Assembly: GCF_038024105.1 (NCBI RefSeq) | Contig: NZ_CP150661.1 | Location: 2,623,001-2,687,000 of the forward strand | Origin: Polaribacter butkevichii | GTDB taxonomy: Bacteria > Bacteroidota > Bacteroidia > Flavobacteriales > Flavobacteriaceae | Reading direction: 5' to 3' | DNA length: 64,000 bases | Translations under genes and position numbers: made by a program | The notes under the pieces: generated by a model | Told to the model about the DNA's origin: nothing | The model's input: the letters and a program-made list of their open reading frames with translations, nothing else | Database searches by the model: none | In this document: positions 1 to 64,000 of the stretch, piece by piece | How positions within the stretch are numbered: position 1 is the stretch's first letter | Layout: each line of letters starts with the position of its first letter

Positions 1-123
1 TTTAATCCTAAAAATCTTTTTGAAATTTATGGTATCGAGGTGGTTTTTGAGCATCTTATTCTAAATAATTTACGAGGTTTTATCACACCAAATTACAAAG
101 ACACAAAAAAATTATTTACTTAA
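1..123 (+). CDS. C-terminal end of an unidentified protein (cut by window start)
   Basis: Frame 1 is open from the first base to a TAA at 121-123, giving the last 40 residues of a protein that begins outside the window. The tail ends KDTKKLFT. The next gene starts 9 bases later on the same strand, so the two are probably co-transcribed. The fragment is too short and featureless to assign a family. Confidence 0.6.
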   Translation, partial: FNPKNLFEIYGIEVVFEHLILNNLRGFITPNYKDTKKLFT

Positions 124-132
124 TTATTTTTT

Positions 133-528
133 ATGAAAAAAGACATTCACATACCAGAAGTTACAGACGTAGAAATGGCTGTTGTTTATGAATACAATGA
201 TTTGTACAAAACAGATGATTGGAATGTGTATATTCTTAATAATAAGAAAGTAGACTTAGAAATGATGGTAATTGTTTCTCAGGGTTTTTCTGATACAAAA
301 ACTACTTCTTTATTACGTAAAAAGTTAGACAAACTACCCGCAAATTCTTTTGCTAAAATTGAATTTATTCAACCAGAATTATTCAAGTTAAATAACCGTT
401 TTCAGGTTTCTTTTTTTGAAGGAAACACTTTACACGAAAAAACATTTTTCTTTAAAGAAAACACCGTTAAAGAAGGTGCTTTGCGTATGATTGATGAAAT
501 TAAAAAGCGTGGTATTTTAGCTGAGTAA
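133..528 (+). CDS. Conserved hypothetical protein, 131 aa
   Basis: I do not recognise this protein. It has no signal peptide or membrane segment and is charged and soluble, so it is probably cytoplasmic. The sequence alternates short predicted strands with a helical end (KEGALRMIDEIKKRG), consistent with a small alpha/beta fold. It starts 9 bases after the upstream gene ends, which suggests one transcript and perhaps a shared role. The coding quality is good (lysine-rich, typical codon use), so the gene is real even though its function is unknown. Confidence 0.75.
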   Translation: MKKDIHIPEVTDVEMAVVYEYNDLYKTDDWNVYILNNKKVDLEMMVIVSQGFSDTKTTSLLRKKLDKLPANSFAKIEFIQPELFKLNNRFQVSFFEGNTLHEKTFFFKENTVKEGALRMIDEIKKRGILAE

Positions 529-793
529 TCATTGCGAAGTTTACTTTTTTGTAAGCTATGGCAATCTCTTCATTAAACAAACAGATTACTTCGTCCTAAC
601 GTCCTCGTAAAGACAAATTGTTAACAAATACGCCCGCGTTAGCGATTGCAACGGCATCCTTTTTGTTTTTTACAAAAAGATATAGTGAAAAGCGCGACCC
701 TTGTGGTAACGCCCAAATTATTATAAACTGAGAGTTTAAAAAAATCTTTATTTGATTAAACAGATTGCTTCGTCATTCTTCCTCGCAATGACC
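529..793. repeat. Gene-free gap with dispersed palindromic repeats
   Basis: This gap holds no gene but at least three repeat-like units. Near 530-600, TCATTGCGAAG and GGCAATCTC are followed by an inverted-type arm, CAGATTACTTCGTCC. Near 762-793, CAGATTGCTTCGTCATTC runs into CCTCGCAATGAC. Related sequence recurs as a stem-loop at 30374-30445. These look like the extragenic palindromic repeats scattered through Flavobacteria (GTCATTGCGAGG...GAAGCAATCTG type). No transposase accompanies them here. Confidence 0.7.
631..714. repeat. Second repeat type: GC-richer hairpin unit
   Basis: This unit of about 84 bases runs from CGCCCGCGTTAGCGATTG to CCTTGTGGTAACGCCC and is centred on a TTTTTGT...ACAAAAA stem. 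It is far more GC-rich than its surroundings and has the appearance of the long imperfect inverted repeats found between genes in Flavobacteriaceae. It differs in sequence from the GTCATTGCGA-type repeats on both sides, so two families are nested in one gap. Confidence 0.55.
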
Positions 794-805
794 TAACTTT
801 GTTGT

Positions 806-1090
806 TTAATAAGCAGGAGATTGTACTGAAATTTCTGTAGTCTTTTTATTTTGTAAATTTAGTAAAAGTATTTTTTTTTCATTTAGAGTAAACTCTGATA
901 CACTTTTAATTATTCCATTAAAATCACAAGGAAAATCTTGAAAATTATCCTCAAATATTTGAGCTTCTTCATTCCAAATAGGCACATTAATTTCTTTTGT
1001 ACAAATGTCTTCTTTTGTACAACTACTAAAAGATAAAATAATTATGAAAGTTAAAATGAAATGACTTAAAGTTAACTTTTCTAAATGCAT
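806..1090 (-). CDS. Small hypothetical lipoprotein, 94 aa
   Basis: An N-terminal hydrophobic segment (about residues 8-22) is followed by FSSC, a Bacteroidota-type lipobox with Cys24 as the lipidation site, so this is probably a membrane-anchored small lipoprotein. The mature part has two further cysteines (Cys30 and one in DFPCDFNG) that could pair. The rest, about 70 residues, matches nothing I recognise. The gene stands alone, downstream of the antiporter gene on the same strand and next to the repeat cluster. Function unknown. Confidence 0.6.
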   Translation of the reverse strand: MHLEKLTLSHFILTFIIILSFSSCTKEDICTKEINVPIWNEEAQIFEDNFQDFPCDFNGIIKSVSEFTLNEKKILLLNLQNKKTTEISVQSPAY

Positions 1091-1147
1091 ATTTCTAGTT
1101 TAATATTTACTTTTTAGTTTTAGTCTTTTCTACCAAATGCTACCCTA

Positions 1148-2623
1148 CTACCCCATAAAACCAATAACTAAGTACATAATTACGGTAAGTACACCGCCAA
1201 CCAAAGCATAAGGTAATTGTGTTTTTACATGGTCTATATGGTCACTTGCGGATGCCATAGAAGAGATAATAGAAGTGTCTGAAATTGGCGAGCAATGGTC
1301 TCCAAAAATTCCGCCACCTAAAGTTGCAGCCACTACAATAGTTGCATCTGCCCCATGAATATTTGCCATAGGTATAGAAATTGCCAGCATAATGGCAAAG
1401 GTTCCCCAAGATGTTCCTGTAGAAAATGCGATGAAAGAACTAACTATAAAAACAACCGCCGGTAACAGTTCTGGCGACAACCAACTTTCTGTTACATTTG
1501 CCACATAGTTTCCTGTATCTAATACTTTACAAGCGTCTCCAATAGCAAATGCTAGCAACATTAACAATGCTAAGGGCATTAGCTCACTAATTCCTTTTAA
1601 GGTTAAATTAATAGCTTCTTTTGGTTTTAAAAATCCTTGAATCATATACATTACAATTGCCACTAAAAGTGCCGTAATTACAGCGTATAAAACAGATGAA
1701 GAACCAGAACCTGCACCAATTGCTTGTTGTATATGATCTAAGGTTGATGTAAATTCTTTAACCTCATTCCAACCTGTGTAAACTAAGTTAATTGGCATCA
1801 TTAAAACCATGGTTAAAAGCGGCACAATCATATTATATGCTCTTGCAGGAATGCCTTCTTTTGGCGGAAATGATGTAATTTCATCTGAAACCATTGGTGT
1901 AGAGCCTTCGTTCATTAACTCACCTGTTTCTTTGGTTCTCTTTTCAGCCTGTTTCATTGGTCCAAAATCTTTTTTGGTAAAAATGATAATGAAAACAGTT
2001 ACAATGGCAATTAATGGGTAAAAGTTATATTTAATAGAACTCATCATCATTGCAAAAGGCTTGTCTATTCCTTGTGTTAATAAAAGACCCATTATAAAAG
2101 CGCCCCAAGCATTAAAGGGTATTAATATGGATGATGGTGCAGAACTAGAATCTGCTATGTATGCTAATTTTTCTCTTGGAATGCCTAATTTATCGAAAAT
2201 AGGACGGTATAAAGTACCTACTGTTAAAGAGCTAATACTTGTTTCTACAAATAGTAATAAACCGGTTACTGTTGCTAAAACTTGCACCATTATTCTACTA
2301 TAACCTGTTTTTTTATTTTCTAGTTTTACTAATCTTCTATTTATAATATTGATAAAACCTTCTACTCCTCTAGAAAACTGAATAAAAATTAACAAAGCGC
2401 CAACTAAAGCACTAAACATTATGGTTCTTGTATTTCCTTTAGACTGAAAAACGTTTACCATTCCTTCAATCATTGCTAACGTTCCCGCTAACGGATTCCA
2501 TCCTTCTATGATTAACCAAGAAAACCAAATACCAAATAATAGCGCAATGTATACTTGCTTGGTTTTTAAGGCTAAAATAATGGCCACAATTGGTGGTATT
2601 ACTGATAGAAATCCATATTCCAT
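1148..2623 (-). CDS. Na+/H+ antiporter, NhaC family
   Basis: This is a polytopic inner-membrane protein of about 491 residues with roughly eleven to thirteen hydrophobic segments. It carries the conserved NhaC signature near the C-terminus, GGGIFGDHCSPISDTS, and the earlier SSSAPSSILIPFNAWGAF segment. NhaC transporters exchange Na+ for H+ or organic ions and serve pH and sodium homeostasis, which fits a marine bacterium. I start at the ATG at 2623 (MEYGFLSV) because it directly precedes the first transmembrane helix. An upstream in-frame ATG at 2677 would add 18 residues. The substrate cannot be read from sequence. Confidence 0.88.
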   Translation of the reverse strand: MEYGFLSVIPPIVAIILALKTKQVYIALLFGIWFSWLIIEGWNPLAGTLAMIEGMVNVFQSKGNTRTIMFSALVGALLIFIQFSRGVEGFINIINRRLVKLENKKTGYSRIMVQVLATVTGLLLFVETSISSLTVGTLYRPIFDKLGIPREKLAYIADSSSAPSSILIPFNAWGAFIMGLLLTQGIDKPFAMMMSSIKYNFYPLIAIVTVFIIIFTKKDFGPMKQAEKRTKETGELMNEGSTPMVSDEITSFPPKEGIPARAYNMIVPLLTMVLMMPINLVYTGWNEVKEFTSTLDHIQQAIGAGSGSSSVLYAVITALLVAIVMYMIQGFLKPKEAINLTLKGISELMPLALLMLLAFAIGDACKVLDTGNYVANVTESWLSPELLPAVVFIVSSFIAFSTGTSWGTFAIMLAISIPMANIHGADATIVVAATLGGGIFGDHCSPISDTSIISSMASASDHIDHVKTQLPYALVGGVLTVIMYLVIGFMG

Positions 2624-2717
2624 AAAGAGAAGTTTTAATTTGGTTACAAGGTAGTAATTTATAAAACATTTTATCAATCGATATTTTGTAAATTGTCCAC
2701 TTAAAAAGAAACCTTAT

Positions 2718-3260
2718 ATGTCTAAATTTTATACAAAAATAACCTCAAGACTTCAAAAATTTATTGAAGCACAAAAAATATTCTTTGTTGCTACTGCACC
2801 AAATTCTGGTAGAATTAATTTATCGCCAAAAGGTATGGATTCTTTTAGAGTTGTAAGTGAAAACCGTGTTTTATGGTTAAATGTTACTGGAAGTGGAAAC
2901 GAAACTGCTGCTCATTTATTAGAAAACGACAGAATTACTATTATGTTTTGTGCTTTTGAAGGTGCACCAAATATTTTACGTTTGTACGGAAAAGGGAAAG
3001 AAATTAAAGAAGGTGATGCTACTTGGAATGAGTTAATTACGCTGTTTCCAGAAACTCCAGGAACGCGTCAGATTTTTGATATTACTATAACATCTGCACA
3101 AACCTCTTGCGGAATGTCTATTCCGTTTATGGAATATAAAGGAGAAAGAAACGAGCTGAATGATTGGGCAACAGAGCAAGGTAAAGAAGGTATAGCACAA
3201 TACTGGCAAGATAAAAACCAAACCAGTATTGATGGTTTACCAACAAAAATTTTAGACTAA
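2718..3260 (+). CDS. Pyridoxamine 5'-phosphate oxidase-family FMN-binding protein
   Basis: This 180-residue soluble protein has the split-barrel flavin-binding pattern of the PNPOx family: a strand region KIFFVATAPNSGRINLSPKG, then VLWLNVTGSGNETAAHL and RITIMFCAFEGAPNILRLYG. Family members bind FMN or F420/haem and reduce small molecules or act in stress responses. True PdxH proteins are longer and carry a C-terminal signature not seen here, so vitamin B6 synthesis should not be assumed. It is divergent from the antiporter gene across a gap of about 95 bases that must hold both promoters. Confidence 0.82.
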   Translation: MSKFYTKITSRLQKFIEAQKIFFVATAPNSGRINLSPKGMDSFRVVSENRVLWLNVTGSGNETAAHLLENDRITIMFCAFEGAPNILRLYGKGKEIKEGDATWNELITLFPETPGTRQIFDITITSAQTSCGMSIPFMEYKGERNELNDWATEQGKEGIAQYWQDKNQTSIDGLPTKILD

Positions 3261-3302
3261 TATTATTAGTATTTCTGTAACTTATAAAAAAGAAACCTAT
3301 AA

Positions 3303-3893
3303 TTAACCTAATAATGGTCCTAAACCTATTGGTTGATAAAGCAACCAACCTGTTAAACTATATCTATCTTTAAAAGATTTTAAAACAGCATGTGGAACTT
3401 TATCACTTTTAAATAAAACACATCTTTTTGCAATAGGTTCTACTAATTGCAATTTTTTATTTTTATCTAAAATTTCTAATTGTCCACCATTTTCTGTTTC
3501 CCAATTATCATTTAGGTAAATAATCATAGAAATCATTCTATTATTTCTACCTTCAAATTGATCTAAATGCCTTTTATAATAACCTCCAGAAGGATAATGA
3601 GCTAAATGAAATTCTTGCCCAGATAAACTTAGATAACAATACCTATTTAACGTGCTTTTTGTTTCTTCTAATAAATTCCAAAAATCTTTAAGAATTGTAT
3701 CTCGTTCTTTATTTAACCAATAGGTTTTATCGCCACGAATGGTTTTTTTTATTGTGTGTTGGTTAAGAGAACCAATACCTGCTTTATCAAAAACATCTAT
3801 GTTTTTAAAAAGGAAGTTTTTAATTTCTTTATAAAGGTTGTTGTCTATAAAATCATCAATAACCACATAATCTTGCTCTGCAAGATCGTCCAT
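3303..3893 (-). CDS. 2OG-Fe(II) oxygenase, prolyl 4-hydroxylase-like
   Basis: The protein has the double-stranded beta-helix iron-site pattern of this superfamily: an HLD triad (H-x-D) in YYKRHLDQFEG, a distal histidine in KVPHAVLKS, and an Arg-containing RYSLTGWLLY strand that would hold 2-oxoglutarate. Such enzymes hydroxylate protein or small-molecule substrates; the substrate here is unknown. I prefer the ATG at 3893 (MDDLAEQDYVVIDDF), which matches the usual family start. A TTG at 3932, directly against the upstream stop codon, would add 13 residues. It is probably co-transcribed with the TerB-like gene before it. Confidence 0.82.
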   Translation of the reverse strand: MDDLAEQDYVVIDDFIDNNLYKEIKNFLFKNIDVFDKAGIGSLNQHTIKKTIRGDKTYWLNKERDTILKDFWNLLEETKSTLNRYCYLSLSGQEFHLAHYPSGGYYKRHLDQFEGRNNRMISMIIYLNDNWETENGGQLEILDKNKKLQLVEPIAKRCVLFKSDKVPHAVLKSFKDRYSLTGWLLYQPIGLGPLLG

Positions 3894-3932
3894 CCAGGAC
3901 AACCACAGCTCTAATTTGTGAATTGTTTGCAA

Positions 3933-4367
3933 TTAAAAATTATGTACTTTTTTAATAGCCTCGGTAAAATCTTCTAAACTATTCTCATTTAAAACTAAAT
4001 GAATAGCTTCGTCGCATACTTTTTCTACATTATCCGTAGAAAAATGTAGGCCTACAGCAATTTTTATCATCAATTGAACTTCTATTAATTTAGCGTTACC
4101 ATCTACCAAAATCATTTTTGTTAAACGGTGTAAACGTTCTATTCTATCATTATAACTGACAGGTGCATTTATTGGAAATTTTTCCGGATTATTAAGAATA
4201 ACTGCAAACTCATCTAATGTTAAGTTTAAGTTTTTCCCCATTCTAATTAATAATTCTTTTTCATTATCGGTAATTTCACCATCTACTTTTGCAATTTTTA
4301 CAATATTTGCAAAATGTCCTATTTCTTGTTGGTGTTTTCCTTTAGAATATAAATCTAAAATTGCCAT
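3933..4367 (-). CDS. TerB-like protein, 144 aa
   Basis: This is an all-helical cytoplasmic protein with the TerB pattern: KIAKVDGEITDNEKELLIRMG near residues 25-45 is an acidic, metal-binding-like helix-turn motif, followed by LTKMILVDGNAKLIEVQLM in the second half. TerB domains are linked to tellurite resistance loci but are common as stand-alone proteins with unknown roles, and no other ter genes are nearby. The reading frame ends immediately before the oxygenase frame, which argues for one operon. Confidence 0.78.
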   Translation of the reverse strand: MAILDLYSKGKHQQEIGHFANIVKIAKVDGEITDNEKELLIRMGKNLNLTLDEFAVILNNPEKFPINAPVSYNDRIERLHRLTKMILVDGNAKLIEVQLMIKIAVGLHFSTDNVEKVCDEAIHLVLNENSLEDFTEAIKKVHNF

Positions 4368-4511
4368 TTTGTTTTTTTATAAATATAAAACAAATGATGT
4401 AGAAAAGGCAATTAAAAAAAACTAAAAAGATAAAATGAATGTTTTGCTTTTTTGTACTTTGCTAACAAATAATCGATACTGATTATTCTTTAAAGAAATT
4501 CAATTTTAATT

Positions 4512-6158
4512 ATGAGCAACTTTTCTTACTTCAATAGAGAAAATATTACCAAAGATTTACAAACTACAGAATTTGATGTTTTAATTATTGGTGGTGGAAT
4601 TACAGGTGCAGGTATTGCTTTAGATGCTGCTTCTAGAGGAATGAAAGTGGCTTTAATAGAAAAAAACGACTTTGCTTCTGGTACTTCTAGTAAATCTACA
4701 AAACTAATTCATGGTGGTTTGCGCTACTTAAAACAATTCGATTTTTGGTTGGTAAAAGAAGTGGGTACAGAGCGCGCCATTGTGCATGATTTAGCGCCTC
4801 ATTTGGTGGTTCCAGAAAAAATGATTTTACCTTTAATTGAAGGCGGAACCTATGGTTCTTGGTTAACGTCTATCGGACTGAAAGTCTATGATATTTTAGC
4901 TTCTGTAGAAGGAGAAGACAAACGTAAAATGTTAGACAAAGAAGAAGCTTTAGAAAAAGAACCTTTGTTGCCAGAAAGTATTTTAAATGGCGCTGGTTAT
5001 TATGCAGAATACAGAACCGATGATGCCCGTTTAACCATAGAAGTACTAAAAACAGCGTTAGATTACGAGGCTAAAATTTTAAATTATACAGAAGCAACCC
5101 AATTTATTTACGAAGATAATAGAGTTCTTGGTGCTACTGTAAAAGACACGCTTTCTAATACTTCTTTTGATATAAAAGCAAAGTATGTAGTAAATGCAAC
5201 AGGACCTTGGGTAGATGATTTAAGACAAACCAATCATTCTAAAACAGGAAAACGATTACATTTAACCAAAGGAGTTCATTTGGTAGTTGCACATAATAAA
5301 TTACCGGTAAAACAATCGGTTTATTTTGATATACCAGATGGACGTATGATGTTTGCCATTCCGCGTGGAAAAGTTACCTATTTTGGTACTACAGACACCA
5401 ATTATCAACTAGATAAAAACAATGTAGAAACTAATTTAGTAGATGCCACTTATTTGATTTCTGCGGTAAATAATATGTTTCCAGACATCAATTTATCATT
5501 ACATGATATTGAGTCTTCTTGGGCAGGTTTAAGACCTTTAATACACGAAGAAGGAAAGTCTTCTTCAGAACTATCTAGAAAAGATGAAATTTTTGTTTCT
5601 GATACAGAATTAATTTCTATTGCAGGCGGAAAATTAACCGGTTATAGAAAAATGGCAGAACGTATTGTAGATTTGGTTGCCAAAAAATACGAACGAAGAT
5701 TCGACACAAAGTTTGAGGATATAAAAACAAAAAAAATAGCTCTTTCTGGTGGAGCTTTTAATAATTACCAAGAAGTACAAAGTTATACAGATGCTATTCA
5801 GAATAGAATTGCAGAAGTAGATTTCGATAGAAAAGATGCAGAATATTTAGTGCATAATTATGGAAAACAAACAGATATTATTTTACAAAAGTTTGATGAT
5901 TTAATGCATGATAACATGCAAGAAAAAATGATGAAAGCAGAAATTTGGTTTACCATAAATTATGAAATGACCTGTACTCCCACCGATTTTTTTATGCGCA
6001 GAACCGGACGTTTATTTTTTGATGCACGCAGTGTATTTTTATACAAAGAGTATGTGCTTAATGAGTTTAAAAACTATTTTTCTTGGAACGAAAAAACAAC
6101 AGAAAAACATCTAAAAGAACTAGAAGAAAAAATACAATTGGCTACTACTTTTAAGTAA
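4512..6158 (+). CDS. glpD: Aerobic glycerol-3-phosphate dehydrogenase
   Basis: This FAD-dependent enzyme oxidises glycerol-3-phosphate to dihydroxyacetone phosphate and passes electrons to quinone at the inner membrane. The dinucleotide-binding motif GGGITGAG sits at residues 27-34, followed by SGTSSKSTKLIHGGLRYL, typical of GlpD. A DAO fold fills residues 20-370, and the C-terminal domain (about 400-530) contains the family RRTGRLFFD segment. At 548 residues it is normal length. No glpK or glpF is adjacent. The NAD-dependent counterpart gpsA is also in this window (13059-14054). A strong hairpin terminator follows. Confidence 0.95.
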   Translation: MSNFSYFNRENITKDLQTTEFDVLIIGGGITGAGIALDAASRGMKVALIEKNDFASGTSSKSTKLIHGGLRYLKQFDFWLVKEVGTERAIVHDLAPHLVVPEKMILPLIEGGTYGSWLTSIGLKVYDILASVEGEDKRKMLDKEEALEKEPLLPESILNGAGYYAEYRTDDARLTIEVLKTALDYEAKILNYTEATQFIYEDNRVLGATVKDTLSNTSFDIKAKYVVNATGPWVDDLRQTNHSKTGKRLHLTKGVHLVVAHNKLPVKQSVYFDIPDGRMMFAIPRGKVTYFGTTDTNYQLDKNNVETNLVDATYLISAVNNMFPDINLSLHDIESSWAGLRPLIHEEGKSSSELSRKDEIFVSDTELISIAGGKLTGYRKMAERIVDLVAKKYERRFDTKFEDIKTKKIALSGGAFNNYQEVQSYTDAIQNRIAEVDFDRKDAEYLVHNYGKQTDIILQKFDDLMHDNMQEKMMKAEIWFTINYEMTCTPTDFFMRRTGRLFFDARSVFLYKEYVLNEFKNYFSWNEKTTEKHLKELEEKIQLATTFK

Positions 6159-6184
6159 AATATTGTTTTGCAAAATACAAATTT

Positions 6185-6222
6185 AAAAACCTCATAGATT
6201 GTAAAAAGTCTGTGAGGTTTTT
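6185..6222 (+). terminator. Rho-independent terminator after glpD
   Basis: The arms AAAACCTCA and TGAGGTTTT enclose a short loop and are followed by T-rich sequence, 26 bases past the glpD stop codon. Confidence 0.85.
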
Positions 6223-6322
6223 ATTTTATAACAGTATTTTAAATATACTTTACTAGATTTAACCTACTGAAAATCAAAACAATTAAAATAAAATACTTAA
6301 AAAAAATGAAACTTAATACTGG

Positions 6323-6350
6323 TTTTCAATAAAAAAATAGCTTATATTTG
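6323..6350 (+). promoter_or_regulatory. Probable promoter of first small exported protein
   Basis: TATATTTG at 6343-6350 matches the Bacteroidota -7 consensus TAnnTTTG. It is preceded by TTTTCAAT exactly 12 bases upstream. The same two blocks with the same spacing occur before the paralogue at 6963-6990. The implied 5' leader is over 100 bases long and ends in ACCTTAAATTTAAGAATT before the start codon. The -33 element does not match the usual TTG well. Confidence 0.5.
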
Positions 6351-6469
6351 ATTGTATCATTATAATTATAATGCTTATGAATTTACGCTTTTCTATTTAA
6401 ATAACTTCTTTCTCCCAAAAAGAGTATTTAAAATATTTATAATTTACAATAACCTTAAATTTAAGAATT

Positions 6470-6808
6470 ATGAAAACGTTTTATACCACGGCTGTTATCT
6501 TATTTATTACTATCTCTTTTTCTGCAAAAAAAATTACGTTTCAAGAAACAGTACACACCTTAGTTGCAACTTATGTTGGTCCTACAGAAAATCAAGACTA
6601 TAAATTTGTAGACGATAATAATGTAGAATATTTATTCTATGATTTATCAAAAAATATAGATTTTGAAAAAGAAGATGATAGTAAAATAAATAAAAGATTT
6701 ACACTTACCTGGAAAAAGAAACTTGTAGATGAATACAATTCGGTAGGACAAAAAACAGGCTCTAAAATTGTTGTAAAAACCATATTAACTATTAAAGCAA
6801 CAAAATAA
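6470..6808 (+). CDS. Small exported protein, paralogue A (112 aa)
   Basis: The protein begins with a hydrophobic export signal (about residues 5-19) and has a mature domain of about 90 residues. It is a clear paralogue of the 7121-7459 protein: both share the spine LxATYxGxTE-xxx-KFVDDxNVxxLFYDL and a later KxFxxTW strand. The fold is likely a small beta-rich domain, in the periplasm or on the surface. I recognise no family. The two genes are tandem, each with its own promoter, and look like a local duplication. Signal-peptidase cleavage is less clear here than in the partner. Confidence 0.7.
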   Translation: MKTFYTTAVILFITISFSAKKITFQETVHTLVATYVGPTENQDYKFVDDNNVEYLFYDLSKNIDFEKEDDSKINKRFTLTWKKKLVDEYNSVGQKTGSKIVVKTILTIKATK

Positions 6809-6962
6809 TAGTTAACCTTATTTATCAAGCTAAAACAGGTTATATAGCAACTTTAACAAAAAAATACATAAAATTTAATACACTTAAAATCAAATTAATA
6901 ACTAAAAAAACGAGTGTTTAAAAATAATTATTTGTTGAATGAAAAATAAACACCAAATTTAA

Positions 6963-6990
6963 TTTTCAATCGAAAAAAAATGTATATTTG
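6963..6990 (+). promoter_or_regulatory. Probable promoter of second small exported protein
   Basis: TTTTCAAT at 6963-6970, 12 bases, then TATATTTG at 6983-6990 repeats the arrangement in front of the upstream paralogue. Shared blocks continue in the leader (GGCTTATGAA-like sequence and ACCTTAAAATTAAAAATC before the start codon), so the regulatory region was duplicated together with the gene. Confidence 0.5.
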
Positions 6991-7120
6991 ATATACACAT
7001 ATCAGTAATTTTAAGGCTTATGAAAATATAGTTTCGAGTACTTCAAAACAAAAGCAGGTTCTTTTAGGAAAAAGAGCAAGCTACTATATTTATTAAAAAA
7101 TAACCTTAAAATTAAAAATC

Positions 7121-7459
7121 ATGAAAAAATTATATGCATCAGCATTCGTGCTGTTTATTTCTCTTTCTTTTGCTGTAAATACAATTTCTGCTCAAGACAC
7201 ATCAAACAAACTTATCGCTACTTTTAAAGGACTTACAGAAACCGAATATTTTAAATTTGTAGATGATAAAAATGTTTCCTTTTTATTCTATGACTTAGAT
7301 GAAAATATAGAGCTTTCTTTGTACGAAGAAGAATTGATTGGTAAAAAATTTAATATTACTTGGGTTACTAAAGAAATTGATATCCTAGATGAAGATGGCA
7401 ATCCTACGGACGAAAAAGAAACTGTTAAATCTATTACAGCCATAACAGAAGAAAAATAA
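7121..7459 (+). CDS. Small exported protein, paralogue B (112 aa)
   Basis: A convincing signal peptide (residues 1-25, ending TISAQ) precedes an acidic domain homologous to the 6470-6808 product. Conserved blocks are LIATFKGLTE, FKFVDDKNV, LFYDLDEN and KKFNITW. The C-terminus is strongly acidic (ILDEDGNPTDEKE), where paralogue A is basic, so the pair has diverged in charge. It is probably periplasmic or surface-associated, function unknown. A strong terminator follows, closing a single-gene transcript. Confidence 0.75.
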   Translation: MKKLYASAFVLFISLSFAVNTISAQDTSNKLIATFKGLTETEYFKFVDDKNVSFLFYDLDENIELSLYEEELIGKKFNITWVTKEIDILDEDGNPTDEKETVKSITAITEEK

Positions 7460-7470
7460 TAAATTTCTAC

Positions 7471-7506
7471 AACCGTTTATCAATACTACTGATAAACGGT
7501 TTTTTT
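7471..7506 (+). terminator. Rho-independent terminator
   Basis: The arms AACCGTTTATCA and TGATAAACGGTT pair perfectly and are followed by seven T residues, just past the stop codon of paralogue B. Confidence 0.9.
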
Positions 7507-7695
7507 ATGCCTTAAAAACAGAAATACAAATTAATTACAAACTACAAAAGCAGTTAAAAAAGCTTAAAAATTTTTTAACCTTAATAACTTTAAACTAACT
7601 ATAAGTTAATCATACAACCTTATTAATTTAACGTCTTTCATACATTCAAAGAATAGTTTTGACAAAAATTAAACAACAAAACTTAAATCAGAATT

Positions 7696-9216
7696 ATGAA
7701 AAATTATTTTAAACTAGTAATTGCACTTTTTATGATGGCAGCCACTAGTACAGTATTAATTAGCTGTGAGCCAGAAGACGGAAAAGATGGTATTGACGGA
7801 GTGGATGGTGTTGATGGTAAAGACGGTATTAATGGAGAAAATGGTAAAGATGCTTCTGTTTTCTTAGCAACTTCAAAAACACCTAGTCTTTTAAAAGTTA
7901 CAAACGATTTTTTACACTTAAAAATTACTCCTTTATTAACTTCTGAAGACGTAATACCAAATACTCCAGATTTTGTATACGGATCTATGGCTGATGGTGC
8001 AGGTTTAATTAACAACGGAGATGAAACCTTTACTTTAATAAATAATATTGAAGCAGATTATTCGATAGCACGTATTTTATTAAACAAAAATTTAAGACCA
8101 TTTCATGGAGAATATATCTTAAATGCAACAGCTACGGCTCAAACAGCACAATGTTCAGGAACATTAATAAGTCCGGAAGAACATGGATTTGGTCCTTTGT
8201 ATTTATCTGGTGGTGAATGGGGAGGAGCATCTAAAGGTGTGTTTTTAACAGACCCTACAAAAAGTCCTGATGATGCTAGTACAGGAGAATTATTGTCTGC
8301 TTTAGGGCAATGGTCTACAGAAAATGCAGTACCAATAGGTAAAGATGCTTATGCAGATAAAACAGTTATTTTTATTGGAGATGATCACTCAGACAATACA
8401 GTTCCTTCTGGTCAATTAGGGATGTATGTTGGAAATAGAGGAGATTTAAATGGAGGAAAATTATATGGCTTAAAAGTAACTTCTACTGGTGTTGATTTTG
8501 AAATGGATATGGCAGAAGGAACAGAATATAATGCAGAATTTGTAGAATTAGAAGAAAGAGAAATTAATGCGTTAGACACAGAAGCTAAAACAAAAAACGT
8601 TATGGGATTCTCTAGATTAGAAGATATCGACTGGAGAAGAGGCTCTGCAGCAAACCAAAGAGAAATATATTTCTGTGTTACAGGACGTGATAAACCAGAT
8701 TTAATTGGTAAAGGAAGCGTTTTAGGACGTGTATACAAAGTTGTTTTAAATGAAACAGATCCTACAGGAGCTTGTAAAATTACCTGTGTATTAGATGGTG
8801 ATAAAATTGGTGGTAAAGCAGCTGGTTTTCACTCTCCAGATAATATCTTAGTAACAGAAAACTATGCATACATACAAGAAGATCCAAACGGGTATTTAGA
8901 TACTGCTGTTAATGGGTATGCTAAATTATATCAATATAACTTAACTACGGGTGCTATTAAAACCGTTTTAGAATGTGATCAAAATAGAGCTGCAAGTATT
9001 GGATACGGAAGCACTGCTAGAAGATGGGAAATTACAGGGATGATTGATGTAACAGATGTTGTTAACAATGGTGATAATAACTTCTTAGTAATAACACAAA
9101 ACCATGGATGGGAACCTGCAGACGGAACTTCTTTTACAGATCCTAATGCAAACCCAGATTTAGCAAACAGAAAAGAAGGTTCTATGCTTTATTTAATTAA
9201 AGGTTTAGAAAGATAA
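7696..9216 (+). CDS. PhoX-like (DUF839) lipoprotein with collagen-like N-terminus
   Basis: A signal segment ends at LISC (Cys24, lipidation site). It is followed by about eight collagen-like Gly-x-Asp/Asn triplets (residues 29-52), probably an extended stalk. The large remainder resembles PhoX-type beta-propeller proteins: FSRLEDIDWRRG, GRVYKVVLNE and a SPDNILVTENYAYIQED block like the PhoX 'PDNL...ED' region. PhoX enzymes are Ca/Fe phosphatases, but I cannot confirm the metal ligands, so activity is uncertain. It lies 14 bases before a cytochrome c peroxidase gene and is probably co-transcribed with it. The likely location is the outer membrane or surface. Confidence 0.6.
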   Translation: MKNYFKLVIALFMMAATSTVLISCEPEDGKDGIDGVDGVDGKDGINGENGKDASVFLATSKTPSLLKVTNDFLHLKITPLLTSEDVIPNTPDFVYGSMADGAGLINNGDETFTLINNIEADYSIARILLNKNLRPFHGEYILNATATAQTAQCSGTLISPEEHGFGPLYLSGGEWGGASKGVFLTDPTKSPDDASTGELLSALGQWSTENAVPIGKDAYADKTVIFIGDDHSDNTVPSGQLGMYVGNRGDLNGGKLYGLKVTSTGVDFEMDMAEGTEYNAEFVELEEREINALDTEAKTKNVMGFSRLEDIDWRRGSAANQREIYFCVTGRDKPDLIGKGSVLGRVYKVVLNETDPTGACKITCVLDGDKIGGKAAGFHSPDNILVTENYAYIQEDPNGYLDTAVNGYAKLYQYNLTTGAIKTVLECDQNRAASIGYGSTARRWEITGMIDVTDVVNNGDNNFLVITQNHGWEPADGTSFTDPNANPDLANRKEGSMLYLIKGLER

Positions 9217-9230
9217 TTTAAAAAAACATC

Positions 9231-11027
9231 ATGAATAACATCTTATTTATGAAAGCCAAGGCATATACTTTTAGTATATGTCTTTTGCTTTTAACCCTAG
9301 TAGCTTGCAAAAAAGAAGAGAAAATGGTAAACATCTCTTCTACAAACAAAAACATAAAAACATTTTATGATGCACAATTAAATACCTGTATTACGCTACT
9401 AGATTCTATATCTGTTTCAAAAAAAATAGCAACCAATAAAACTCTTTATAAAAAAGCTCGTGAACACTTTAAAAGAATAGAACCTATTTTAGCTTCATTA
9501 GATAAAAACAACTATAAATCTTTAAATGCACCTAACATTTTACAGGTACAAGAAGAAGATTTAACAGATATAAAAATTTCAAATCCTTTTGGTTTTCAGG
9601 TTATAGAAGAACTACTTTATGATACTACATTAGATTCATTAAATATTAAAAAAACAGTTGCTGTAACTAGTAATAGATTAAAATTAATTAAAAAAAATAT
9701 AAACATCAACTTAAAAGATTATCATGTTATTTGGTTGATAAGAAATCAAATTATTAGAATTTCTACAACCGGAATTACAGGGTTTGATTCTCCTGTATTA
9801 AAAGCATCCTTGTTAGAAAGTCAATACACTTATGAAACGCTAATAACACTCGTAGAATTTTTTGAAGATAAATTTACCTCTAAAAAAGTTTATCAACAAT
9901 TAATTACCTCTTTTAAAACGGCTATTAAAGCATTAAATACAGATTTTGATACGTTTGATAGGTTTGCCTTTATCAAAGAAAATACAGACAAGCAATTAAA
10001 GGTATTAATAGAAACTCAAAAAGATTGGAACGTTACTTTTCCTTTTGAAATGGCCATCTCAAATACCGCTTCTGCCCTTTTTAATTCGAAAGCAATTAAT
10101 GTATTCTATTTTACAGATTATAAAAGTGATACCACGCATTTACAACAAAAAGAATTATTTGGTAAAGCGTTATTTAATGATAAAATTCTTTCTAAAAATA
10201 AAAATATGGCTTGTGCTAGTTGTCATATAAAAGATTTAGCTTTTACAGATGGTAAAAAAACTTTTGATAGCAGACAGATTAGAAACAGTCCTACTTTAAC
10301 CTACGCTGCCTACCAACAATCTTATTTTATGGATGCTCGTACAGGAAGCTTAGAAGGGCAAATAATAGGGGTTGCTAACAACCACAATGAATTTAACCTG
10401 CCTATGGATTCTATTGTAAATAGGGTGCAAAAAAATATAAAATATAAGCATTTATTAACGTCTTTATATCAATCTAAAAGAATCGATTTTAATATTAGAC
10501 ATGCTATTGCCTCTTATGTTAGAACGCTAAATTCTTTTAATTCTAAGTTTGATAACAATATCAACGGAAAAGAAAATACGTTAACCAATCAAGAAAAAGA
10601 GGGTTTTAATTTATTTATGGGAAAAGCAGCTTGTGCTACATGTCATTTTCCTCCATTATTTAACGGAACTGTGCCTCCTAATTTTACAGATACAGAATTA
10701 GAATTGATTGGTGTTCCTGAAAAAAAAGATACTATAAATGCTACAATTAGCAGTGATCCTGGTAGATACAATTTATTTCATACTAAAGAAAAAAAAGGTT
10801 TTTTTAAAACACCTACTATTAGAAACATTGCTAAAACAGCACCTTATATGCACAATGGCGTATACACAACATTAGTAGAAGTCGTAGATTTTTATAATCG
10901 TGGTGGTGGAAAAGGAATTGGTATTTATGAAGAATACCAAACGTTACCTTTTGATAATTTAAATTTGAGTACAGAAGAGAAAAAGAGTCTTATTTCTTTT
11001 ATGAAAACACTCACCGATAACTATTAA
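9231..11027 (+). CDS. Di-haem cytochrome c peroxidase-family lipoprotein
   Basis: A lipobox LVAC (Cys26) anchors the protein. The C-terminal half has two CxxCH haem c sites, CASCH at residues 328-332 and CATCH at 468-472, plus the family segment TAPYMHNGVYTTLVEVVDFY near the end. This is the MauG/CcpA di-haem peroxidase layout; family members reduce peroxide or oxidise protein substrates in the periplasm. Residues 30-290 form a mostly helical extension absent from the shorter classical enzymes. A second in-frame ATG at 9249 is an equally good start. It follows the PhoX-like gene by 14 bases. Confidence 0.88.
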   Translation: MNNILFMKAKAYTFSICLLLLTLVACKKEEKMVNISSTNKNIKTFYDAQLNTCITLLDSISVSKKIATNKTLYKKAREHFKRIEPILASLDKNNYKSLNAPNILQVQEEDLTDIKISNPFGFQVIEELLYDTTLDSLNIKKTVAVTSNRLKLIKKNININLKDYHVIWLIRNQIIRISTTGITGFDSPVLKASLLESQYTYETLITLVEFFEDKFTSKKVYQQLITSFKTAIKALNTDFDTFDRFAFIKENTDKQLKVLIETQKDWNVTFPFEMAISNTASALFNSKAINVFYFTDYKSDTTHLQQKELFGKALFNDKILSKNKNMACASCHIKDLAFTDGKKTFDSRQIRNSPTLTYAAYQQSYFMDARTGSLEGQIIGVANNHNEFNLPMDSIVNRVQKNIKYKHLLTSLYQSKRIDFNIRHAIASYVRTLNSFNSKFDNNINGKENTLTNQEKEGFNLFMGKAACATCHFPPLFNGTVPPNFTDTELELIGVPEKKDTINATISSDPGRYNLFHTKEKKGFFKTPTIRNIAKTAPYMHNGVYTTLVEVVDFYNRGGGKGIGIYEEYQTLPFDNLNLSTEEKKSLISFMKTLTDNY

Positions 11028-11051
11028 TTATCCATAAAATTGCATCTTATA

Positions 11052-11084
11052 AAAACCTGTTTTTTACTAAAGCAGGTTTTTTTT
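11052..11084. terminator. Bidirectional terminator between convergent genes
   Basis: AAAACCTG and CAGGTTTT form a stem with an A run on one side and a T run on the other, placed between the ends of the peroxidase gene (+) and the MFS gene (-). It can serve both strands. Confidence 0.85.
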
Positions 11085-12351
11085 ATTCTTCTTTATCGTT
11101 TGCTTCTATTTCTGCTGTTAAATCTAACTCTCTTAAAGTTGGGTTTAAACCACCTATAGCTACTACAGTAATTAAGGTCATTGTTCCTCCAAAAACAACA
11201 GCAACTACAGGGCCTAATAGTTTAGCTGCTAAACCACTTTCAAAAGCACCTAATTCATTAGAAGAACCCACAAACATAGAATTTACAGAAGATACTCTAC
11301 CTCTCATATCATCTGGAGTTTTTAATTGTAAAATAGTTTGACGAATAACCATCGATATTCCATCTGCAGCACCACTTACAAATAAAGCTAAAATACTTAC
11401 CCAAAAAATAGAAGACAACCCAAAGGCAATAATACTTAATCCGAAGACAAAGACAGATATCAACATTTTTTTACCTGTTTTTCGGTTGATAGGAATGTAA
11501 GTTGTTAAAAACATGGTAACAATACTTCCCATAGAAATAGAGGCGTTTAAAACACCAAAACCTTCTGGCCCCACCTTAAGTACATCTTGTGCAAAAACAG
11601 ATAAAATAGCTACCGTTCCTCCAAATAAAACAGCAATCATGTCTAAAGTTAAAACTCCTAAAATGGCTTTGTTCTGAAATACAAACTTTACTCCTGCTTT
11701 TAAGCTTTCTTTCATTGGCTCACCAATCTTTTTATTTAAAATTGGTTTCTTTTTAATTAAAAAAGTGAACGTTAAAGATAAGATTACCAATATAAAGACT
11801 AAACAAAGCGTCATGTCAACACCAATCCAACTTATAAAAAAACCACCAAATAAAGCTCCAGAAACTGACGCTGTTTTCCAGGTACTTGTGCTCCAGGTTG
11901 CCGCATTATGATATATTTTTTTAGGCACTAACAAGGCTACTAAAGAAAAAATGGTAGGCCCAAAAAACGAACGTAAAAAGCCGCCAAAGAAAACCAACCC
12001 GTAAATAGAGTATAAAACAGCATTTGTAGACCAATGCCCTACTACACTCTCTGATGTTAATAAAAACAAACCTAGACTAATTAAAGAAAAAGCCGCTGTG
12101 CAAATAGCTAATAAATTTCTTTTTTCATTTTGATCTACAATATGACCTGCAAATAAAGCCATTGTAAATGCCGGAATAATTTCCATTAAACCAATAATTC
12201 CTAAATTTAAAGGGTCTTTTGTAAGAGAATATACTTCCCATTCAATAACAATAAATTGCATAGACCAACCAAAAACAAGGAGAAATCTAACAAATAAAAA
12301 GATATTAAATTCCTTTATTCTTAATGCTGCATAAGGATCTTGTTTAGCCAT
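11083..12351 (-). CDS. MFS transporter (EntS/MFS_3-like)
   Basis: This 422-residue protein has about twelve hydrophobic helices in two halves and resembles the MFS_3 group that includes the enterobactin exporter EntS. It has an N-terminal FLFVRFLLVFGWSMQ helix, the intracellular DQNEKRN loop after helix 2, and DDMRGRVSSVNSM in the loop after helix 10. The substrate is unknown and no siderophore genes are nearby. It is the last gene of a minus-strand operon with gpsA and the ACT-domain gene, starting 4 bases after that gene's stop. The acidic C-terminal tail (EIEANDKEE) is cytoplasmic. Confidence 0.85.
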   Translation of the reverse strand: MAKQDPYAALRIKEFNIFLFVRFLLVFGWSMQFIVIEWEVYSLTKDPLNLGIIGLMEIIPAFTMALFAGHIVDQNEKRNLLAICTAAFSLISLGLFLLTSESVVGHWSTNAVLYSIYGLVFFGGFLRSFFGPTIFSLVALLVPKKIYHNAATWSTSTWKTASVSGALFGGFFISWIGVDMTLCLVFILVILSLTFTFLIKKKPILNKKIGEPMKESLKAGVKFVFQNKAILGVLTLDMIAVLFGGTVAILSVFAQDVLKVGPEGFGVLNASISMGSIVTMFLTTYIPINRKTGKKMLISVFVFGLSIIAFGLSSIFWVSILALFVSGAADGISMVIRQTILQLKTPDDMRGRVSSVNSMFVGSSNELGAFESGLAAKLLGPVVAVVFGGTMTLITVVAIGGLNPTLRELDLTAEIEANDKEE

Positions 12352-12355
12352 TTTA

Positions 12356-13015
12356 CTAACGTAATTTCATATCCATTAAAATGGCAAATGTTTGGTTAAT
12401 ATCTTCTTCATTTACAACAATTGTCATTTCATTAGTAGTAGAAATAATTTCTTGTAAAGAGATATCTGCCCAAGCTAGTTGTTTTAAAATAAAATAATAA
12501 ATACCAGATTGTTCTAAATTTTCTTTAGGTAATTTTATAGTAATAGAAGCCAAATCTAGCATACTATTGGTTAAAATTTCTTGTTCAAAAATTTCTTTAA
12601 CAAAAGGTTCTAAATTTTTACTAGTAACAATATTTGTTTCGAAAATACCTTGAGAAACAGTTAAAAAATAATCAGAATTTTCTGATGATTTTGTTAGAAT
12701 TTTTGCAATTTCTCGCAATAAAGAAGGTGTATTTTTAAAGGTAAAATCACAGAGATCAGAGCGTACAATTACATCACCTAAATCTAAAGCTAACTTTTTA
12801 ATATTCTTTCTAATACGCAATTCACTTGCAGGAGAAAGCCTATTAATTGCCATCATTACCGCACCTACTTTTACTTCTTTTTTTAAAGCAGCAGAAACAT
12901 CTGCCAAAATAATTCTTGCTAAAGAAGATACATTTATCAACTTTTCATTTAAAGCCTCTTCTATAAAAGGTGTTTTTCTAATGGTACTTTCTACAACTTC
13001 TTGTATTGTTTTCAT
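12356..13015 (-). CDS. ACT-domain protein of unknown function
   Basis: This 219-residue cytoplasmic protein has a helical N-terminal half (residues 1-90, ending in an Arg/Lys-rich stretch SELRIRKNIKKLALDLG). The second half reads as tandem ACT-type ligand-binding modules, the last being MLDLASITIKLP...TTNEMTIVVNEEDINQTFAIL. It resembles the regulatory part of aspartate kinases without the kinase domain. It may sense a small metabolite. Its position between gpsA and a transporter gene on one transcript suggests a link to that operon, but nothing in the sequence fixes the ligand. Confidence 0.68.
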   Translation of the reverse strand: MKTIQEVVESTIRKTPFIEEALNEKLINVSSLARIILADVSAALKKEVKVGAVMMAINRLSPASELRIRKNIKKLALDLGDVIVRSDLCDFTFKNTPSLLREIAKILTKSSENSDYFLTVSQGIFETNIVTSKNLEPFVKEIFEQEILTNSMLDLASITIKLPKENLEQSGIYYFILKQLAWADISLQEIISTTNEMTIVVNEEDINQTFAILMDMKLR

Positions 13016-13058
13016 TACAATTGTTTAATATTTTATATCAATGTTCAAAATTAAACAT

Positions 13059-14054
13059 TTAATCTAATTTATCTGTCAATTTTTGAAATTCTTTTTTAGG
13101 GTTTTTGTTAGCATATAAAATATTATAAACCGTATCTATAATAGGCGTATTTGCTCCGTTTTCTTCCTTCATCTTAAAGGCACTTTTAGTAGCGTAATAT
13201 CCTTCTGCAATCATACTCATTTCCATTTGAGCAGATTTAACAGTATATCCTTTACCAACCATGTTACCAAATTGTCTATTTCTACTAAAAAGAGAATAAC
13301 CTGTAACTAATAAATCGCCTAAATAAGCAGAGTTATTAATGTTACGTTTCATTTTATGTACCTTTTTAATAAAGCGTTTCATTTCTCTAATTGCGTTGCT
13401 CATTAAAACTGCCTGAAAATTGTCTCCATAACCTAAACCATGTGCAATACCAGCAGCTACAGCATAAATATTTTTTAACATTGCTGCATACTCAGTACCT
13501 ATAATATCATCAGAAATCTTGGTTTTTATGTACCAACTTTGCAAAGACTTTTCTATATATTTTGCCTTATTTTCATCTTTACAAGCAATTGTTAAATACG
13601 ATAATCGCTCCATAGCAACTTCTTCTGCATGACAAGGTCCAGTGATAACACCAATATTTTCTATAGGAATATTAAATTCTCTATTAAAATGTTCTCCTAT
13701 AATTAAACCTGTTTCTGGTACAATTCCTTTAATTGCCGAAAAAATAATTTTACCCTCTAAAGAAGTATCTAATTTTTTTAATTCGCTCATTAAAAAGGCA
13801 GAAGGAATTGCAAAAATAAGTATATCGTAGTTTTTAACGGTGTAATTAATATCACTAGACAAATCTAACTGACGTGCATACACATCTGCAGATTGCAAAT
13901 AATTTGGGTTATGATCATTTTCTTTAATATGCTCAATTGCTTGCTCACTCCTCATGTACCAACCAATGGTATCAAGGTTTTCACTCAACATTTTTACAAT
14001 GGCCGTAGCCCAACTACCACCACCAAAAACCGCTATTTTTTTGTCCTCATTCAT
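13059..14054 (-). CDS. gpsA: NAD(P)-dependent glycerol-3-phosphate dehydrogenase
   Basis: GpsA reduces dihydroxyacetone phosphate to glycerol-3-phosphate for phospholipid synthesis. The nucleotide motif is GGGSWATA at residues 11-18 (GxGxWG/ATA type). FAIPSAFL, the GVITGPCHAEEV loop and the catalytic-lysine segment EYAAMLKNIYAVAAGIAHGLGYGDN all match the family, and 331 residues is the normal length. It heads a three-gene minus-strand operon. Together with glpD in this window it gives both directions of glycerol-3-phosphate metabolism. Confidence 0.95.
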   Translation of the reverse strand: MNEDKKIAVFGGGSWATAIVKMLSENLDTIGWYMRSEQAIEHIKENDHNPNYLQSADVYARQLDLSSDINYTVKNYDILIFAIPSAFLMSELKKLDTSLEGKIIFSAIKGIVPETGLIIGEHFNREFNIPIENIGVITGPCHAEEVAMERLSYLTIACKDENKAKYIEKSLQSWYIKTKISDDIIGTEYAAMLKNIYAVAAGIAHGLGYGDNFQAVLMSNAIREMKRFIKKVHKMKRNINNSAYLGDLLVTGYSLFSRNRQFGNMVGKGYTVKSAQMEMSMIAEGYYATKSAFKMKEENGANTPIIDTVYNILYANKNPKKEFQKLTDKLD

Positions 14055-14122
14055 CTATTGATCATTTTATATATCAAAAGTAAGAAAATTAGTATCTAAT
14101 GATGAATGCATTTGTGAATTAT

Positions 14123-14130
14123 TATATTTG
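14123..14130 (+). promoter_or_regulatory. Promoter -7 element before flippase gene
   Basis: TATATTTG matches TAnnTTTG. It overlaps the GTG at 14130 that a longest-frame call would use, so transcription should begin after it. This argues that translation starts at the TTG at 14151. No clear -33 TTG is visible at the usual spacing. Confidence 0.45.
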
Positions 14131-14150
14131 TGTATGCTAATACTAATTTT

Positions 14151-15605
14151 TTGAGTTCCTTAAAACGATTTTTTAAAGACACCATAATATACGGAATTGC
14201 CGCTGTTTTACCACGTGCAATTAATATCTTTTTGGTTAAATTACATACCTCTACATTAGATGCAGAAAAATATGCAGTTAATACAGATTATTATGTTTAT
14301 GCTGCCTATTTAAATGCACTACTAACTTTTGGAATGGAAACTGCTTTTTTTCGTTTTTTTTCTAAGGAAAAAGAGAAAGGAAAAGTAGTTTCTACATCCT
14401 TTATTAGTTTGTTAATTTCAACGCTAATCTTCTTTTTTTTAGCGTTATTTTTTAATAATGAAATTGCTACTTTCTTCGGATTTAAAAACCCTTTATTTTT
14501 TAAATTATTAGTTTATACAATTACGCTAGATACCCTAGTAGTTGTACCTTTTGCATATTTACGCGTTACAAACAAACCTTTAAAATTTACAGCAATAAAA
14601 CTGATAAATATTGGTGTATTTACTATTTTAAATGTTTTCTTTTTATGGTTTGTGCCTTATGCTATTAAAAACGGAATTTCATTACCAGAAACCATTGTAA
14701 ATTACTATGAGAACAACCCAAAAGTCATTCATATTTTTGTTGCAGGAACTGTAGCCAGTTTATCTACTTTTGGATTGCTTTTTCCATCTGTTTTTAAATT
14801 TAAATTCGAGTTTGATATTACGCTTTTTAAAAGAATGTTAGCCTATAGTTTACCAATAATGGTTGGAAGCTTAGCTTTTGTAACCAATGAAAACCTAGAC
14901 AAACTTTTGTTAGGAGATATTTTGGGTGAAAAACAAATGGGAGTTTACGCAGCTTGTTACAAATTAGGTGTTTTTATGACCTTGTATATTATGGCATTCC
15001 GATTGGGTGCAGAACCATTTTTCTTTAATAATGCTGATAAAAAAAATGCCAAAGAAACCTATGCCAAAGTTTTAACTTGGTTTACCATTTTTGGATCCTT
15101 TTTTATGCTTATTGTAGTTGTTTTTATAGATTTATTTGCACAAATTTTATTAGGAAAACCAGAATATTTTGAAGCACTTTCTATTGTGCCAATCATACTT
15201 TTAGCAAACTTATTTTTAGGCATTTATAATAATTTATCTATTTGGTATAAACTAACGGATAAAACAAAATACGGAATGTATTTCTCTATTGTGGGAGCCT
15301 TAATAACCATTATTTTTAACCTAATAATGATTCCAAAAATAGGCTTTATGGCTTCTGCTTGGGCAACGTTAATAGCATTTGGTACCATGATGGTGTTGTC
15401 TTATTTTGTTGGTAAAAAGCATTATCCGGTAAATTATAAATTAAAAAAAATAGCGTATTATTTAATATATTCAATTTTATTTGAGTGGGTTTCTTTTATA
15501 GTATTTAGAGGACAGTATTGGTTTTCTATAGTAACTATTTTACTTTTCTTCGGATTGATTTATTACAATGAAAAAGAGGAAATTAAACAAATATTAAAAC
15601 GATAG
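14151..15605 (+). CDS. Oligosaccharide flippase / polysaccharide biosynthesis membrane protein (MATE/Wzx-like)
   Basis: The protein has about 12-14 transmembrane helices and the typical N-terminus SSLKRFFKDTIIYGIAAVLPRAINIFLV of flippase-like proteins that move lipid-linked sugars or peptidoglycan precursors across the inner membrane. Further features are the MVGSLAFVTNENLDKLLLG block and FRLGAEPFFF. I chose the TTG at 14151 because a promoter -7 element occupies 14123-14130; a GTG at 14130 in the same frame would add seven residues. It is followed by an esterase gene after 2 bases and then dut, so it heads an operon. The substrate is unknown. Confidence 0.85.
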   Translation: MSSLKRFFKDTIIYGIAAVLPRAINIFLVKLHTSTLDAEKYAVNTDYYVYAAYLNALLTFGMETAFFRFFSKEKEKGKVVSTSFISLLISTLIFFFLALFFNNEIATFFGFKNPLFFKLLVYTITLDTLVVVPFAYLRVTNKPLKFTAIKLINIGVFTILNVFFLWFVPYAIKNGISLPETIVNYYENNPKVIHIFVAGTVASLSTFGLLFPSVFKFKFEFDITLFKRMLAYSLPIMVGSLAFVTNENLDKLLLGDILGEKQMGVYAACYKLGVFMTLYIMAFRLGAEPFFFNNADKKNAKETYAKVLTWFTIFGSFFMLIVVVFIDLFAQILLGKPEYFEALSIVPIILLANLFLGIYNNLSIWYKLTDKTKYGMYFSIVGALITIIFNLIMIPKIGFMASAWATLIAFGTMMVLSYFVGKKHYPVNYKLKKIAYYLIYSILFEWVSFIVFRGQYWFSIVTILLFFGLIYYNEKEEIKQILKR

Positions 15606-15607
15606 AT

Positions 15608-16483
15608 ATGAATATAAAATCAATATATTTTCTAATTTTACTACTGGTTTTTAACGCTTGTAAAGTCAAAAAATCCGAAGTAAAAAAAGAAATTACAGAA
15701 ACAAAAAATACAGAAAAACTTTCTACAAAATCAATCAATGTTTCCATTTTACAAAAAACATTTATTATTGATGGTTTAAACGATATTCCACATAAAATTT
15801 GGTTGTATTTACCACCAAATTATACTACATCAACAGAAAAATATGATGTAATTTATATGCACGATGCTCAGAATTTGTTTGATAACAAAACTTCTTTTGT
15901 TGGCGAATGGTCTGTAGATGAAACGCTAAATGAACTCTATAAAAAAAAGGGTAAAGGCTTTATTGTTGTAGGGATTGAAAATGGTGGAGAGAAAAGAATT
16001 GAAGAATATACACCTTGGAAAAACCTAAAATATGGTGGAGGAAAAGGAGCTATTTATGTCAATTTTTTAATAAATGAATTAAAACCTTTTATTGATAAAA
16101 ATTACAGAACCAAACCAGCACCAGAAAACACAGCCATCATTGGCAGCTCTTTAGGAGGATTGATTTCATTTTATGGCGGATTAAAACATCCAGAAGTTTT
16201 TGGTAAAATAGGTGCACTTTCCTCCTCTTTTTGGTTTTCTAATAAAGTAATTAAATTTGCAGAAGAAAATGGGAATCAAAAAAATACAAGACTATATTTA
16301 TTAGCCGGTGATAAAGAAGAAGCTATTATGGTTACCGATACAGAAAATATGGCAGAACGCTTAATAGATCTTGGTTTTCCATTAGAAAACATAAAAACTA
16401 AAATTGCACCAAAAGGAACACATACAGAGTCTTTTTGGAAAGCAGAATTTTTAAAAGTAATTACATTTTTATATAATTTATAA
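15608..16483 (+). CDS. Alpha/beta hydrolase, esterase D-like lipoprotein
   Basis: The N-terminal hydrophobic stretch ends in LVFNAC (Cys18), a lipoprotein signal. The rest is a putative-esterase (EstD/Fes-type) alpha/beta-hydrolase: an IWLYLPPNY entry strand, [11 protein letters not shown], and the nucleophile elbow GSSLGGL near residue 178. His in [10 protein letters not shown] is the likely catalytic histidine. Family members cleave esters of sugars, siderophores or acyl groups outside the cytoplasm. It lies in an operon between a flippase gene and dut and overlaps the dut start by one base (TAATG). Confidence 0.85.
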
Positions 16484-16920
16484 TGACAATGAACGTACAA
16501 ATAATTAATAAATCGAAACACGCAACCCCTAATTACGAAACAGCAGGTGCTGCAGGAATGGATTTAAGAGCAAATATTGAAACAGCAATCACCTTAAAAC
16601 CTTTAGAAAGAGCCATTGTAAAAACAGGCTTATTTATAGCGTTACCTGTTGGTTTTGAAGCTCAAGTTAGACCAAGAAGTGGTTTGGCTGCTAAAAAAGG
16701 AATTACTGTTTTAAACGCTCCAGGAACTGTAGATGCAGATTACAGAGGAGAAATTGGTGTTATTTTAGTAAACCTATCTAATGAAGAATTTATTGTAAAT
16801 GATGGCGAAAGAATAGCGCAATTAATTATTGCAAAACACGAACGTATAAACTGGCAAGAAGTAACTGTTTTAAGTGAAACAGCACGTGGTGCTGGTGGTT
16901 TTGGAAGTACAGGAGTTTAA
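16483..16920 (+). CDS. dut: Deoxyuridine 5'-triphosphate nucleotidohydrolase (dUTPase)
   Basis: dUTPase cleaves dUTP to dUMP and pyrophosphate, keeping uracil out of DNA and feeding thymidylate synthesis. All five trimeric-dUTPase motifs are present: [27 protein letters not shown] with the catalytic Asp, RIAQLII, and the C-terminal [10 protein letters not shown] that closes over the nucleotide. Its 145 residues are the usual size. The start ATG at 16483 overlaps the upstream stop codon. A second ATG two codons later (MNVQII) is also plausible. Confidence 0.96.
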
Positions 16921-16941
16921 CAAAAATTAAAAAATAAAATT

Positions 16942-17094
16942 ATGATTTTAGGAGTATGTGAATGGTTAAGTACAAAAACACAGTTTTCAGCAAAAAATAT
17001 TAGAATATTATTTGTCTTATTAGTTTTATTTGGAGGTTTAGGTCTTGGAGCCTATTTAATTTTATGGTTGGTAAAAATTCTATCTAAAGAATAA
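16942..17094 (+). CDS. PspC-domain small membrane protein, 50 aa
   Basis: A short frame starts at the ATG at 16942 and encodes MILGVCEWLSTKTQFSAKNI, then a single transmembrane helix (VLLVLFGGLGLGAYLILWLV), ending at the TAA at 17092-17094. The GVCEWL start, the NIRILFVLL stretch and the YLILWLV end match the PspC domain of phage-shock-type proteins, here as a minimal single-domain version. It lies 21 bases after dut on the same strand and is followed by a terminator, so it is probably the last gene of the flippase-esterase-dut operon. Confidence 0.8.
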   Translation: MILGVCEWLSTKTQFSAKNIRILFVLLVLFGGLGLGAYLILWLVKILSKE

Positions 17095-17100
17095 TACTTA

Positions 17101-17132
17101 AAAAGGTAGTAATTTAAAATTATTACCTTTTA
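17101..17132 (+). terminator. Rho-independent terminator
   Basis: AAAAGGTAGTAAT pairs with ATTATTACCTTTT (one G-T wobble), followed by T-rich sequence, just past the PspC gene. Confidence 0.8.
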
Positions 17133-17248
17133 TTTTAAAATTTCTATAAATTAGGATAAAAATACATTTAATACCTACCAACAATATTTTTTTAAGGATT
17201 AACAACATTTTTTATAACAAAATAATTGATAAAAAAGAGTTATAATTT

Positions 17249-17965
17249 TTAAAAAGAAAAAGAGTTTTTAAGTTTCTGTAGGTATTCTTTTCCAATAGGA
17301 ATAAAATTTTCTTCTAAATCCTGAAGTGTATCCGTTGGTTGTAAAAAGAGTTGTCCTTTTCTAGTATTTAATCTTTCAATACAGTTTTTATTTACAATAA
17401 AACTTCTATGAACACGAATAAATTTTTTAGGTAACGTTTCTTCAAAATGTTTTAAAGATTTTGATGTTGAAAAACTTTTTCCGTTTGCATTAAAAATACT
17501 TGTATAATTTCTTTCCGCTTGTAAAAAAGAAATTTCATTATAGTGTAAAAGATAGATATCTGCCCCTGTTTTTACTACAAGGTGTGTTTGTCTTTCTGTA
17601 AATACTTTTTCAAAAAATAGTAATGAATTTTCTAGTTCTACAGCCTCTGTTGGCTTACTTAAAAAATAAGAAACTTGGTTGTTTACTGCTTCTTTTGCAT
17701 AATAATTATGTTTTGTTGTCATAATAATTATTGGCAAATCAGTAAAAAACTCTTTTAATTTAGGAATAAGTGTAAAGGAATTTCTATCATTAATTTCTAC
17801 ATCTAAAAAAATAAGATTGGGTTTTGCTTTCACAATTAAAGAAAAACCATCTTCTAAATTTGTTGCTGTAGCTATAAATTTATAATCAGAATGTTCATCT
17901 AAAGCTGTTTTTAAATCTTCAAAATCATCAATTTTATCTTGTATAATGATATATGTATATTTCAT
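17249..17965 (-). CDS. LytTR-type response regulator
   Basis: The N-terminal receiver domain has the phospho-acceptor Asp in NLIFLDVEIND and the conserved Lys in FLSKPTE. The C-terminal LytTR DNA-binding domain (about residues 125-235) has KKFIRVHRSFIVNKNCIERL. Such regulators usually pair with a LytS-type sensor kinase, but none is adjacent, so this is an orphan. I start at the ATG at 17965 (MKYTYIII); an upstream ATG at 18013 would add 16 lysine-rich residues before the receiver fold. The receiver lacks the usual N-terminal DD pair, having QDKIDDFED instead, so phosphorylation chemistry may be altered. Confidence 0.88.
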   Translation of the reverse strand: MKYTYIIIQDKIDDFEDLKTALDEHSDYKFIATATNLEDGFSLIVKAKPNLIFLDVEINDRNSFTLIPKLKEFFTDLPIIIMTTKHNYYAKEAVNNQVSYFLSKPTEAVELENSLLFFEKVFTERQTHLVVKTGADIYLLHYNEISFLQAERNYTSIFNANGKSFSTSKSLKHFEETLPKKFIRVHRSFIVNKNCIERLNTRKGQLFLQPTDTLQDLEENFIPIGKEYLQKLKNSFSF

Positions 17966-18129
17966 TTTATGCTTTTTAAAAGGTATCATCTTCAAAAAAT
18001 AAACCTTTTGCAAATTTATAAATAAAAAGTATTAATTACTAAATATACAGTACAAACATATATTTTTAAAGGATTAAATAAAATATTCAAAACTACAATT
18101 ATCATATTTTAAGCTCTAAAAAACAACTA

Positions 18130-18672
18130 TTAAGGGTTTAAAACTTTATATAACTGACTCATTTTTCGTACTTCTTTATATAATAAATCATATGCTAAAA
18201 AAGTATGAGAATGATACACAAACCCTAACTTTTTATAAAACTGAAAAGCTTGTGGTTGTTCATCCATAGCATCTAACCAAATGGCATTGTATCCTTTTTT
18301 AATTGCTCTTTCTGATAACCAAGCAACTAATTTTTTACCAATTCCGTTTCCTTGTGTTTTTTTATGAAGATAAATTCGGTGTAACTTTACTTGTTTTTCT
18401 TCGGATAAACCTTGCAAAGTTTCATCCCAAATAATTCTAAAATTACCCACAATTTCATCTTTAAATAGTACAAAATAATACGCTGTATTTTCTTCGGATA
18501 ATTCTTTTAAGATATGCGCTTTAGCGTATTGAGAATTTACATACCAATCTCCATTATCTGTCCAAAAATGGCTGTAAGCTAAAGGGTAAACCTCACGCAT
18601 AACATTATACAATTTGGTACAATCTTCTGTTTTTATCTTTTGTAAGGATAGTTGTTCTGTTAGATGAATCAT
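18130..18672 (-). CDS. GNAT-family N-acetyltransferase
   Basis: This soluble 180-residue protein has the GNAT core: the acetyl-CoA-binding segment LHKKTQGNGIGKKLVAWL (Q/RxxGxG/A) near residue 110 and the downstream FYKKLGFVYHS strand. The target of acetylation cannot be predicted. It is a single gene, upstream of no clear partner and on the same strand as recA but separated by the recA terminator. Confidence 0.9.
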   Translation of the reverse strand: MIHLTEQLSLQKIKTEDCTKLYNVMREVYPLAYSHFWTDNGDWYVNSQYAKAHILKELSEENTAYYFVLFKDEIVGNFRIIWDETLQGLSEEKQVKLHRIYLHKKTQGNGIGKKLVAWLSERAIKKGYNAIWLDAMDEQPQAFQFYKKLGFVYHSHTFLAYDLLYKEVRKMSQLYKVLNP

Positions 18673-18772
18673 GCTACAAACCTATAAAAGTAATCACTGT
18701 CTTGCAAAAGCACATATATATTGCACAATAAAAAATAGTTTGTTGTATTATACTTTTAGAAAACGCATAAAA

Positions 18773-18807
18773 AAACTGCTATAGATTGATTACTTCTATA
18801 GCAGTTT
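18773..18807 (-). terminator. Rho-independent terminator of recA
   Basis: AAACTGCTATAGA and TCTATAGCAGTTT form a perfect stem. On the minus strand it is followed by a T run, 28 bases past the recA stop codon. Confidence 0.88.
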
Positions 18808-18834
18808 AATAATAATAGTTAGAACTTTTAATAT

Positions 18835-19842
18835 TTATTCTTGATTTTCAATAGCAATCTTAATTTTACCTTCAAGTTCTTCAGCTAATTCTGGATTGTC
18901 TTTAATTAAACCTTTAACAGCATCTCTACCCTGACCTAATTTTGTTTCTCCGTAACTAAACCAAGAACCACTTTTCTTTACAATACCTAATTCTACACCA
19001 ATATCTAAAATTTCACCAACTTTAGAGATTCCTTGCCCGTACATAATATCAAATTCTGCAATTTGAAAAGGCGGTGCTACTTTATTTTTAACAACTTTAA
19101 CTTTAGTACTGTTACCAATAACTCTATCTCCGTCTTTAAGTTGTGTTCTTCTTCTAATATCTAAACGTACAGAAGCATAGAATTTTAATGCGTTACCACC
19201 CGTTGTAGTTTCTGGGTTACCAAACATTACACCAATTTTTTCACGTAATTGGTTAATAAATATAACTGTACATTTTGTTTTAGAAATAGTACCTGTTAAT
19301 TTACGTAATGCTTGAGACATTAAACGAGCATGTAAACCCATTTTAGAATCTCCCATTTCTCCTTCAATCTCGGATTTTGGAGTTAATGCTGCCACAGAAT
19401 CAATAACAACAATATCAATTGCACCAGAACGAATTAAGTTTTCTGCAATTTCTAATGCTTGCTCACCATGATCTGGTTGAGAAATAATTAAATTATCGAT
19501 ATCTACTCCTAAATTTTCTGCGTAAAATTTATCAAATGCGTGCTCTGCATCAATAAATGCTGCAATTCCTCCAGCTTTTTGAGCTTCTGCAATTGCATGC
19601 AACGTTAAAGTAGTTTTACCAGAAGATTCTGGTCCGTAAATTTCAATAACTCTTCCTCTTGGATAACCGCCTACGCCTAAGGCTAAATCTAACCCTAAAG
19701 AACCAGATGAAATTGCATCTATATCTTCGGTAACTACATCACCTAATTTCATTACGGCTCCTTTACCATAAGTCTTATCTAGCTTATCTAGAGTAAGTTG
19801 AAGTGCTTTTAGCTTTGCTGTTTTTTCTTTATCTGCCGCCAT
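18835..19842 (-). CDS. recA: Recombinase A
   Basis: RecA forms filaments on single-stranded DNA, drives homologous recombination and triggers the SOS response. The Walker A motif GPESSGKT is at residues 70-77. The Walker B strand VVIDSVAAL, the L1/L2 DNA-binding regions ([18 protein letters not shown] and [22 protein letters not shown]) and the [14 protein letters not shown] block are all present. Its 335 residues are typical for Bacteroidota. I see no convincing LexA box in the 110-base divergent intergenic region shared with the epimerase gene. Confidence 0.97.
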
Positions 19843-19955
19843 TAATCTTGCTTGTTTTATTTTTAAATAAGTGCCACAAGTTACAAAAAACTTAAATTAG
19901 TTTCCTAAAAAATAGCATTCAAATTTATTCTATTTTTGTAAAAAGTCTAAGAGTA

Positions 19956-20747
19956 ATGAGTTCTACAGTATTTTTAAAAAATAAAGAGTCTAAAGTTGCA
20001 ATCGAAAAAGGAGAACTAATTAGTTTTCAGAAAAACAACCAAGAGTACATTCATCAAAAAGGAAGTAAAGGTTGGCGTAATTCTGATGACGAAATGTTTC
20101 CGGTAATTGGCCCAACTTCTAAAAATAATTTTAGAGTGCATACCAAAAATGGTGATGCTATTTTAGATCAACATGGTTTGTTAAGAGAAATGGATTATTC
20201 TTTAATTTCTTCGGATGAAAGCAGTGCTAAATTCATCAAAAAATATAAAAAGAATACAGCAATCATCAACAGTAAATTTCCTGTAAAATCTACAGAAGAA
20301 AAACTTTTTTGGCCTTTCGATTTTACATTCGAAAAGAATTTTACCTTAAAAAACGATGTTTTAACAATCGATTTTATCATCGAATCAGAAAAAGGAATGC
20401 CTTTTATGTTAGGCTATCATCCTGCATTTTTATTATCTAATACAGGTACTGAAACCTTAATTTCTAACGATACAGAAATTACTTTAGCAGATGTTTATAA
20501 AGCAGGTTCTAATGCTTGTCCGGTTTTAAATGCTGATAAAATCATCTTAAAAAATAGTGATAAAAACGACATAGAAATTACCACAAAAAACTTTGATAAT
20601 TTTATGTTATGGACAGAAGTTGAAAACATGCTTTGTATTGAACCAATTACACAGTATACTTCTTACACAGACCAAAAATTCTCTGAAGAAAACATGCGTT
20701 TATCCGAAGGAAAAAATACTTTTTCTGTAACAATTAAAGTCTTATAA
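19956..20747 (+). CDS. Aldose 1-epimerase-family protein
   Basis: The 263-residue beta-sandwich protein belongs to the galactose mutarotase-like fold, closest to the LacX/YeaD-type group: the substrate-site segment GYHPAFLL with its histidine, the opening strand SKVAIEKGELISFQKNN, and the LCIEPITQYT carboxylate strand near the end. It would interconvert anomers of a hexose or hexose-phosphate in the cytoplasm. It is divergent from recA. TATTTTTG at 19931-19938 is a plausible -7 promoter element 18 bases before the start. Confidence 0.85.
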   Translation: MSSTVFLKNKESKVAIEKGELISFQKNNQEYIHQKGSKGWRNSDDEMFPVIGPTSKNNFRVHTKNGDAILDQHGLLREMDYSLISSDESSAKFIKKYKKNTAIINSKFPVKSTEEKLFWPFDFTFEKNFTLKNDVLTIDFIIESEKGMPFMLGYHPAFLLSNTGTETLISNDTEITLADVYKAGSNACPVLNADKIILKNSDKNDIEITTKNFDNFMLWTEVENMLCIEPITQYTSYTDQKFSEENMRLSEGKNTFSVTIKVL

Positions 20748-20806
20748 TTTCTTTAAAAAAACTTAGTTATCTAATTTATAAATATTAAAACTTCATCCTA
20801 AACAAA

Positions 20807-21604
20807 ATGATAAAATATTCTTTAATTCTTAGCGTACTCTTACTTTTTTCTTGTAAAAATAAACCGACAACTCCAACTAATGTTGTGTCAGAAAATAAAA
20901 CGATACAAGAAGAAACAAAACCTAATTTAGAAAAAGAAACCATTACATTTCCGTCTAAAGATAGTTTGCCAATTACTGCAGATATTTATAAAATTAAAGA
21001 AACGCCTATTACTGTTTTATTATGCCATCAGGCAGGTTATAGTAGAGGAGAATATAAAGACACTGCCATAGAATTAAATAAATTAGGATATTCTGTAATG
21101 GCAATAGATCAACGTTCTGGCAACACTGTAAATACTATAGATAACCAAACAGCAATTGCTGCCAAAACAAAAGGTTTAGGGCTTACTTATTTAGATGCAA
21201 GGCAAGATATTGAAGCTGCAATAGATTATGTATATCAACAAAACGGAGGAAAACAAATTTTGTTAGTTGGTAGTTCTTATTCTTCTTCTTTAGCGCTTTT
21301 AATGGGAGAAAATAATTCTAAAATTAAAGCAGTAGCAGCTTTTAGTCCTGGTGAATATTTTAAAGGTATTGATATCAATAAAGCCATAAGTACGTATACT
21401 AAACCTGTTTTTGTAACTTCTTCTAAAAGTGAAAGTGCCGGTGTAACTACTTTGGTAAATAAAATAAAGCCTATTTATGTAACTCATTTTATACCAGAAG
21501 TAAAAGGTATTCATGGTTCTAGAGCGTTGTGGAAAACTACAGAAGGTAATGAAACTTATTGGGCTTCATTTAATGATTTTTTATCTTCTTTAAAAGCTCA
21601 ATAA
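20807..21604 (+). CDS. Alpha/beta hydrolase lipoprotein, dienelactone hydrolase-like
   Basis: The signal segment ends at LLLFSC (Cys16), so the protein is lipidated. The mature domain is an alpha/beta hydrolase: VLLCHQAGYSRGEY (oxyanion loop), YSVMAIDQRSG, the nucleophile elbow GSSYSSS near residue 150, and KGIHGSRALW with the presumed catalytic histidine. It probably cleaves small esters or lactones in the cell envelope. Only one base separates it from the downstream pseudouridine synthase frame, so the two are co-transcribed despite unrelated roles. Confidence 0.83.
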   Translation: MIKYSLILSVLLLFSCKNKPTTPTNVVSENKTIQEETKPNLEKETITFPSKDSLPITADIYKIKETPITVLLCHQAGYSRGEYKDTAIELNKLGYSVMAIDQRSGNTVNTIDNQTAIAAKTKGLGLTYLDARQDIEAAIDYVYQQNGGKQILLVGSSYSSSLALLMGENNSKIKAVAAFSPGEYFKGIDINKAISTYTKPVFVTSSKSESAGVTTLVNKIKPIYVTHFIPEVKGIHGSRALWKTTEGNETYWASFNDFLSSLKAQ

Positions 21605-21605
21605 A

Positions 21606-22175
21606 TTGATAGAAAACCATCGTCATTTTATAATTCACAAACCTTGGGGAATGATTTCTCAGTTTGTAAATCCCGCAAAGCGGAAGAAAAAATTACTAGG
21701 AGAATTACACGATTTTCCAGAAGGAACCATGGCTATAGGTCGTTTAGATGTTCCGTCTGAAGGCTTACTATTATTAACAACTGATGGTAAAGTTTCTGCA
21801 GAAATTAGATCTCATAAATACGAAAAAGAATATTACGTTCAGGTTGATGGAGTTATCACCCAAAAAGAAATTGAGCAATTACAAACCGGAGTAGAAATTG
21901 GTTTTAATGGCAAAAAATACATAACAAAACCTGGTAAAGCTTTTATAATAGAAGATCCTAAATTTCCGCTAAGAAGTATGAAAATTAGGGATGAAAGACA
22001 CGGACCAACAAGCTGGGTTTCTATTATTATTACAGAAGGTAAATTTAGACAAGTTAGAAAAATGACTGCAGCTGTAGGTTTACCAACTTTACGTTTAATT
22101 CGTGTTAGAATAGGAGAAATTACTTTGGGAGATTTAGAAATTTGTGGTGTAAAAGAAGTTGATACCCTAATGTAA
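21606..22175 (+). CDS. Pseudouridine synthase, RsuA/RluE family
   Basis: The catalytic motif GRLDVPSEGLLLLTTDG, with the active-site Asp, lies near residues 41-57, and the family C-terminal segment EGKFRQVRKMTAAVGLPTLRLIRVRIG is intact. At 189 residues with no N-terminal S4 domain it is closest to RluE, which modifies 23S rRNA U2457 in E. coli. The RluE target is inferred, not proven. The frame begins at a TTG at 21606 directly after the upstream stop; the next ATG (residue 16) would cut into the first conserved strand, so TTG is preferred. Confidence 0.9.
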   Translation: MIENHRHFIIHKPWGMISQFVNPAKRKKKLLGELHDFPEGTMAIGRLDVPSEGLLLLTTDGKVSAEIRSHKYEKEYYVQVDGVITQKEIEQLQTGVEIGFNGKKYITKPGKAFIIEDPKFPLRSMKIRDERHGPTSWVSIIITEGKFRQVRKMTAAVGLPTLRLIRVRIGEITLGDLEICGVKEVDTLM

Positions 22176-22219
22176 CATTCATCACAAAAAAAAAGTATTT
22201 ATCTTTATATTTTTGCAAA

Positions 22220-22330
22220 ATGAATAATTCTAACACCACTTTATACATAGTTGCGGCAGTAATCATTTTACACTTTTTAGTAGGTTTTGGTTACTTAATT
22301 TATAAGATGACAAAAAAGGAAGATAAATAA
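22220..22330 (+). CDS. Small single-pass membrane protein, 36 aa
   Basis: The ATG at 22220 opens a 36-codon frame encoding MNNSNTTLYIVAAVIILHFL, continuing hydrophobic to LIYKM and ending in a charged KKEDK tail. It would be a single membrane helix with a short cytoplasmic end. A TATTTTTG (-7-like) at 22208-22215 lies just before the start codon, which would leave an almost leaderless message, and a terminator overlaps the stop. Gene-like context makes it credible, but there is no family evidence. Confidence 0.5.
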   Translation: MNNSNTTLYIVAAVIILHFLVGFGYLIYKMTKKEDK

Positions 22331-22347
22331 TTATCTCCCTTTTTTTT
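22313..22347 (+). terminator. Rho-independent terminator overlapping small gene end
   Basis: AAAAAGG-A-AGATAA pairs with TTATCT-C-CCTTTTT around an ATAA loop and runs into T residues. The stem includes the last codons of the 36-aa gene. Confidence 0.7.
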
Positions 22348-22451
22348 GAATCAACAACCTAGACCCAAGGGTACGACGTATGCTTCCGAAACATGTTTTT
22401 TAATTTCGATACAATAATCTGGTAATTAAATCCTTGGCTATCGCCCTGCGA

Positions 22452-23036
22452 TTAAAATTCAAATCCTAAATAGAGCTGCCATACTCTATTTTTTGGCTTG
22501 TCTTGGTCATAAACATCACTTTGACCTAAATGGTATCTTACTCCTAAACTTACGCCTCCATCACTCTTAAAACCGGTTCCTACATTTACGCCCCAATCTA
22601 AATTACTAGGTTCAAATTCTTCTGATGTATCATATAAAATAAAACCTGCATCAAAGGTTTCTTTGTGCGAAATTGAAAATCCTATTTGTGGTCCTGCTTC
22701 AATAAAAAAACTTTTTACAGGATATAATTTTAACATCAATGGTACATTTATATAATCTAACTTTTGTGTGTACGTTCCGTTATCATCTATAATTTTATAA
22801 CCTTGTTTAGAGTACAAAATTTCTGGCTGAATAGAAAGGAATTTACCAATGTAAGATTCGCCATAAATACCTATGTGATATCCGTGTAACCTACCCGTTT
22901 CTGAGCTTCCATCGAAACTAACTGAAGAGATATTATATCCTCCTTTAATACCCGCTGTAGCCCTATTTTTATCTTGTGCATTTACAGATAAAAGACCTGT
23001 AATTAATAATGCTATTGTTATATATAATGTTTTCAT
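22452..23036 (-). CDS. Outer-membrane beta-barrel protein, 194 aa
   Basis: A signal peptide (residues 1-20, ending SVNAQ) precedes a small barrel of alternating strands (GIKGGYNISSVSF, GYHIGIYGESYIG, FLSIQPEILYSKQGY, YINVPLMLKLYPV, FFIEAGPQIGFSI) ending in the aromatic VWQLYLGFEF expected for outer-membrane insertion. It matches the PorT/OMP_b-brl group common in Flavobacteria. An ECF-type promoter box lies just upstream (23081-23108), tying its expression to the sigma/anti-sigma system at 25.2-29.2 kb. Its function, whether pore, receptor or structural, is unknown. Confidence 0.85.
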   Translation of the reverse strand: MKTLYITIALLITGLLSVNAQDKNRATAGIKGGYNISSVSFDGSSETGRLHGYHIGIYGESYIGKFLSIQPEILYSKQGYKIIDDNGTYTQKLDYINVPLMLKLYPVKSFFIEAGPQIGFSISHKETFDAGFILYDTSEEFEPSNLDWGVNVGTGFKSDGGVSLGVRYHLGQSDVYDQDKPKNRVWQLYLGFEF

Positions 23037-23080
23037 TTTAAATAATTTTAAAGTTTATATTTATTGTTCTCGTATATAAG

Positions 23081-23108
23081 ACAACTCAACTTTATTTTAC
23101 CCTACCTT
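23081..23108 (-). promoter_or_regulatory. ECF-sigma promoter box, copy a (before beta-barrel gene)
   Basis: On the minus strand: AAGGTAGGGTAAA, 9 bases, AGTTGT. The same two blocks with the same 9-base spacer occur at 25088-25115, 25156-25183 and 25744-25771. The box ends 45 bases before the start codon at 23036. Confidence 0.8.
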
Positions 23109-23113
23109 TATTT

Positions 23114-23896
23114 TTACTTTCCGCCATTGGCTTTTAAATCTGCCAAACATTGTGCATCTAAAGTTGGTACTTGTCCGCCAGAAATCATGGTACCAATTCC
23201 TTGGCTAGTTTCTGCTGCCCAATACATTAAACAATCTTCTTCATCGCAATGCTTTGGATGTTCTGTATCTTCATGATCACTTTGTAACTCGGTTCCTAAA
23301 TTTGTTAACCCTAAAATATGGCCAAATTCGTGATGAATTACAGATGATTCTAATAAGCTTCTTTCTGGTTCAAAAGCACTGTTGCTTAAACCATGAATTG
23401 TTTCTTCGTAAATAACAAAAGAAGTGTTCCAATATGCAGAACCTAAAATTGCGCTAGAATTAGTATCACTAGAAGATTTACCATTGATAAATAATACCCA
23501 AACAGCAATTGTTGTATCAGAATTATAAGTAGTTCTGTTTGTTTTTTCTAAAGCTACTACTTCATCTAAAGTATAAACTTCTTTATTTGTAGCGGCTATT
23601 TCTTTAATACTAAATATTACTCCTTCTGGTTTGTTAGTTCTGTTAGTAATAAAGCTTTTAAAATTGTTTATGGCTGCATCAGAAGGCTTAAAACCTTCTA
23701 TATATGCAAGTTCTACAATCATTTTTTTAAAGGTATTTGCAGAAAGTAAATCGTTAGCAGAAGAACCTGTGGCTTGTCTATTTGTAGCTACATTAACGGT
23801 ATTACCTGTTTCTCCTTCTATTATATCGTCATTTTCTGACGAACAAGAAATAAGGATACTACTCACTAAAATTACACTTAAAAAAATATTTTTCAT
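23114..23896 (-). CDS. Zinc metalloprotease lipoprotein (metzincin-like)
   Basis: The signal segment ends SSILISC (Cys18), marking a lipoprotein. The zinc site is HEFGH at residues 189-193 with GLTNLGT following, a downstream histidine in SDHEDTEH as probable third ligand, and a Met-turn candidate in CLMYW, which also carries one of two nearby cysteines. This is the matrixin-like layout of a family common in Flavobacteria. Residues 50-170 form an unassigned prodomain-like region. It lies between two ECF-box genes on the same strand and has no box of its own, so it is probably read from the upstream lipoprotein transcript. Confidence 0.82.
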   Translation of the reverse strand: MKNIFLSVILVSSILISCSSENDDIIEGETGNTVNVATNRQATGSSANDLLSANTFKKMIVELAYIEGFKPSDAAINNFKSFITNRTNKPEGVIFSIKEIAATNKEVYTLDEVVALEKTNRTTYNSDTTIAVWVLFINGKSSSDTNSSAILGSAYWNTSFVIYEETIHGLSNSAFEPERSLLESSVIHHEFGHILGLTNLGTELQSDHEDTEHPKHCDEEDCLMYWAAETSQGIGTMISGGQVPTLDAQCLADLKANGGK

Positions 23897-23913
23897 TTTA
23901 CTTTTATTTAAAA

Positions 23914-23950
23914 CTTTACAACTAAAATTTTGGGAATAATAGTTGTAAAG
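23914..23950. other. Perfect 11-bp inverted repeat between lipoprotein and metalloprotease genes
   Basis: CTTTACAACTA and TAGTTGTAAAG are separated by 15 bases (AAATTTTGGGAATAA). There is no T run on the minus strand, so it is not a typical terminator. It could be an mRNA processing or stabilising hairpin, or an operator, between the two minus-strand genes. Confidence 0.55.
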
Positions 23951-23990
23951 TTATCATCAACTAACTAAAACCTACTACTACTTCTCCTTT

Positions 23991-25043
23991 TTAAATTTTC
24001 TTAAATGCTAAAGTAACAGAAGCATCTGTTTTGCTTTGTAATGTAATTAAGGTGTTACTAAAAGAGCTAATAACCCAATCATTTCCTAAAGCACTTAGTG
24101 CGGTATTACTAGCAAAATTAATATTTACAAAAGCTTCTGTTTCCGAACTTACCGTATACGTTCCTTCTACTTCTCCTAGTGCAGCATTAACTACATTTGT
24201 AGCCACAATTTTTAAATCGTTAGTAAATTCTATAGACCAATTTGCATAATCGTTTGCAGTATTCGCACCCGCTGTAATAAAAGTTTCTACTTTAAATTTT
24301 GTACCAGATAAAATAGCTTCAACCTCTGCTGCTGTAGTTGCTGCATCTTCTTTTTCATCTTCAAATTGAACACATTCTGAAATAGCATTTTGAAATTCTG
24401 CATCACTTTTAATTGTTACAGCAGTTCCGTTACTTAAAGTTGCATTTATTGGATAATTTACGGCAAATAACTCATCAGATTGTAAATCTGTCATAAACGT
24501 ATACAGTTGTTTTTTTGATTGTACAACCACACTTCCGGTTTGTTCTAAACTAATATCATAAGTTAACATGGTAACCGGAAAGTTAATATCTATACAAGAA
24601 ATTGCACCTTTTCCTTGTGCTTCTGCATTTTCACACTCTTGCTGTAAAGCATCAAATTCTGCTTGATTATTAACTTTTACTTCTGTATATTTACTTGTTT
24701 TAACACTAATTGGAAAATTAAAAGATACATTATCAGTATCGTTATTAAATTGTCCCATAATGTTTAAAACTGCAGAAAAATCTAATTTACTAATTAAGGT
24801 AATTTGTTGTCCGTTTACAGTAGCTGTTAAAGGAAATAATAATTCAGTACAAGAATTTCCGTCTAAAAAATCATCATCAGAACCATCATTTTGAGCTGCT
24901 CTTTCATAATTAGAAGCGGTTGGTGATGTAGATGAATTAGCATTTGGATTGGTACCTATTTCTTTGCTTTCTTCAGATTGACAAGAAGTAAATCCTAATA
25001 GTACTGTAAAAGCAATTGCTGTAATTAATTTTAATGTTTTCAT
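23991..25043 (-). CDS. Lipoprotein with two internal repeats and a lipocalin-like C-terminus
   Basis: From the ATG at 25043 (MKTLKLITAI) a signal ends at FTSC (Cys21). A disordered Ser/Asn/Asp linker leads to two related modules. Module 1 (about 65-137) begins CTELLFPLTATVNG and ends QAEFDALQQEC; module 2 (about 150-224) begins CIDINFPVTMLTY and ends DAEFQNAISEC, so each is bracketed by cysteines. Residues 235-350 resemble a lipocalin-like barrel (GTKFKVETFI, WSIEFTNDLKIVA, GTYTV, WVISSFSNTLITL). Two tandem ECF boxes precede it, so it is probably the main target of the sigma factor. An earlier ATG at 25091 overlaps the promoter and is rejected. Binding function is inferred only. Confidence 0.78.
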   Translation of the reverse strand: MKTLKLITAIAFTVLLGFTSCQSEESKEIGTNPNANSSTSPTASNYERAAQNDGSDDDFLDGNSCTELLFPLTATVNGQQITLISKLDFSAVLNIMGQFNNDTDNVSFNFPISVKTSKYTEVKVNNQAEFDALQQECENAEAQGKGAISCIDINFPVTMLTYDISLEQTGSVVVQSKKQLYTFMTDLQSDELFAVNYPINATLSNGTAVTIKSDAEFQNAISECVQFEDEKEDAATTAAEVEAILSGTKFKVETFITAGANTANDYANWSIEFTNDLKIVATNVVNAALGEVEGTYTVSSETEAFVNINFASNTALSALGNDWVISSFSNTLITLQSKTDASVTLAFKKI

Positions 25044-25087
25044 TTTAATAAATTTTATAATTAATGTTTCTTGTTTATATGAGTAAA

Positions 25088-25115
25088 ACAACTTTGTTTT
25101 ATTTTACCCTACCTT
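25088..25115 (-). promoter_or_regulatory. ECF-sigma promoter box, copy b (before lipoprotein gene)
   Basis: Minus strand: AAGGTAGGGTAAA, 9 bases, AGTTGT, then TTTAC. It sits 45 bases before the start codon at 25043, the same distance as copy a from its gene. Confidence 0.82.
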
Positions 25116-25155
25116 TTTTTTAGAATGATTATTTTTTTGTCATTCTGTAAGTAAA

Positions 25156-25183
25156 ACAACTAAACATTTATTTACCCTACCTT
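25156..25183 (-). promoter_or_regulatory. ECF-sigma promoter box, copy c (second, upstream)
   Basis: Minus strand: AAGGTAGGGTAAA, 9 bases, AGTTGTTTTAC. It lies 68 bases upstream of copy b in the same orientation, giving the lipoprotein gene tandem promoters. It points away from the sigma-factor gene that starts at 25225. Confidence 0.78.
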
Positions 25184-25224
25184 TGTTTTAATTTTTTTTT
25201 ATTTTTATTATTTAAAACCCCTAT

Positions 25225-25734
25225 ATGACTAATAAATCTCTTTGTAACGAAATTTATTTTAATGAGTTTTACACTTCTCATATACAATCTGCAAGTAATT
25301 TTGCATTCTATAAGTCTGGTGATAAAAATACGTCTTTAGATTTAGCACAAGAAGCATTTATAAAAATATGGGAACATTGCGCTAAAGTCGATTTTACGAA
25401 AGCAAAGTCTTACTTATTTACAGTTATTAACAATCTTTTTCTTAATAAAGTAAAGCATCAAAAGGTAGTTTTTGAATATGCAAAAAGTAGTCCTTATTTA
25501 GATGTAGATAACCAAAGTCCAGATTATTTATTAGAAGAAGAAGAATTTAAAAACAAGCTAAAAAATGCCATTGCAGGTTTAACAGTAGGCGAGAGGGAAG
25601 TTTTTTTAATGAATAGAATTGATGGAAAAAAATACCGGGAAATTGCAGAAACGTTAGAAATTTCTCAAAAAGCAGTAGAAAAACGAATGTCATCAGCATT
25701 AAAAAAATTAAGAACTAACATAGACGGAATTTAA
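25225..25734 (+). CDS. ECF RNA polymerase sigma factor, FecI-like
   Basis: This 169-residue extracytoplasmic-function sigma factor has region 2 (LDLAQEAFIKIWEHC, then AKSYLFTVINNLFLNKVK), which melts and reads the -10 element, and region 4 (LTVGEREVFLMNRIDGKKYREIAETLEISQKAVEKRMSSALKKL), the -35-binding helix-turn-helix. The next two genes encode a FecR anti-sigma factor and a TonB receptor with an STN domain, the standard cell-surface signalling arrangement. Its likely promoter box occurs four times within 2.7 kb but not in front of this gene in the forward direction. Confidence 0.93.
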   Translation: MTNKSLCNEIYFNEFYTSHIQSASNFAFYKSGDKNTSLDLAQEAFIKIWEHCAKVDFTKAKSYLFTVINNLFLNKVKHQKVVFEYAKSSPYLDVDNQSPDYLLEEEEFKNKLKNAIAGLTVGEREVFLMNRIDGKKYREIAETLEISQKAVEKRMSSALKKLRTNIDGI

Positions 25735-25743
25735 TACCAATGT

Positions 25744-25771
25744 AAGGTAGGGTAAACTACGTATTAGTTGT
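25744..25771 (+). promoter_or_regulatory. ECF-sigma promoter box, copy d (before anti-sigma/receptor operon)
   Basis: AAGGTAGGGTAAA, 9 bases, AGTTGTTAC on the plus strand, in the 59-base gap between the sigma and anti-sigma genes. Transcription would begin a few bases before the FecR start at 25794, allowing the anti-sigma factor and receptor to be induced by the sigma factor. Confidence 0.8.
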
Positions 25772-25793
25772 TACATATATAGAAGTACAAAAA

Positions 25794-26708
25794 ATGGAAA
25801 ACGAAAACGACATCTTAAAATGGCTAAACAGAGATATTTCTGATGAAGAATTGACGCGTTTAAAAGAAACAAAAGACTTTACTACTCTAGAAAAAATTGC
25901 ACATTATTCCACGCAAATAGAAACACCAAAAGTAGATGTAGAAAAAGCCCTTGCGGACTTAAAATTAAAGACAAAAAACACCACTAAAAAAGGCAAAGTT
26001 GTTTCCTTTAATTTTAAAAAATTCTACAAATATGCTGCTGCAATTGTTGTATTGTTAACAACATCGTATTTTCTACTTTTTAATAATGAAGCTAATTTTA
26101 AAACCCAATTTGCACAAACAAAAAGTTTTAATTTACCAGATAATTCTGAAGTAATTTTAAACGCAAACTCAGAAATTACCTATTCTAAAAAAGATTGGAA
26201 AAATAGTAGAAATTTAACCCTAAAGGGAGAAGCTTTTTTTAAGGTTGAAAAAGGAAAAAAGTTTACGGTAAATACTCAAATAGGAGCAGTAACCGTGCTT
26301 GGTACACAGTTTAACGTAAAAGAAAGAACTAATTATTTTGAAGTAAAAACTTACGAAGGTTTGGTAAGTGTTGCTTATAAAGATACCCTTGTAAAACTAC
26401 CAAAAGGTACTATTTTTAAAGTAGTTAATGGTGTTATTGATACCAACAATACGTTTGATATTAGCGAGAAATCTTGGTTGCAAAAAGAGTCTAATTTTAA
26501 AAGTACTGCTTTGCGTTTTGTATTGCAAGAAATAGAAAATCAGTTTGATTATACGATTGAAACTAAAAACATCGATTTAGATATTTTATACTCTGGTGGT
26601 TTTACACATTCAGATATAAATGTAGCCTTAAAATCTATTACAATTCCGCTGCAATTGTCTTATAAAATTGATGGTAAAAAAATTACTATCTATACTTATG
26701 ATCACTAA
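25794..26708 (+). CDS. FecR-family anti-sigma factor
   Basis: This 304-residue single-pass inner-membrane protein has a cytoplasmic N-terminus (residues 1-75, Lys/Glu-rich) that would bind the sigma factor, a transmembrane helix (YAAAIVVLLTTSYFLLF, about 80-96) and a periplasmic FecR domain (FNLPDNSEVILNANSEITYSK through GEAFFKVEKGKKFTVNTQIGAVTVLGTQFNV). The C-terminal DUF4974-like domain (LRFVLQEIENQFDYTIETKN) contacts the receptor's STN domain. The receptor gene start overlaps its end by 11 bases, which indicates translational coupling. Confidence 0.93.
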   Translation: MENENDILKWLNRDISDEELTRLKETKDFTTLEKIAHYSTQIETPKVDVEKALADLKLKTKNTTKKGKVVSFNFKKFYKYAAAIVVLLTTSYFLLFNNEANFKTQFAQTKSFNLPDNSEVILNANSEITYSKKDWKNSRNLTLKGEAFFKVEKGKKFTVNTQIGAVTVLGTQFNVKERTNYFEVKTYEGLVSVAYKDTLVKLPKGTIFKVVNGVIDTNNTFDISEKSWLQKESNFKSTALRFVLQEIENQFDYTIETKNIDLDILYSGGFTHSDINVALKSITIPLQLSYKIDGKKITIYTYDH

Positions 26709-29226
26709 AATACGTTTTCTTTTATGTTGTTTATTATTGATGACAAGTGTTGTTTTTACTCAGAATTCTTCTGATAAAATTGCACTTTCTACCTTGCTAT
26801 CAACATTAGAAAAAAGTTACGATATTAAGTTTTCTTATTCAGATACTGATGTAAAAGACATTTTTATACCACAACCAAAACAAGGAATTTCTATTGATGA
26901 ATTATTATCATTTTTAAACAAAAAAACATTTTTACAGTTTAAAACTTTAGATAATAGATACGTAACCGTTTCATTTTTAAACAAAACCATTGCTATTTGC
27001 GGTACCGTTTTAGATGCCAAAACGCTAGAACCTTTATTACTAACTTCTGTAAAAGTAAATGGCTATAAATTAGGAACAACAACCAATAATAACGGTGTTT
27101 TTCATTTAAAAAATGTGCCTGTAAATGCTACTTTAAATATTTCTTTTATCGGTTTTAAAACTAAAAATTTTGCGGCTAAAGAATTGTTTTTACCCAGTTG
27201 TAAACAATTGTTTTTAGAAGAAGCTTCAGAGCAATTATCAGAAATTATAATGCCGCGTTTTTTAACTGCTGGTTTGCAAAAAAGTACTGATGGAAGTACG
27301 GTTTTAAATACCGAAAAATTCGGAATTTTACCGGGTTTAATAGAACCTGATATTTTACAAACTATTAAAATTTTACCAGGTGTAGAAAGTGTAAACGAAA
27401 GTATTTCTAATATTAACGTTAGAGGCGGTACAAACGACCAAAATTTAATTCTTTGGGATGGAATAAAAATGTACCATGCTGGTCATTTTTTCGGGCTTAT
27501 TTCTGCTTATAATCCCTATTTAACAAAGAAGGTTTCTGTGACTAAAAATGGTACAAGTAGTACTTTTTCAGACGGAGTTTCATCTACCATAAACATGGAA
27601 ACTTCTAACAGAATTACCAATAAATTTTCTGGTGGCGCCGGTTTTAATTTATTAAGTGCAGATGCTTTTGTACAAGTACCTCTAAAAGAGAATTTAGAAG
27701 TACATATTTCTGCAAGAAGATCATTTACAGATGTTATTAACACACCAACATATAACAATTATTTCTCTAGAAGTTTTCAGGATAATTCTATTTCTTCAAA
27801 TATTGTAAATAACACAGAATCAGATTTTTATTTCTACGATTATTCTTTTAAAGTTTTATATGATGTTAATTATAATCATGCCATAAGAACTAATTTTATC
27901 CACATTAAAAATAATTTAGATTATAAAGAACAATACACTTCTAATAATACACTTATTGAAGAAAATAGTGCTTTAAAACAAGAAAATGTAGGTGCAAAAA
28001 TTAGTTGGGATGCAAATTGGAATGCCAAATTTTCTACTACATTATCTGCCTTTTATTCAGATTATAAAATTAATTCATCAGATTTTAATAATGATACTGA
28101 TCAGTTTCAAACGCAGTTTAATAATGTCTTAGAAACAGAAATAAAACTGAATTCTAAATACGAATTTTCTGATGTTTTATTTTTTACTAACGGATTGGTA
28201 TTTAATGAAATAGGCATTAGAAATACCACCACTGTAAACGCACCAACTTTTTCTACTACAGAAAAAAAAGTGTTATTAAAAAGTGCTTTTTATTCTGAAA
28301 TTGAATATCAAAAAAACAATACTTATGCTAGGTTTGGAGTACGTGCAAACTATTTTGATAAGTTTAATAAATTTGTAATTGAACCTAGAATTAATATAAG
28401 ACAACAGTTAAATACTGCCTTTTCTTTAAAATTAGAAGGTGAATTAAAAAACCAAACAACGGCGCAAAAAGTAGATTTTGAAGAAAATTTTTTAGGCATC
28501 GAAAAACGAAGATGGATTCTTTCTGACGATGAAAATATCCCTATAGTAAAAAGCAAACAAGTATCTTTTGGTACTGCCTATGCTAAAGATAAATTATACG
28601 TAGATATTACAAGTTTTTATAAAAAAGTAGACGGAATTACAGCAGCAAATCAAGGTTTTTACAACAACATACAAACCTTTAATTCTATTGGTAATTACGA
28701 GGTAAAAGGGGTTGAATTTTTAGTAAATAAACAAACTGAAAATATTAGTACTTGGTTAAGTTATACCTATTCTAAAAATGAGTATTCTTTCGATATTTTT
28801 TCTCCAGAAACCTTTGCCAATAGTTTAGATATTTCTCACTCTGTAAGTGCTGCATTTAATTACAGTTTTACTAAAAAATTAAAAGTGTCTTTTGGCGGTG
28901 TTTTACGTTCTGGTAAACCCTATACAAAACCTGTTCTAGGAAATGAAACCATACAAAACGGAAATAGAACCATTGTAAATTACGACAATCCTAACCAAGA
29001 AAATTTAGCTAATTTCTTTAGATTAGATCTTTCTGGAAGCTATAAATTCGATTTTTCTGATGCCTTAAAAGCAACTATTCGTCTTGGTTTTACCAACATT
29101 ACAGATAAAAAAAATACAATAGATTCTTATTATGTTGTTGATGATAGTAGCCAAAATAATGTAAGAAGAGTAGACAATTATTCACTGCCTTTTACACCTA
29201 ATTTAAGTTTTAGAGTCCGTTTTTAA
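26698..29226 (+). CDS. TonB-dependent outer-membrane receptor with STN signalling domain
   Basis: Domains in order: signal peptide (1-22), STN domain (about 30-95, LSTLLSTLEKSYDIKFSYSD), a carboxypeptidase-D regulatory-like domain (about 100-180, GTVLDAKTLEPLLLTSVKVNG), a plug (about 215-320, with NVRGGTNDQNLILWDGI) and a 22-strand-type barrel to the terminal FSFRVRF-like aromatic end (NLSFRVRF). The STN domain signals through FecR to the ECF sigma factor. There is no SusD partner, so uptake of a peptide, siderophore or cofactor is more likely than glycan import, but the ligand is unknown. I chose the ATG at 26698 (MITKIRFLLCC), which overlaps the fecR stop. Confidence 0.92.
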   Translation: MITKIRFLLCCLLLMTSVVFTQNSSDKIALSTLLSTLEKSYDIKFSYSDTDVKDIFIPQPKQGISIDELLSFLNKKTFLQFKTLDNRYVTVSFLNKTIAICGTVLDAKTLEPLLLTSVKVNGYKLGTTTNNNGVFHLKNVPVNATLNISFIGFKTKNFAAKELFLPSCKQLFLEEASEQLSEIIMPRFLTAGLQKSTDGSTVLNTEKFGILPGLIEPDILQTIKILPGVESVNESISNINVRGGTNDQNLILWDGIKMYHAGHFFGLISAYNPYLTKKVSVTKNGTSSTFSDGVSSTINMETSNRITNKFSGGAGFNLLSADAFVQVPLKENLEVHISARRSFTDVINTPTYNNYFSRSFQDNSISSNIVNNTESDFYFYDYSFKVLYDVNYNHAIRTNFIHIKNNLDYKEQYTSNNTLIEENSALKQENVGAKISWDANWNAKFSTTLSAFYSDYKINSSDFNNDTDQFQTQFNNVLETEIKLNSKYEFSDVLFFTNGLVFNEIGIRNTTTVNAPTFSTTEKKVLLKSAFYSEIEYQKNNTYARFGVRANYFDKFNKFVIEPRINIRQQLNTAFSLKLEGELKNQTTAQKVDFEENFLGIEKRRWILSDDENIPIVKSKQVSFGTAYAKDKLYVDITSFYKKVDGITAANQGFYNNIQTFNSIGNYEVKGVEFLVNKQTENISTWLSYTYSKNEYSFDIFSPETFANSLDISHSVSAAFNYSFTKKLKVSFGGVLRSGKPYTKPVLGNETIQNGNRTIVNYDNPNQENLANFFRLDLSGSYKFDFSDALKATIRLGFTNITDKKNTIDSYYVVDDSSQNNVRRVDNYSLPFTPNLSFRVRF

Positions 29227-29308
29227 AAGAAAATAATTTACCTAAAATTTTATCACTTATAAGTATTGAAAAGTCTTAAAAGTAAAAATTTAAAGTTGAG
29301 TAAGTTTA

Positions 29309-29335
29309 TGAGATTTCTCCTATCGTCGAAATGAC
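29309..29335. repeat. Half-element of a GAAATGAC-type dispersed repeat
   Basis: GAGATTTCTCCT runs into ATCGTCGAAATGACA. It resembles the arm of a dispersed flavobacterial palindrome (GTCATTTCGA...GAGAAATC). A partner-like stretch, TCATTTCGAGTGATTC, lies at about 29874-29890, beyond the next gene. Confidence 0.45.
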
Positions 29336-29353
29336 AAATTGAATGAAAACTAA

Positions 29354-29794
29354 TTAATTTCTATCCATTCTAATATGCGGAATTCCGTCTTCTAAATATT
29401 CTTCACCAATTTGAATAAAATGATGAGATTCGTAGAATTTCTTTAAATATTTTTGTGCAGAAATAGTAATTTCATCAACCTTAAAATGAGTTTTTATCGC
29501 TTCTATAGACGCCTTCATTAAATCGTGTCCGTAGCCATATTTTCTTTCGGGTGCAGCTACCACAACCCTACCAATACTACTGTTAGTAAAATAATCTCCT
29601 GGTTTAAAAATACGCGTGTAGGCCACTATTTTATCATTTTTAGTACCAAAAACGTGCAAAGATTTTTGATCTTTAAAATCTACATCTTGGTACACACAAT
29701 CTTGTTCTACCACAAAAACTTCAGATCGTAATTGAAGTATTTGATACAGTTCTGTAGTTGTTAACTCTAAGAAGGTTTTTATTTGAAAATTCAT
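29354..29794 (-). CDS. ElaA-like GNAT acetyltransferase
   Basis: The 146-residue protein matches the ElaA group: the start FLELTTTELYQILQLRSEVFVVEQDC, the VAYTRIFKPGDYF strand, and the acetyl-CoA loop ERKYGYGHDLMKASIEAI in place of the usual RGxGxG. The reaction is transfer of an acetyl group to an unknown substrate. It lies between two fragments of a dispersed repeat and next to rpiB on the same strand. Confidence 0.88.
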   Translation of the reverse strand: MNFQIKTFLELTTTELYQILQLRSEVFVVEQDCVYQDVDFKDQKSLHVFGTKNDKIVAYTRIFKPGDYFTNSSIGRVVVAAPERKYGYGHDLMKASIEAIKTHFKVDEITISAQKYLKKFYESHHFIQIGEEYLEDGIPHIRMDRN

Positions 29795-29919
29795 TATTTA
29801 AAATCTTAATATTCTCTTTATTTTTTGGCTAAAAAAGTAAAATCACTCAAAAAACAACAGTTATTAACAGATTATCATTTCGAGTGATTCTTTTTAAATT
29901 TTGTATCGGAAAAAGTTAT

Positions 29920-30354
29920 TTATCCAGCACAAGAAATTTTTTGTACTCTATCTCCATGTCTTCCACCTTCAAATTCTGTAGAAAGAAAAATATCTACAAA
30001 GCCTAATGCTTGTTGTAAAGACACAAAACGTGCAGGAATCGTTAAAACGTTTGCATTATTATGTTGTCTTGTTAAGGCTACCAATTCATTATTCCAACAC
30101 AAGGCAGCTCTAATACCTTGGTGTTTATTAGCAGTCATTTGCGCTCCATTACCAGAACCACAAAGAATTATACCCATTTCTGCTTTACCACTTTCTACAG
30201 CATCTGCAGTTGGATGAATTGCATCTGGGTAATCCATAGAAGCATTTGTATCGGTTCCAAAATTTAGAACTTTATAGCCTTTTTTTTCTAAATGTTTTAT
30301 AATTTCGAATTTGTATTCTGTACCGGCGTGATCGTTACCAATGGCAATTGTCAT
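29920..30354 (-). CDS. rpiB: Ribose-5-phosphate isomerase B
   Basis: RpiB interconverts ribose-5-phosphate and ribulose-5-phosphate in the pentose phosphate pathway. The start TIAIGNDHAGTEYK, the anion-hole/active-site segment IILCGSGNGAQMTANK with the catalytic Cys, the NNANVLTIPARF strand and the EFEGGRHGDRV tail are all family hallmarks. Its 144 residues are normal. A promoter must lie in the repeat-containing region just upstream. Confidence 0.95.
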   Translation of the reverse strand: MTIAIGNDHAGTEYKFEIIKHLEKKGYKVLNFGTDTNASMDYPDAIHPTADAVESGKAEMGIILCGSGNGAQMTANKHQGIRAALCWNNELVALTRQHNNANVLTIPARFVSLQQALGFVDIFLSTEFEGGRHGDRVQKISCAG

Positions 30355-30373
30355 AATTTAATTTTTATATATT

Positions 30374-30445
30374 GTCATAACGAGTAAGAATGACGAAGTA
30401 ATCTTTTTATTAATTAACAGATTGCTTCATTACATTCGCAATGAC
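30374..30445. repeat. Dispersed repeat: long imperfect inverted repeat
   Basis: GTCATAACGAGTAAGAATG with ACGAAGTAATCT forms the left arm; AGATTGCTTC with CATTCGCAATGAC forms the right arm, around an AT-rich loop. It is the same family as the units in 529-793. Confidence 0.65.
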
Positions 30446-31061
30446 ATAGTTACATCAACAAAAATATAGTTTTTTATGGTTATCAACAGTTATAAACAAT
30501 CAAAAAAATAGCTTTTTTAATAACTTATTAATTTTAAACCCTTTAGCTATGTTAGGTAATTGTTAAGAAGTATCGGTAAAGTTTTACAAGTAAATTTGGT
30601 ATATTAAAAAATAATTTTAATACAGCGAGTACTATCACATACACAACTTTTTTTATGAGTTTTTGATAAAAGTTTATCAACATAAAATTAACCATTTGTT
30701 TACATAGATTTTGATGTTAACTATTAAGAATTTTAGGTTAACTACTGTTTATAACTATTGTTAATAACTCTAAAATTAAATTGATTTTTAAGCTTTTAAG
30801 TAACTCATAACTTGTCAATGATTTTTAATAACTCAAAAAAGAAAATAAAAAGTGATTTTTTTATAGTAGCTATTCACACACTATTATAACCATTATTGTT
30901 TTTTTTAAATTTAAAAAGAAAATATAATTATAATATAGAATGTTGATAACTGTTAGTAAAGTAAAATTTTAAAAATTGCTTTAATGAGATTACTTCATTT
31001 AAAGTTTCTTTGAAAAAGAATTTATAAAGTAGAGAAGAGATTGAAATAAAAGATGAAAGTA
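30446..31061. other. AT-rich gene-free region; candidate replication origin
   Basis: No gene is visible in this stretch. It contains DnaA-box-like nonamers: TTATCAACA at 30480-30488 and 30674-30682 (+) and 30941-30949 (-), TTATAAACA at 30490-30498 (+) and 30746-30754 (-), and TTATTAACA at 30759-30767 (-). All differ from the TTATCCACA consensus by at least one base. AT-rich tracts separate them. The location between rpiB and the lipid kinase gene, with parS-like sites about 15-19 kb away, fits an oriC, but AT-rich DNA produces such words easily, so this is only a candidate. Confidence 0.3.
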
Positions 31062-31235
31062 CTAAACTGTTTTTTTCTCAGCATTTAAAAGAGATAAAGT
31101 ATCTTTTTGAATTTCTACGAGTTCCTTTTCAACATTGTTGTTATTTAAAGAAGAATTTATACTCATTACCGTAACAACAATACCTGTAATAAATATAAAT
31201 AAGAATAAAGCAATGATTTTACGTAGATTTTTCAT
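31062..31235 (-). CDS. Small membrane-anchored protein, 57 aa
   Basis: The ATG at 31235 opens a frame encoding MKNLRKIIALFLFIFITGIV, with a basic start and a hydrophobic helix, followed by a hydrophilic tail with NNNN and a helical KELVEIQKDTLSLLNAEKK end. It could be a single-pass membrane protein or carry an uncleaved signal. It is too short for family assignment. It lies alone inside the large intergenic region, on the same strand as the lipid kinase gene. Confidence 0.5.
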   Translation of the reverse strand: MKNLRKIIALFLFIFITGIVVTVMSINSSLNNNNVEKELVEIQKDTLSLLNAEKKTV

Positions 31236-31463
31236 CTTAATAATTGGTTCCTTTCTTATATAGACGTATTGATTTATAAAACGTTACACAAAAATTAAGA
31301 TTTTTTTAACTTATTGAAATTTAAATTTTAAAAACTATGGGGTACTGCATGAAATTAGTAAGTTAATTAATTACTATTTTAAGTGAGATTTATAATTTAA
31401 AAAACTTTTTATTTAATCCCGTTGAAAAATGGGATTAAATATATATTAAAAACAAATCTATTA

Positions 31464-32393
31464 TTAATTAACACAAAAATTAATCGCTTTTTCAACAATA
31501 TCAACAGAAATAGTACCAGTTCCAATTAATTCTCCATCAGCTTGTATAAACGGTTTAGAAGATTGTGGAATAACCTTAATGGTTTTTGTTTTATGAGTTT
31601 CTACTTTTTTATGATGTACAATTTTTCCTGAATATAATTTTTTAAGATTAAAAAATAAATCTAAAATTGTTAAGTCTTTAGCAATTGTAATATCGAATAA
31701 ACCATCCGAAGAATTTACATTTTCTGTAAACTGCATTCCACCACCAGAAAATTTACAAATACCAATAATTGTCATTAAACAATTAGTTTCTATAACTTTA
31801 TTATCAAAAATAATTTTAAAAATAGTTTTTTTATAAAATAATAAACCTGCTATTCCGCTTATTAAGTAGGCAATAGATCCAAAACGTTTTAAAGTTTTTA
31901 GTTTATTAACAATATAACCATCGTATCCTAAACCAGCCACATTATTAAAATAGATAGTTTTACTTTCGGTTTTTAAAACACCAATATCTTGTAATATTGT
32001 GTTCTTTTTATGGATAATTTCTACAGCTTTTTCTATGTTATTAGGTATGTTATATGTTTTTATCCAATCGTTGCCAGTTCCTAAAGGTATCACAGAAATA
32101 GTTATATCAGAAGTTTTTGCGTACCTTTGCATCATTATTCCGTTAACTACATTGTGTAGTGTTCCATCTCCACCAATCGAAATAATATTTCTAAACCCTT
32201 TTTGAATAGCGTTTTGTACCAATTCAATTTCGTGTTTAGAAAATTGTGTAAAAGCAAAAGAATAATCTATATTCTTGTTGTTTAATAATTGTTTAATTTC
32301 CTTCCACTGTATAGAAAATTTTAGATTTCCAGCGATAGGATTTGCAATTATAAACCAAGAATTATAAACACTAAACTTGTCTAATTGAGACAT
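31464..32393 (-). CDS. Diacylglycerol/lipid kinase, YegS/DgkB type
   Basis: The protein has the DAGK catalytic fold: ANPIAGN near residue 19, the nucleotide-binding SIGGDGTLHNVVNGI, and VIPLGTGNDWIKTYNI. The second lobe includes FNNVAGLGYDGYIV and the C-terminal QADGEL. It would phosphorylate diacylglycerol or a related lipid using ATP at the inner membrane, recycling lipid head-group by-products. Its 309 residues are normal. It is divergent from rnr with about 110 bases between them. Confidence 0.92.
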   Translation of the reverse strand: MSQLDKFSVYNSWFIIANPIAGNLKFSIQWKEIKQLLNNKNIDYSFAFTQFSKHEIELVQNAIQKGFRNIISIGGDGTLHNVVNGIMMQRYAKTSDITISVIPLGTGNDWIKTYNIPNNIEKAVEIIHKKNTILQDIGVLKTESKTIYFNNVAGLGYDGYIVNKLKTLKRFGSIAYLISGIAGLLFYKKTIFKIIFDNKVIETNCLMTIIGICKFSGGGMQFTENVNSSDGLFDITIAKDLTILDLFFNLKKLYSGKIVHHKKVETHKTKTIKVIPQSSKPFIQADGELIGTGTISVDIVEKAINFCVN

Positions 32394-32505
32394 AAATAAT
32401 AATTAAATTAAAGCCAAAATACAATATTAGATTGATAACTATTTTTTAATGAAAATCACAGTAAAAAATTGTAATTTGGTAGTATATAATAAGAAGTAAG
32501 AATTA

Positions 32506-34731
32506 ATGACAAAAAAGAAGAAAAAAATATATAAAAAGAAAGGGAATGTTGTAAAAGACTTAACCAGAAATATATTTAAAGTATTAAATGAAGACAGCGA
32601 AAAAACTTATAATCATAAGCAAATAGCTGCAAAATTAAAAATTTCTGATACTGATGGTAAAACCCAAATAGTAAAGAAATTAGCAGAATTAGCTGCAACA
32701 AAACAAATAAAAGAAGTAGAAAGAGGTAAGTTTCAAATTAATGTTGATAAAAAATATTCTATTGGTACTTTAGATGTAACATCTACAGGTAATGGATATT
32801 TTATTACGGATGATTATGAAGATGATATTTTTATTCCGAATATTAATTTAGGTAAAGGTTTGCATAACGATACTGTTAAAGCCTTTGTTTACAAAAGACG
32901 TAATGGAAAGAAATATGAAGCAGACGTTGTAGAAATTATAGAACGCGCAAAAACAGAATTTGTAGGAGTTTTACAAAAAAACAAAAACAAAAATTTTGGG
33001 TTTGTAGTGCCAGATAACAACAAAATGTATGCAGATATTTTTATTTCTGAAAGTAAAATGAATGGCGCAGTAGATGGCGATAAAGTTCAGGCAAAGCTTT
33101 TAGATTGGCCAAAAAACTCTAAAAATCCTTTTGGTAAAATTACAACTGTTCTTGGTAAACCAGGAGATCATAATACAGAAATGCATTCTATTTTATTAGA
33201 ATATGGTTTGCCTTTTGAATTTGAACCAGAGGTTGAAAAAGAAGCACAAAATTTACCGATAGAAATTACAAAAGAAGAAATTTCTAAGCGTAGAGATATG
33301 CGTAAAGATTTAACTTTTACCATAGATCCTAAAGACGCAAAAGATTTTGATGATGCATTATCATTTACAAAATTAGAAAATGGTAATTATGAAATAGGTA
33401 TTCATATTGCAGATGTTTCGCATTATTTAGAGCCTAAAACTATTTTAGATGATGAAGCTTATAAAAGAGCAACCTCTGTTTATTTAGTAGATAGAGTAGT
33501 ACCAATGTTACCAGAAATGTTATCTAACGGAGTTTGTTCTTTAAGGCCAAATGAAGAAAAATTAACGTTTTCTGCTGTTTTTGAATTGAATAAAAAAGCC
33601 CAAATTGTAGGCGAGTGGTTTGGTAGAACCGTTACGTATTCAGACCAACGTTTTGCGTATGAAGAAGCACAATCTATTATAGAAAATGTAAAGTTATCTG
33701 ACGATGTGCAGCCTTACGTTATGCCTAAAGATATTTCTATCATAGATAAAGAATACACAGTAACTCCAGAAATTGTAGAAGCTACTTTAAAGTTAGACGA
33801 ATTGGCTAAAATTCTTCGTAAAAAAAGAATGAAAGCTGGTGCAATTTCTTTTGATAGAGTAGAAGTGAAGTTTAATTTAGATGAAGAAGCAAACCCAGTA
33901 GGTGTTTTCTTTAAAGAATCTAAAGATGCTAATAAATTAATTGAAGAATTTATGTTATTAGCAAACAGAAAAGTAGCAGAATTTATTGGTTTTTCTAAAG
34001 GAAAAGCAACCAATAAAACTTTTATTTACAGAGTGCATGATGAGCCAGATGTAGAAAAGTTAGCTTCTTTAGAAAATATGGTTCGTAAATTTGGTTACAA
34101 AATTAATACAGATACTAAAAAAGCTACTTCAGACTCTTTAAATCAGTTGTTAAGTGATGTACATGGTAAAGCAGAATCTAATATGATAGAAACTTTAACC
34201 ATCAGAACCATGTCTAAAGCAGTGTATACCACTAAAAATATTGGTCATTACGGATTGGCTTTTGATTATTACAGCCATTTTACATCGCCAATTAGACGTT
34301 ATCCAGATGTAATGACACATAGATTGCTTCAACACTATTTAGATGGCGGAGATTCGCCAAAATCAGATCCTTATGAAGAAAAGTGTAAACATTCATCTAA
34401 TAGAGAAGAATTAGCTTCTAAAGCAGAAAGATCATCTATTAAGTACATGCAAGTAAAATACATGCAAGATCATAAAGATGAAATTTTTGATGGTGTAATA
34501 ACTGGTGTTACAGAATGGGGTATTTATGTAGAAATTACGTCTAATAAATGCGAAGGAATGGTTAGAATTAAAGATATAAAAAGTGATTATTATATTTTTG
34601 ATGAAAAACAGTATGCTATTGTTGGGCAATCTACTAAAAATTTGTACCAGTTAGGAGATGATGTTAAAGTAAGGGTAAAACATACCGATTTAGAAAGAAA
34701 ACATTTAGATTTTAGTTTAATAGAAAAATAA
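32506..34731 (+). CDS. rnr: Ribonuclease R
   Basis: RNase R is a 3'-5' exoribonuclease that degrades structured RNA and takes part in rRNA quality control. The layout is a lysine-rich start, an N-terminal helix-turn-helix-like region, two cold-shock domains (about 80-230), the RNB catalytic domain with FTIDPKDAKDFDDALS carrying the metal-binding aspartates, HFTSPIRRYPDVMTHRLLQ, and a C-terminal S1 domain (FDGVITGVTEWGIYVEI). Its 741 residues are usual for Bacteroidota. It lacks the long basic C-terminal tail of E. coli RNase R, having basic residues at the N-terminus instead. Confidence 0.96.
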   Translation: MTKKKKKIYKKKGNVVKDLTRNIFKVLNEDSEKTYNHKQIAAKLKISDTDGKTQIVKKLAELAATKQIKEVERGKFQINVDKKYSIGTLDVTSTGNGYFITDDYEDDIFIPNINLGKGLHNDTVKAFVYKRRNGKKYEADVVEIIERAKTEFVGVLQKNKNKNFGFVVPDNNKMYADIFISESKMNGAVDGDKVQAKLLDWPKNSKNPFGKITTVLGKPGDHNTEMHSILLEYGLPFEFEPEVEKEAQNLPIEITKEEISKRRDMRKDLTFTIDPKDAKDFDDALSFTKLENGNYEIGIHIADVSHYLEPKTILDDEAYKRATSVYLVDRVVPMLPEMLSNGVCSLRPNEEKLTFSAVFELNKKAQIVGEWFGRTVTYSDQRFAYEEAQSIIENVKLSDDVQPYVMPKDISIIDKEYTVTPEIVEATLKLDELAKILRKKRMKAGAISFDRVEVKFNLDEEANPVGVFFKESKDANKLIEEFMLLANRKVAEFIGFSKGKATNKTFIYRVHDEPDVEKLASLENMVRKFGYKINTDTKKATSDSLNQLLSDVHGKAESNMIETLTIRTMSKAVYTTKNIGHYGLAFDYYSHFTSPIRRYPDVMTHRLLQHYLDGGDSPKSDPYEEKCKHSSNREELASKAERSSIKYMQVKYMQDHKDEIFDGVITGVTEWGIYVEITSNKCEGMVRIKDIKSDYYIFDEKQYAIVGQSTKNLYQLGDDVKVRVKHTDLERKHLDFSLIEK

Positions 34732-34820
34732 AATTAGCAATTTTGCCACTATATAAACGTTATTAAGTTCTTATAGTGGTATGTTTATTGATTTAAACAC
34801 GGTAATTAAATTTTAAAACA

Positions 34821-35510
34821 ATGAAAAAAATAGTATTTATCTGCACACTAATGTTCAGTTTTACATTAGGTGCACAAACAACTATTACTAAAAATTTAGG
34901 AGATTATACTGAGTTAAAAGTGTATAATGGTATAGAGTTAGAGTTGATTAAATCTTCTGATCAAAGATTAGAAATCACCGGAGAAAAATCTGAAAAGGTA
35001 AAAATTAAGAATGTAAATAACACCTTAAAATTATCATTACCATTTTCTTTAAAACCAGAAAATAATGCTGCTGATGGTAAAATTCTAATAAAACTTTATT
35101 ACAACAAAGATATTGCTATTATAGATGCTAATGAAGGTGCAACGATAACTGGTAAAGATTTTAACCAAGATAAATTAGAAGTAAACGCACAAGAAAGGGC
35201 TTTTATAAATTTAACAACAAAAGTTAAATATCTTACTGTTAAAACTTCTTCTGGAGGAATCGTAAAACTTTCTGGTAGTACAAAAAACCAAGAAGTAGAA
35301 GTAGATTTATATGGTATTTACAATGGTTTTGGTATGAAAACCTCAGGTAACTGCAATGTTTTTGCGGGTACAGGAGCTAAGGCAGAAATTTTAGCAGGAC
35401 AAACATTAAGTGCTAAAGTAAGTTTTGGAGGATCTATATTTTACAAAGGAAATCCAGAAGTAGTAAAAGATAAAAAAGTAATTGGTGGTATTATTCAAAA
35501 AAGAAATTAA
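34821..35510 (+). CDS. GIN-domain (DUF2807) exported protein
   Basis: A signal peptide (1-20, ending TLGAQ) is followed by a head GIN domain: LGDYTELKVYNGIELELIKS opens the first strand, and regular beta repeats (IDANEGATITG, LEVNAQERAFINL, LTVKTSSGGIVKLSG) form a right-handed beta-helix-like stack. The family is common in Bacteroidota and is thought to be a periplasmic or surface adhesin-like or auto-transport domain, without known activity. The protein has 229 residues. It stands alone between rnr and tatA, and a weak hairpin (CCACTATA with TATAGTGG) lies between it and rnr. Confidence 0.85.
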   Translation: MKKIVFICTLMFSFTLGAQTTITKNLGDYTELKVYNGIELELIKSSDQRLEITGEKSEKVKIKNVNNTLKLSLPFSLKPENNAADGKILIKLYYNKDIAIIDANEGATITGKDFNQDKLEVNAQERAFINLTTKVKYLTVKTSSGGIVKLSGSTKNQEVEVDLYGIYNGFGMKTSGNCNVFAGTGAKAEILAGQTLSAKVSFGGSIFYKGNPEVVKDKKVIGGIIQKRN

Positions 35511-35566
35511 CAAGAGTATCTGTTATATGCTTTTTTGTATCTTTGTATTCTTAAATTAAATAAAAC

Positions 35567-35755
35567 ATGTATAGTTTATCAACAAATTTTGTATTTATTG
35601 GTGGTCCTCAATTAATAATTATTGTAGTAGTGGTTTTACTTTTATTTGGTGGAAAAAAGATTCCAGAATTAATGAAAGGTTTAGGAAGTGGAATTAAAGA
35701 GTTTAAAAACGCTGCTAAAGAAGATTCAGAAGATAAAATAGAAGAGAAGAAATAA
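35567..35755 (+). CDS. tatA: Twin-arginine translocase subunit TatA
   Basis: This 62-residue protein has the TatA design: a short periplasmic start with FIGGPQ, one transmembrane helix ([12 protein letters not shown]), the hinge FGGKKIPEL, an amphipathic helix ([17 protein letters not shown]) and an acidic tail. TatA oligomers form the translocation element for folded proteins. TATCTTTG at 35538-35545 is a plausible -7 promoter element. A second TatA-like gene occurs at 55881-56162; tatC is not in this window. Confidence 0.92.
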
Positions 35756-35784
35756 CGGTTTAATTCTTTTTTATAATCATAAAA

Positions 35785-35818
35785 AAAAGCTCAATTTGTA
35801 TAAACAAGTTGAGCTTTT
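35785..35818 (+). terminator. Rho-independent terminator of tatA
   Basis: AAAAGCTCAATTTGT pairs with ACAAGTTGAGCTTTT (one wobble), followed by TGTATTTT. A tract of A residues precedes it, so it may also act on the opposite strand. Confidence 0.8.
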
Positions 35819-35955
35819 GTATTTTGAATTAAAAAAATCCCCCAAAATTTTTAATCCTTTTTTATGTGCAACAAATATAGATTTCATAATCGATATTTTT
35901 AAATATTTGTTGTAAACAGGAACTTTTTAGGGGTATTTGGGATAAATGGGAAGGT

Positions 35956-36834
35956 TTAACGCAGTAATCTTTGTAAAGATTGTTTAGAAAAACTTCTTGA
36001 TACAGGAATACTTGTTTTAATAAAATCTGATTTTAGTAAATAACCTCTTGCATTTCCAGAAATGTCATTTATATAATCAATATTTACAATATAACTTTTA
36101 TGACATCTTATAATGTTTTCATACTCCTTTAGTTGGGTAGCAATTTTAGTTAGCGTAACTCTTAATATCTTTTCTTTTAAATCATCATTTTTAGTTATTA
36201 AAAAGAAACTTGCATAATTTCCTTGAGAAGTTGCATAAACTAAATTATCTATACTAAACGTAATACTTTCTTTACCATTATCAGAGTAAATACTAATTTC
36301 TTTAGCTAATTCTTTTAAAACACTAATTTCTTTTTCTTTCTTAATTTCTTTAATTTCAGAAACCTTTTTTTCTCTTCTAATTCTTATCTTTTTTTCATTT
36401 AAAAATATAAAGTAGATTAAAGGAATTAAACTTACTAAAAGTGTGTAAAATAGAAATTCTAAAAGACTAATTTTTCTTAGTTGATAGGTTATAGAGTATA
36501 TTTCTGTAATATACCATAAAACAATACCCACTAAGGTAACTCCTACAACCATTAAGAATAAATTTCTACCAATGGTCCAATTATCTTCATTAAAATATTC
36601 TTTAAAAATAAGCGCAGGAATATATAAAACAATAAAAGTAGCTAAACATGCAATAATACCTATACCTAAAGTATATTCTAAAATAATTAATTCAAATTGA
36701 TTTAAATAAAAGGGTTTAAAAAGATATAAAAAAAGAAATATAAATAACCCGTGAAAAAAACTTATTTTTAGTTTAAATTTTATCGAAGGATTAAAATAAT
36801 AAGGCATAGAAAGCCATTTAATAATTTTTTTCAT
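35956..36834 (-). CDS. Membrane-anchored LytTR transcription regulator (second of tandem pair)
   Basis: There are four transmembrane helices in residues 20-150, then a basic/coiled linker (KIRIRREKKVSEIKEIKKEK) and a C-terminal LytTR DNA-binding domain (about 195-290) with IIRCHKSYIVNIDYINDISG. There is no receiver domain, so signalling must come through the membrane part. It is paralogous to the gene just upstream, whose end it overlaps by 17 bases. Targets are unknown. Confidence 0.87.
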   Translation of the reverse strand: MKKIIKWLSMPYYFNPSIKFKLKISFFHGLFIFLFLYLFKPFYLNQFELIILEYTLGIGIIACLATFIVLYIPALIFKEYFNEDNWTIGRNLFLMVVGVTLVGIVLWYITEIYSITYQLRKISLLEFLFYTLLVSLIPLIYFIFLNEKKIRIRREKKVSEIKEIKKEKEISVLKELAKEISIYSDNGKESITFSIDNLVYATSQGNYASFFLITKNDDLKEKILRVTLTKIATQLKEYENIIRCHKSYIVNIDYINDISGNARGYLLKSDFIKTSIPVSRSFSKQSLQRLLR

Positions 36835-37654
36835 AGAAAATTAAATTTTTAAGTTCTTCTTTTTTAAAACTTCTAGAAATAGGAATTTGTATTGTTAATA
36901 GTTCAGATTCTAAGTAATAACCTCTTGTATTTCCGCTTAAAGTATTAAAAAAAGAAGTATTTACAATATAAGATTTATGACATCTAAAAATAGTAGGAAA
37001 ATTACTTATCTGTGTAAGAACATTAGATAATGAATTTCTTAAAACTACTTCTTTTACTCCTTTTTCTGTAACTATATAAAAACTTGTATAATTACCCGTT
37101 ACAGTAGTATAAATTAATTTATTAATATTTATACGTAAGTTCTCTTTTTTATTTTCTGAATAGATTGTTATTTCTTGTACTTTTATTTGATTATTTTTTT
37201 GCTTTCTTTTAAAAGCTATTATTAAATCATTTAATAAAAATATAGTTGCTATAGACAGTATAGCTAAAGAAGAAGAATACTTACTAAAGAGTAAAAAACT
37301 TAATTTAACTAAACCTGTAATATCTTTATAAATACCGCTTGAAAACCATAAAATGTAATTATAAATTATTAAAAAACAAATAGTTAAATATATAAGAGTG
37401 CAAATAGTCCATTTTTTATAATTTATTTTTTCTAAGAATACAAATAATAAAAATGGAAGGACAAAGGTTAAAACACCCATTAATACAGTATACCCAAACA
37501 AATGTTCTTTTAAAAGATATAATTTAAAAGGCTTAAATAGGTTTAAAAATAGAAAAACTAATAGTCCATGTAAGATGGTTATTGGTAATTTATTTAAAAT
37601 AAATACCTCAATACCAAAAGGTTGGTTTATTTTTTTTTTGATAGTCTTAAACAA
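36818..37654 (-). CDS. Membrane-anchored LytTR transcription regulator (first of tandem pair)
   Basis: This 278-residue paralogue of the following gene has four hydrophobic helices (about residues 22-150), a short basic linker (KRKQKNNQIKVQ) and a LytTR domain with TIFRCHKSYIVNTSFFNTLSG and IPISRSFKKEELKNL. The HKSYIVN signature is nearly the same in both proteins, so they probably read similar DNA sites, while the membrane halves are much more diverged. The pair may form a heteromeric membrane sensor-regulator; that is inference from the overlap and paralogy. Confidence 0.87.
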   Translation of the reverse strand: MFKTIKKKINQPFGIEVFILNKLPITILHGLLVFLFLNLFKPFKLYLLKEHLFGYTVLMGVLTFVLPFLLFVFLEKINYKKWTICTLIYLTICFLIIYNYILWFSSGIYKDITGLVKLSFLLFSKYSSSLAILSIATIFLLNDLIIAFKRKQKNNQIKVQEITIYSENKKENLRININKLIYTTVTGNYTSFYIVTEKGVKEVVLRNSLSNVLTQISNFPTIFRCHKSYIVNTSFFNTLSGNTRGYYLESELLTIQIPISRSFKKEELKNLIFYEKNY

Positions 37655-37827
37655 AGTTGTAAATTTTTGAGCAAAAGATAATATTTATATATTATATAAG
37701 CTTATATTTTACAAAGTAGCTTATTAATAAATTTAAATATTTTAAGTTGTTTTAATTTTCATTTGTTTAAAACTTCATCTTTTATTAAATAGAATTCAAC
37801 AAAAGATGAAGTGAATATGTACTTAAA

Positions 37828-38754
37828 TTATTTATCTAATTTTTTAGTTTTTGCATTTTTCATTGCTTCACCAATTTGGTTACTTGCTGTAAAACTAGCT
37901 ACCATATCGTTTAACATTTGACTACCTGCTTGTGGCGAATTTGGTAATAAAATTAAGTTACTATTCGTTTCACTACCAATAGATTGTAAAGTATCATAAT
38001 GTTGTGTTACAACGATTAATGCAGATGCTTCTTGGCTGTTTATACCCACTCTATTTAAAACGTCTACAGACTCTTCTAAACCACGTGCAATTTCTCTTCT
38101 TTGGTCTGCAATACCTTGCCCTTGTAAACGTTTACTTTCTGCTTCTGCCTTTGCTTTTTCTACAATTAATATACGTTGTGCATCTCCTTCATATTGTGCG
38201 GCTGTTTTTTCTCTATCTGCAGCATTAATTCTATTCATTGCTATTTTAACCTGAGCATCTGGATCAATATCTGTAACTAAGGTTCTAATAATATCAAAAC
38301 CATAATCAGACATGGCATCATTTAATTCTGTTTTTACAGCAATAGCAATATCATCTTTTTTTACAAAAACATCGTCTAATTTCATTTTTGGTACTTCTGC
38401 TCTTACCACATCAAAAACATAACTTGTTATTTGTTCATGAGGGTAATCTAATTTATAAAAAGAATCATATACTTTATCTTTAATTACTTTGTATTGTACA
38501 GAAACTTTTAGTTTTACAAATACATCATCTAATGTTTTTGTTTCTATAATTACATCTAATTGTTGAATTTTTAAACTCAATTTTCCTGCAACTTTATCAA
38601 CAAAAGGAATTTTTAAATGAAGTCCTGATTGACGAATGCTGTGAAATTTTCCAAAACGTTCTATAATAGCGGCTGATTGTTGTTTTACCATAAAAAAGGA
38701 AGCAAAAAGAACAAGTGCACCAAGTACGATAATAATAGGTATTGAAGATAACAT
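37828..38754 (-). CDS. SPFH/band-7 (stomatin-like) membrane protein
   Basis: An N-terminal transmembrane helix (about 5-23) anchors the SPFH domain (about 25-190): IIERFGKFHSIRQSGLHLKIPFVDKV opens the fold and LDDVFVKLKVSVQYKV follows. A helical coiled region ends the protein (AADREKTAAQYEGDAQRILIVEKAKAEAES). It resembles QmcA/stomatin-type proteins that form large membrane microdomain rings and often regulate proteases; no NfeD or protease gene is adjacent. Its 308 residues are normal. Confidence 0.92.
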   Translation of the reverse strand: MLSSIPIIIVLGALVLFASFFMVKQQSAAIIERFGKFHSIRQSGLHLKIPFVDKVAGKLSLKIQQLDVIIETKTLDDVFVKLKVSVQYKVIKDKVYDSFYKLDYPHEQITSYVFDVVRAEVPKMKLDDVFVKKDDIAIAVKTELNDAMSDYGFDIIRTLVTDIDPDAQVKIAMNRINAADREKTAAQYEGDAQRILIVEKAKAEAESKRLQGQGIADQRREIARGLEESVDVLNRVGINSQEASALIVVTQHYDTLQSIGSETNSNLILLPNSPQAGSQMLNDMVASFTASNQIGEAMKNAKTKKLDK

Positions 38755-38858
38755 AGTTTATTTTTTAATTAATAATTTGATTTACGTAAAGATACTGATT
38801 TTCAGTAGTTATTCATAGGACGCATTTTTATATATATGTTACACTTTTTTTTAAAAAT

Positions 38859-38892
38859 AAAACCCTGTAAAAATTAAATTTTACAGGGTTTT
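38859..38892 (-). terminator. Rho-independent terminator
   Basis: AAAACCCTGTAAAA and TTTTACAGGGTTTT form a perfect stem, downstream (minus strand) of the 38913-39452 gene. Confidence 0.88.
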
Positions 38893-38912
38893 ATTATAGT
38901 TAACATTTTAAT

Positions 38913-39452
38913 TTATTCTTCTTCTTTCGGAAAAACTTTATATATTTTTCTATTATACTTAATCCATTTTTTATATTGCTTTTCAGAAAGTAGATTCTTC
39001 ATAGTTTTATCTAATTTTAGATCTTCTTCTTTAAGTACTACAGAAATAGGTTTTAAGTTCTCATTCATGGTTGTCATTACCTTTTTCTGAGAAGAATTAT
39101 CACCAGTTGACATCACTTTTTTCTGATAATTTTCTACCATATCTTTGGTACTTCTTAATACAAAAGTATTAATTCTGGTAATGTCTTTAATATCTTTATT
39201 GTATTTAGTTAATACTTTTTTAAACTCTTGTCCTTCTTTAGAAGAAAGTTTAATGCTCGATTTTTTAGCTGCTTTTTCAATATCATAAACTACAATTCCT
39301 ATATATCTCTCTACATCAAAATTTGGTTCTGGTGCCTTTTGTTCTGTTTGTGGCATTTGGTTTTGTCGTCTGCCTTGGCTGTTACCATAACCATATTGTG
39401 CTTGTGTTGTAAAAGCACAAAATAGCAAAATAAATAGGATTATATTTTTCAT
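38913..39452 (-). CDS. Exported helical protein of unknown function, 179 aa
   Basis: A signal peptide (1-18, ending TTQAQ) is followed by a short low-complexity linker rich in Gln, Asn and Gly (YGYGNSQGRRQNQMPQTEQ) and a lysine-rich, largely helical domain (about 50-175) with LLSEKQYKKWIKYNRK near the end. That last pattern resembles periplasmic proteins of the Spy/LTXXQ type, where 'LTxEQ..k' motifs occur, but the similarity is weak. It begins 2 bases past the gltX stop on the same strand and may share the gltX transcript. Confidence 0.72.
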   Translation of the reverse strand: MKNIILFILLFCAFTTQAQYGYGNSQGRRQNQMPQTEQKAPEPNFDVERYIGIVVYDIEKAAKKSSIKLSSKEGQEFKKVLTKYNKDIKDITRINTFVLRSTKDMVENYQKKVMSTGDNSSQKKVMTTMNENLKPISVVLKEEDLKLDKTMKNLLSEKQYKKWIKYNRKIYKVFPKEEE

Positions 39453-39454
39453 AA

Positions 39455-40975
39455 TTATAATTTTTCGATTGCGTTTTCTAATCTCTTAATAGTTTCTTCT
39501 TTACCAATCATTGCAATAATATCAAATAAATGTGGTCCTGCTAATTTACCAACTAAAGACAATCTTAAAGGTTGCATTACTTTACCAAAGCCAATTTCTT
39601 TAGCAGTAATCCATTCTTTAATTTCTTTCTCTGTATTTTCTGATGTAAAATCTTCGATTGATGAAATTTGAGTAATTAATTCTTGCATTAGTTCAGCAGT
39701 TCCTTCTTTCCAGTTTTTCTTACTAGCTTTTGCATCGTATTCTGTTGGAGTTTCAAAAAAGAAACTAGATAAATCCCAAAAATCATGTACAAAAACGGCT
39801 CTTTCTTTAATAGAAGAAACTACTTTTAAAACAAATTCTTTGTCTTTAGTAATTCCTTTTTCTTTAAGAATAGGAAGGTATAAGTCAGTCAATTCATCAT
39901 CAGACTTTGTCTGCATATATTGTTGATTGAACCACTTTGCTTTATCTGGGTTAAACTTTGCACCAGATTTACTAACGCGTTTTAATTCGAAAGCTTCAAT
40001 TAAAGCTTCTAAATTAAAAATTTCTTGTTCTGTTCCAGGATTCCATCCTAAGAAAGCCAACATGTTTATAAAAGCATCAGAAAAATAACCATCTTCTTTA
40101 TATCCACGTGAAACATCACCTGTAACATCGTTTGTATATTCTAAAGGAAATACCGGGAAACCTAATTTATCTCCATCGCGTTTGCTTAATTTACCTTTAC
40201 CAACTGGTTTTAAAATTAATGGTAAATGTGCAAATTTAGGAGCATCCCAACCAAAAGCTTTGTATAATAAAACGTGTAATGGCATAGAAGGTAACCATTC
40301 TTCTCCGCGAATGACATGTGTAATTTCCATTAAATGATCATCAACAATATTTGCTAAATGATAGGTTGGCATACCATCTCCTTTAAATAAAATTTTATCA
40401 TCTAAAGTATTGGTATCAATTCTAATATTTCCACGAATTTCATCTTCCATTCTTAAAAGCTCATCTTGAGGCGTTTTAAAACGGATTACATAATTTTCGC
40501 CAGAATTTATTTTGTTTTGTACTTCTTCATCAGTTAAAACTAAAGAGTTTACTAAAGTTCCGCCTGCTCTGTTATGCCAGTTATAGATAAAAGTTTTACC
40601 TTCTGCTTCATGCGCTTTTCTTTCTGCGTCTAAAGCTTCAGAAGAATCAAAACAGTAATATGCCCAACCAGTTTCAATTAGTTTATCTGCATATTCTTTG
40701 TACAATTCTTTACGTTCTGATTGTCTGTAAGGGCCAAATTTTTCGTTCTTTCCTGGACCTTCATCAAAAGGAATATTACACCATTCTAAAGCGTCTATAA
40801 TATATTGTTCTGCATTTGCAACATAACGTGTTTGGTCTGTGTCTTCTATACGAAGTACAAAAGTTCCGTTATATTTTTTTGCAAATAAATAATTATATAA
40901 AGCTGTTCTTACACCACCAATATGCAAAGGTCCTGTAGGACTTGGTGCAAAACGAACACGTACATTAGATTCCAT
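39455..40975 (-). CDS. gltX: Glutamate-tRNA ligase
   Basis: GltX charges tRNA-Glu (and in many bacteria tRNA-Gln). The class I signature HIGH appears as PLHIGG at the N-terminus (FAPSPTGPLHIGGVRTALYNYL), and KMSKS appears as GKLSKRDG near residue 250. The anticodon-binding domain fills the C-terminal third. I start at the ATG at 40975 (MESNVRVRFAPSPTG), giving 506 residues. A longer frame from 41020 is rejected because a -7 promoter element (TATCTTTG on the minus strand, 40998-41005) lies inside the extension. Confidence 0.96.
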   Translation of the reverse strand: MESNVRVRFAPSPTGPLHIGGVRTALYNYLFAKKYNGTFVLRIEDTDQTRYVANAEQYIIDALEWCNIPFDEGPGKNEKFGPYRQSERKELYKEYADKLIETGWAYYCFDSSEALDAERKAHEAEGKTFIYNWHNRAGGTLVNSLVLTDEEVQNKINSGENYVIRFKTPQDELLRMEDEIRGNIRIDTNTLDDKILFKGDGMPTYHLANIVDDHLMEITHVIRGEEWLPSMPLHVLLYKAFGWDAPKFAHLPLILKPVGKGKLSKRDGDKLGFPVFPLEYTNDVTGDVSRGYKEDGYFSDAFINMLAFLGWNPGTEQEIFNLEALIEAFELKRVSKSGAKFNPDKAKWFNQQYMQTKSDDELTDLYLPILKEKGITKDKEFVLKVVSSIKERAVFVHDFWDLSSFFFETPTEYDAKASKKNWKEGTAELMQELITQISSIEDFTSENTEKEIKEWITAKEIGFGKVMQPLRLSLVGKLAGPHLFDIIAMIGKEETIKRLENAIEKL

Positions 40976-40997
40976 CTTTTCTGTTTTTTTATGATTG

Positions 40998-41005
40998 CAA
41001 AGATA
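40998..41005 (-). promoter_or_regulatory. Promoter -7 element of gltX
   Basis: TATCTTTG on the minus strand matches TAnnTTTG and lies 23 bases before the chosen start codon. No clear -33 TTG is visible. Confidence 0.45.
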
Positions 41006-41024
41006 GTTTTCTAAAGGCATAAAA

Positions 41025-41047
41025 AAAAGCCTTTAGAAAAGGCTTTT
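41025..41047 (-). terminator. Rho-independent terminator of the beta-barrel gene
   Basis: AAAAGCCTTT and AAAGGCTTTT with a 3-base loop, followed by a T run on the minus strand, 27 bases past the stop codon at 41074. Confidence 0.8.
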
Positions 41048-41073
41048 AAGTTGTTTTTTATATTGTAAACTAT

Positions 41074-41925
41074 TTAGAATTTTTTATAAATTCCTAGAGA
41101 TAACGCTACTTGTTTGGCAACATTGTTTCCAAAGAACGCTGCGGGTAAACTTGCAGTAACTCCAAAATTGTCAGAAAACTCTCCAATTGCTTTTACACCC
41201 ACAACACCATATTCTTGATCATTTACATATAAAGCTGTTGCTGAATTAGAATTTTGTAAATCATTGTCTCCATTTTTAAAAGATTTTTCTATATCTAGAA
41301 AACCAATTAACCAAATATGCTTAGAAATTTTACCACCATATTCTCCACCAATTTTAAAGTTAGATGAGTAATTATTTGTTCTAATTTTGGTTCCTATAAA
41401 AGTTTGCAAATAAGATTTTTTAAAACTTTTACCTGCTAAAAATAGCGGAGTGAAAGTAAAGGCATCATAACCTGTTCTTATAGATGTATTTTCATTAAAA
41501 GAACCCGTATTGGCTTCTACAGAAAACTGACCGGAAAGCAACCAATCTTTTTTGTAAAAATTGTGTTTTACACCAACTTCAATGTTTCCTAGAGTTGATT
41601 CTTTGTATGTTTTATCAAGTATACCAGGACAAGGTGTTGTAACACAATTAATTGTTGATATTTTTTTAAAATTGATTAATTTATAAGGTAAATTTACAAT
41701 TAAAGTAGTCTTATCAGAAATACCATATTCTCCATAAAGTTGAAATGTATTGTCTGTTATTTCACCGTTTATAGTGTAATCTGGATCACCGAATACTTCA
41801 CTATAACTTGGTATTGTAGTAAATGAAAATTGTGTGTAAAATTTTCCTTTTTCTTGTGTCCAAGGACCTTGTGAAAAGGCAGAAATACTAATAAATAAAA
41901 ATAAAAGTTTTGATAAATTTTTCAT
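41074..41925 (-). CDS. Outer-membrane beta-barrel protein, 283 aa
   Basis: A signal peptide (1-19, ending SAFSQ) leads to a barrel of about 12 amphipathic strands (GKFYTQFSFTTIP, NTFQLYGEYGISDKTTLIVNLPY, GNIEVGVKHNFYK, WLLSGQFSVEANTG) with a final strand VALSLGIYKKF. The pattern GISDKTTLIVNLPY resembles the transporter-like barrels of the phenol-degradation MetA type. A surface loop has two cysteines (INCVTTPCPG). The role is unknown. It is transcribed alone, with a terminator at 41025-41047. Confidence 0.8.
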   Translation of the reverse strand: MKNLSKLLFLFISISAFSQGPWTQEKGKFYTQFSFTTIPSYSEVFGDPDYTINGEITDNTFQLYGEYGISDKTTLIVNLPYKLINFKKISTINCVTTPCPGILDKTYKESTLGNIEVGVKHNFYKKDWLLSGQFSVEANTGSFNENTSIRTGYDAFTFTPLFLAGKSFKKSYLQTFIGTKIRTNNYSSNFKIGGEYGGKISKHIWLIGFLDIEKSFKNGDNDLQNSNSATALYVNDQEYGVVGVKAIGEFSDNFGVTASLPAAFFGNNVAKQVALSLGIYKKF

Positions 41926-42126
41926 AGTGTAAAGATGTATTTTTTTGTTAGTTGTCTATTTTTTTTTAAAACTTACAACTTTTTAATATTGTTAGAAGTA
42001 TCAAATATAAGATGTAAATGTACCTTTAAGGTTGCGTTAAAATTCTTATTATTTTAGGATGTATATGGTTTTATGATGTAATTTGATGGTGTATCAATGT
42101 AAAAATAGTATTTTTAATAGTTAATT

Positions 42127-45100
42127 ATGGCGTTACTTATAAACATTGAGGAAAAGTTACATCAATTTACGCGTAAATATTACACGAGTGAATTGATAAA
42201 AGGAGGAATTTTATTTATTTCTTTAGGATTTCTATATTTTTTTTTCACGGTATTTATAGAATATTTTCTGTGGTTAAAACCCACTGCAAGAACCATTTTA
42301 TTTTGGCTTTTTTTAGGAGTTGAATTGTTTTTGTTAATTCGATTTATTTTGATGCCAATTTTTAAATTAATTGGTTTAAGAAAAGGTATTTCTGATGAAG
42401 AATCTTCAAAAATTATAGGAAGTCATTTTCCTGAAGTTCAAGATAAATTATTAAATATTTTACAGTTAAAAAAAAATACTAATCAAACTGATTTATTGTT
42501 GGCAAGTATCAATCAAAAATCAGAAGAATTACAACCTATTCCGTTTGTAAAAGCAGTTGATTTTACAAAAAATAAAAAATATTTAAAATATGCTATAGTT
42601 CCTATTTTAATTTGGTTAATTACTTTATTTACAGGTGGTAATGATAAAATATCACAGAGCTTTCATCGCGTTGTAAATCATAATACTGTTTATAATCCGC
42701 CTGCACCTTTTTTATTTTTAATAAAAAATTTAGACTTAAAAGTAATTCAAGGAAAATCTATTTCTATTTTGGTTGAGACCCAAGGAAAAGTAGTTCCAAG
42801 TGAAGTACAAATCCATTTTGAAAATCAGCAATATTTTTTAGAAAATAATAAAAATGGAGTCTTTTCTTATACTTTTTCTGATGTTCAAAAACCTATTGAT
42901 TTTTTTATAGAAGCTAATGGTGTTCAATCTCAAGAATATAAAATAGAAGTTATACAAACACCAACTATAAATACTATTTCTTTGGATATAAATTACCCTA
43001 GATATCTTAAAAAGAAAAATGAAACCGTAAAAAATTCTGGAAATATTATTGTTCCCGAAGGTACTACCATTACTTGGAAAGTTAGTACAAATAAAACAGA
43101 TTTTGTAGCTTTTATCAACAATGATAAAAGAACTTTTTTTGAGTTGATTTCTGATAATCATTTCAAATATTCAAAATATATTAAAAACCCCATTAATTAT
43201 CAGATTGCATCTTCAAATAAAAATTTAAAAGATTTTGAAAATTTACAGTTTTCTGTGGATGTTATAAAAGATGAGTTTCCTATTATTTCCATTCAATCTA
43301 ATATGGATAGCATTGTTAATAGTACACCTTTATTTGCTGGTAAAATCTCTGATGATTATGGGTTAAAAAAATTGCAGCTTGTTTATTATAATAATCAACA
43401 ACCAGAGAATCTAAGAACTTTTGATTTACCGATTACCAATCAAAACATTCAAACTTTTTTTTATAATTTTCCTGATGGTTTACATATTGAAGAAGGAATC
43501 AATTATGAGTTGTTTTTTCAGGTATTTGATAATGATGCTGTAAATGGTAGTAAAAAAACTAAAAGTTCTGTTTTTAAATATCGACAAAAAACAGAAGATG
43601 AAGTAGGAGGGGAGTTATTGGAAAATCAAAAAAATACGATTAACAATCTTGAGAATTCTATTCAGAAACAAAAAAAGCAACAGAAAGATTTAGAAAAAGT
43701 ACAAGAAAATTTACAAGGTAAAAAGAAGATTAATTGGAATGATAAAAAGAAGATTGAAAAGTTTGTAGAACGTCAGAATAATTATAATAAAATGATGGAA
43801 CGTCAAACTGAAAAGTTACAAGAGAATTTATCAGAAAAAAAGGAAGAGAATGATGATCTGCAGAATAAAAAAGAGGAATTAAATAAACGTATAGAAGAAT
43901 TAAAAAAATTAGATAAACAACAAAAGTTGTTAGATGAAATTCAGAAAATGGCAGAGAAGCTTAACAAAGATGATTTGTTAAAAAAGGCGAAAGAATTATC
44001 ACAACAAAATAAACAACAAGAAAGAAGTTTAGAGCGTATTTTAGAATTAACTAAACGTTTTTATGTGGAGCAGAAGACAATGCAAATTGCAGACAAAATA
44101 GAAAAATTATCAAAAAAACAAGAGGATTTATCAAGCAAAAAACAAGATGTTTTAGAGAAGCAAAAGGATATTAAAAAAGAATTTGATGCTATTAAAAAAG
44201 AATTAGAAGAATTAAATAAGGATAATGAAAAGCTAAAAGAGCCAATGGAGCTTCCGGATGTGGAAGATGAGAAAGAAGATATAGATTCCGAATTAAAAAA
44301 ATCTGAAGAGAATTTATCTAAAGAAAAAAGTAGTGATGCAAAACAAAGCCAGAAGAAGTCCTCTAAAAAAATGAAGGAGATGAGTGTCAAAATGCAAAAA
44401 GCTATGATGGAAATGGAAGGTGAATCTATGGAAGAAAATATGGATGATTTGCGAAAAATTTTAGAAAATCTAGTTACTTTTTCTTTTAAACAAGAATCCT
44501 TAATGGAGAAGTTTGATGTCATTTCTACATCGCACCCAGATTTTGGTAAAGATTTAAAAAAGCAAAATGAACTTAAAACGTATTTTGAACATATAGATGA
44601 TAGTTTATATGTGTTGTCTATGAGGTTGCCTAAAATTTCAGCAAAAATTAAAGATGATTTATCAACCGCACATTATAATTTAGAACAATCCTTAGAGCAT
44701 TTTTCTGAAAATATGTTCTCAAATGGGATATCTAATCAACGTTATGTTATGACTTCAGTGAATAATTTAGCAGATTATTTAAGCAACATTTTAAGTAGTA
44801 TGCAAAATTCTATGTCCATGAAAATGGGTAAAGGAAAGAAAGGAAAAGGAAAAGGTTTTAGTTTGCCAGATTTAATAAAGAAACAAGGTGATTTATCTGA
44901 AAAGATGAAAAATGGTATGAAAAAAGGATCAAAACCTGGTGATAAAAAAGGAGATGGTAAAGAAGGTGAAAAAGGAACTAAACCAGGTGATAAAGGTAAA
45001 AGTGGTAAACAAGGTAAAGGTGGAGAAGCTGGTGAAAATGGAAAGAACGGAAAGAATGGAAAAGGAGGTAAGGGAAGTGAAGGAAATGCTAATGATGATT

Positions 45101-45528
45101 TAAATGGTGAAATATACGAGATTTATAAGCAACAAAGTTTATTAAGAAACGAACTTCAAAACCAAATAAAACTATCTGAAAATTCTAACAAAGCTATCAA
45201 TACAGAAGCAAGAAAGGCTTTAAAAAAGATGGAAGAACTAGAAAATGAAATTTTAGAGAAAGGTTTCAATGGTGCTACATTACAAAAAATGCAGCAATTA
45301 AATTATCAATTATTAAAATTAAAGGATGCGAATTTAGAACAAGGAGAAGATGAAAAAAGAAAATCTAATGCTAGTTTAAATAGGTTTAAAAAAAGAAATA
45401 TTAAGGCTTTAGAATTTAAAAAGCAGTTTTACAATCAAACAGAGATATTAAACAGACAATCATTACCTTTGCAGCAAATTTATAAGAATAAAGTTAGGGC
45501 ATATTTTTCTAACATAAAGAAAGAGTAG
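42127..45528 (+). CDS. DUF4175-family large membrane/coiled-coil protein
   Basis: The 1133-residue protein has two transmembrane helices near the start (about 25-75), a third at about 153-170 (YAIVPILIWLITLFTGG), and then Ig-like beta modules to about 490. A very long charged coiled coil runs to about 830 (ENSIQKQKKQQKDLEKVQENL onwards). A Lys/Gly-rich low-complexity stretch (about 900-985, GKKGKGKG and repeated GKNGKNG) and a final helical block follow. It matches DUF4175 proteins seen next to ybeY in Flavobacteria; their function is unknown, possibly envelope structural. ybeY starts 3 bases later, so the two are co-transcribed. Confidence 0.85.
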   Translation: MALLINIEEKLHQFTRKYYTSELIKGGILFISLGFLYFFFTVFIEYFLWLKPTARTILFWLFLGVELFLLIRFILMPIFKLIGLRKGISDEESSKIIGSHFPEVQDKLLNILQLKKNTNQTDLLLASINQKSEELQPIPFVKAVDFTKNKKYLKYAIVPILIWLITLFTGGNDKISQSFHRVVNHNTVYNPPAPFLFLIKNLDLKVIQGKSISILVETQGKVVPSEVQIHFENQQYFLENNKNGVFSYTFSDVQKPIDFFIEANGVQSQEYKIEVIQTPTINTISLDINYPRYLKKKNETVKNSGNIIVPEGTTITWKVSTNKTDFVAFINNDKRTFFELISDNHFKYSKYIKNPINYQIASSNKNLKDFENLQFSVDVIKDEFPIISIQSNMDSIVNSTPLFAGKISDDYGLKKLQLVYYNNQQPENLRTFDLPITNQNIQTFFYNFPDGLHIEEGINYELFFQVFDNDAVNGSKKTKSSVFKYRQKTEDEVGGELLENQKNTINNLENSIQKQKKQQKDLEKVQENLQGKKKINWNDKKKIEKFVERQNNYNKMMERQTEKLQENLSEKKEENDDLQNKKEELNKRIEELKKLDKQQKLLDEIQKMAEKLNKDDLLKKAKELSQQNKQQERSLERILELTKRFYVEQKTMQIADKIEKLSKKQEDLSSKKQDVLEKQKDIKKEFDAIKKELEELNKDNEKLKEPMELPDVEDEKEDIDSELKKSEENLSKEKSSDAKQSQKKSSKKMKEMSVKMQKAMMEMEGESMEENMDDLRKILENLVTFSFKQESLMEKFDVISTSHPDFGKDLKKQNELKTYFEHIDDSLYVLSMRLPKISAKIKDDLSTAHYNLEQSLEHFSENMFSNGISNQRYVMTSVNNLADYLSNILSSMQNSMSMKMGKGKKGKGKGFSLPDLIKKQGDLSEKMKNGMKKGSKPGDKKGDGKEGEKGTKPGDKGKSGKQGKGGEAGENGKNGKNGKGGKGSEGNANDDLNGEIYEIYKQQSLLRNELQNQIKLSENSNKAINTEARKALKKMEELENEILEKGFNGATLQKMQQLNYQLLKLKDANLEQGEDEKRKSNASLNRFKKRNIKALEFKKQFYNQTEILNRQSLPLQQIYKNKVRAYFSNIKKE

Positions 45529-45530
45529 AG

Positions 45531-45941
45531 ATGGTTACTTTTAATTACGAAACAGAATTTGAGTTAAAAGATGAGAATCTTTTAGAATATTGGATTGATA
45601 CTGTGGTGTCCAATAAAGGTTTTAGCTTAGGAGAATTAAATTATATTTTTTGTGATGATGAGTATCTTCATAAATTAAATGTTGAATTTTTACAGCACGA
45701 TACTTTAACAGATGTTATCAGTTTTGATAATACTTTAGGTAAGTTAATTAGTGGAGATATTTATATTTCTGTAGAAAGAGTTGCTGATAATGCTAAAGAT
45801 TTTGAGGTTTCTTTTGTTAATGAATTGCATAGAGTTATGATTCATGGGGTTCTACATTACATGGGCTTAAAAGATAAAACAGAAGAAGAAAAAAAAGTAA
45901 TGAGAAATGCAGAAGATGAAGCACTTTCTCAGTTCAAATAA
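45531..45941 (+). CDS. ybeY: Endoribonuclease YbeY (rRNA maturation)
   Basis: YbeY is a zinc-dependent endoribonuclease needed for 16S rRNA 3'-end maturation and ribosome quality control. The family block TDVISFDNTLG and the zinc-site helix HRVMIHGVLHYMG are clear. His105 and His109 are present, but the third ligand of the canonical H-x3-H-x5-H motif is Asp115 (sequence LKDKT), a pattern I believe is usual in Bacteroidota, where the region reads GYKDK. Its 136 residues are typical. It lies 3 bases after the DUF4175 gene and 49 bases before mnmG, with a parS-like palindrome in between. Confidence 0.94.
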   Translation: MVTFNYETEFELKDENLLEYWIDTVVSNKGFSLGELNYIFCDDEYLHKLNVEFLQHDTLTDVISFDNTLGKLISGDIYISVERVADNAKDFEVSFVNELHRVMIHGVLHYMGLKDKTEEEKKVMRNAEDEALSQFK

Positions 45942-45966
45942 TTGATAATCAATAATATAAATACTA

Positions 45967-45982
45967 GGTTTCACGTGGAACT
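45967..45982. other. parS-like palindrome before mnmG
   Basis: The core GTTTCACGTGGAAC (45968-45981) closely matches the ParB-binding parS consensus TGTTNCACGTGAAACA. It lies in the 49-base ybeY-mnmG gap. Two related sites occur at 47888 and 49416. Confidence 0.65.
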
Positions 45983-45990
45983 ATAATATA

Positions 45991-47868
45991 ATGAGTTTAT
46001 TTTCAACAACATACGATGTTATTGTAGTAGGAGGTGGTCACGCTGGGAGTGAGGCTGCTGCAGCTGCTGCTAATATGGGTGCTCACACCTTGTTAATTAC
46101 AATGAATTTGCAGAATATTGCGCAAATGAGTTGTAACCCTGCAATGGGAGGAATTGCAAAAGGTCAGATAATAAGAGAAATTGATGCCTTAGGAGGGTAT
46201 AGTGGAATTGTTACTGATAAGACTGCTATTCAATTTAAAATGCTTAACAAATCTAAAGGACCTGCAATGTGGAGTCCTAGAGCACAATCTGACAGAATGC
46301 AATTTGCAGAATGTTGGAGAACGATGTTAGAGCAAACAGAAAATGTAGATTTTTATCAAGATTCTGTGAATGGTTTATTGTTTGATGGTAATAAAATTAT
46401 AGGAGTTAAAACTGCCTTAGGTTTAGAAATAAAAGCAAAAACTGTGGTAATTACTGCGGGTACTTTTTTAAATGGATTAATTCATATTGGTGATAAAAGT
46501 TTTGGAGGTGGTAGAGCAGGAGAAGGAGCTTCAACCGGAATTACAGAAGATTTAGTTGCTAAAGGTTTTGAATCTGGAAGAATGAAAACTGGAACACCGC
46601 CAAGAGTAGATGGTAGGTCTTTAGATTATTCTAAAATGATAGAGCAACCTGGTGATGAAATGACAGAAAAATTTTCTTATTTACCAACTACTAAACCTTT
46701 ACAAAAGCAACGTTCATGTTGGTTAACATATACTAATTTAGATGTGCACGATTTGTTGCGTACAGGGTTTGATAGATCACCAATGTTTAATGGTAGAATT
46801 AAATCTACAGGACCAAGATATTGTCCTTCGATAGAAGATAAGATAGATCGTTTTGCAACTAAAGATAGACATCAAATGTTTATTGAGCCAGAAGGTTGGA
46901 CTACTTGTGAAATGTATGTAAATGGATTTTCTACATCGCTTCCAGAAGATGTTCAGGATAAAGCTATTCGGTCTGTTGCAGGTTTCGAAAATGTAAAATT
47001 TTTAAGATATGGTTATGCTATAGAATATGATTATTTTCCGCCTACACAATTAAAACATTCTTTAGAAACTAAGATTATAGAGAACTTGTTTTTTGCAGGT
47101 CAGATAAACGGTACAACAGGGTATGAAGAAGCTGCTGCACAAGGTTTAATGGCAGGTGTAAATGCGGCTTTAAAAACGCAAGGAAAAGATCCTTTTATTT
47201 TAAAAAGAAATGAAGCTTATATAGGTGTTCTGGTAGATGATTTAATAACAAAAGGTACAGAAGAGCCTTACAGAATGTTTACGTCTAGAGCAGAATATAG
47301 AACGCTTTTAAGACAGGATAATGCAGATTTAAGATTAACACCAATTGGTTATAAATTAGGATTAGCTTCTAAAGAAAGATTAGATAGAGTTGTAGAAAAA
47401 CAAGAAAAAGCAGATTTATTAATTCAGTTTTTACAGAATACAAGTGTAAAAGAAGCAGAGATAAATCCTATTTTAGAAGCTAAAAATTTAGCCTTGATTA
47501 ATCAATCTATGAAGCTTTATAAAATTGCAGCGAGACCTCAATTAGAGTTTTCTGATTTTAAAAATATTAAGAAATTAAATACATTTTTAGAAGAAAATAA
47601 AATTGATAAAGAAGTTATTGAGCAAGCTGTAATCCATTTAAAGTATTCGGGGTATATAGAAAAAGAAAAGAATAATGCCGATAAATTAAATAGGTTAGAG
47701 AATGTTGTGATTCCTTCCAATTTTAATTATCAAAAAGTAAAATCTCTTTCGTTTGAAGCGAGAGAAAAGTTGAGTAAAATTCAACCTACCTCAATCTCAC
47801 AAGCTAGTAGAATTAGTGGTGTTTCACCCAGCGACATTTCTGTTCTTTTAGTTTATATGGGGAGATAA
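45991..47868 (+). CDS. mnmG: tRNA uridine-5-carboxymethylaminomethyl modification enzyme MnmG
   Basis: MnmG (GidA) works with MnmE and FAD to install the cmnm5 group on U34 of several tRNAs. The FAD motif VVGGGHAGSEAA is at the N-terminus, followed by MSCNPAMGGIAKGQI, GTFLNGLIHIG, and the conserved GQINGTTGYEEAAAQGLMAG. The C-terminal MnmE- and tRNA-binding domain is complete (LSFEAREKLSKIQPTSISQASRISGVSPSDI). Its 625 residues are standard. The 3' end of this gene was copied into the downstream duplication (remnant at about 49298-49397). Confidence 0.96.
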   Translation: MSLFSTTYDVIVVGGGHAGSEAAAAAANMGAHTLLITMNLQNIAQMSCNPAMGGIAKGQIIREIDALGGYSGIVTDKTAIQFKMLNKSKGPAMWSPRAQSDRMQFAECWRTMLEQTENVDFYQDSVNGLLFDGNKIIGVKTALGLEIKAKTVVITAGTFLNGLIHIGDKSFGGGRAGEGASTGITEDLVAKGFESGRMKTGTPPRVDGRSLDYSKMIEQPGDEMTEKFSYLPTTKPLQKQRSCWLTYTNLDVHDLLRTGFDRSPMFNGRIKSTGPRYCPSIEDKIDRFATKDRHQMFIEPEGWTTCEMYVNGFSTSLPEDVQDKAIRSVAGFENVKFLRYGYAIEYDYFPPTQLKHSLETKIIENLFFAGQINGTTGYEEAAAQGLMAGVNAALKTQGKDPFILKRNEAYIGVLVDDLITKGTEEPYRMFTSRAEYRTLLRQDNADLRLTPIGYKLGLASKERLDRVVEKQEKADLLIQFLQNTSVKEAEINPILEAKNLALINQSMKLYKIAARPQLEFSDFKNIKKLNTFLEENKIDKEVIEQAVIHLKYSGYIEKEKNNADKLNRLENVVIPSNFNYQKVKSLSFEAREKLSKIQPTSISQASRISGVSPSDISVLLVYMGR

Positions 47869-47887
47869 ATTAAAAAAAAATTGCTAG

Positions 47888-47903
47888 TGTTCCTCGTGGA
47901 ACA
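47888..47903. other. parS-like palindrome, duplication copy 1
   Basis: TGTTCCTCGTGGAACA is a near-perfect 16-base palindrome, related to parS (TGTTCCACGTGGAACA would be the symmetrical form). It lies between mnmG and the methyltransferase gene. The same 16 bases, in a 23-base perfectly conserved block, recur 1528 bases downstream at 49416-49431. Confidence 0.65.
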
Positions 47904-47925
47904 TGTTATATAAAAAAGAAAAATT

Positions 47926-48783
47926 ATGGGGGAAAAAAGAGGGCTTCACAAAAGGTTAGTGCCTTTTTTAAATTGTAAAGATTTTACGGTATCTGACGAA
48001 ACGTACGAGGTAATGTTTAATAAAGAGTACGATATGTTGGTGACTTCACCTGTGCCTATAGATTTAGAAAATTACTATAAAAGCGAAAATTATATTTCGC
48101 ATACCGATAGTAAAAAATCGATTATGGATAAAGTGTATCAATCTGTAAAAAACATTACCTTAAAAAGAAAATTAGATTTAATTAATTCTTTTAAAACACC
48201 TTCGAAAAACATTTTAGATGTAGGCGCGGGGACAGGCGATTTTTTAAAAATATGTGCAGCTAACAATTGGTCTGTATCTGGTGTAGAACCAAATGCTGAT
48301 GCAAGAAATATAGCAAAAGAGAAAGGGGTTAATTTAAAGAAAGAATTACTGCAAATTGAAAATGAAAATTTTGATGTAATTACTCTTTGGCATGTTTTAG
48401 AACATGTAGAAAATTTATCTGATTATATTTTAAATTTAAAAGAATTACTTTCTGACAATGGACGGCTAATTATTGCTGTACCTAATCATAAAAGTGATGA
48501 TGCCAAATATTATAAAGAGTATTGGGCTGCTTTTGATGTTCCAAGACATCTTTGGCATTTTTCACAAACTTCTATTCATAAAATATTTTCTGAAGAAAAT
48601 ATGATGGTAGAACAAACTTTACCTATGAAATTTGATTCTTATTATGTTTCGCTTTTAAGTGAAAAATATAAGACTGGTAAAATGAATCCTATTAAAGCTT
48701 TTCATAGAGGTTTTGTTTCAAATTTAAAAGCAAGAAGAACTTCTGAATATTCTTCTTTAACATATGTACTTAAAAAGCGTTAA
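47926..48783 (+). CDS. Class I SAM-dependent methyltransferase (intact copy)
   Basis: The 285-residue protein has a Rossmann-type methyltransferase core: motif I NILDVGAGTGDFLKICAAN near residues 95-113, acidic residue in VSGVEPNADA, and FDVITLWHVLEHVENL. It has the layout of the Methyltransf_23 proteins often found after mnmG in Flavobacteria. N-terminal residues 10-70 (LVPFLNCKDFTVSDETYEVMFN to YYKSENYISHTD) would form a pre-domain; in related proteins this part often has a zinc-binding cysteine set, of which only one Cys remains here. The substrate is unknown. A degraded tandem copy follows at 49452-50216. Confidence 0.88.
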   Translation: MGEKRGLHKRLVPFLNCKDFTVSDETYEVMFNKEYDMLVTSPVPIDLENYYKSENYISHTDSKKSIMDKVYQSVKNITLKRKLDLINSFKTPSKNILDVGAGTGDFLKICAANNWSVSGVEPNADARNIAKEKGVNLKKELLQIENENFDVITLWHVLEHVENLSDYILNLKELLSDNGRLIIAVPNHKSDDAKYYKEYWAAFDVPRHLWHFSQTSIHKIFSEENMMVEQTLPMKFDSYYVSLLSEKYKTGKMNPIKAFHRGFVSNLKARRTSEYSSLTYVLKKR

Positions 48784-48838
48784 AAATGATTTTAATTAAT
48801 GTTTAATAATTAAATAACGTAGTTGTTTAGAAAATATT

Positions 48839-48876
48839 AAAAACCTCTTAAAACGCTTGTTTTAGGAGGTTTTTTT
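48839..48876. terminator. Terminator after methyltransferase, copy 1
   Basis: AAAAACCTCTTAAAAC with GTTTTAGGAGGTTTTT (one G-T wobble), then a T run. The same hairpin, with different but still pairing changes, recurs at 50284-50318 in the second copy. It can act in both directions. Confidence 0.85.
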
Positions 48877-48915
48877 ATAGTTATTATTTATCGAATTTAT
48901 AAAAAAATATCAATT

Positions 48916-49203
48916 CTAATTATTTAGTAAATAAACATTAAAAAGTGTAGTTACAAAGTAGATATCTTTATATTTAGTTTTTGGATGTGCTTTTGCCAAA
49001 CTTTATTCGATAAACATAAAAAATTATATAGTTTTTAGAATGCGCTTTGTCTAATAAAAATTGTGTATGATTTTTAAAGTTAGGGTTTTCAAATACTTTT
49101 TTATAAAAAGTATATTTCTTTTCTGGTCTTCTATTTTTCTATGGAGTCTAACAAGTATGTAAGATTAAAATTTTCGTATTGTATCTAGATAGAGTTTCTC
49201 AAT
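48916..49203 (-). pseudogene. Decayed copy of the DoxX-like gene
   Basis: This minus-strand stretch aligns with the intact DoxX-like gene at 50361-50759. Shared blocks are TATTTAGTAAATAAACA at the 3' end, CTTTTGCCAAAC, AAATTATA, and near the 5' end AAGATTAAAAT with TCTAGATA-like sequence. The reading frame is destroyed by many substitutions and small indels, and about 90 bases from the middle of the gene are missing. It is the dead DoxX member of the tandem duplication. Confidence 0.75.
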
Positions 49204-49297
49204 AATTAGTTTTAATGCTGCTTTACACAGTAATAAAAAACTATTTTAAAGGAATCAAAAATTATAGGGGTGATTTATTTGCTGATGTATTTATTAA

Positions 49298-49397
49298 AAA
49301 GTAAAATTTATCCTACTTTAATATTACAAGTATGCTAGGTTTCTGAGTTTTTTTTGATAACATTTTTTTATACTATTGGTTTATATGTATGGATAAT
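49298..49397 (+). pseudogene. Remnant of the mnmG 3' end
   Basis: AGTAAAATTTATCCTAC, TTACAAG and TTGGTTTATATG...GGATAATTTA align in order with the last 100 or so bases of mnmG (AGTAAAATTCAACCTAC, TCACAAG, TTAGTTTATATGG, GATAAATTA). It marks the left end of the second duplication unit; the junction with the decayed DoxX copy lies at about 49205-49295. Confidence 0.6.
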
Positions 49398-49415
49398 TTA
49401 TAAAAAAAATGCTAG

Positions 49416-49431
49416 TGTTCCTCGTGGAACA
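49416..49431. other. parS-like palindrome, duplication copy 2
   Basis: TGTTCCTCGTGGAACA, identical to the site at 47888-47903, inside a block of 23 identical bases. The neighbouring methyltransferase copy has decayed heavily, so perfect conservation of this site suggests it is under selection. Confidence 0.65.
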
Positions 49432-49451
49432 TTTAATCAAAATAGAAACTT

Positions 49452-50216
49452 ATGGAAGAAAAAAAGGGCTTCAGAAAATATTAGAGCCTTTATTAAATTG
49501 TAAGAATTTTACGGTACCCGATGAAATTTATAAAGGAATGTTTTATGCAGAATATGATACGATTGTAACTTTACTTGTTCTTGTAGATTTATAAAACTAC
49601 TATAAAAGTGAAAATTATATTTTGCATACAGATCCTTAAAAATTGTTTATTGATAAAGTATATCAATCTGAAAAAAAATAGAAACCTAAAAGAAAGTCAA
49701 GTTTAATTAATTCTTTTAAAACTGCATAGAAAAGTATTTTAGATGTAGGGGAGGACACAAGAGATTTTTTTTAAAAGAAGATTTACTTCAGATAGGAAAA
49801 AAATTAAGTTAATTATATTTTGGTATGTTTTAGAACCTAAAGAAAATTTATCTGATTATATTTTATAAGTTAAAAGAATTACTTTCTGAAAACGGAATAT
49901 TAATTATTGCAGTGCCGAATGATAAAAAGTGATGATGCTAAATATTATAAAGAGTATTGGTTTGCTTTTGCTGTACCAAGACATCTTTGGCATTTTTCTT
50001 AAATTTCTATTCATAAAATATTTTATGAAGAGAATATGATTGTAGAGCAAATGTTACCAATGAAATTTGATTCTTATTGTGTTTCACTTTTAAGAGAGAA
50101 ATACAAAACCGGTAAAATGAATCTATGAAAGCTTTTCATAGAGGTTTTGTTTCAAATTTAAAAAGCAAGACCAATCTCTGAATACTCTTCTTAATTTACG
50201 GGCTTAAAAAGAGTTA
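49452..50216 (+). pseudogene. Decayed copy of the class I methyltransferase
   Basis: This stretch is collinear with the intact gene at 47926-48783. It starts with ATG at 49452 and reads MEEKKGF, then shifts frame and meets stops. Recognisable blocks remain throughout: TGTAAGAATTTTACGGTACC, TTTTAGATGTAGGGGAGGAC for motif I, AGACATCTTTGGCATTTTTC, and ATTTGATTCTTATTGTG. About 90 bases in the middle are lost. The duplicated unit keeps its upstream parS-like site and downstream hairpin. Confidence 0.9.
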
Positions 50217-50283
50217 AAAACGATTTTAAACAACTGTAATTAATATTTATTTATTTAATAGTGTTAGTTGTTTAAGAAAAATT

Positions 50284-50318
50284 AAAAACCTCTTAGAACG
50301 CTTGTTTTAAGAGGTTTT
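50284..50318. terminator. Terminator, copy 2 (between pseudogene and DoxX-like gene)
   Basis: AAAACCTCTTAGAAC pairs with GTTTTAAGAGGTTTT. It is now useful mainly for the convergent DoxX-like gene on the minus strand. Confidence 0.8.
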
Positions 50319-50360
50319 GTTATAAATATTATTTATTAACTTATTTAAATTCTATCAATT

Positions 50361-50759
50361 TTAACTATTTAGTAAATAAACACCACAAAGTGTAATGATA
50401 AAATAGACACCTAAAGACATCGCTCCTGGATAATCTTTTGCCAAACGTTGTCCTATTAGCATAAAAATTATACTAATCGCAGAAAGCTCTATTCCTAGTA
50501 AAGCAATTTCTTTTGTTTCTAAAGTATAAATTTTATATACTCCTACAATCATTAATGCTACCGCTGTAATTTCTATAACTAAAAGAATGGCTAATAAAAA
50601 TGGCACTCCATTTTTTAAAGGAGAGTTTTTAAAATGATCTTTTATATACAGTATGCTTCCTTTCCAATCTACAATTTTTTCGATGGCGGATATTAAATAA
50701 GTAATAATTAAAAAGAGTAAGATTAAAATTTCTGTAGGGTAGTTAGATAAAAAACGCAT
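50361..50759 (-). CDS. DoxX-like membrane protein (intact copy)
   Basis: The 132-residue protein has four transmembrane helices: EILILLFLIITYLISAIEKIVDW, VPFLLAILLVIEITAVALMIVGV, EIALLGIELSAISIIFMLIGQRLA and AMSLGVYFIITLCGVYLL. It matches the DoxX/DoxD-like family of small inner-membrane proteins, some of which are quinone-linked oxidoreductase subunits; function here is unknown. A dead paralogue is at 48916-49203. It is the last of a minus-strand run with the coiled-coil, VOC and dehydrogenase genes. Confidence 0.85.
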   Translation of the reverse strand: MRFLSNYPTEILILLFLIITYLISAIEKIVDWKGSILYIKDHFKNSPLKNGVPFLLAILLVIEITAVALMIVGVYKIYTLETKEIALLGIELSAISIIFMLIGQRLAKDYPGAMSLGVYFIITLCGVYLLNS

Positions 50760-50774
50760 AATTATTTCTCTTGA

Positions 50775-51206
50775 TTACTTTTTAAGAAGGCGTTGTAAAA
50801 AACTCTTCGATTTTTGTTTTATCTCCTTTATCTCTTCTTTAGCATCTTCTGTAAAATCTGCTAAATGTTCTGCAGCTTCTCCTACTAATTCAGATGCGTT
50901 TTCTTTAATTTCTTCAAAGGTATCTTTATTTTCTTCTGTAAATTGAGCTGCTTTTTGTTTGGCTAGTTCTGTAAATTCTTCTGTTTTCTGTTTTACTTTT
51001 TCTATATTTTCATCAGATAAAAAATCACTTACTTTTTCCTTAGCACTTTCTAGAACCTCTTTAGCATCCTCAACAAATTCTGTAGTTTTACTTTTTGCAA
51101 TTTCCGCAATTTTGTTAGCTTTTTCTGTTGTATTTTCTATGGTTTTTTTTGCTTCGTTTGTAATAGAATTAGCTGTTTCTTCTCTATTTTTCTTTTTTTC
51201 TGACAT
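50775..51206 (-). CDS. Amphipathic coiled-coil protein, LEA/YtxH-like
   Basis: This 143-residue, highly charged protein consists almost wholly of Lys/Glu/Ala helix with 11-residue-like periodicity (KTTEFVEDAKEVLESAKEKVSDFL, then KQKTEEFTELAKQKAAQFTEEN). It has no signal peptide or membrane segment. Such proteins resemble late-embryogenesis-abundant or YtxH-type stress proteins and apolipoprotein-like helices that bind membranes. It ends 15 bases before the DoxX-like gene, so the two are probably co-transcribed. The specific role is unknown. Confidence 0.78.
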   Translation of the reverse strand: MSEKKKNREETANSITNEAKKTIENTTEKANKIAEIAKSKTTEFVEDAKEVLESAKEKVSDFLSDENIEKVKQKTEEFTELAKQKAAQFTEENKDTFEEIKENASELVGEAAEHLADFTEDAKEEIKEIKQKSKSFLQRLLKK

Positions 51207-51227
51207 AATTTTAGATTAAGTTTAATA

Positions 51228-51614
51228 TTAAAGAAAGGCTTTGTCTATAGGTTCCCAAAGTTCAATTTTGTTTCCTTCGTTATCCAATATCCAACCAAAT
51301 TTACCGTAGTCATATTCTTCTATTTCACCTAAAATGGTAACGCCTTCTTTTTTTAATGCTACCAATAATTCAGCTAAATTTTCAACTCTGTAATTAAACA
51401 TAAAGTCTTTTTTTGAAGGTTTAAAATGATTGGTGTCTTTAGGAAAGGGACTCCATTGTGTAGAACATTTATTACCATCTTTATCTTTCCACCAAAAAGT
51501 ACAACCCCAATCGTCGGTGTTAAAACCTAAATGATTTTTATACCATTCTTTTGTTGCGTTTGTATCTTCAGTTTTAAAAAACACACCACCTATGCCTGTT
51601 ACTCTATTTTTCAT
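51228..51614 (-). CDS. VOC-family (glyoxalase/bleomycin-resistance fold) protein
   Basis: The 128-residue protein has the paired beta-alpha-beta-beta-beta modules of the VOC superfamily: GIGGVFFKTEDTNATKEWYKNHLGF opens the first, and MFNYRVENLAELLVALKKEGVTILGEIEEYDYGKFGWILDNEGNKIELWEP forms the second, ending with the metal-ligand Glu (IELWEP). The substrate is not predictable. It is the second gene of a minus-strand run behind the dehydrogenase gene. Confidence 0.9.
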   Translation of the reverse strand: MKNRVTGIGGVFFKTEDTNATKEWYKNHLGFNTDDWGCTFWWKDKDGNKCSTQWSPFPKDTNHFKPSKKDFMFNYRVENLAELLVALKKEGVTILGEIEEYDYGKFGWILDNEGNKIELWEPIDKAFL

Positions 51615-51642
51615 TTCTTTAAGTTTTTATAAAGATTAGAAA

Positions 51643-52581
51643 CTAGTAGAATTTTGCTTTAATTTTATCTACTATTGTTTGTGCCAATCTTTCTTTACTT
51701 TCAATTGTCCAACCTGCCACATGCGGAGATAGAAGCACTTGTTCTGATTGGATTAAATATTGAAAAGCTTCGGGCATTTTATCGTCGGAAAAAAGATTTT
51801 CGAAAGAAGCTTTTTCATATTCTAAAACATCTAAACCTGCGCCTAATATTTTACCTGATTTTAAAGCTGAAACTAAATCTTTTGTTACAACAGATTTTCC
51901 ACGAGCCGTATTTATCAACCAAAAACTCTTTTTAAACCCATTGATAAAATCAGTATTTATCATGTTTTTTGTCAGTTCAGTTTGCGGTGTGTGTAGACTT
52001 AAAATGGCTGCTTTTTCTTGTAATTCTTTTAATGAAACTTGTTTGCAATTTGCATCGCCAACATTTGGTTTTATATCATAACATAAAACTTCTACATCAA
52101 AACCACGTAATTTTTTTGCGAATGATTTTCCCATATTTCCGTAGCCAATTAACCCAACGGTTCTTCCGTCTAGCTCAATTCCTCGATTTTCTTCGCGCAA
52201 CCATTTGCCGTTTCTAACTTCTTTATCAGCTTTATTTAGCTTGTTAAATAGTGATAATAGCATACCTAAAGCGTGTTCTCCTACCGCATTTCTATTTCCT
52301 TCCGGAGCAGCAATTAATGTAATTCCTTTGCTTTCTGCGTACTCACAATCTATGTTTTCTAAACCTGCACCAACACGTCCAATAAACTTTAAGTTGGTAG
52401 CTTTGTCTAAAAATGCTTTATCAATAGAAAACCTGCTTCTAATAATAAAACCATCGTATAAATGAATTTTAGCTTCAATTTCTTCTTTAGAAGACGTATA
52501 ATCTTCATCGTTTTGATATCCTAAATCATTTAATTGATTTATTAAAAGTGCGTGGTTGGAGTCTAAGTGTAATATTTTCAA
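51643..52581 (-). CDS. D-isomer-specific 2-hydroxyacid dehydrogenase
   Basis: This 312-residue NAD-dependent enzyme is similar to phosphoglycerate/hydroxypyruvate dehydrogenases. The nucleotide motif GLIGYGNMGKSFAKKL is near residue 143, substrate-binding Arg is in NTARGKSVV, and the catalytic histidine is in LSPHVAGWT close to the end. It lacks the C-terminal ACT domain of long SerA forms, and 312 residues matches the short group. Serine synthesis is possible, but no serC is adjacent, so the substrate is left open. It heads a run with the VOC, coiled-coil and DoxX-like genes. Confidence 0.9.
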   Translation of the reverse strand: MKILHLDSNHALLINQLNDLGYQNDEDYTSSKEEIEAKIHLYDGFIIRSRFSIDKAFLDKATNLKFIGRVGAGLENIDCEYAESKGITLIAAPEGNRNAVGEHALGMLLSLFNKLNKADKEVRNGKWLREENRGIELDGRTVGLIGYGNMGKSFAKKLRGFDVEVLCYDIKPNVGDANCKQVSLKELQEKAAILSLHTPQTELTKNMINTDFINGFKKSFWLINTARGKSVVTKDLVSALKSGKILGAGLDVLEYEKASFENLFSDDKMPEAFQYLIQSEQVLLSPHVAGWTIESKERLAQTIVDKIKAKFY

Positions 52582-52596
52582 AGTAAGATTATTAGA

Positions 52597-52899
52597 TTAT
52601 TGGAATTTTAGATTTTCAAGTTCTTTTTTATCAATAAAACTTAAATCAAAGGAAATTAAAAGTTGTGTTTCTATTTCATAACAAGATCCTAAAGAAATTC
52701 TTAGAAAGCGTTTAAAATCTTTATTTGAACTTCTAGCTGCTCCTTCATCGATATTAGAAGGTATAGAGACTACTGCTCTTCTTAGTTGAGAAATTAATCC
52801 AAACTTTTCATCAGTAGGAAAAGTCTTAGTAATAATGTAGATATCAGTGCAAAATGCTCTACTTAATTGCCAGAATTTTAAATCTTTATACCTGTGCAT
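52597..52899 (-). CDS. Four-helix-bundle protein of the S23/IVP family
   Basis: The protein has the S23 pattern: YKDLKFWQLSRAFCTDIY, KTFPTDEKFGLISQLRRAVVSIPSNIDEGAARSSNKDFKRFLRISLGSCYEIETQLLIS. It was first known from open frames inside 23S rRNA intervening sequences, and many bacteria carry chromosomal copies of unknown role. At 100 residues it is about 15-20 shorter than usual because the last helix stops at ELENLKFQ. The gene sits between panB and a dehydrogenase gene beside a 16-base tandem repeat. Confidence 0.88.
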   Translation of the reverse strand: MHRYKDLKFWQLSRAFCTDIYIITKTFPTDEKFGLISQLRRAVVSIPSNIDEGAARSSNKDFKRFLRISLGSCYEIETQLLISFDLSFIDKKELENLKFQ

Positions 52900-52977
52900 A
52901 TTTTATAAATTTTAAAATAACTAGATTGTTAATAAATTGTTAGTTTCATTCATCCAATTTTAGAATGTTTATGTCAA

Positions 52978-53057
52978 ATCTAACAATCTAATTATCTAAC
53001 AATCTAATTATCTAACAATCTAATCATCTAACAATCTAATTATCAAAAAATCTAATA
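52978..53057. repeat. 16-bp tandem repeat, five units
   Basis: ATCTAACAATCTAATT is repeated at 52978, 52994, 53010 and 53026 (the third with one change), with a degenerate fifth copy at 53042-53057. The array lies between the S23-family gene and panB. Related ATTAGATTATT sequence in the opposite orientation lies at the other side of the S23 gene (about 52584-52600). Confidence 0.85.
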
Positions 53058-53065
53058 ACAGTTAT

Positions 53066-53884
53066 TTAATATTGCTCTTTATCATTAGGAAAATCTCCAC
53101 TTTTTACATCATCAATATAAGTTTCAAAAGCGCCTGTCATGTCTTTATATAAATCTAAATACCTACGTAAAAAACGTGGATGAAATTCGTGTGTCATCCC
53201 TAACATATCGTGGGTAACTAAAACTTGACCATCTACACCATTTCCGGCTCCAATACCAATTACCGGAATAGAGATTGCTTCTGCAACTTCTTGTGCTAAT
53301 TTTGCAGGTACTTTTTCTAAAACAACAGCAAAACAACCAAGTTTTTCTAGCATTAAAGCATCTTCCATTAATTGCTCTGCTTCTTCCTCTTCTTTGGCTC
53401 TTACGGTATAAGTACCAAATTTATAGATAGATTGTGGCGTTAAACCTAAATGCCCCATTACAGGAATTCCTGCATTTAATATGCGTTTTATAGATTCTTT
53501 AATTTCTTTACCACCTTCTAATTTTATAGAGTGTCCACCACTTTCTTTCATAATTCTAATAGCAGAACGCAATGCTTCTTTTGGGTCAGATTGATAACTA
53601 CCAAAAGGTAAATCTACCACCACCAAACAACGGTTAATGGCTCTAACTACAGAACTTGCATGATAGATCATTTGATCTAAAGTTATAGGCAACGTTGTTT
53701 CATGACCCGCCATAACGTTAGAGGCAGAATCGCCTACTAAAAGAACATCTATACCAGCCCCATCTAAAATTTTAGCCATTGTAAAATCATACGCAGTTAA
53801 CATGGAAATTTTCTCTCCATTTTTCTTCATATCTACAAGAGATTTTACAGTAACTTTTTTATATTCTTTCTTTGCTGTTGACAT
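53066..53884 (-). CDS. panB: 3-methyl-2-oxobutanoate hydroxymethyltransferase
   Basis: PanB makes ketopantoate from alpha-ketoisovalerate and methylenetetrahydrofolate, the first committed step of pantothenate and coenzyme A synthesis. Metal and substrate segments are present: [62 protein letters not shown] and [16 protein letters not shown]. Its 272 residues are standard. No panC or panD is adjacent. The tandem repeat array begins 8 bases past its stop codon. Confidence 0.96.
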
Positions 53885-54161
53885 ACTTTTTGTTTTTTAT
53901 GTATATGTAAATGTATGAAAAAGCAGCAAATATGTAACAAGTTTATAGATTGTTGATTTTACTAATTTTTTAGGACTTAATTAAGAATTGAATTGTTTTT
54001 AATATTCTGTAAATAAGTTATTTATAAGGAGCTTGTTAGGTTTGTATTTTCTCTGATTATAGAAAAAATATATTTAAAACTTACTTGTTAAATTGGCGTT
54101 AAAACAAATAGTTATTAAAAGAAGAGGAAATTGTAAAGCTATTTTTAATAAAAATTTGCAC

Positions 54162-54169
54162 TATATTTG
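54162..54169 (+). promoter_or_regulatory. Promoter -7 element of second ECF sigma gene
   Basis: TATATTTG matches TAnnTTTG and lies 16 bases before the ATG at 54186. It falls inside a longer open frame starting at 54093, which argues against that start. No -33 TTG is found at the usual spacing. Confidence 0.5.
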
Positions 54170-54185
54170 GCTTTTTAATTCTAAG

Positions 54186-54752
54186 ATGACACAAGAGCAA
54201 GTTGTACTAAATACCGACAAATGGATAGATAATTATGCAGATTATATGTATAATTATGCTGTTGTGCGTGTAAATAATGGAGATTTAGCTAAAGATTTGG
54301 TACAAGATACTTTTTTTGCAGGTTTAAAGTCTGCTAAAAATTTTCAAGGAAAATCTACGGAAAGAACTTGGTTAATTTCAATCTTAAAAAGAAAAATAAT
54401 AGACCATTATAGAAAAATTAATTCTAAAAAAGGACAAGCCGAAGTTAGAATGAATTTTTATGATGATGGTGAAAATGAAGGAAATTGGATAGAGGAAAGA
54501 GTGCCACAAAGTTGGGACAATCAATCTGAAAAAACAATTGAAAACGAAGAATTAAAAAGTCAATTAGATTCTTGTATAGATGCTTTGCCAGAAAAATATG
54601 CAATGGTATTTAGAATGAAAACCATTCAAGAATTTGAAACTGAAGAAATTTGTAAGGAATTAGATATCACAGCGTCTAACCTATGGGTTATCATTCATAG
54701 AGCAAGAACACAGCTCAGAAAATGTATGGAAGATAATTGGTTTAATAATTAA
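54186..54752 (+). CDS. ECF RNA polymerase sigma factor (second)
   Basis: From the ATG at 54186 (MTQEQVVLNTDKWIDNYADYM) this is a sigma-70 ECF factor with region 2 (GDLAKDLVQDTFFAGLKSAKNF and RTWLISILKRKIIDHYRK) and region 4 (LDSCIDALPEKYAMVFRMKTIQEFETEEICKELDITASNLWVIIHRARTQLR). It is followed 3 bases later by a small cysteine-rich protein, the usual place for an anti-sigma factor. It is not the FecI-type partner of a TonB receptor. The extended frame from 54093 overlaps the promoter element and is rejected. Confidence 0.92.
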   Translation: MTQEQVVLNTDKWIDNYADYMYNYAVVRVNNGDLAKDLVQDTFFAGLKSAKNFQGKSTERTWLISILKRKIIDHYRKINSKKGQAEVRMNFYDDGENEGNWIEERVPQSWDNQSEKTIENEELKSQLDSCIDALPEKYAMVFRMKTIQEFETEEICKELDITASNLWVIIHRARTQLRKCMEDNWFNN

Positions 54753-54755
54753 GAC

Positions 54756-55019
54756 ATGTTTAAAAGTTTAAAAATTACTTGCGACGAAGCCACAACTATT
54801 TGTGACAAAAGCCAATACGGAGCTGCTACATTAGCAGAAAAAGTAAAATTGAATATTCATTTTTTACGATGTAGAATTTGTTCTTTATATACAAAGCAAA
54901 ATAATACGCTTACAAAAATATATAAAGGCCATGCAAAAAGCTGCAAACAAACAACACGTTGTTTAAGTGAAGAAGATAAAGATGCTTTAAAAAAAGAGTT
55001 AGAAAAACTTAAGATATAA
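54756..55019 (+). CDS. Small putative zinc-binding anti-sigma-like protein
   Basis: This 87-residue protein is co-transcribed with the ECF sigma gene before it. It contains H-x3-C-x2-C (HFLRCRIC, about residues 34-41), the core of the zinc-associated anti-sigma motif, with further cysteines at CDEATTICDKS and KSCKQTTRC. There is no transmembrane segment, so if it is an anti-sigma factor it is soluble, like the ZAS group that senses redox or metals. The assignment rests on motif and position, not on close similarity. Confidence 0.7.
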   Translation: MFKSLKITCDEATTICDKSQYGAATLAEKVKLNIHFLRCRICSLYTKQNNTLTKIYKGHAKSCKQTTRCLSEEDKDALKKELEKLKI

Positions 55020-55029
55020 CAATATTTTC

Positions 55030-55056
55030 GTGATTTTTAGAAAATCACATTTTTTG
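55030..55056 (+). terminator. Rho-independent terminator of the sigma operon
   Basis: GTGATTTT-TAG-AAAATCAC is a perfect stem followed by ATTTTTTG, 11 bases past the stop codon. Confidence 0.85.
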
Positions 55057-55072
55057 ATTTTTTGTTAGATAG

Positions 55073-55109
55073 AAACGGGATTTATAGAAATATAGATTCC
55101 GTTTTTTTT
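55073..55109 (+). terminator. Second hairpin with T run
   Basis: AAACGG pairs with CCGTTT around a 20-base loop containing ATTTATAG and TATAGAT, followed by a T tract. It may back up the first terminator. A repeat-like AGGTCTAGACTGCGCTCAAC follows at about 55169-55188. Confidence 0.5.
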
Positions 55110-55201
55110 GTACTTTTGATTTTATCCTTTCTAGCGGCAGTAGAAAGGTTTGTTCTTTAATCAATTAATAAGGTCTAGACTGCGCTCAACCAAACATTAC
55201 C

Positions 55202-55843
55202 ATGCATTTTTTACCAGAAAATATAGACAATTATGTTGTAGATCACTCACAACAAGAACCTACAATTTTAAAAGAATTAAGTAAAGAAACTTGGCAAAAG
55301 GTGTTAAACCCTAGAATGTTAAGTGGTGCTTTTCAAGGGCGAGTATTGTCTATGATTTCTAAATTGATTCAACCTAAAAACATTTTAGAAATTGGTACTT
55401 ATACAGGGTATTCTGCATTGTCTTTAGCAGAAGGTTTAGCATCCGAAGGAAAAATTTTTACTTTAGATAAAAACGAAGAATTAGAAACGTTACAAAATAA
55501 ATATTTCGAAAAATCTGGTTTTAGAGATCAAATAGTACAATATGTTGGTAATGCCATAGAAATTATACCCACTATTGATGAAAAATTTGATTTGGTTTTT
55601 ATTGATGCAGATAAGTCTAACTACATTAATTATTTTCACTTAATAATTGATAAAATGAATTCTGGTGGTATTATTTTGTCTGATAATGTACTTTGGAGTG
55701 GAAAAGTAGTTGAAGAATTAGACCCAAAAGATAAAGACACTAAAGTACTTTTAGAATATAATAAGTTACTGAATACAGACCATAGAATAGAAACTGTTTT
55801 ATTGCCTATAAGAGATGGATTAACAATAAGTAGGGTAAAATAA
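55202..55843 (+). CDS. SAM-dependent O-methyltransferase, class I
   Basis: The 213-residue protein matches the catechol/caffeoyl-CoA O-methyltransferase-like group: LEIGTYTGYSALSLAEGL is motif I, FTLDKNEE carries the acidic SAM-ribose residue, and FDLVFIDADKSNYINYF, GGIILSDNVLWSGKV and TVLLPIRDGLTISRV complete the fold, with Asp/Asn in DADK and DNV as the metal-binding set. The substrate is unknown. It stands alone; the convergent TatA-like gene follows at once. Confidence 0.93.
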   Translation: MHFLPENIDNYVVDHSQQEPTILKELSKETWQKVLNPRMLSGAFQGRVLSMISKLIQPKNILEIGTYTGYSALSLAEGLASEGKIFTLDKNEELETLQNKYFEKSGFRDQIVQYVGNAIEIIPTIDEKFDLVFIDADKSNYINYFHLIIDKMNSGGIILSDNVLWSGKVVEELDPKDKDTKVLLEYNKLLNTDHRIETVLLPIRDGLTISRVK

Positions 55844-55880
55844 CGAGCTACTAAATAGGTTAAGAGAGGTATAAAACGCT

Positions 55881-56162
55881 TTACATATTACGTTTTATAG
55901 GTCCTGTTATATCATCAATACTATCTTTAACATCTGTAATTTCTTTGTTGATGTTTTTTGTGATATCAGTATCAACGCCTATTTTCTCTGAACTTTCGTT
56001 TATTTCCCTTTTAATGTCATTAGTTGCATCTTTAACTTGACGCATTCCTTTTCCTAATCCTCTGGCAATTTCAGGAATCTTATCTGCACCAAAAAGCATT
56101 ACCACGATTAACATGACAACCATTATTTCTGGACCGCTAATAAATAAAAGAGTTGAATTCAT
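55881..56162 (-). CDS. TatA/B-like twin-arginine translocase subunit
   Basis: This 93-residue protein has the TatA/B start MNSTLLFISGPEIMVVMLIVVMLF, with the conserved Glu in GPE before the helix, the hinge FGADKIPEIARGLGKGMRQVKD, and an amphipathic acidic tail longer than that of the other TatA-like gene (35567-35755). The longer helix and GPE resemble TatB as much as TatA, so it may play the TatB role. tatC is not visible here. Confidence 0.88.
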   Translation of the reverse strand: MNSTLLFISGPEIMVVMLIVVMLFGADKIPEIARGLGKGMRQVKDATNDIKREINESSEKIGVDTDITKNINKEITDVKDSIDDITGPIKRNM

Positions 56163-56373
56163 ACTACAAATATAATTACTTTTTAATCAATATTCTCTTA
56201 ATATTAATTAACATTTTTAAGTGTATATGTTCCTTAAAACATAGTTCTCTTTTCACTTTTAAAGATGCTTAATAGCACCTATTTATAACTTTAAATAAAT
56301 ATTATTTGTTGTTTTTAGTTCTATAACGGTTAAGTTATTTATCACTAAAAAATTAAAATAGATGTAAAGTAAC

Positions 56374-56437
56374 TTCACTGAAAATAGTTAGATGTCTCAC
56401 CATTTTCAGTGAGAACAAATTTCACTGTTTTCAGGGA
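56374..56437. promoter_or_regulatory. Three related sites just upstream of a promoter
   Basis: CACTGAAAATAG at 56376-56387, CATTTTCAGTGA at 56401-56412 (same motif inverted), and TTCACTGTTTTCAG at 56421-56434 (inverted: CTGAAAACAGTGAA). All three share CTGAAAA followed by pyrimidine-purine-G. The last one ends against the -33 element of the promoter at 56438. They look like an array of activator sites. Confidence 0.6.
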
Positions 56438-56468
56438 TTGACAAGTGTTTTTTTTGCTACTACCTTTG
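56438..56468 (+). promoter_or_regulatory. Promoter of the exported lipoprotein gene
   Basis: TTG at 56438-56440, 20 bases, TACCTTTG at 56461-56468 fits the Bacteroidota consensus TTG-N17 to 23-TAnnTTTG well. It implies a 5' leader of about 260 bases before the start at 56735; I see no gene or riboswitch in that leader. Confidence 0.7.
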
Positions 56469-56734
56469 AAAGGTAATTTTTTTTTGTAAAAACTAAAGAA
56501 AGAGAATCAGTAAAATATTCTTGGTTTAAGATTACTAAATTATAGTATAATTTAATATAAATAATAACGGTGTTTACATATTAAAATAGAGTAGTTAAAT
56601 ACTATAATTGGGTGTGAATTTAAAATAATTAAAGACCACTTAAAAGAGGAAAAGATAAAAGTAAAAGATTGTAATTAACTCCGAAATACGGTCTTAAATT
56701 TAATATATATAGGAGCTAACAAAAAAAATGTACA

Positions 56735-58336
56735 ATGAAATTTAATTATTTTTCAATTTTAGCAGCTTTCATGTTGCTGTTCACATCTTGTAGTGATGAA
56801 CTAGAAACCGAAAACATTCAAGAAAAAGCACAAGCTGTAAATTATGATGAAATTCAAGTTTTAAATGGGCGATTATATTTCCCAAACAAATCAATTTTTC
56901 AAAGTTATTATGCCGAATTAAGAGAAAAAAATGAAAATGATTTAGCAGAATTACTTCAAAGAAAATTTTACTCTAAAGATTTTTATTCTTTAAAACCAAT
57001 TGTAAATGAGCAAACAGAAGAGGTTGAAGTTTCAAGGCATTTGGCTAAAATAAAATCTAAATCAAATAAAAATGGTTTACAACAAAAAACATCTTCAACA
57101 AATGAAGATTTATTAGAAAATTTTGATGATTTAGAAGACATTTTTGGAGAAGACGTTTTTACTAGTTTTCTTAATCAAGATGCAGAACTTCAAGTAAAAG
57201 ATAAGGTATATAAATATACAGATACAGGTTTATTTATAGCCGATGCAAAGGAGGTTAAAAGTTTAAATACTTATTTAGAAAAAAAGCAGATTTCAAAAAA
57301 CTTACTTGAACCTACACCAGAAGCAACAAAATTAGCATATATAGAAGAAAATAACCCATGTGGTGGGTTACAACAAGTTCAAAATTTTGAATATTTTATT
57401 GCAGAAGTAGATAATGCTCCTTGTAGCGGAGGCGGTAGCACTGGAGGAGGAAGTTCTGGAGGAAGTAGTGGTTCAGGATCAAGTTCATCAAGCGGAACGC
57501 CAAATGCGCAATTAGCTATAATTTCTAACGGATTAGACCAATGTTCTGGTGCTAAACCTTGGCTTGGTAATTTATTTGGTACTACCAAAGTGTGTATAGA
57601 TCAATATGAAAGTAAAAAGAGAGTAAAAATAAAATACTATAATATTGATATCTTTTTAGGCTATGTTATTGGTATAAAAACTAAGCACCAGAAAAAAGGT
57701 TGGACTGGTTTATGGAGAAAGCAAGATACTGATGAAGTTGCATTGGGAGTTAATAGTTTAACTTGGAAATTTACTCATCCAACACCAGCGGCAGCATTAC
57801 TTAATTACCAGCCAGCAAGAATCTATTTACATAATGGTAAAATGTTTGAGACAGTCAATGGTTATTACAACTCTGTTTTTGCAGGTAACATTCCTGTACC
57901 TAATTTACCTTTTGCTAACAAAGTAGATTTTATTATAGAAGTTGCAATTGGTGCTCCTTTATCTCCTTTTAATGATGAAGAAGATGTTCGCGAATTTATT
58001 TATGAACAACTTTTTAATACGGCTAAAGGTTTATTGCAATCTCATAGTAACAGACAATTAAAGAAAATGGGAGTTGTTGTTACTACTCAAACTTCTACTT
58101 GGGTTCAGTTTTATGATTTTTCTGAAAGTTGTACAAATTGTGATAAAAGAGAGAATATCATTGATTTTGGTATTGTTACACCTCAAATTACTTATAATTT
58201 TGGAACAGGAAGTGGTGGAAGTTTTAGTATTTCATCTTGGAACTTTAATTTTAATAATCCTTCATTAACAGGAATGAGTGCATTTGGAATGGCAAAAAGA
58301 AATGGCCAATGGCACGGTAAAAGAATGGTTTTTTAA
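56735..58336 (+). CDS. Exported lipoprotein with Ser/Gly linker, 533 aa
   Basis: The signal ends at LLFTSC (Cys19). The N-terminal part (about 30-220) contains LNGRLYFPNKSIFQSYYAEL, a pattern seen in the N-terminal domain of many Bacteroidota lipoproteins of unknown role. A low-complexity Gly/Ser linker (about 229-257) joins it to a C-terminal domain (260-533) rich in beta strands and aromatic residues, with cysteine pairs (QCSGAKPW, KVCIDQYE, SCTNCDKRENI). I do not recognise the C-terminal domain. The promoter upstream has three activator-like sites. A beta-barrel gene follows after a terminator. Confidence 0.75.
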   Translation: MKFNYFSILAAFMLLFTSCSDELETENIQEKAQAVNYDEIQVLNGRLYFPNKSIFQSYYAELREKNENDLAELLQRKFYSKDFYSLKPIVNEQTEEVEVSRHLAKIKSKSNKNGLQQKTSSTNEDLLENFDDLEDIFGEDVFTSFLNQDAELQVKDKVYKYTDTGLFIADAKEVKSLNTYLEKKQISKNLLEPTPEATKLAYIEENNPCGGLQQVQNFEYFIAEVDNAPCSGGGSTGGGSSGGSSGSGSSSSSGTPNAQLAIISNGLDQCSGAKPWLGNLFGTTKVCIDQYESKKRVKIKYYNIDIFLGYVIGIKTKHQKKGWTGLWRKQDTDEVALGVNSLTWKFTHPTPAAALLNYQPARIYLHNGKMFETVNGYYNSVFAGNIPVPNLPFANKVDFIIEVAIGAPLSPFNDEEDVREFIYEQLFNTAKGLLQSHSNRQLKKMGVVVTTQTSTWVQFYDFSESCTNCDKRENIIDFGIVTPQITYNFGTGSGGSFSISSWNFNFNNPSLTGMSAFGMAKRNGQWHGKRMVF

Positions 58337-58372
58337 TCTAAATCTCATTTTATTGCGCTCATTTTTTTAAAG

Positions 58373-58412
58373 ACCAAGATTCTTAGTGTTAAAGCTTAAA
58401 TCTTGGTTTTTT
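58373..58412 (+). terminator. Rho-independent terminator
   Basis: ACCAAGATT and AATCTTGGT form a stem followed by TTTTT, after the lipoprotein gene. Confidence 0.85.
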
Positions 58413-58485
58413 ATAATTCTTTAAGATTAAAAAAAATCTATACGATATAAAGTATAGAATTAAAAATAGAAATAAATTTATAATA

Positions 58486-59022
58486 ATGAAGAAAATTATA
58501 ACAGCAATTTTTTTAAGTGCATTTTTTGTTACTTACTCACAAGAAAATAAAAATACGGTAGATGTTTTTGGTTTAAAAGCAGGATTAATAGGTGGTTGGG
58601 TAAGTTATGAAAAAGCTTTAAGTAATAATTTTACTTTAAATAGTGAAGTTGGTTATGAAGGAGGTTTTTTAAAAGGGACAAACGATAAGGTAGATTATGT
58701 GTTTACAACAGTATTTAGTTTAGAACCTAGATTTTATTATAATTTAAAAAAACGAGAAGATAAAGGCAAAAAAACCAAAAATAATTCTGCTAATTATATC
58801 AGTTCCGAATTTTTTTATGTTCCAGATTTATTATCGTCTAGTAACCGAGAAAACCTTAATGTAAACAAATCATTTGGTATTATACCAAAATATGGATTAA
58901 GACGTAGTGTTTCTGATAATTTAATTTTTGAGTTTGCAATTGGAGCGGGTTATGCTTGGGGAGAAAATGAAATTAATGGTATTACAGCGGCACTTGACCT
59001 TAGATTTAACCTTAAATTGTAA
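58486..59022 (+). CDS. Outer-membrane beta-barrel protein, 178 aa
   Basis: A signal peptide (1-19, ending FVTYSQ) leads to alternating amphipathic strands: GLKAGLIGGWVSYEKAL, FTLNSEVGYEGGFLKG, VFSLEPRFYYNL and FEFAIGAGYAWG, closing with AALDLRFNLKL. This is a small 8-strand-type barrel. A palindrome TCTATAC-N8-GTATAGA at 58437-58458 lies in the leader and could be an operator. It follows the lipoprotein gene but is separated from it by a terminator. Function unknown. Confidence 0.78.
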   Translation: MKKIITAIFLSAFFVTYSQENKNTVDVFGLKAGLIGGWVSYEKALSNNFTLNSEVGYEGGFLKGTNDKVDYVFTTVFSLEPRFYYNLKKREDKGKKTKNNSANYISSEFFYVPDLLSSSNRENLNVNKSFGIIPKYGLRRSVSDNLIFEFAIGAGYAWGENEINGITAALDLRFNLKL

Positions 59023-59136
59023 AAAATACAACCAACAAAGTATAACTATAGTGTAAATACTTTTAGTTTCTAAAAGCGGGTAGAGTATAAAACTTTTTCT
59101 AAGTAAAGTTTAAACTTATATTATAAAAGGGTATAT

Positions 59137-59190
59137 AAAAAATAGCAGTTAAGTGCAAACTACAAAGTTTGTGCTTTTCTACTATTTTTT
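59137..59190. terminator. Bidirectional terminator
   Basis: AAAAAATAG and CTATTTTTT flank an inner stem GTGCAAACT / AGTTTGTGC, between the convergent barrel gene and the RNA methyltransferase gene. Confidence 0.75.
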
Positions 59191-59240
59191 ATAAACTAAC
59201 CGTTGTTTCTTAATAGATAGTAATTTTCATTGTATTACAC

Positions 59241-59696
59241 CTAAAAATTAAATTTCGCTTGCCGATCGTACATAATAATACTTCCGGCAACAGACACATT
59301 TAAACTTAATTCCGATTTAAACTTTACCAAATGATGCGATTTTTCAATAGCTAATTTAGACATTCCATGATCTTCTGCGCCTAATAAGTAAACACAACGT
59401 CTTGGGTGTGTAAAAGTTTCTAATTGTACCGCTTTTTCATCTAATTCTACACCAACTAACATAGCGCCTTTTGGGAGGTTGTTAAAGAAATCTTCAAAAG
59501 TTTCGTAATGAAAATAAGGCATTGCACCTGTAGCTTTGTGTGTGTCGCAAGCTTGTTTAGCATAACGATTGCCAATGGTAAAAATAAAACTGGCTCCCAT
59601 ATTTTGGGCAGAGCGCCATAAAACACCTAAATTTTCAGGCGTTTTTCCATTCTGAATTCCGATTCCGAAAAAACCTTGTTTTAAATTGTTTACCAT
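59241..59696 (-). CDS. SpoU/TrmH-family RNA methyltransferase, short form
   Basis: The 151-residue protein has the knotted SPOUT fold: motif 1 NGKTPENLGVLWRSAQNMGA, motif 2 CVYLLGAEDHGMSKLAIEKS, and motif 3 LNVSVAGSIIMYDRQ. It has no N-terminal RNA-binding domain, so it resembles TrmL/YibK-sized enzymes that 2'-O-methylate tRNA. The ATG overlaps the mutS stop by one base (TAATG), so it is translationally coupled to mutS. Confidence 0.92.
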   Translation of the reverse strand: MVNNLKQGFFGIGIQNGKTPENLGVLWRSAQNMGASFIFTIGNRYAKQACDTHKATGAMPYFHYETFEDFFNNLPKGAMLVGVELDEKAVQLETFTHPRRCVYLLGAEDHGMSKLAIEKSHHLVKFKSELSLNVSVAGSIIMYDRQAKFNF

Positions 59697-62305
59697 TACT
59701 TTTTAATCAACATTCGTTTAATTTCGTTCAATTTCATCAAGGCTTCAATAGGAGTTAAGGTATCAATGTTTGTAGCAAGAATTTCCTCTTTAATGTTTTC
59801 TAACAAAGGATCGTCTAACTGAAAGAAACTTAGTTGCATTTCTTCCTCTTGAGTTTGTTTTAAAACATCTTTAACTTCGGCACTTTTATTGTTTTTTTCT
59901 AATTGTGCTAATATTTTATTAGCTCTATGAATCACCATATTTGGCATTCCAGCTAATTTAGCGACATGAATACCAAAACTATGATCAGAACCACCAGAAA
60001 CCAGTTTACGTAAGAAAATAATGGTGTTTTCTAATTCTTTTACAGACACATTAAAGTTTTTAATGCGCTCAAAAGTGGTAGTCATTTCATTTAACTCATG
60101 ATAATGTGTTGCAAATAGTGTTTTTGCTTTGGTTGGATGCTCGTGTAAGAACTCGGATATAGCCCAAGCAATCGAAATTCCGTCATAAGTAGACGTTCCT
60201 CTACCAATTTCATCTAAAAGAATTAAACTGCGCTCAGAAACGTTATTTAAGATCGATGCCGTTTCATTCATTTCTACCATAAAAGTAGATTCGCCCATAG
60301 AAATATTATCACTGGCACCAACACGCGTAAAAATCTTGTCTACAATACCAATTTTTGCATTCTGAGCCGGAACATAACTTCCCATTTGTGCCAATAAAAC
60401 AATTAATGCTGTTTGTCTTAAAATGGCCGATTTACCAGACATATTCGGCCCAGTAATCATAATTATTTGTTGTTGCGTTCTATTTAAAACAACATCATTG
60501 GCAATATACGTTTGATCTATAGGTAACTGTTTTTCAATTACTGGATGACGACCATTTTTAATTTCTAAATCGGTGCTTTCATCCATAATTGGGCGCACAT
60601 AATTGTTCTCAATAGCCAAAACAGAAAAAGAGAGTAAACAATCTATTTTTGCGATAACCTGTGCATTTTCTTGGACTATCTGTACATATTGAATGATGTA
60701 CTGTAATAATTTAGTAAAAATATCTTGCTCTAATTTGGCTATTTTTTCTTCGGCACCTAAAATTTTGGTTTCGTATTCTTTTAATTCCTCGGTAATATAA
60801 CGCTCTGCATTTACCAAGGTTTGTTTACGAATCCATTCTTGTGGAACTTTGTCTTTATGCGAGTTTCTAACTTCTATATAATAGCCAAAAACGTTGTTGA
60901 ACGAAATCTTTAAACTTGTAATTCCGGTTCGTTCCGTTTCACGTGCTAACATATTGTCTAAATACTCTTTACCAGAGTTAGAAATGGCACGTAAATCGTC
61001 TAATTCTTGATGAACTCCTGTAGCAATTGCATTCCCTTTATTGATGTTTACCGGAGCATCATCAAACAACGTTTGCGAAACTTTTTCTATTAAATCTGCA
61101 CACGTATGTAATTGATTTCCGAGTGCTTTTACTGTATTATTTTTACTGTTTTCTGCGGATGCTTTTATCGGCAGAATCGCTTTTAAAGAATCTTTTAAAA
61201 GTACAATTTCTCTTGGTGATGCTTTACCAGTTGCTACTTTAGAAATTAATCGTTCTAAATCTGATATTTGTTTTAGTTGGTAGGTTACCGTTTGTGAAAA
61301 TTTATCTGAATCTATAAAAAACTTTACCAATTCATGACGATTTTTAATTTCGTCGATATTTTTTAATGGCAATGCCAACCAACGTTTTAAAAGTCTTCCG
61401 CCCATTGGCGAAATGGTTTTATCAATAACATTTAAAAGCGTGACTGCATTGATAGAATTTGGATTATACAATTCTAAATTTCGAACCGTAAAACGGTCCA
61501 TCCAAACATAATTGTCTTCTGCAATTCTGCTAATATGCTGAATGTGTTTTAGTTGATTGTGTTGCGTTTCCGAAAGGTAATACATAACGGCTCCGGCAGC
61601 AATAATTCCGTTTTTAACATCTGCAATACCAAAACCTTTTAAACTTTTAACCTCAAAATGATTGTGCAAGGTTTCGTTTGCATATTCCTTTTGAAAAACC
61701 CAATCGTCTAAATAAAATGTATAATATCGGTTTTCAAATAATTCTAAAAATTGTTGCTTGTGTTGTTTCTGAACCAAAACTTCACTCGGACTAAAATTTT
61801 GCAACAATTTATCTATGTATTCTGCATTTCCTTGCGCTACCAAATATTCACCTGTAGAAACATCAAGAAATGAAATTCCGAGTTGTTTTTTATCAAAATG
61901 AACAGCCGCTAAAAAGTTGTTTGTTTTGGTTTGTAAAACTTCGTCGTTTAAAGAAACACCAGGCGTAACCAATTCTGTAACACCACGTTTTACAATGGTT
62001 TTGGTCATTTTTGGGTCTTCTAACTGGTCGCAAATAGCAACACGCATTCCTGCTTTTACCAACTTAGGCAAATAGGTATTTAAAGAGTGATGCGGAAAAC
62101 CTGCCAAGGCAGTTTCTGTTTCACTACCAGCGCCACGTTTTGTCAATGTAATTCCTAAAACTCCGGCAGCTTTTTTAGCGTCTTCACCAAAAGTTTCGTA
62201 AAAATCTCCTACTCTAAAAAGTAACATCGCATCAGGATATTTATTCTTGATTGCATTGTATTGTTTCATTAAAGGAGTTACCTTTTTTGGTTTTGATTTT
62301 GCCAA
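59696..62305 (-). CDS. mutS: DNA mismatch repair protein MutS
   Basis: MutS recognises base mismatches. The mismatch-contacting FYE motif is in LFRVGDFYETFGEDAKKAA near the start. The core and clamp domains run to about 560, and the ATPase has Walker A GPNMSGKSAILRQ, the segment DNISMGESTFMVEM, Walker B LILLDEIGRGTSTYDGI, and ATHYHEL. The C-terminal dimerisation helices are present. Its 869 residues are typical of the MutS1 type. It is the first gene of a pair with the SpoU methyltransferase. Confidence 0.97.
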   Translation of the reverse strand: MAKSKPKKVTPLMKQYNAIKNKYPDAMLLFRVGDFYETFGEDAKKAAGVLGITLTKRGAGSETETALAGFPHHSLNTYLPKLVKAGMRVAICDQLEDPKMTKTIVKRGVTELVTPGVSLNDEVLQTKTNNFLAAVHFDKKQLGISFLDVSTGEYLVAQGNAEYIDKLLQNFSPSEVLVQKQHKQQFLELFENRYYTFYLDDWVFQKEYANETLHNHFEVKSLKGFGIADVKNGIIAAGAVMYYLSETQHNQLKHIQHISRIAEDNYVWMDRFTVRNLELYNPNSINAVTLLNVIDKTISPMGGRLLKRWLALPLKNIDEIKNRHELVKFFIDSDKFSQTVTYQLKQISDLERLISKVATGKASPREIVLLKDSLKAILPIKASAENSKNNTVKALGNQLHTCADLIEKVSQTLFDDAPVNINKGNAIATGVHQELDDLRAISNSGKEYLDNMLARETERTGITSLKISFNNVFGYYIEVRNSHKDKVPQEWIRKQTLVNAERYITEELKEYETKILGAEEKIAKLEQDIFTKLLQYIIQYVQIVQENAQVIAKIDCLLSFSVLAIENNYVRPIMDESTDLEIKNGRHPVIEKQLPIDQTYIANDVVLNRTQQQIIMITGPNMSGKSAILRQTALIVLLAQMGSYVPAQNAKIGIVDKIFTRVGASDNISMGESTFMVEMNETASILNNVSERSLILLDEIGRGTSTYDGISIAWAISEFLHEHPTKAKTLFATHYHELNEMTTTFERIKNFNVSVKELENTIIFLRKLVSGGSDHSFGIHVAKLAGMPNMVIHRANKILAQLEKNNKSAEVKDVLKQTQEEEMQLSFFQLDDPLLENIKEEILATNIDTLTPIEALMKLNEIKRMLIKK

Positions 62306-62350
62306 GTTTTTGGAAATTTTCAGTTAGTTTTGCGAAGATAAAAATTAGTA

Positions 62351-62379
62351 AGCAGTATTCAGTAGCAGTTTGCAGTGAA
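62351..62379. repeat. Short degenerate CAGT-rich repeat
   Basis: AGCAGTATTCAGT followed by AGCAGTTTGCAGTG: two related units between mutS and the next gene, resembling CAGTATTCAGTTTGCAGT-type filler repeats seen in Flavobacteria. Confidence 0.4.
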
Positions 62380-62393
62380 CTTATTCACAAGAT

Positions 62394-62927
62394 ATGAGAA
62401 AATTAAAGAATAACGAGTTAGGTAGAATTACAGTAGATGAATTTAAAACTGTAGAGAAAACCCCAATTATAGTAGTATTAGACAATATTAGAAGTTTAAA
62501 CAACATTGGTTCTGTTTTTAGAACTAGTGATGCTTTTTTGATAGAAAAAATCTATTTATGTGGTATTTGTGCAACTCCGCCTAACAAAGACATTCATAAA
62601 ACAGCTTTGGGAGCAACCGAATCTGTTGCTTGGGAGTATGTAGAAGATACCTTAACTTTAGTAGAAAAATTAAAAGCAGACGGCGTTAAAGTATTGGCAA
62701 TTGAACAAGCAGAAAATAGTACAAAACTAAATACTTTTTATCCGACGGAAGGAGAAAAATATGCTATTGTAATGGGTAATGAAGTAAAAGGAGTGCAGCA
62801 AGAAGTGGTAAGTGCCTCAGATTTGTGTATTGAAATTCCGCAGTTGGGTACCAAACATTCTTTAAATATTTCTGTAACTACAGGTGTTGTTTTGTGGGAT
62901 TTATTTCAGAAAATGAATAATTTATAG
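62394..62927 (+). CDS. SpoU/TrmH-family RNA methyltransferase
   Basis: The 177-residue protein has the SPOUT signature: motif 1 DNIRSLNNIGSVFRTSDAF, motif 2 YAIVMGNEVKGVQQEVVSAS, and motif 3 CIEIPQLGTKHSLNISVTTGVVLWDL. It would 2'-O-methylate an RNA ribose using S-adenosylmethionine. The target RNA is unknown. It is divergent from mutS, so this locus has two different SpoU enzymes around mutS. Confidence 0.93.
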   Translation: MRKLKNNELGRITVDEFKTVEKTPIIVVLDNIRSLNNIGSVFRTSDAFLIEKIYLCGICATPPNKDIHKTALGATESVAWEYVEDTLTLVEKLKADGVKVLAIEQAENSTKLNTFYPTEGEKYAIVMGNEVKGVQQEVVSASDLCIEIPQLGTKHSLNISVTTGVVLWDLFQKMNNL

Positions 62928-63042
62928 TTGATTTTTAATTCTAAAATTCTATTTTTAAAGAATCTAAAAAATTCCCTATTTTAATGATGTTAAAAGAAAA
63001 AGATTTTAAAGAATTAACAATAAATTTGAATCATTGTAAAAG

Positions 63043-64000
63043 ATGACTAAATATAAATTTCTTGAAAAATTAAGATGTTTATCTTTTACCCCCAAAAAGA
63101 CTCTTTTTTTACTTTTTTTACTCAGTTTTACCGTGTTTTCTCAAAAAAAAGATGGTGATTCTATTAGTGTTTTATTAAAAGAATATAAAAAGACAAAACA
63201 AACTAATTTACCCCAAAAAGCATTTTTATTAGCAGAAAAAAGTAAAAGCGATTCTATACTAAAGTGTACGTATGTTAATTTTGGTAAGCGTAGTTTTTTT
63301 AATGAAGATTTGGTTAATTTAGAGCTGTCTGCAAAAAAACTGCACCAATATTATACTAAAACTAAAGACACTACGGTTTTGGCCAAAGAGTATTATTATA
63401 GAGCACTGTATTTTAAACTTCAATTTAAACCAGACAGTACTTTTTATTATTATAACAAGTCTAAAAATATTTCTGTTCTATTAAAAGATTCTCTCGAAGC
63501 AACAAGAAGATTGCTTCCTATGGCTGCCATTCAGTATGATGAAAAAGATTATTTAGGCAGCGAAAATTCTATTATAGAAGGGTTGCGTTTTGTAGAGCCA
63601 CATATTGCAAAGTTTGGTTTTAAAAAGTCGCCTTATGAGGTTTTTTTTGCGGGGCTTTTGTATGAACGTTTAGGAAACGTAATGTTTATGACGGAAAGAC
63701 AAGAAGAAGCTAGAAAAAATTATTTAAAATTTTTTGAACTTCAAAAGAAAAGTCCGCATTTAAAAATAAAATATGAAAAGGCTAGGTTATATAACCATTT
63801 AGCAAATACCTACGAATCTGAAGGAAATAACCAAAAAGCAATAGAATATTTTAATAAAAGTTTATCTATAGACAGTCTTAAATATAAAAGTGATTACAGA
63901 TATGAATCTGCATTGGCGGGTTTTTCTTACAATAACTTTATGTTGGGTAATAAAAAAATAGCTTTAAAAGGATATTTAGAAGTCTTAAAATTGAGAGAAA
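63043..64000 (+). CDS. TPR-repeat protein, N-terminal part (cut by window end)
   Basis: The frame opens at the ATG at 63043 and stays open to the last base, so at least 319 residues are present. A hydrophobic signal (about 18-32, FLLFLLSFTVFSQ) precedes tetratricopeptide-like helical pairs, for example YNHLANTYESEGNNQKAIEYFNKSLSID and SYNNFMLGNKKIALKGYLEVLKL. In Flavobacteria such N-termini usually continue into a transmembrane helix and a LuxR-type, HTH or histidine-kinase output domain; that part lies outside the window and is inferred only. Confidence 0.8.
   Translation, partial: MTKYKFLEKLRCLSFTPKKTLFLLFLLSFTVFSQKKDGDSISVLLKEYKKTKQTNLPQKAFLLAEKSKSDSILKCTYVNFGKRSFFNEDLVNLELSAKKLHQYYTKTKDTTVLAKEYYYRALYFKLQFKPDSTFYYYNKSKNISVLLKDSLEATRRLLPMAAIQYDEKDYLGSENSIIEGLRFVEPHIAKFGFKKSPYEVFFAGLLYERLGNVMFMTERQEEARKNYLKFFELQKKSPHLKIKYEKARLYNHLANTYESEGNNQKAIEYFNKSLSIDSLKYKSDYRYESALAGFSYNNFMLGNKKIALKGYLEVLKLRE

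Follow-up and report, generated by a model that had tools for sequence, protein, structure and literature searches.

Cell-surface signalling of the Fec type (FecI-FecR-FecA of Escherichia coli) relies on an ECF sigma factor, a FecR-type anti-sigma factor and a TonB-dependent receptor with an N-terminal extension, and the locus of the marine bacterium Polaribacter butkevichii analysed here is alike in these three components. The HasI-HasS-HasR haem signalling system, in which hasS is the anti-sigma gene, belongs to another phylum. According to the excerpted text of PMC9249621, the receptor gene of Fec-type systems is under the promoter of the sigma factor, sigma-70 transcribes fecIR in E. coli without autoregulation, and HasI transcribes hasS while hasI is likewise not autoregulated. 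The P. butkevichii locus differs from Fec-type systems in that one box precedes fecR and the receptor gene together, away from the sigma gene, and in that its proposed targets comprise a protease, lipoproteins and a His/Cys-rich protein, with no iron transport genes seen in the set. From HasI-HasS-HasR it differs in its targets and in having the receptor gene and fecR behind one box.

The ECF systems of Bacteroides (Das/Dma, and SigW-1 and SigH-1 with their -30/-10 promoters) share with this locus the phylum and the envelope or nutrient targets. Dma, to judge by the name, are single proteins across both membranes, whereas the FecR and receptor of Polaribacter are separate proteins. Das/Dma have been described as sigma/anti-sigma pairs (PMC13088901, in excerpt). 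In 2020, no motif was known for any alternative ECF of B. thetaiotaomicron (PMC7366714, in excerpt), and a 2025 paper (PMC12596196, in excerpt) proposed a motif for SigH-1; the SigW-1 motif that it gave was not significant, with TGTT reported near -10 of the promoters under SigW-1 control. No TAGGGTAAA -35 element for the Bacteroides ECF systems was found in the excerpts of PMC12596196 and PMC13088901. In Flavobacterium psychrophilum, of the same family as Polaribacter, a mapped ECF-type promoter class, SM6, has a CGT box at -10 and drives several T9SS genes; TAGGG is absent from the excerpted text on SM6, logos excluded (PMC9723704). The excerpt of PMC7406223 adds nothing on FecI-type promoters. 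Searches of the literature on the locus gave no paper, and a search with the motif letters gave nothing relevant, in each case among the matches listed; we make no claim that the motif is unpublished.

Boxes of the P. butkevichii window and the genes they face

The window, i.e., the whole stretch of 64,000 nucleotides analysed, contains AAGGTAGGGTAAA-N9-AGTTGT with zero mismatches at 23081-23108 (-), 25088-25115 (-), 25156-25183 (-) and 25744-25771 (+). With up to three mismatches, 0.02 sites are expected per shuffled window, and none of 100 shuffles gave four sites. The identical geometry claimed in an earlier note on this DNA is thus borne out, and each box faces the gene that the note had named; its "four independent gaps" are three, since two of the boxes stand in tandem. 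A search of the whole genome (4,079,563 bases) found exact copies at these four sites only, with none in the reversed control. A further copy at genome position 1,661,751, exact in the core and altered at two AAGG bases, lies 44 nt upstream of a secreted-protein gene. When the refined motif (see below) was searched with up to two mismatches, the genome gave seven sites against six in the reversed control, so that its weaker sites are indistinguishable from chance; one site with a single mismatch (L292) lies inside an open reading frame and was taken as chance.

Compared with the boxes as drawn in the note, the core stands, but the AAGG flank does not, only its last G being largely conserved in relatives, and the 3' end was set four bases too short. 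The 3' extension of the window boxes is CTTA, TTTA and TTTA, and TACA at fecR. Box 1 (23077..23108, -) is the putative promoter of an outer-membrane beta-barrel gene (22452..23036, -; Pfam OMP_b-brl_2, E 1.8e-19); it is present in P. butkevichii and was seen in none of 70 named relatives. Box 2 (25084..25115, -) is the proximal candidate promoter of a lipoprotein gene (23991..25043, -), and box 3 (25152..25183, -) is the distal one. The predicted structure of the lipoprotein (350 aa; no Pfam family above cut-off) ends in a lipocalin-like barrel. Its predicted fold and gene order recall the potempin-KLIKK pairs of Tannerella, in which potempins are small lipoproteins encoded by 360-550 bp; many lipocalin-like proteins match equally, the Polaribacter gene, at 1053 nt, lies outside that size range, and the protease is different.

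Between the lipoprotein and barrel genes lies that of a lipoprotein-type archaemetzincin-like peptidase (23114..23896, -), which combines a modelled archaemetzincin fold with HExxHxxG (HEFGH) and HCX4CXM and scores 15.9 bits against archaemetzincin NF033823 (curated cut-off 145). The note had listed lipoprotein, metzincin, barrel and receptor as targets; boxes were found at the barrel, lipoprotein and fecR-receptor genes, while the metzincin gene has none of its own. Near-core matches before it in 10 of 35 copies, seven of them TATGGTAAA, were rejected as boxes, as most directly precede a hairpin. The lipoprotein-metzincin gap holds an inverted repeat with 13-bp arms by eye (23912..23952, -), a putative attenuator. 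This gap folds better than shuffles (z -2.1), with a minimum-energy fold that pairs stretches other than the repeat arms, and 63 of 74 homologous gaps have a terminator-like hairpin. None was found in 68 metzincin-barrel gaps, a weak control because these gaps are short (median 33) and only those above 30 bases were tested. Rfam gave no match at gathering thresholds in six loci.

Box 4 (25744..25775, +; TAGGGTAAA-N9-AGTTGT-TACA) precedes the gene of a FecR-like membrane anti-sigma factor (25794..26708, +), which adjoins the sigma gene and has the domains PF04773 (FecR, 65.3 bits, cut-off 24) and PF16344 (FecR_C, 32.5 bits, cut-off 24.4), with a match to the putative anti-sigma factor PDB 4m0n (E 2.9e-14). 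A hydrophobic segment is visible in its sequence. The TonB-dependent receptor or transducer that follows (26698..29226, +), without a box of its own, has a FecR_C/STN-like region, CarbopepD_reg_2 and a plug (PF07715, above cut-off); at residues 28-91 the similarity to FecR_C (E 4e-4) stays under the cut-off of that model, and neither STN nor a receptor-barrel model was found in Pfam at E 0.01. The FecI-like protein (25225..25734, +; 169 aa) has only regions 2 and 4, with Sigma70_r2 and Sigma70_r4_2 both above the Pfam cut-off, as in ECF sigma factors. It scores 117.5 bits with TIGR02985 (Bacteroidetes sigma-70 subfamily), just under the curated cut-off of 126.4, and 47.2 bits with NF041727, the equivalog of E. 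coli FecI (cut-off 260). As the note had stated, no box points at the sigma gene. A putative housekeeping -7 element, TAnnTTTG (25178..25185, +), has its TA in common with the core of the distal box; such an element occurs at -75..-25 of the sigma gene in 30 of 80 named loci (base shuffles 4.4%) and overlaps the distal box in 18 of the 80.

Conservation of the motif and the reading of the boxes

Comparison of the same loci in relatives, which the note had proposed, showed boxes with the constant spacing of 9 and variable spacer letters at orthologous genes across many genera of Flavobacteriaceae. The conserved motif is TAGGGTAAA-N9-RRKTGT-CTTA. Two alignments comprised 24 copies each and a third 15; A1 comprised 18 of the 36 sigma orthologues. 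At named loci and a loose threshold, a box was detected upstream of fecR in 79 of 81 copies (80 loci; exact TGT at 79), and at least one upstream of the lipoprotein gene in 76 of 83 (exact TGT at 67 loci), with two fecR and seven lipoprotein copies below the threshold. The counts are not independent, because some species are represented among both the named and the unnamed loci. At least one of the lipoprotein calls (L194) looks spurious. The barrel, metzincin, sigma and receptor genes pooled gave a near-box in 5 of 310 copies and no exact TGT, the receptor gene alone one within 300 nt in 2 of 81, again without exact TGT.

A fifth candidate target is the gene of a secreted, possibly metal-binding His/Cys-rich protein, boxed in all 26 copies found, seven of them beyond the sigma locus, and in 16 of 16 at named orthologous loci (exact TGT at 16). 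In P. butkevichii, it lies about 1 Mb from the window locus. The regulon, which the note had called local, is not purely so, because this gene carries its box at dispersed sites. In many relatives the distal box precedes a predicted gene for a single-helix microprotein of 30-42 aa, a new element of the locus.

Across genomes, 146 motif sites were found against four in the reversed control. The motif is present in 35 of 36 genomes with a sigma orthologue vs 44 of 361 others; one genome (G244) has the orthologue and lacks the exact motif. Proximity was scored for the 146 sites against 126 of the sigma matches listed, which left 38 sites classed as without a sigma gene, some of which may adjoin further paralogues. 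In the genomes with an orthologue, 20 sites lie more than 6 kb from the listed sigma genes or on another contig; a part of these can be ascribed to paralogous modules or to contig breaks, and others face no obvious target.

We consider it very probable, from conservation and covariation, that the ECF sigma factor at 25225 recognises the boxes as promoter -35 and -10 elements, and that these promoters drive fecR and the receptor gene, the lipoprotein set and the distant His/Cys-rich gene. The TGTC/TGTT at -10 and its distance from -35 are consistent with ECF promoters. In principle, the box might serve an ordinary DNA-binding regulator as operator, as any element conserved before several genes could, but the consensus has no visible dyad symmetry, the spacing is fixed at 9, the orientation is always towards the gene, and the distance to the fecR start codon is short and near-constant (about 46 nt in relatives). 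As box presence also follows the sigma orthologue, and box sequence covaries with a sigma region-2 residue (see below), an operator is very unlikely. That the boxes are a repeat spread by duplication, with no regulatory role, might be suggested by the occurrence, within 2.7 kb, of four 28-mers that agree at each of the 19 fixed positions; yet the spacers vary between the copies, and relatives show the same placement at specific genes and none at their neighbours, a conservation pattern that contradicts this explanation and makes it barely conceivable.

The identity of the sigma factor is a separate matter, as the genome holds seven other matches to it (25-31% identity) and in other genomes the paralogous modules have this -35 element too. 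The seven matches are only distantly related, however, and both its locus and its presence across genomes link the motif to the orthologue of 25225, so that reading by a different ECF sigma factor is highly improbable. The FecI-like protein at 25225 is most likely the reader of the boxes, as the note had proposed: the recurrence at orthologous genes, the co-occurrence and the covariation all point to one ECF-type sigma factor.

The -10 base and sigma residue 67

Paralogous modules have the -35 element in common with this locus, as well as the region-4.2 stretch KAVEKR, and their -10 is mostly TGTTTTA rather than TGTCTTA. The discriminating base covaries with sigma residue 67, in the DNA-binding region. 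Of 68 C-type loci, a label assigned by clade, 67 are boxed, with C in the majority in all of them. The one exception is L268, a paralogue that combines Val67 with a single TGTCTTA site. Residues 10, 46 and 88 likewise separate both orthologue groups fully, and of these only residue 46 follows the pattern of 67 among the paralogues, with Ile in 17 of 20; residue 67 is preferred partly because it lies in region 2.4. Residue 62 was rejected, as the C-type loci L172, L178, L192 and L217 show the T-type residue. Paralogue loss in P. butkevichii was dropped as the origin of T at -10, which is a trait of the Polaribacter clade. The tree support for nesting this clade in the C-type group depends on two long-branched rows, Kordia (L231) and L217, both of unsure placement.

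Proposed regulation and physiology

We propose that the sigma gene has a transcript of its own, plausibly driven by the housekeeping TAnnTTTG promoter. The FecR-like protein would restrain the sigma factor at the inner membrane in an inactive state, and the receptor, with its putative N-terminal signalling region, would relay an outside signal. The freed sigma factor would activate fecR and the receptor gene, which would at once feed back negatively and raise receptor levels, together with the lipoprotein gene and that of the distant His/Cys-rich protein. Lower levels of the archaemetzincin-like protease and of the barrel protein would come from read-through past the putative attenuator, the barrel gene being presumably also served by its own box in P. 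butkevichii. In many relatives, the sigma factor would also activate the tiny single-helix membrane protein. Since the distal box overlaps the putative -7 element, active sigma may block the promoter of its own gene. Our best guess for the physiology is a system of envelope proteolysis, in which the lipocalin-type lipoprotein could, speculatively, be a ligand binder or the inhibitor partner of the protease.

More tentatively, and with considerable doubt, we suggest that Flavobacteriaceae possess paralogous surface-signalling modules whose sigma factors share the -35 element and may be separated largely by one -10 base, with C in TGTCTTA corresponding to Thr/Ser67 and T in TGTTTTA to Val/Ile/Leu67, the Polaribacter clade having possibly reverted to T/Val after branching within C/Thr. 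As part of the same suggestion, the regulon of many relatives would include the unlisted microprotein. Its stop codon is often found within the following promoter, and its own promoter overlaps that of the sigma gene, so that the sigma factor might silence its own gene while producing a peptide of the membrane with a possible tuning effect on FecR.

Bacteroidota have many ECF sigma factors per genome, and few of their promoter sequences are known. This locus offers a well-conserved putative promoter, a small defined regulon and a candidate specificity switch of one base and one residue, and it directs attention to an envelope protease system as well as a predicted microprotein below the usual length of gene lists.

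The box in P. butkevichii and its conservation across the Flavobacteriaceae

Exact matches to AAGGTAGGGTAAA-N9-AGTTGT were found in the window at 23081-23108 (-), 25088-25115 (-), 25156-25183 (-) and 25744-25771 (+), where 0.02 would be expected with up to three mismatches, and the four-box observation of the earlier note, including the spacing of 9, is real, with corrections to the limits of the box and to the word "local". The whole-genome search that the note had proposed recovered precisely these four exact copies (reversed control, 0), and nine matches versus three in the control when up to three mismatches were allowed. The best additional match, at position 1,661,751, has GGTAGGGTAAA-N9-AGTTGT intact and lies 44 nt upstream of a gene whose 147-aa product begins like a signal peptide. 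For the refined motif, a limit of two mismatches gave seven sites in this genome (these five, one within an ORF and one other) and six in the control, so no further target is claimed here.

By Pfam, 25225-25734 encodes an ECF sigma factor, 25794-26708 a FecR-type protein, 26698-29226 a receptor in which regulatory-like and plug domains were recognised, and 22452-23036 an outer-membrane barrel. The two lipoprotein-type genes in between matched no family above cut-off. Among named relatives, the best matches to the sigma locus are in Polaribacter. Orthologues of the sigma factor (at least 62% identity, the next matches dropping to 58% or less) occur in 36 of 397 family genomes, and GGTAGGGTAAA-N9-AGTTGT in 20 (32 sites versus one control site). 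Stretches of 15 kb (two shorter) were taken for the 35 orthologues from other genomes and for five lower-identity loci. In these stretches the order sigma-fecR-receptor recurs, divergent from the lipoprotein, metzincin and mostly barrel genes; a His/Cys-rich gene also lies inside 18 of the fetched loci.

Across the window and the 35 orthologous loci, the core (at most one mismatch, within 250 nt upstream) precedes fecR in 35/37, the lipoprotein gene in 37/39 and the His/Cys-rich gene in 18/18 cases. It precedes the metzincin gene in 10/35 (mostly hairpin-associated), the barrel gene in 2/31 (one being the window's own box), the sigma gene in 2/37 (one a contig-edge artefact) and the receptor gene in 0/37. 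A second tally, which shares many species with the first and is not independent of it, kept 80 of 226 loci found, spanning Polaribacter, Tenacibaculum, Flavobacterium, Winogradskyella, Olleya, Lacinutrix, Algibacter, Tamlana, Kordia and others, and allowed one mismatch each in core and TGT within 300 nt. In this comparison of relatives, of the kind that the note had proposed, the box is kept before fecR (79/81) and the lipoprotein gene (76/83, at least two boxes in 30), as well as before the His/Cys-rich gene (16/16). Loose matches occurred at metzincin (2/78), sigma (1/81) and receptor (2/81) genes, and none of these five survived when exact TGT was required, a threshold retaining 79 fecR, 67 lipoprotein and 16 His/Cys-rich loci; at four more lipoprotein boxes the sequence is GGGTCTTA or ACGTCTTA.

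The targets first proposed stand for the lipoprotein (23991-25043, -) and the fecR-receptor operon. The barrel box, absent from all 70 relatives' barrel genes, is therefore so far peculiar to the P. butkevichii genome, and the metzincin gene (23114-23896, -) has no box promoter of its own. The boxes share the consensus (G)TAGGGTAAA-N9-RRKTGT-CTTA, with an AT-rich spacer of few fixed letters and about 46 nt from the first core base to the fecR start codon.

A box linked to the sigma gene and its probable dispersed targets

TAGGGTAAA-N12-TGTYTTA has 146 sites in 79/397 genomes (control, 4 sites), and is present in 35/36 genomes with the sigma orthologue versus 44/361 others; the box is conserved and linked both to the sigma gene and to target genes. 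The strongest evidence that the box rather than the neighbourhood is conserved comes from dispersed His/Cys-rich copies. The protein was found in 26/40 genomes searched (25/36 with the orthologue, 1/4 others), and all 26 copies carry the upstream box (no more than two of 16 positions mismatched). Seven lie away from the sigma locus (genomes G000, G131, G200, G323, G024, G162 and G002), and the regulon is accordingly not purely "local". H94, C98, C102 and H104 are invariant in 15 aligned sequences, with further histidines nearly so, which suggests metal binding. A homologue behind a T-type (TGTTTTA) box was seen at L288, in a genome outside the 36.

Boxes were also observed at other genes of relatives. 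Dispersed boxes in four of them (L282, L283, L284 and L287) precede a homologous small protein (106-149 aa) that is hydrophobic in a segment near its N-terminus and may be a further regulon member, and in two relatives boxes precede thermolysin-type (Peptidase_M4) protease genes (L285:1094-3001, +; L286:1-2031, -). At L018, L019, L026, L031, L280, L281 and L291 no long ORF adjoins the box; the L280 and L281 stretches are alike, and at L291 a terminator-like hairpin follows the box at about 110 nt. Such stretches are possible sigma-controlled small RNAs, and an Rfam search of L018, L019, L026 and L031 gave no match.

A candidate specificity switch

Among the matches listed, sites within 6 kb of a paralogous sigma gene are TGTTTTA in 22 cases and TGTCTTA in one, those within 6 kb of an orthologue TGTCTTA in 63 and TGTTTTA in two (both in P. 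butkevichii), and genomes without the orthologue contribute 38 more sites, 37 of them with T. Twenty paralogous loci are modules of the same kind (sigma, fecR and receptor in 20/20, a distant lipoprotein homologue in 14/20), with boxes mostly of the TGTTTTA kind. In one genome a second, paralogous sigma-fecR-receptor-lipoprotein module adjoins the first (L089:10042-14928).

T in place of C is a mark of the Polaribacter clade, whose 12 loci hold 30 T and 4 C exact-TGT boxes, at least one T box in each; the other loci of the 80-locus set hold 159 C and no T. Sigma residue 67, which by our reading would fall in region 2.4, is Thr/Ser in all 68 orthologues outside this clade, Val/Ile/Leu in 13/13 Polaribacter-clade sequences (the window's included) and Val/Ile in 20/20 paralogues. 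The tree places the Polaribacter clade inside the C-type orthologues with Kordia as sister (support 95/87), a placement dependent on long-branched rows, so two changes are needed for the C-type group. The pairing of residue 67 with the -10 base is a correlation with two inferred switches, and we regard it as a candidate specificity switch; there is one counter-case (L268), and residue 46 behaves nearly alike. Most members of each of the three sigma groups have the stretch KAVEKR in region 4.2, in line with the shared -35 element.

The sigma gene, the distal box and a microprotein

The sigma gene of orthologues has no box facing it, as the earlier note had observed in the window; in one paralogous module (L276:6610, -), by contrast, a box does point at the sigma gene. 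The motif TAnnTTTG, given in PMC7366714 as the housekeeping -7 element of Bacteroidota, occurs at -75 to -25 of the sigma gene in 30/80 loci versus 4.4% in base shuffles. In 18/80 loci its TA also belongs to the distal box, whose core runs antisense to it, and in the window the two overlap at 25178-25185, an arrangement that might let the sigma factor occlude its own gene's promoter.

In many relatives the distal tandem box stands about 165 nt upstream of the proximal box, and behind it comes an ORF of 30-42 codons, in most starting 26-30 nt past CTTA. Eighteen aligned loci, including L199:8740-8853 (-) and L171:8788-8886 (-), have this 30-42-aa single-helix microprotein between the boxes. A profile of 12 ORFs was searched against 14,168 small ORFs drawn from 120 loci. 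It found further same-place members (L093, 5e-13; L090, 4e-8; L079, 2e-7; L096, 6e-6; L169, 0.007), whereas no hit elsewhere had an E below 0.12; a near-copy occupies the same place in L180. The microprotein has a single hydrophobic stretch, a pN/pS of 0.20-0.81 (ten pairs of five sequences) and, in 8/18, a TAG stop with which the next core opens. In Polaribacter the spacing of the two boxes is about 68 nt and no such ORF was found, so the window has the promoter but not the gene.

By analogy with known Fec-type systems (PMC9249621 and PMC11637429), the FecR-like protein would restrain the sigma factor until the receptor relays a signal. The layout suggests that the sigma factor drives its own restraint and the receptor, not itself, much as HasI drives hasS, and the outputs may, as a guess, serve protein or peptide binding and cleavage in the envelope. 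Overall, we read the system as a variation on Fec-type surface signalling, with its promoter code and microprotein as the features of interest.
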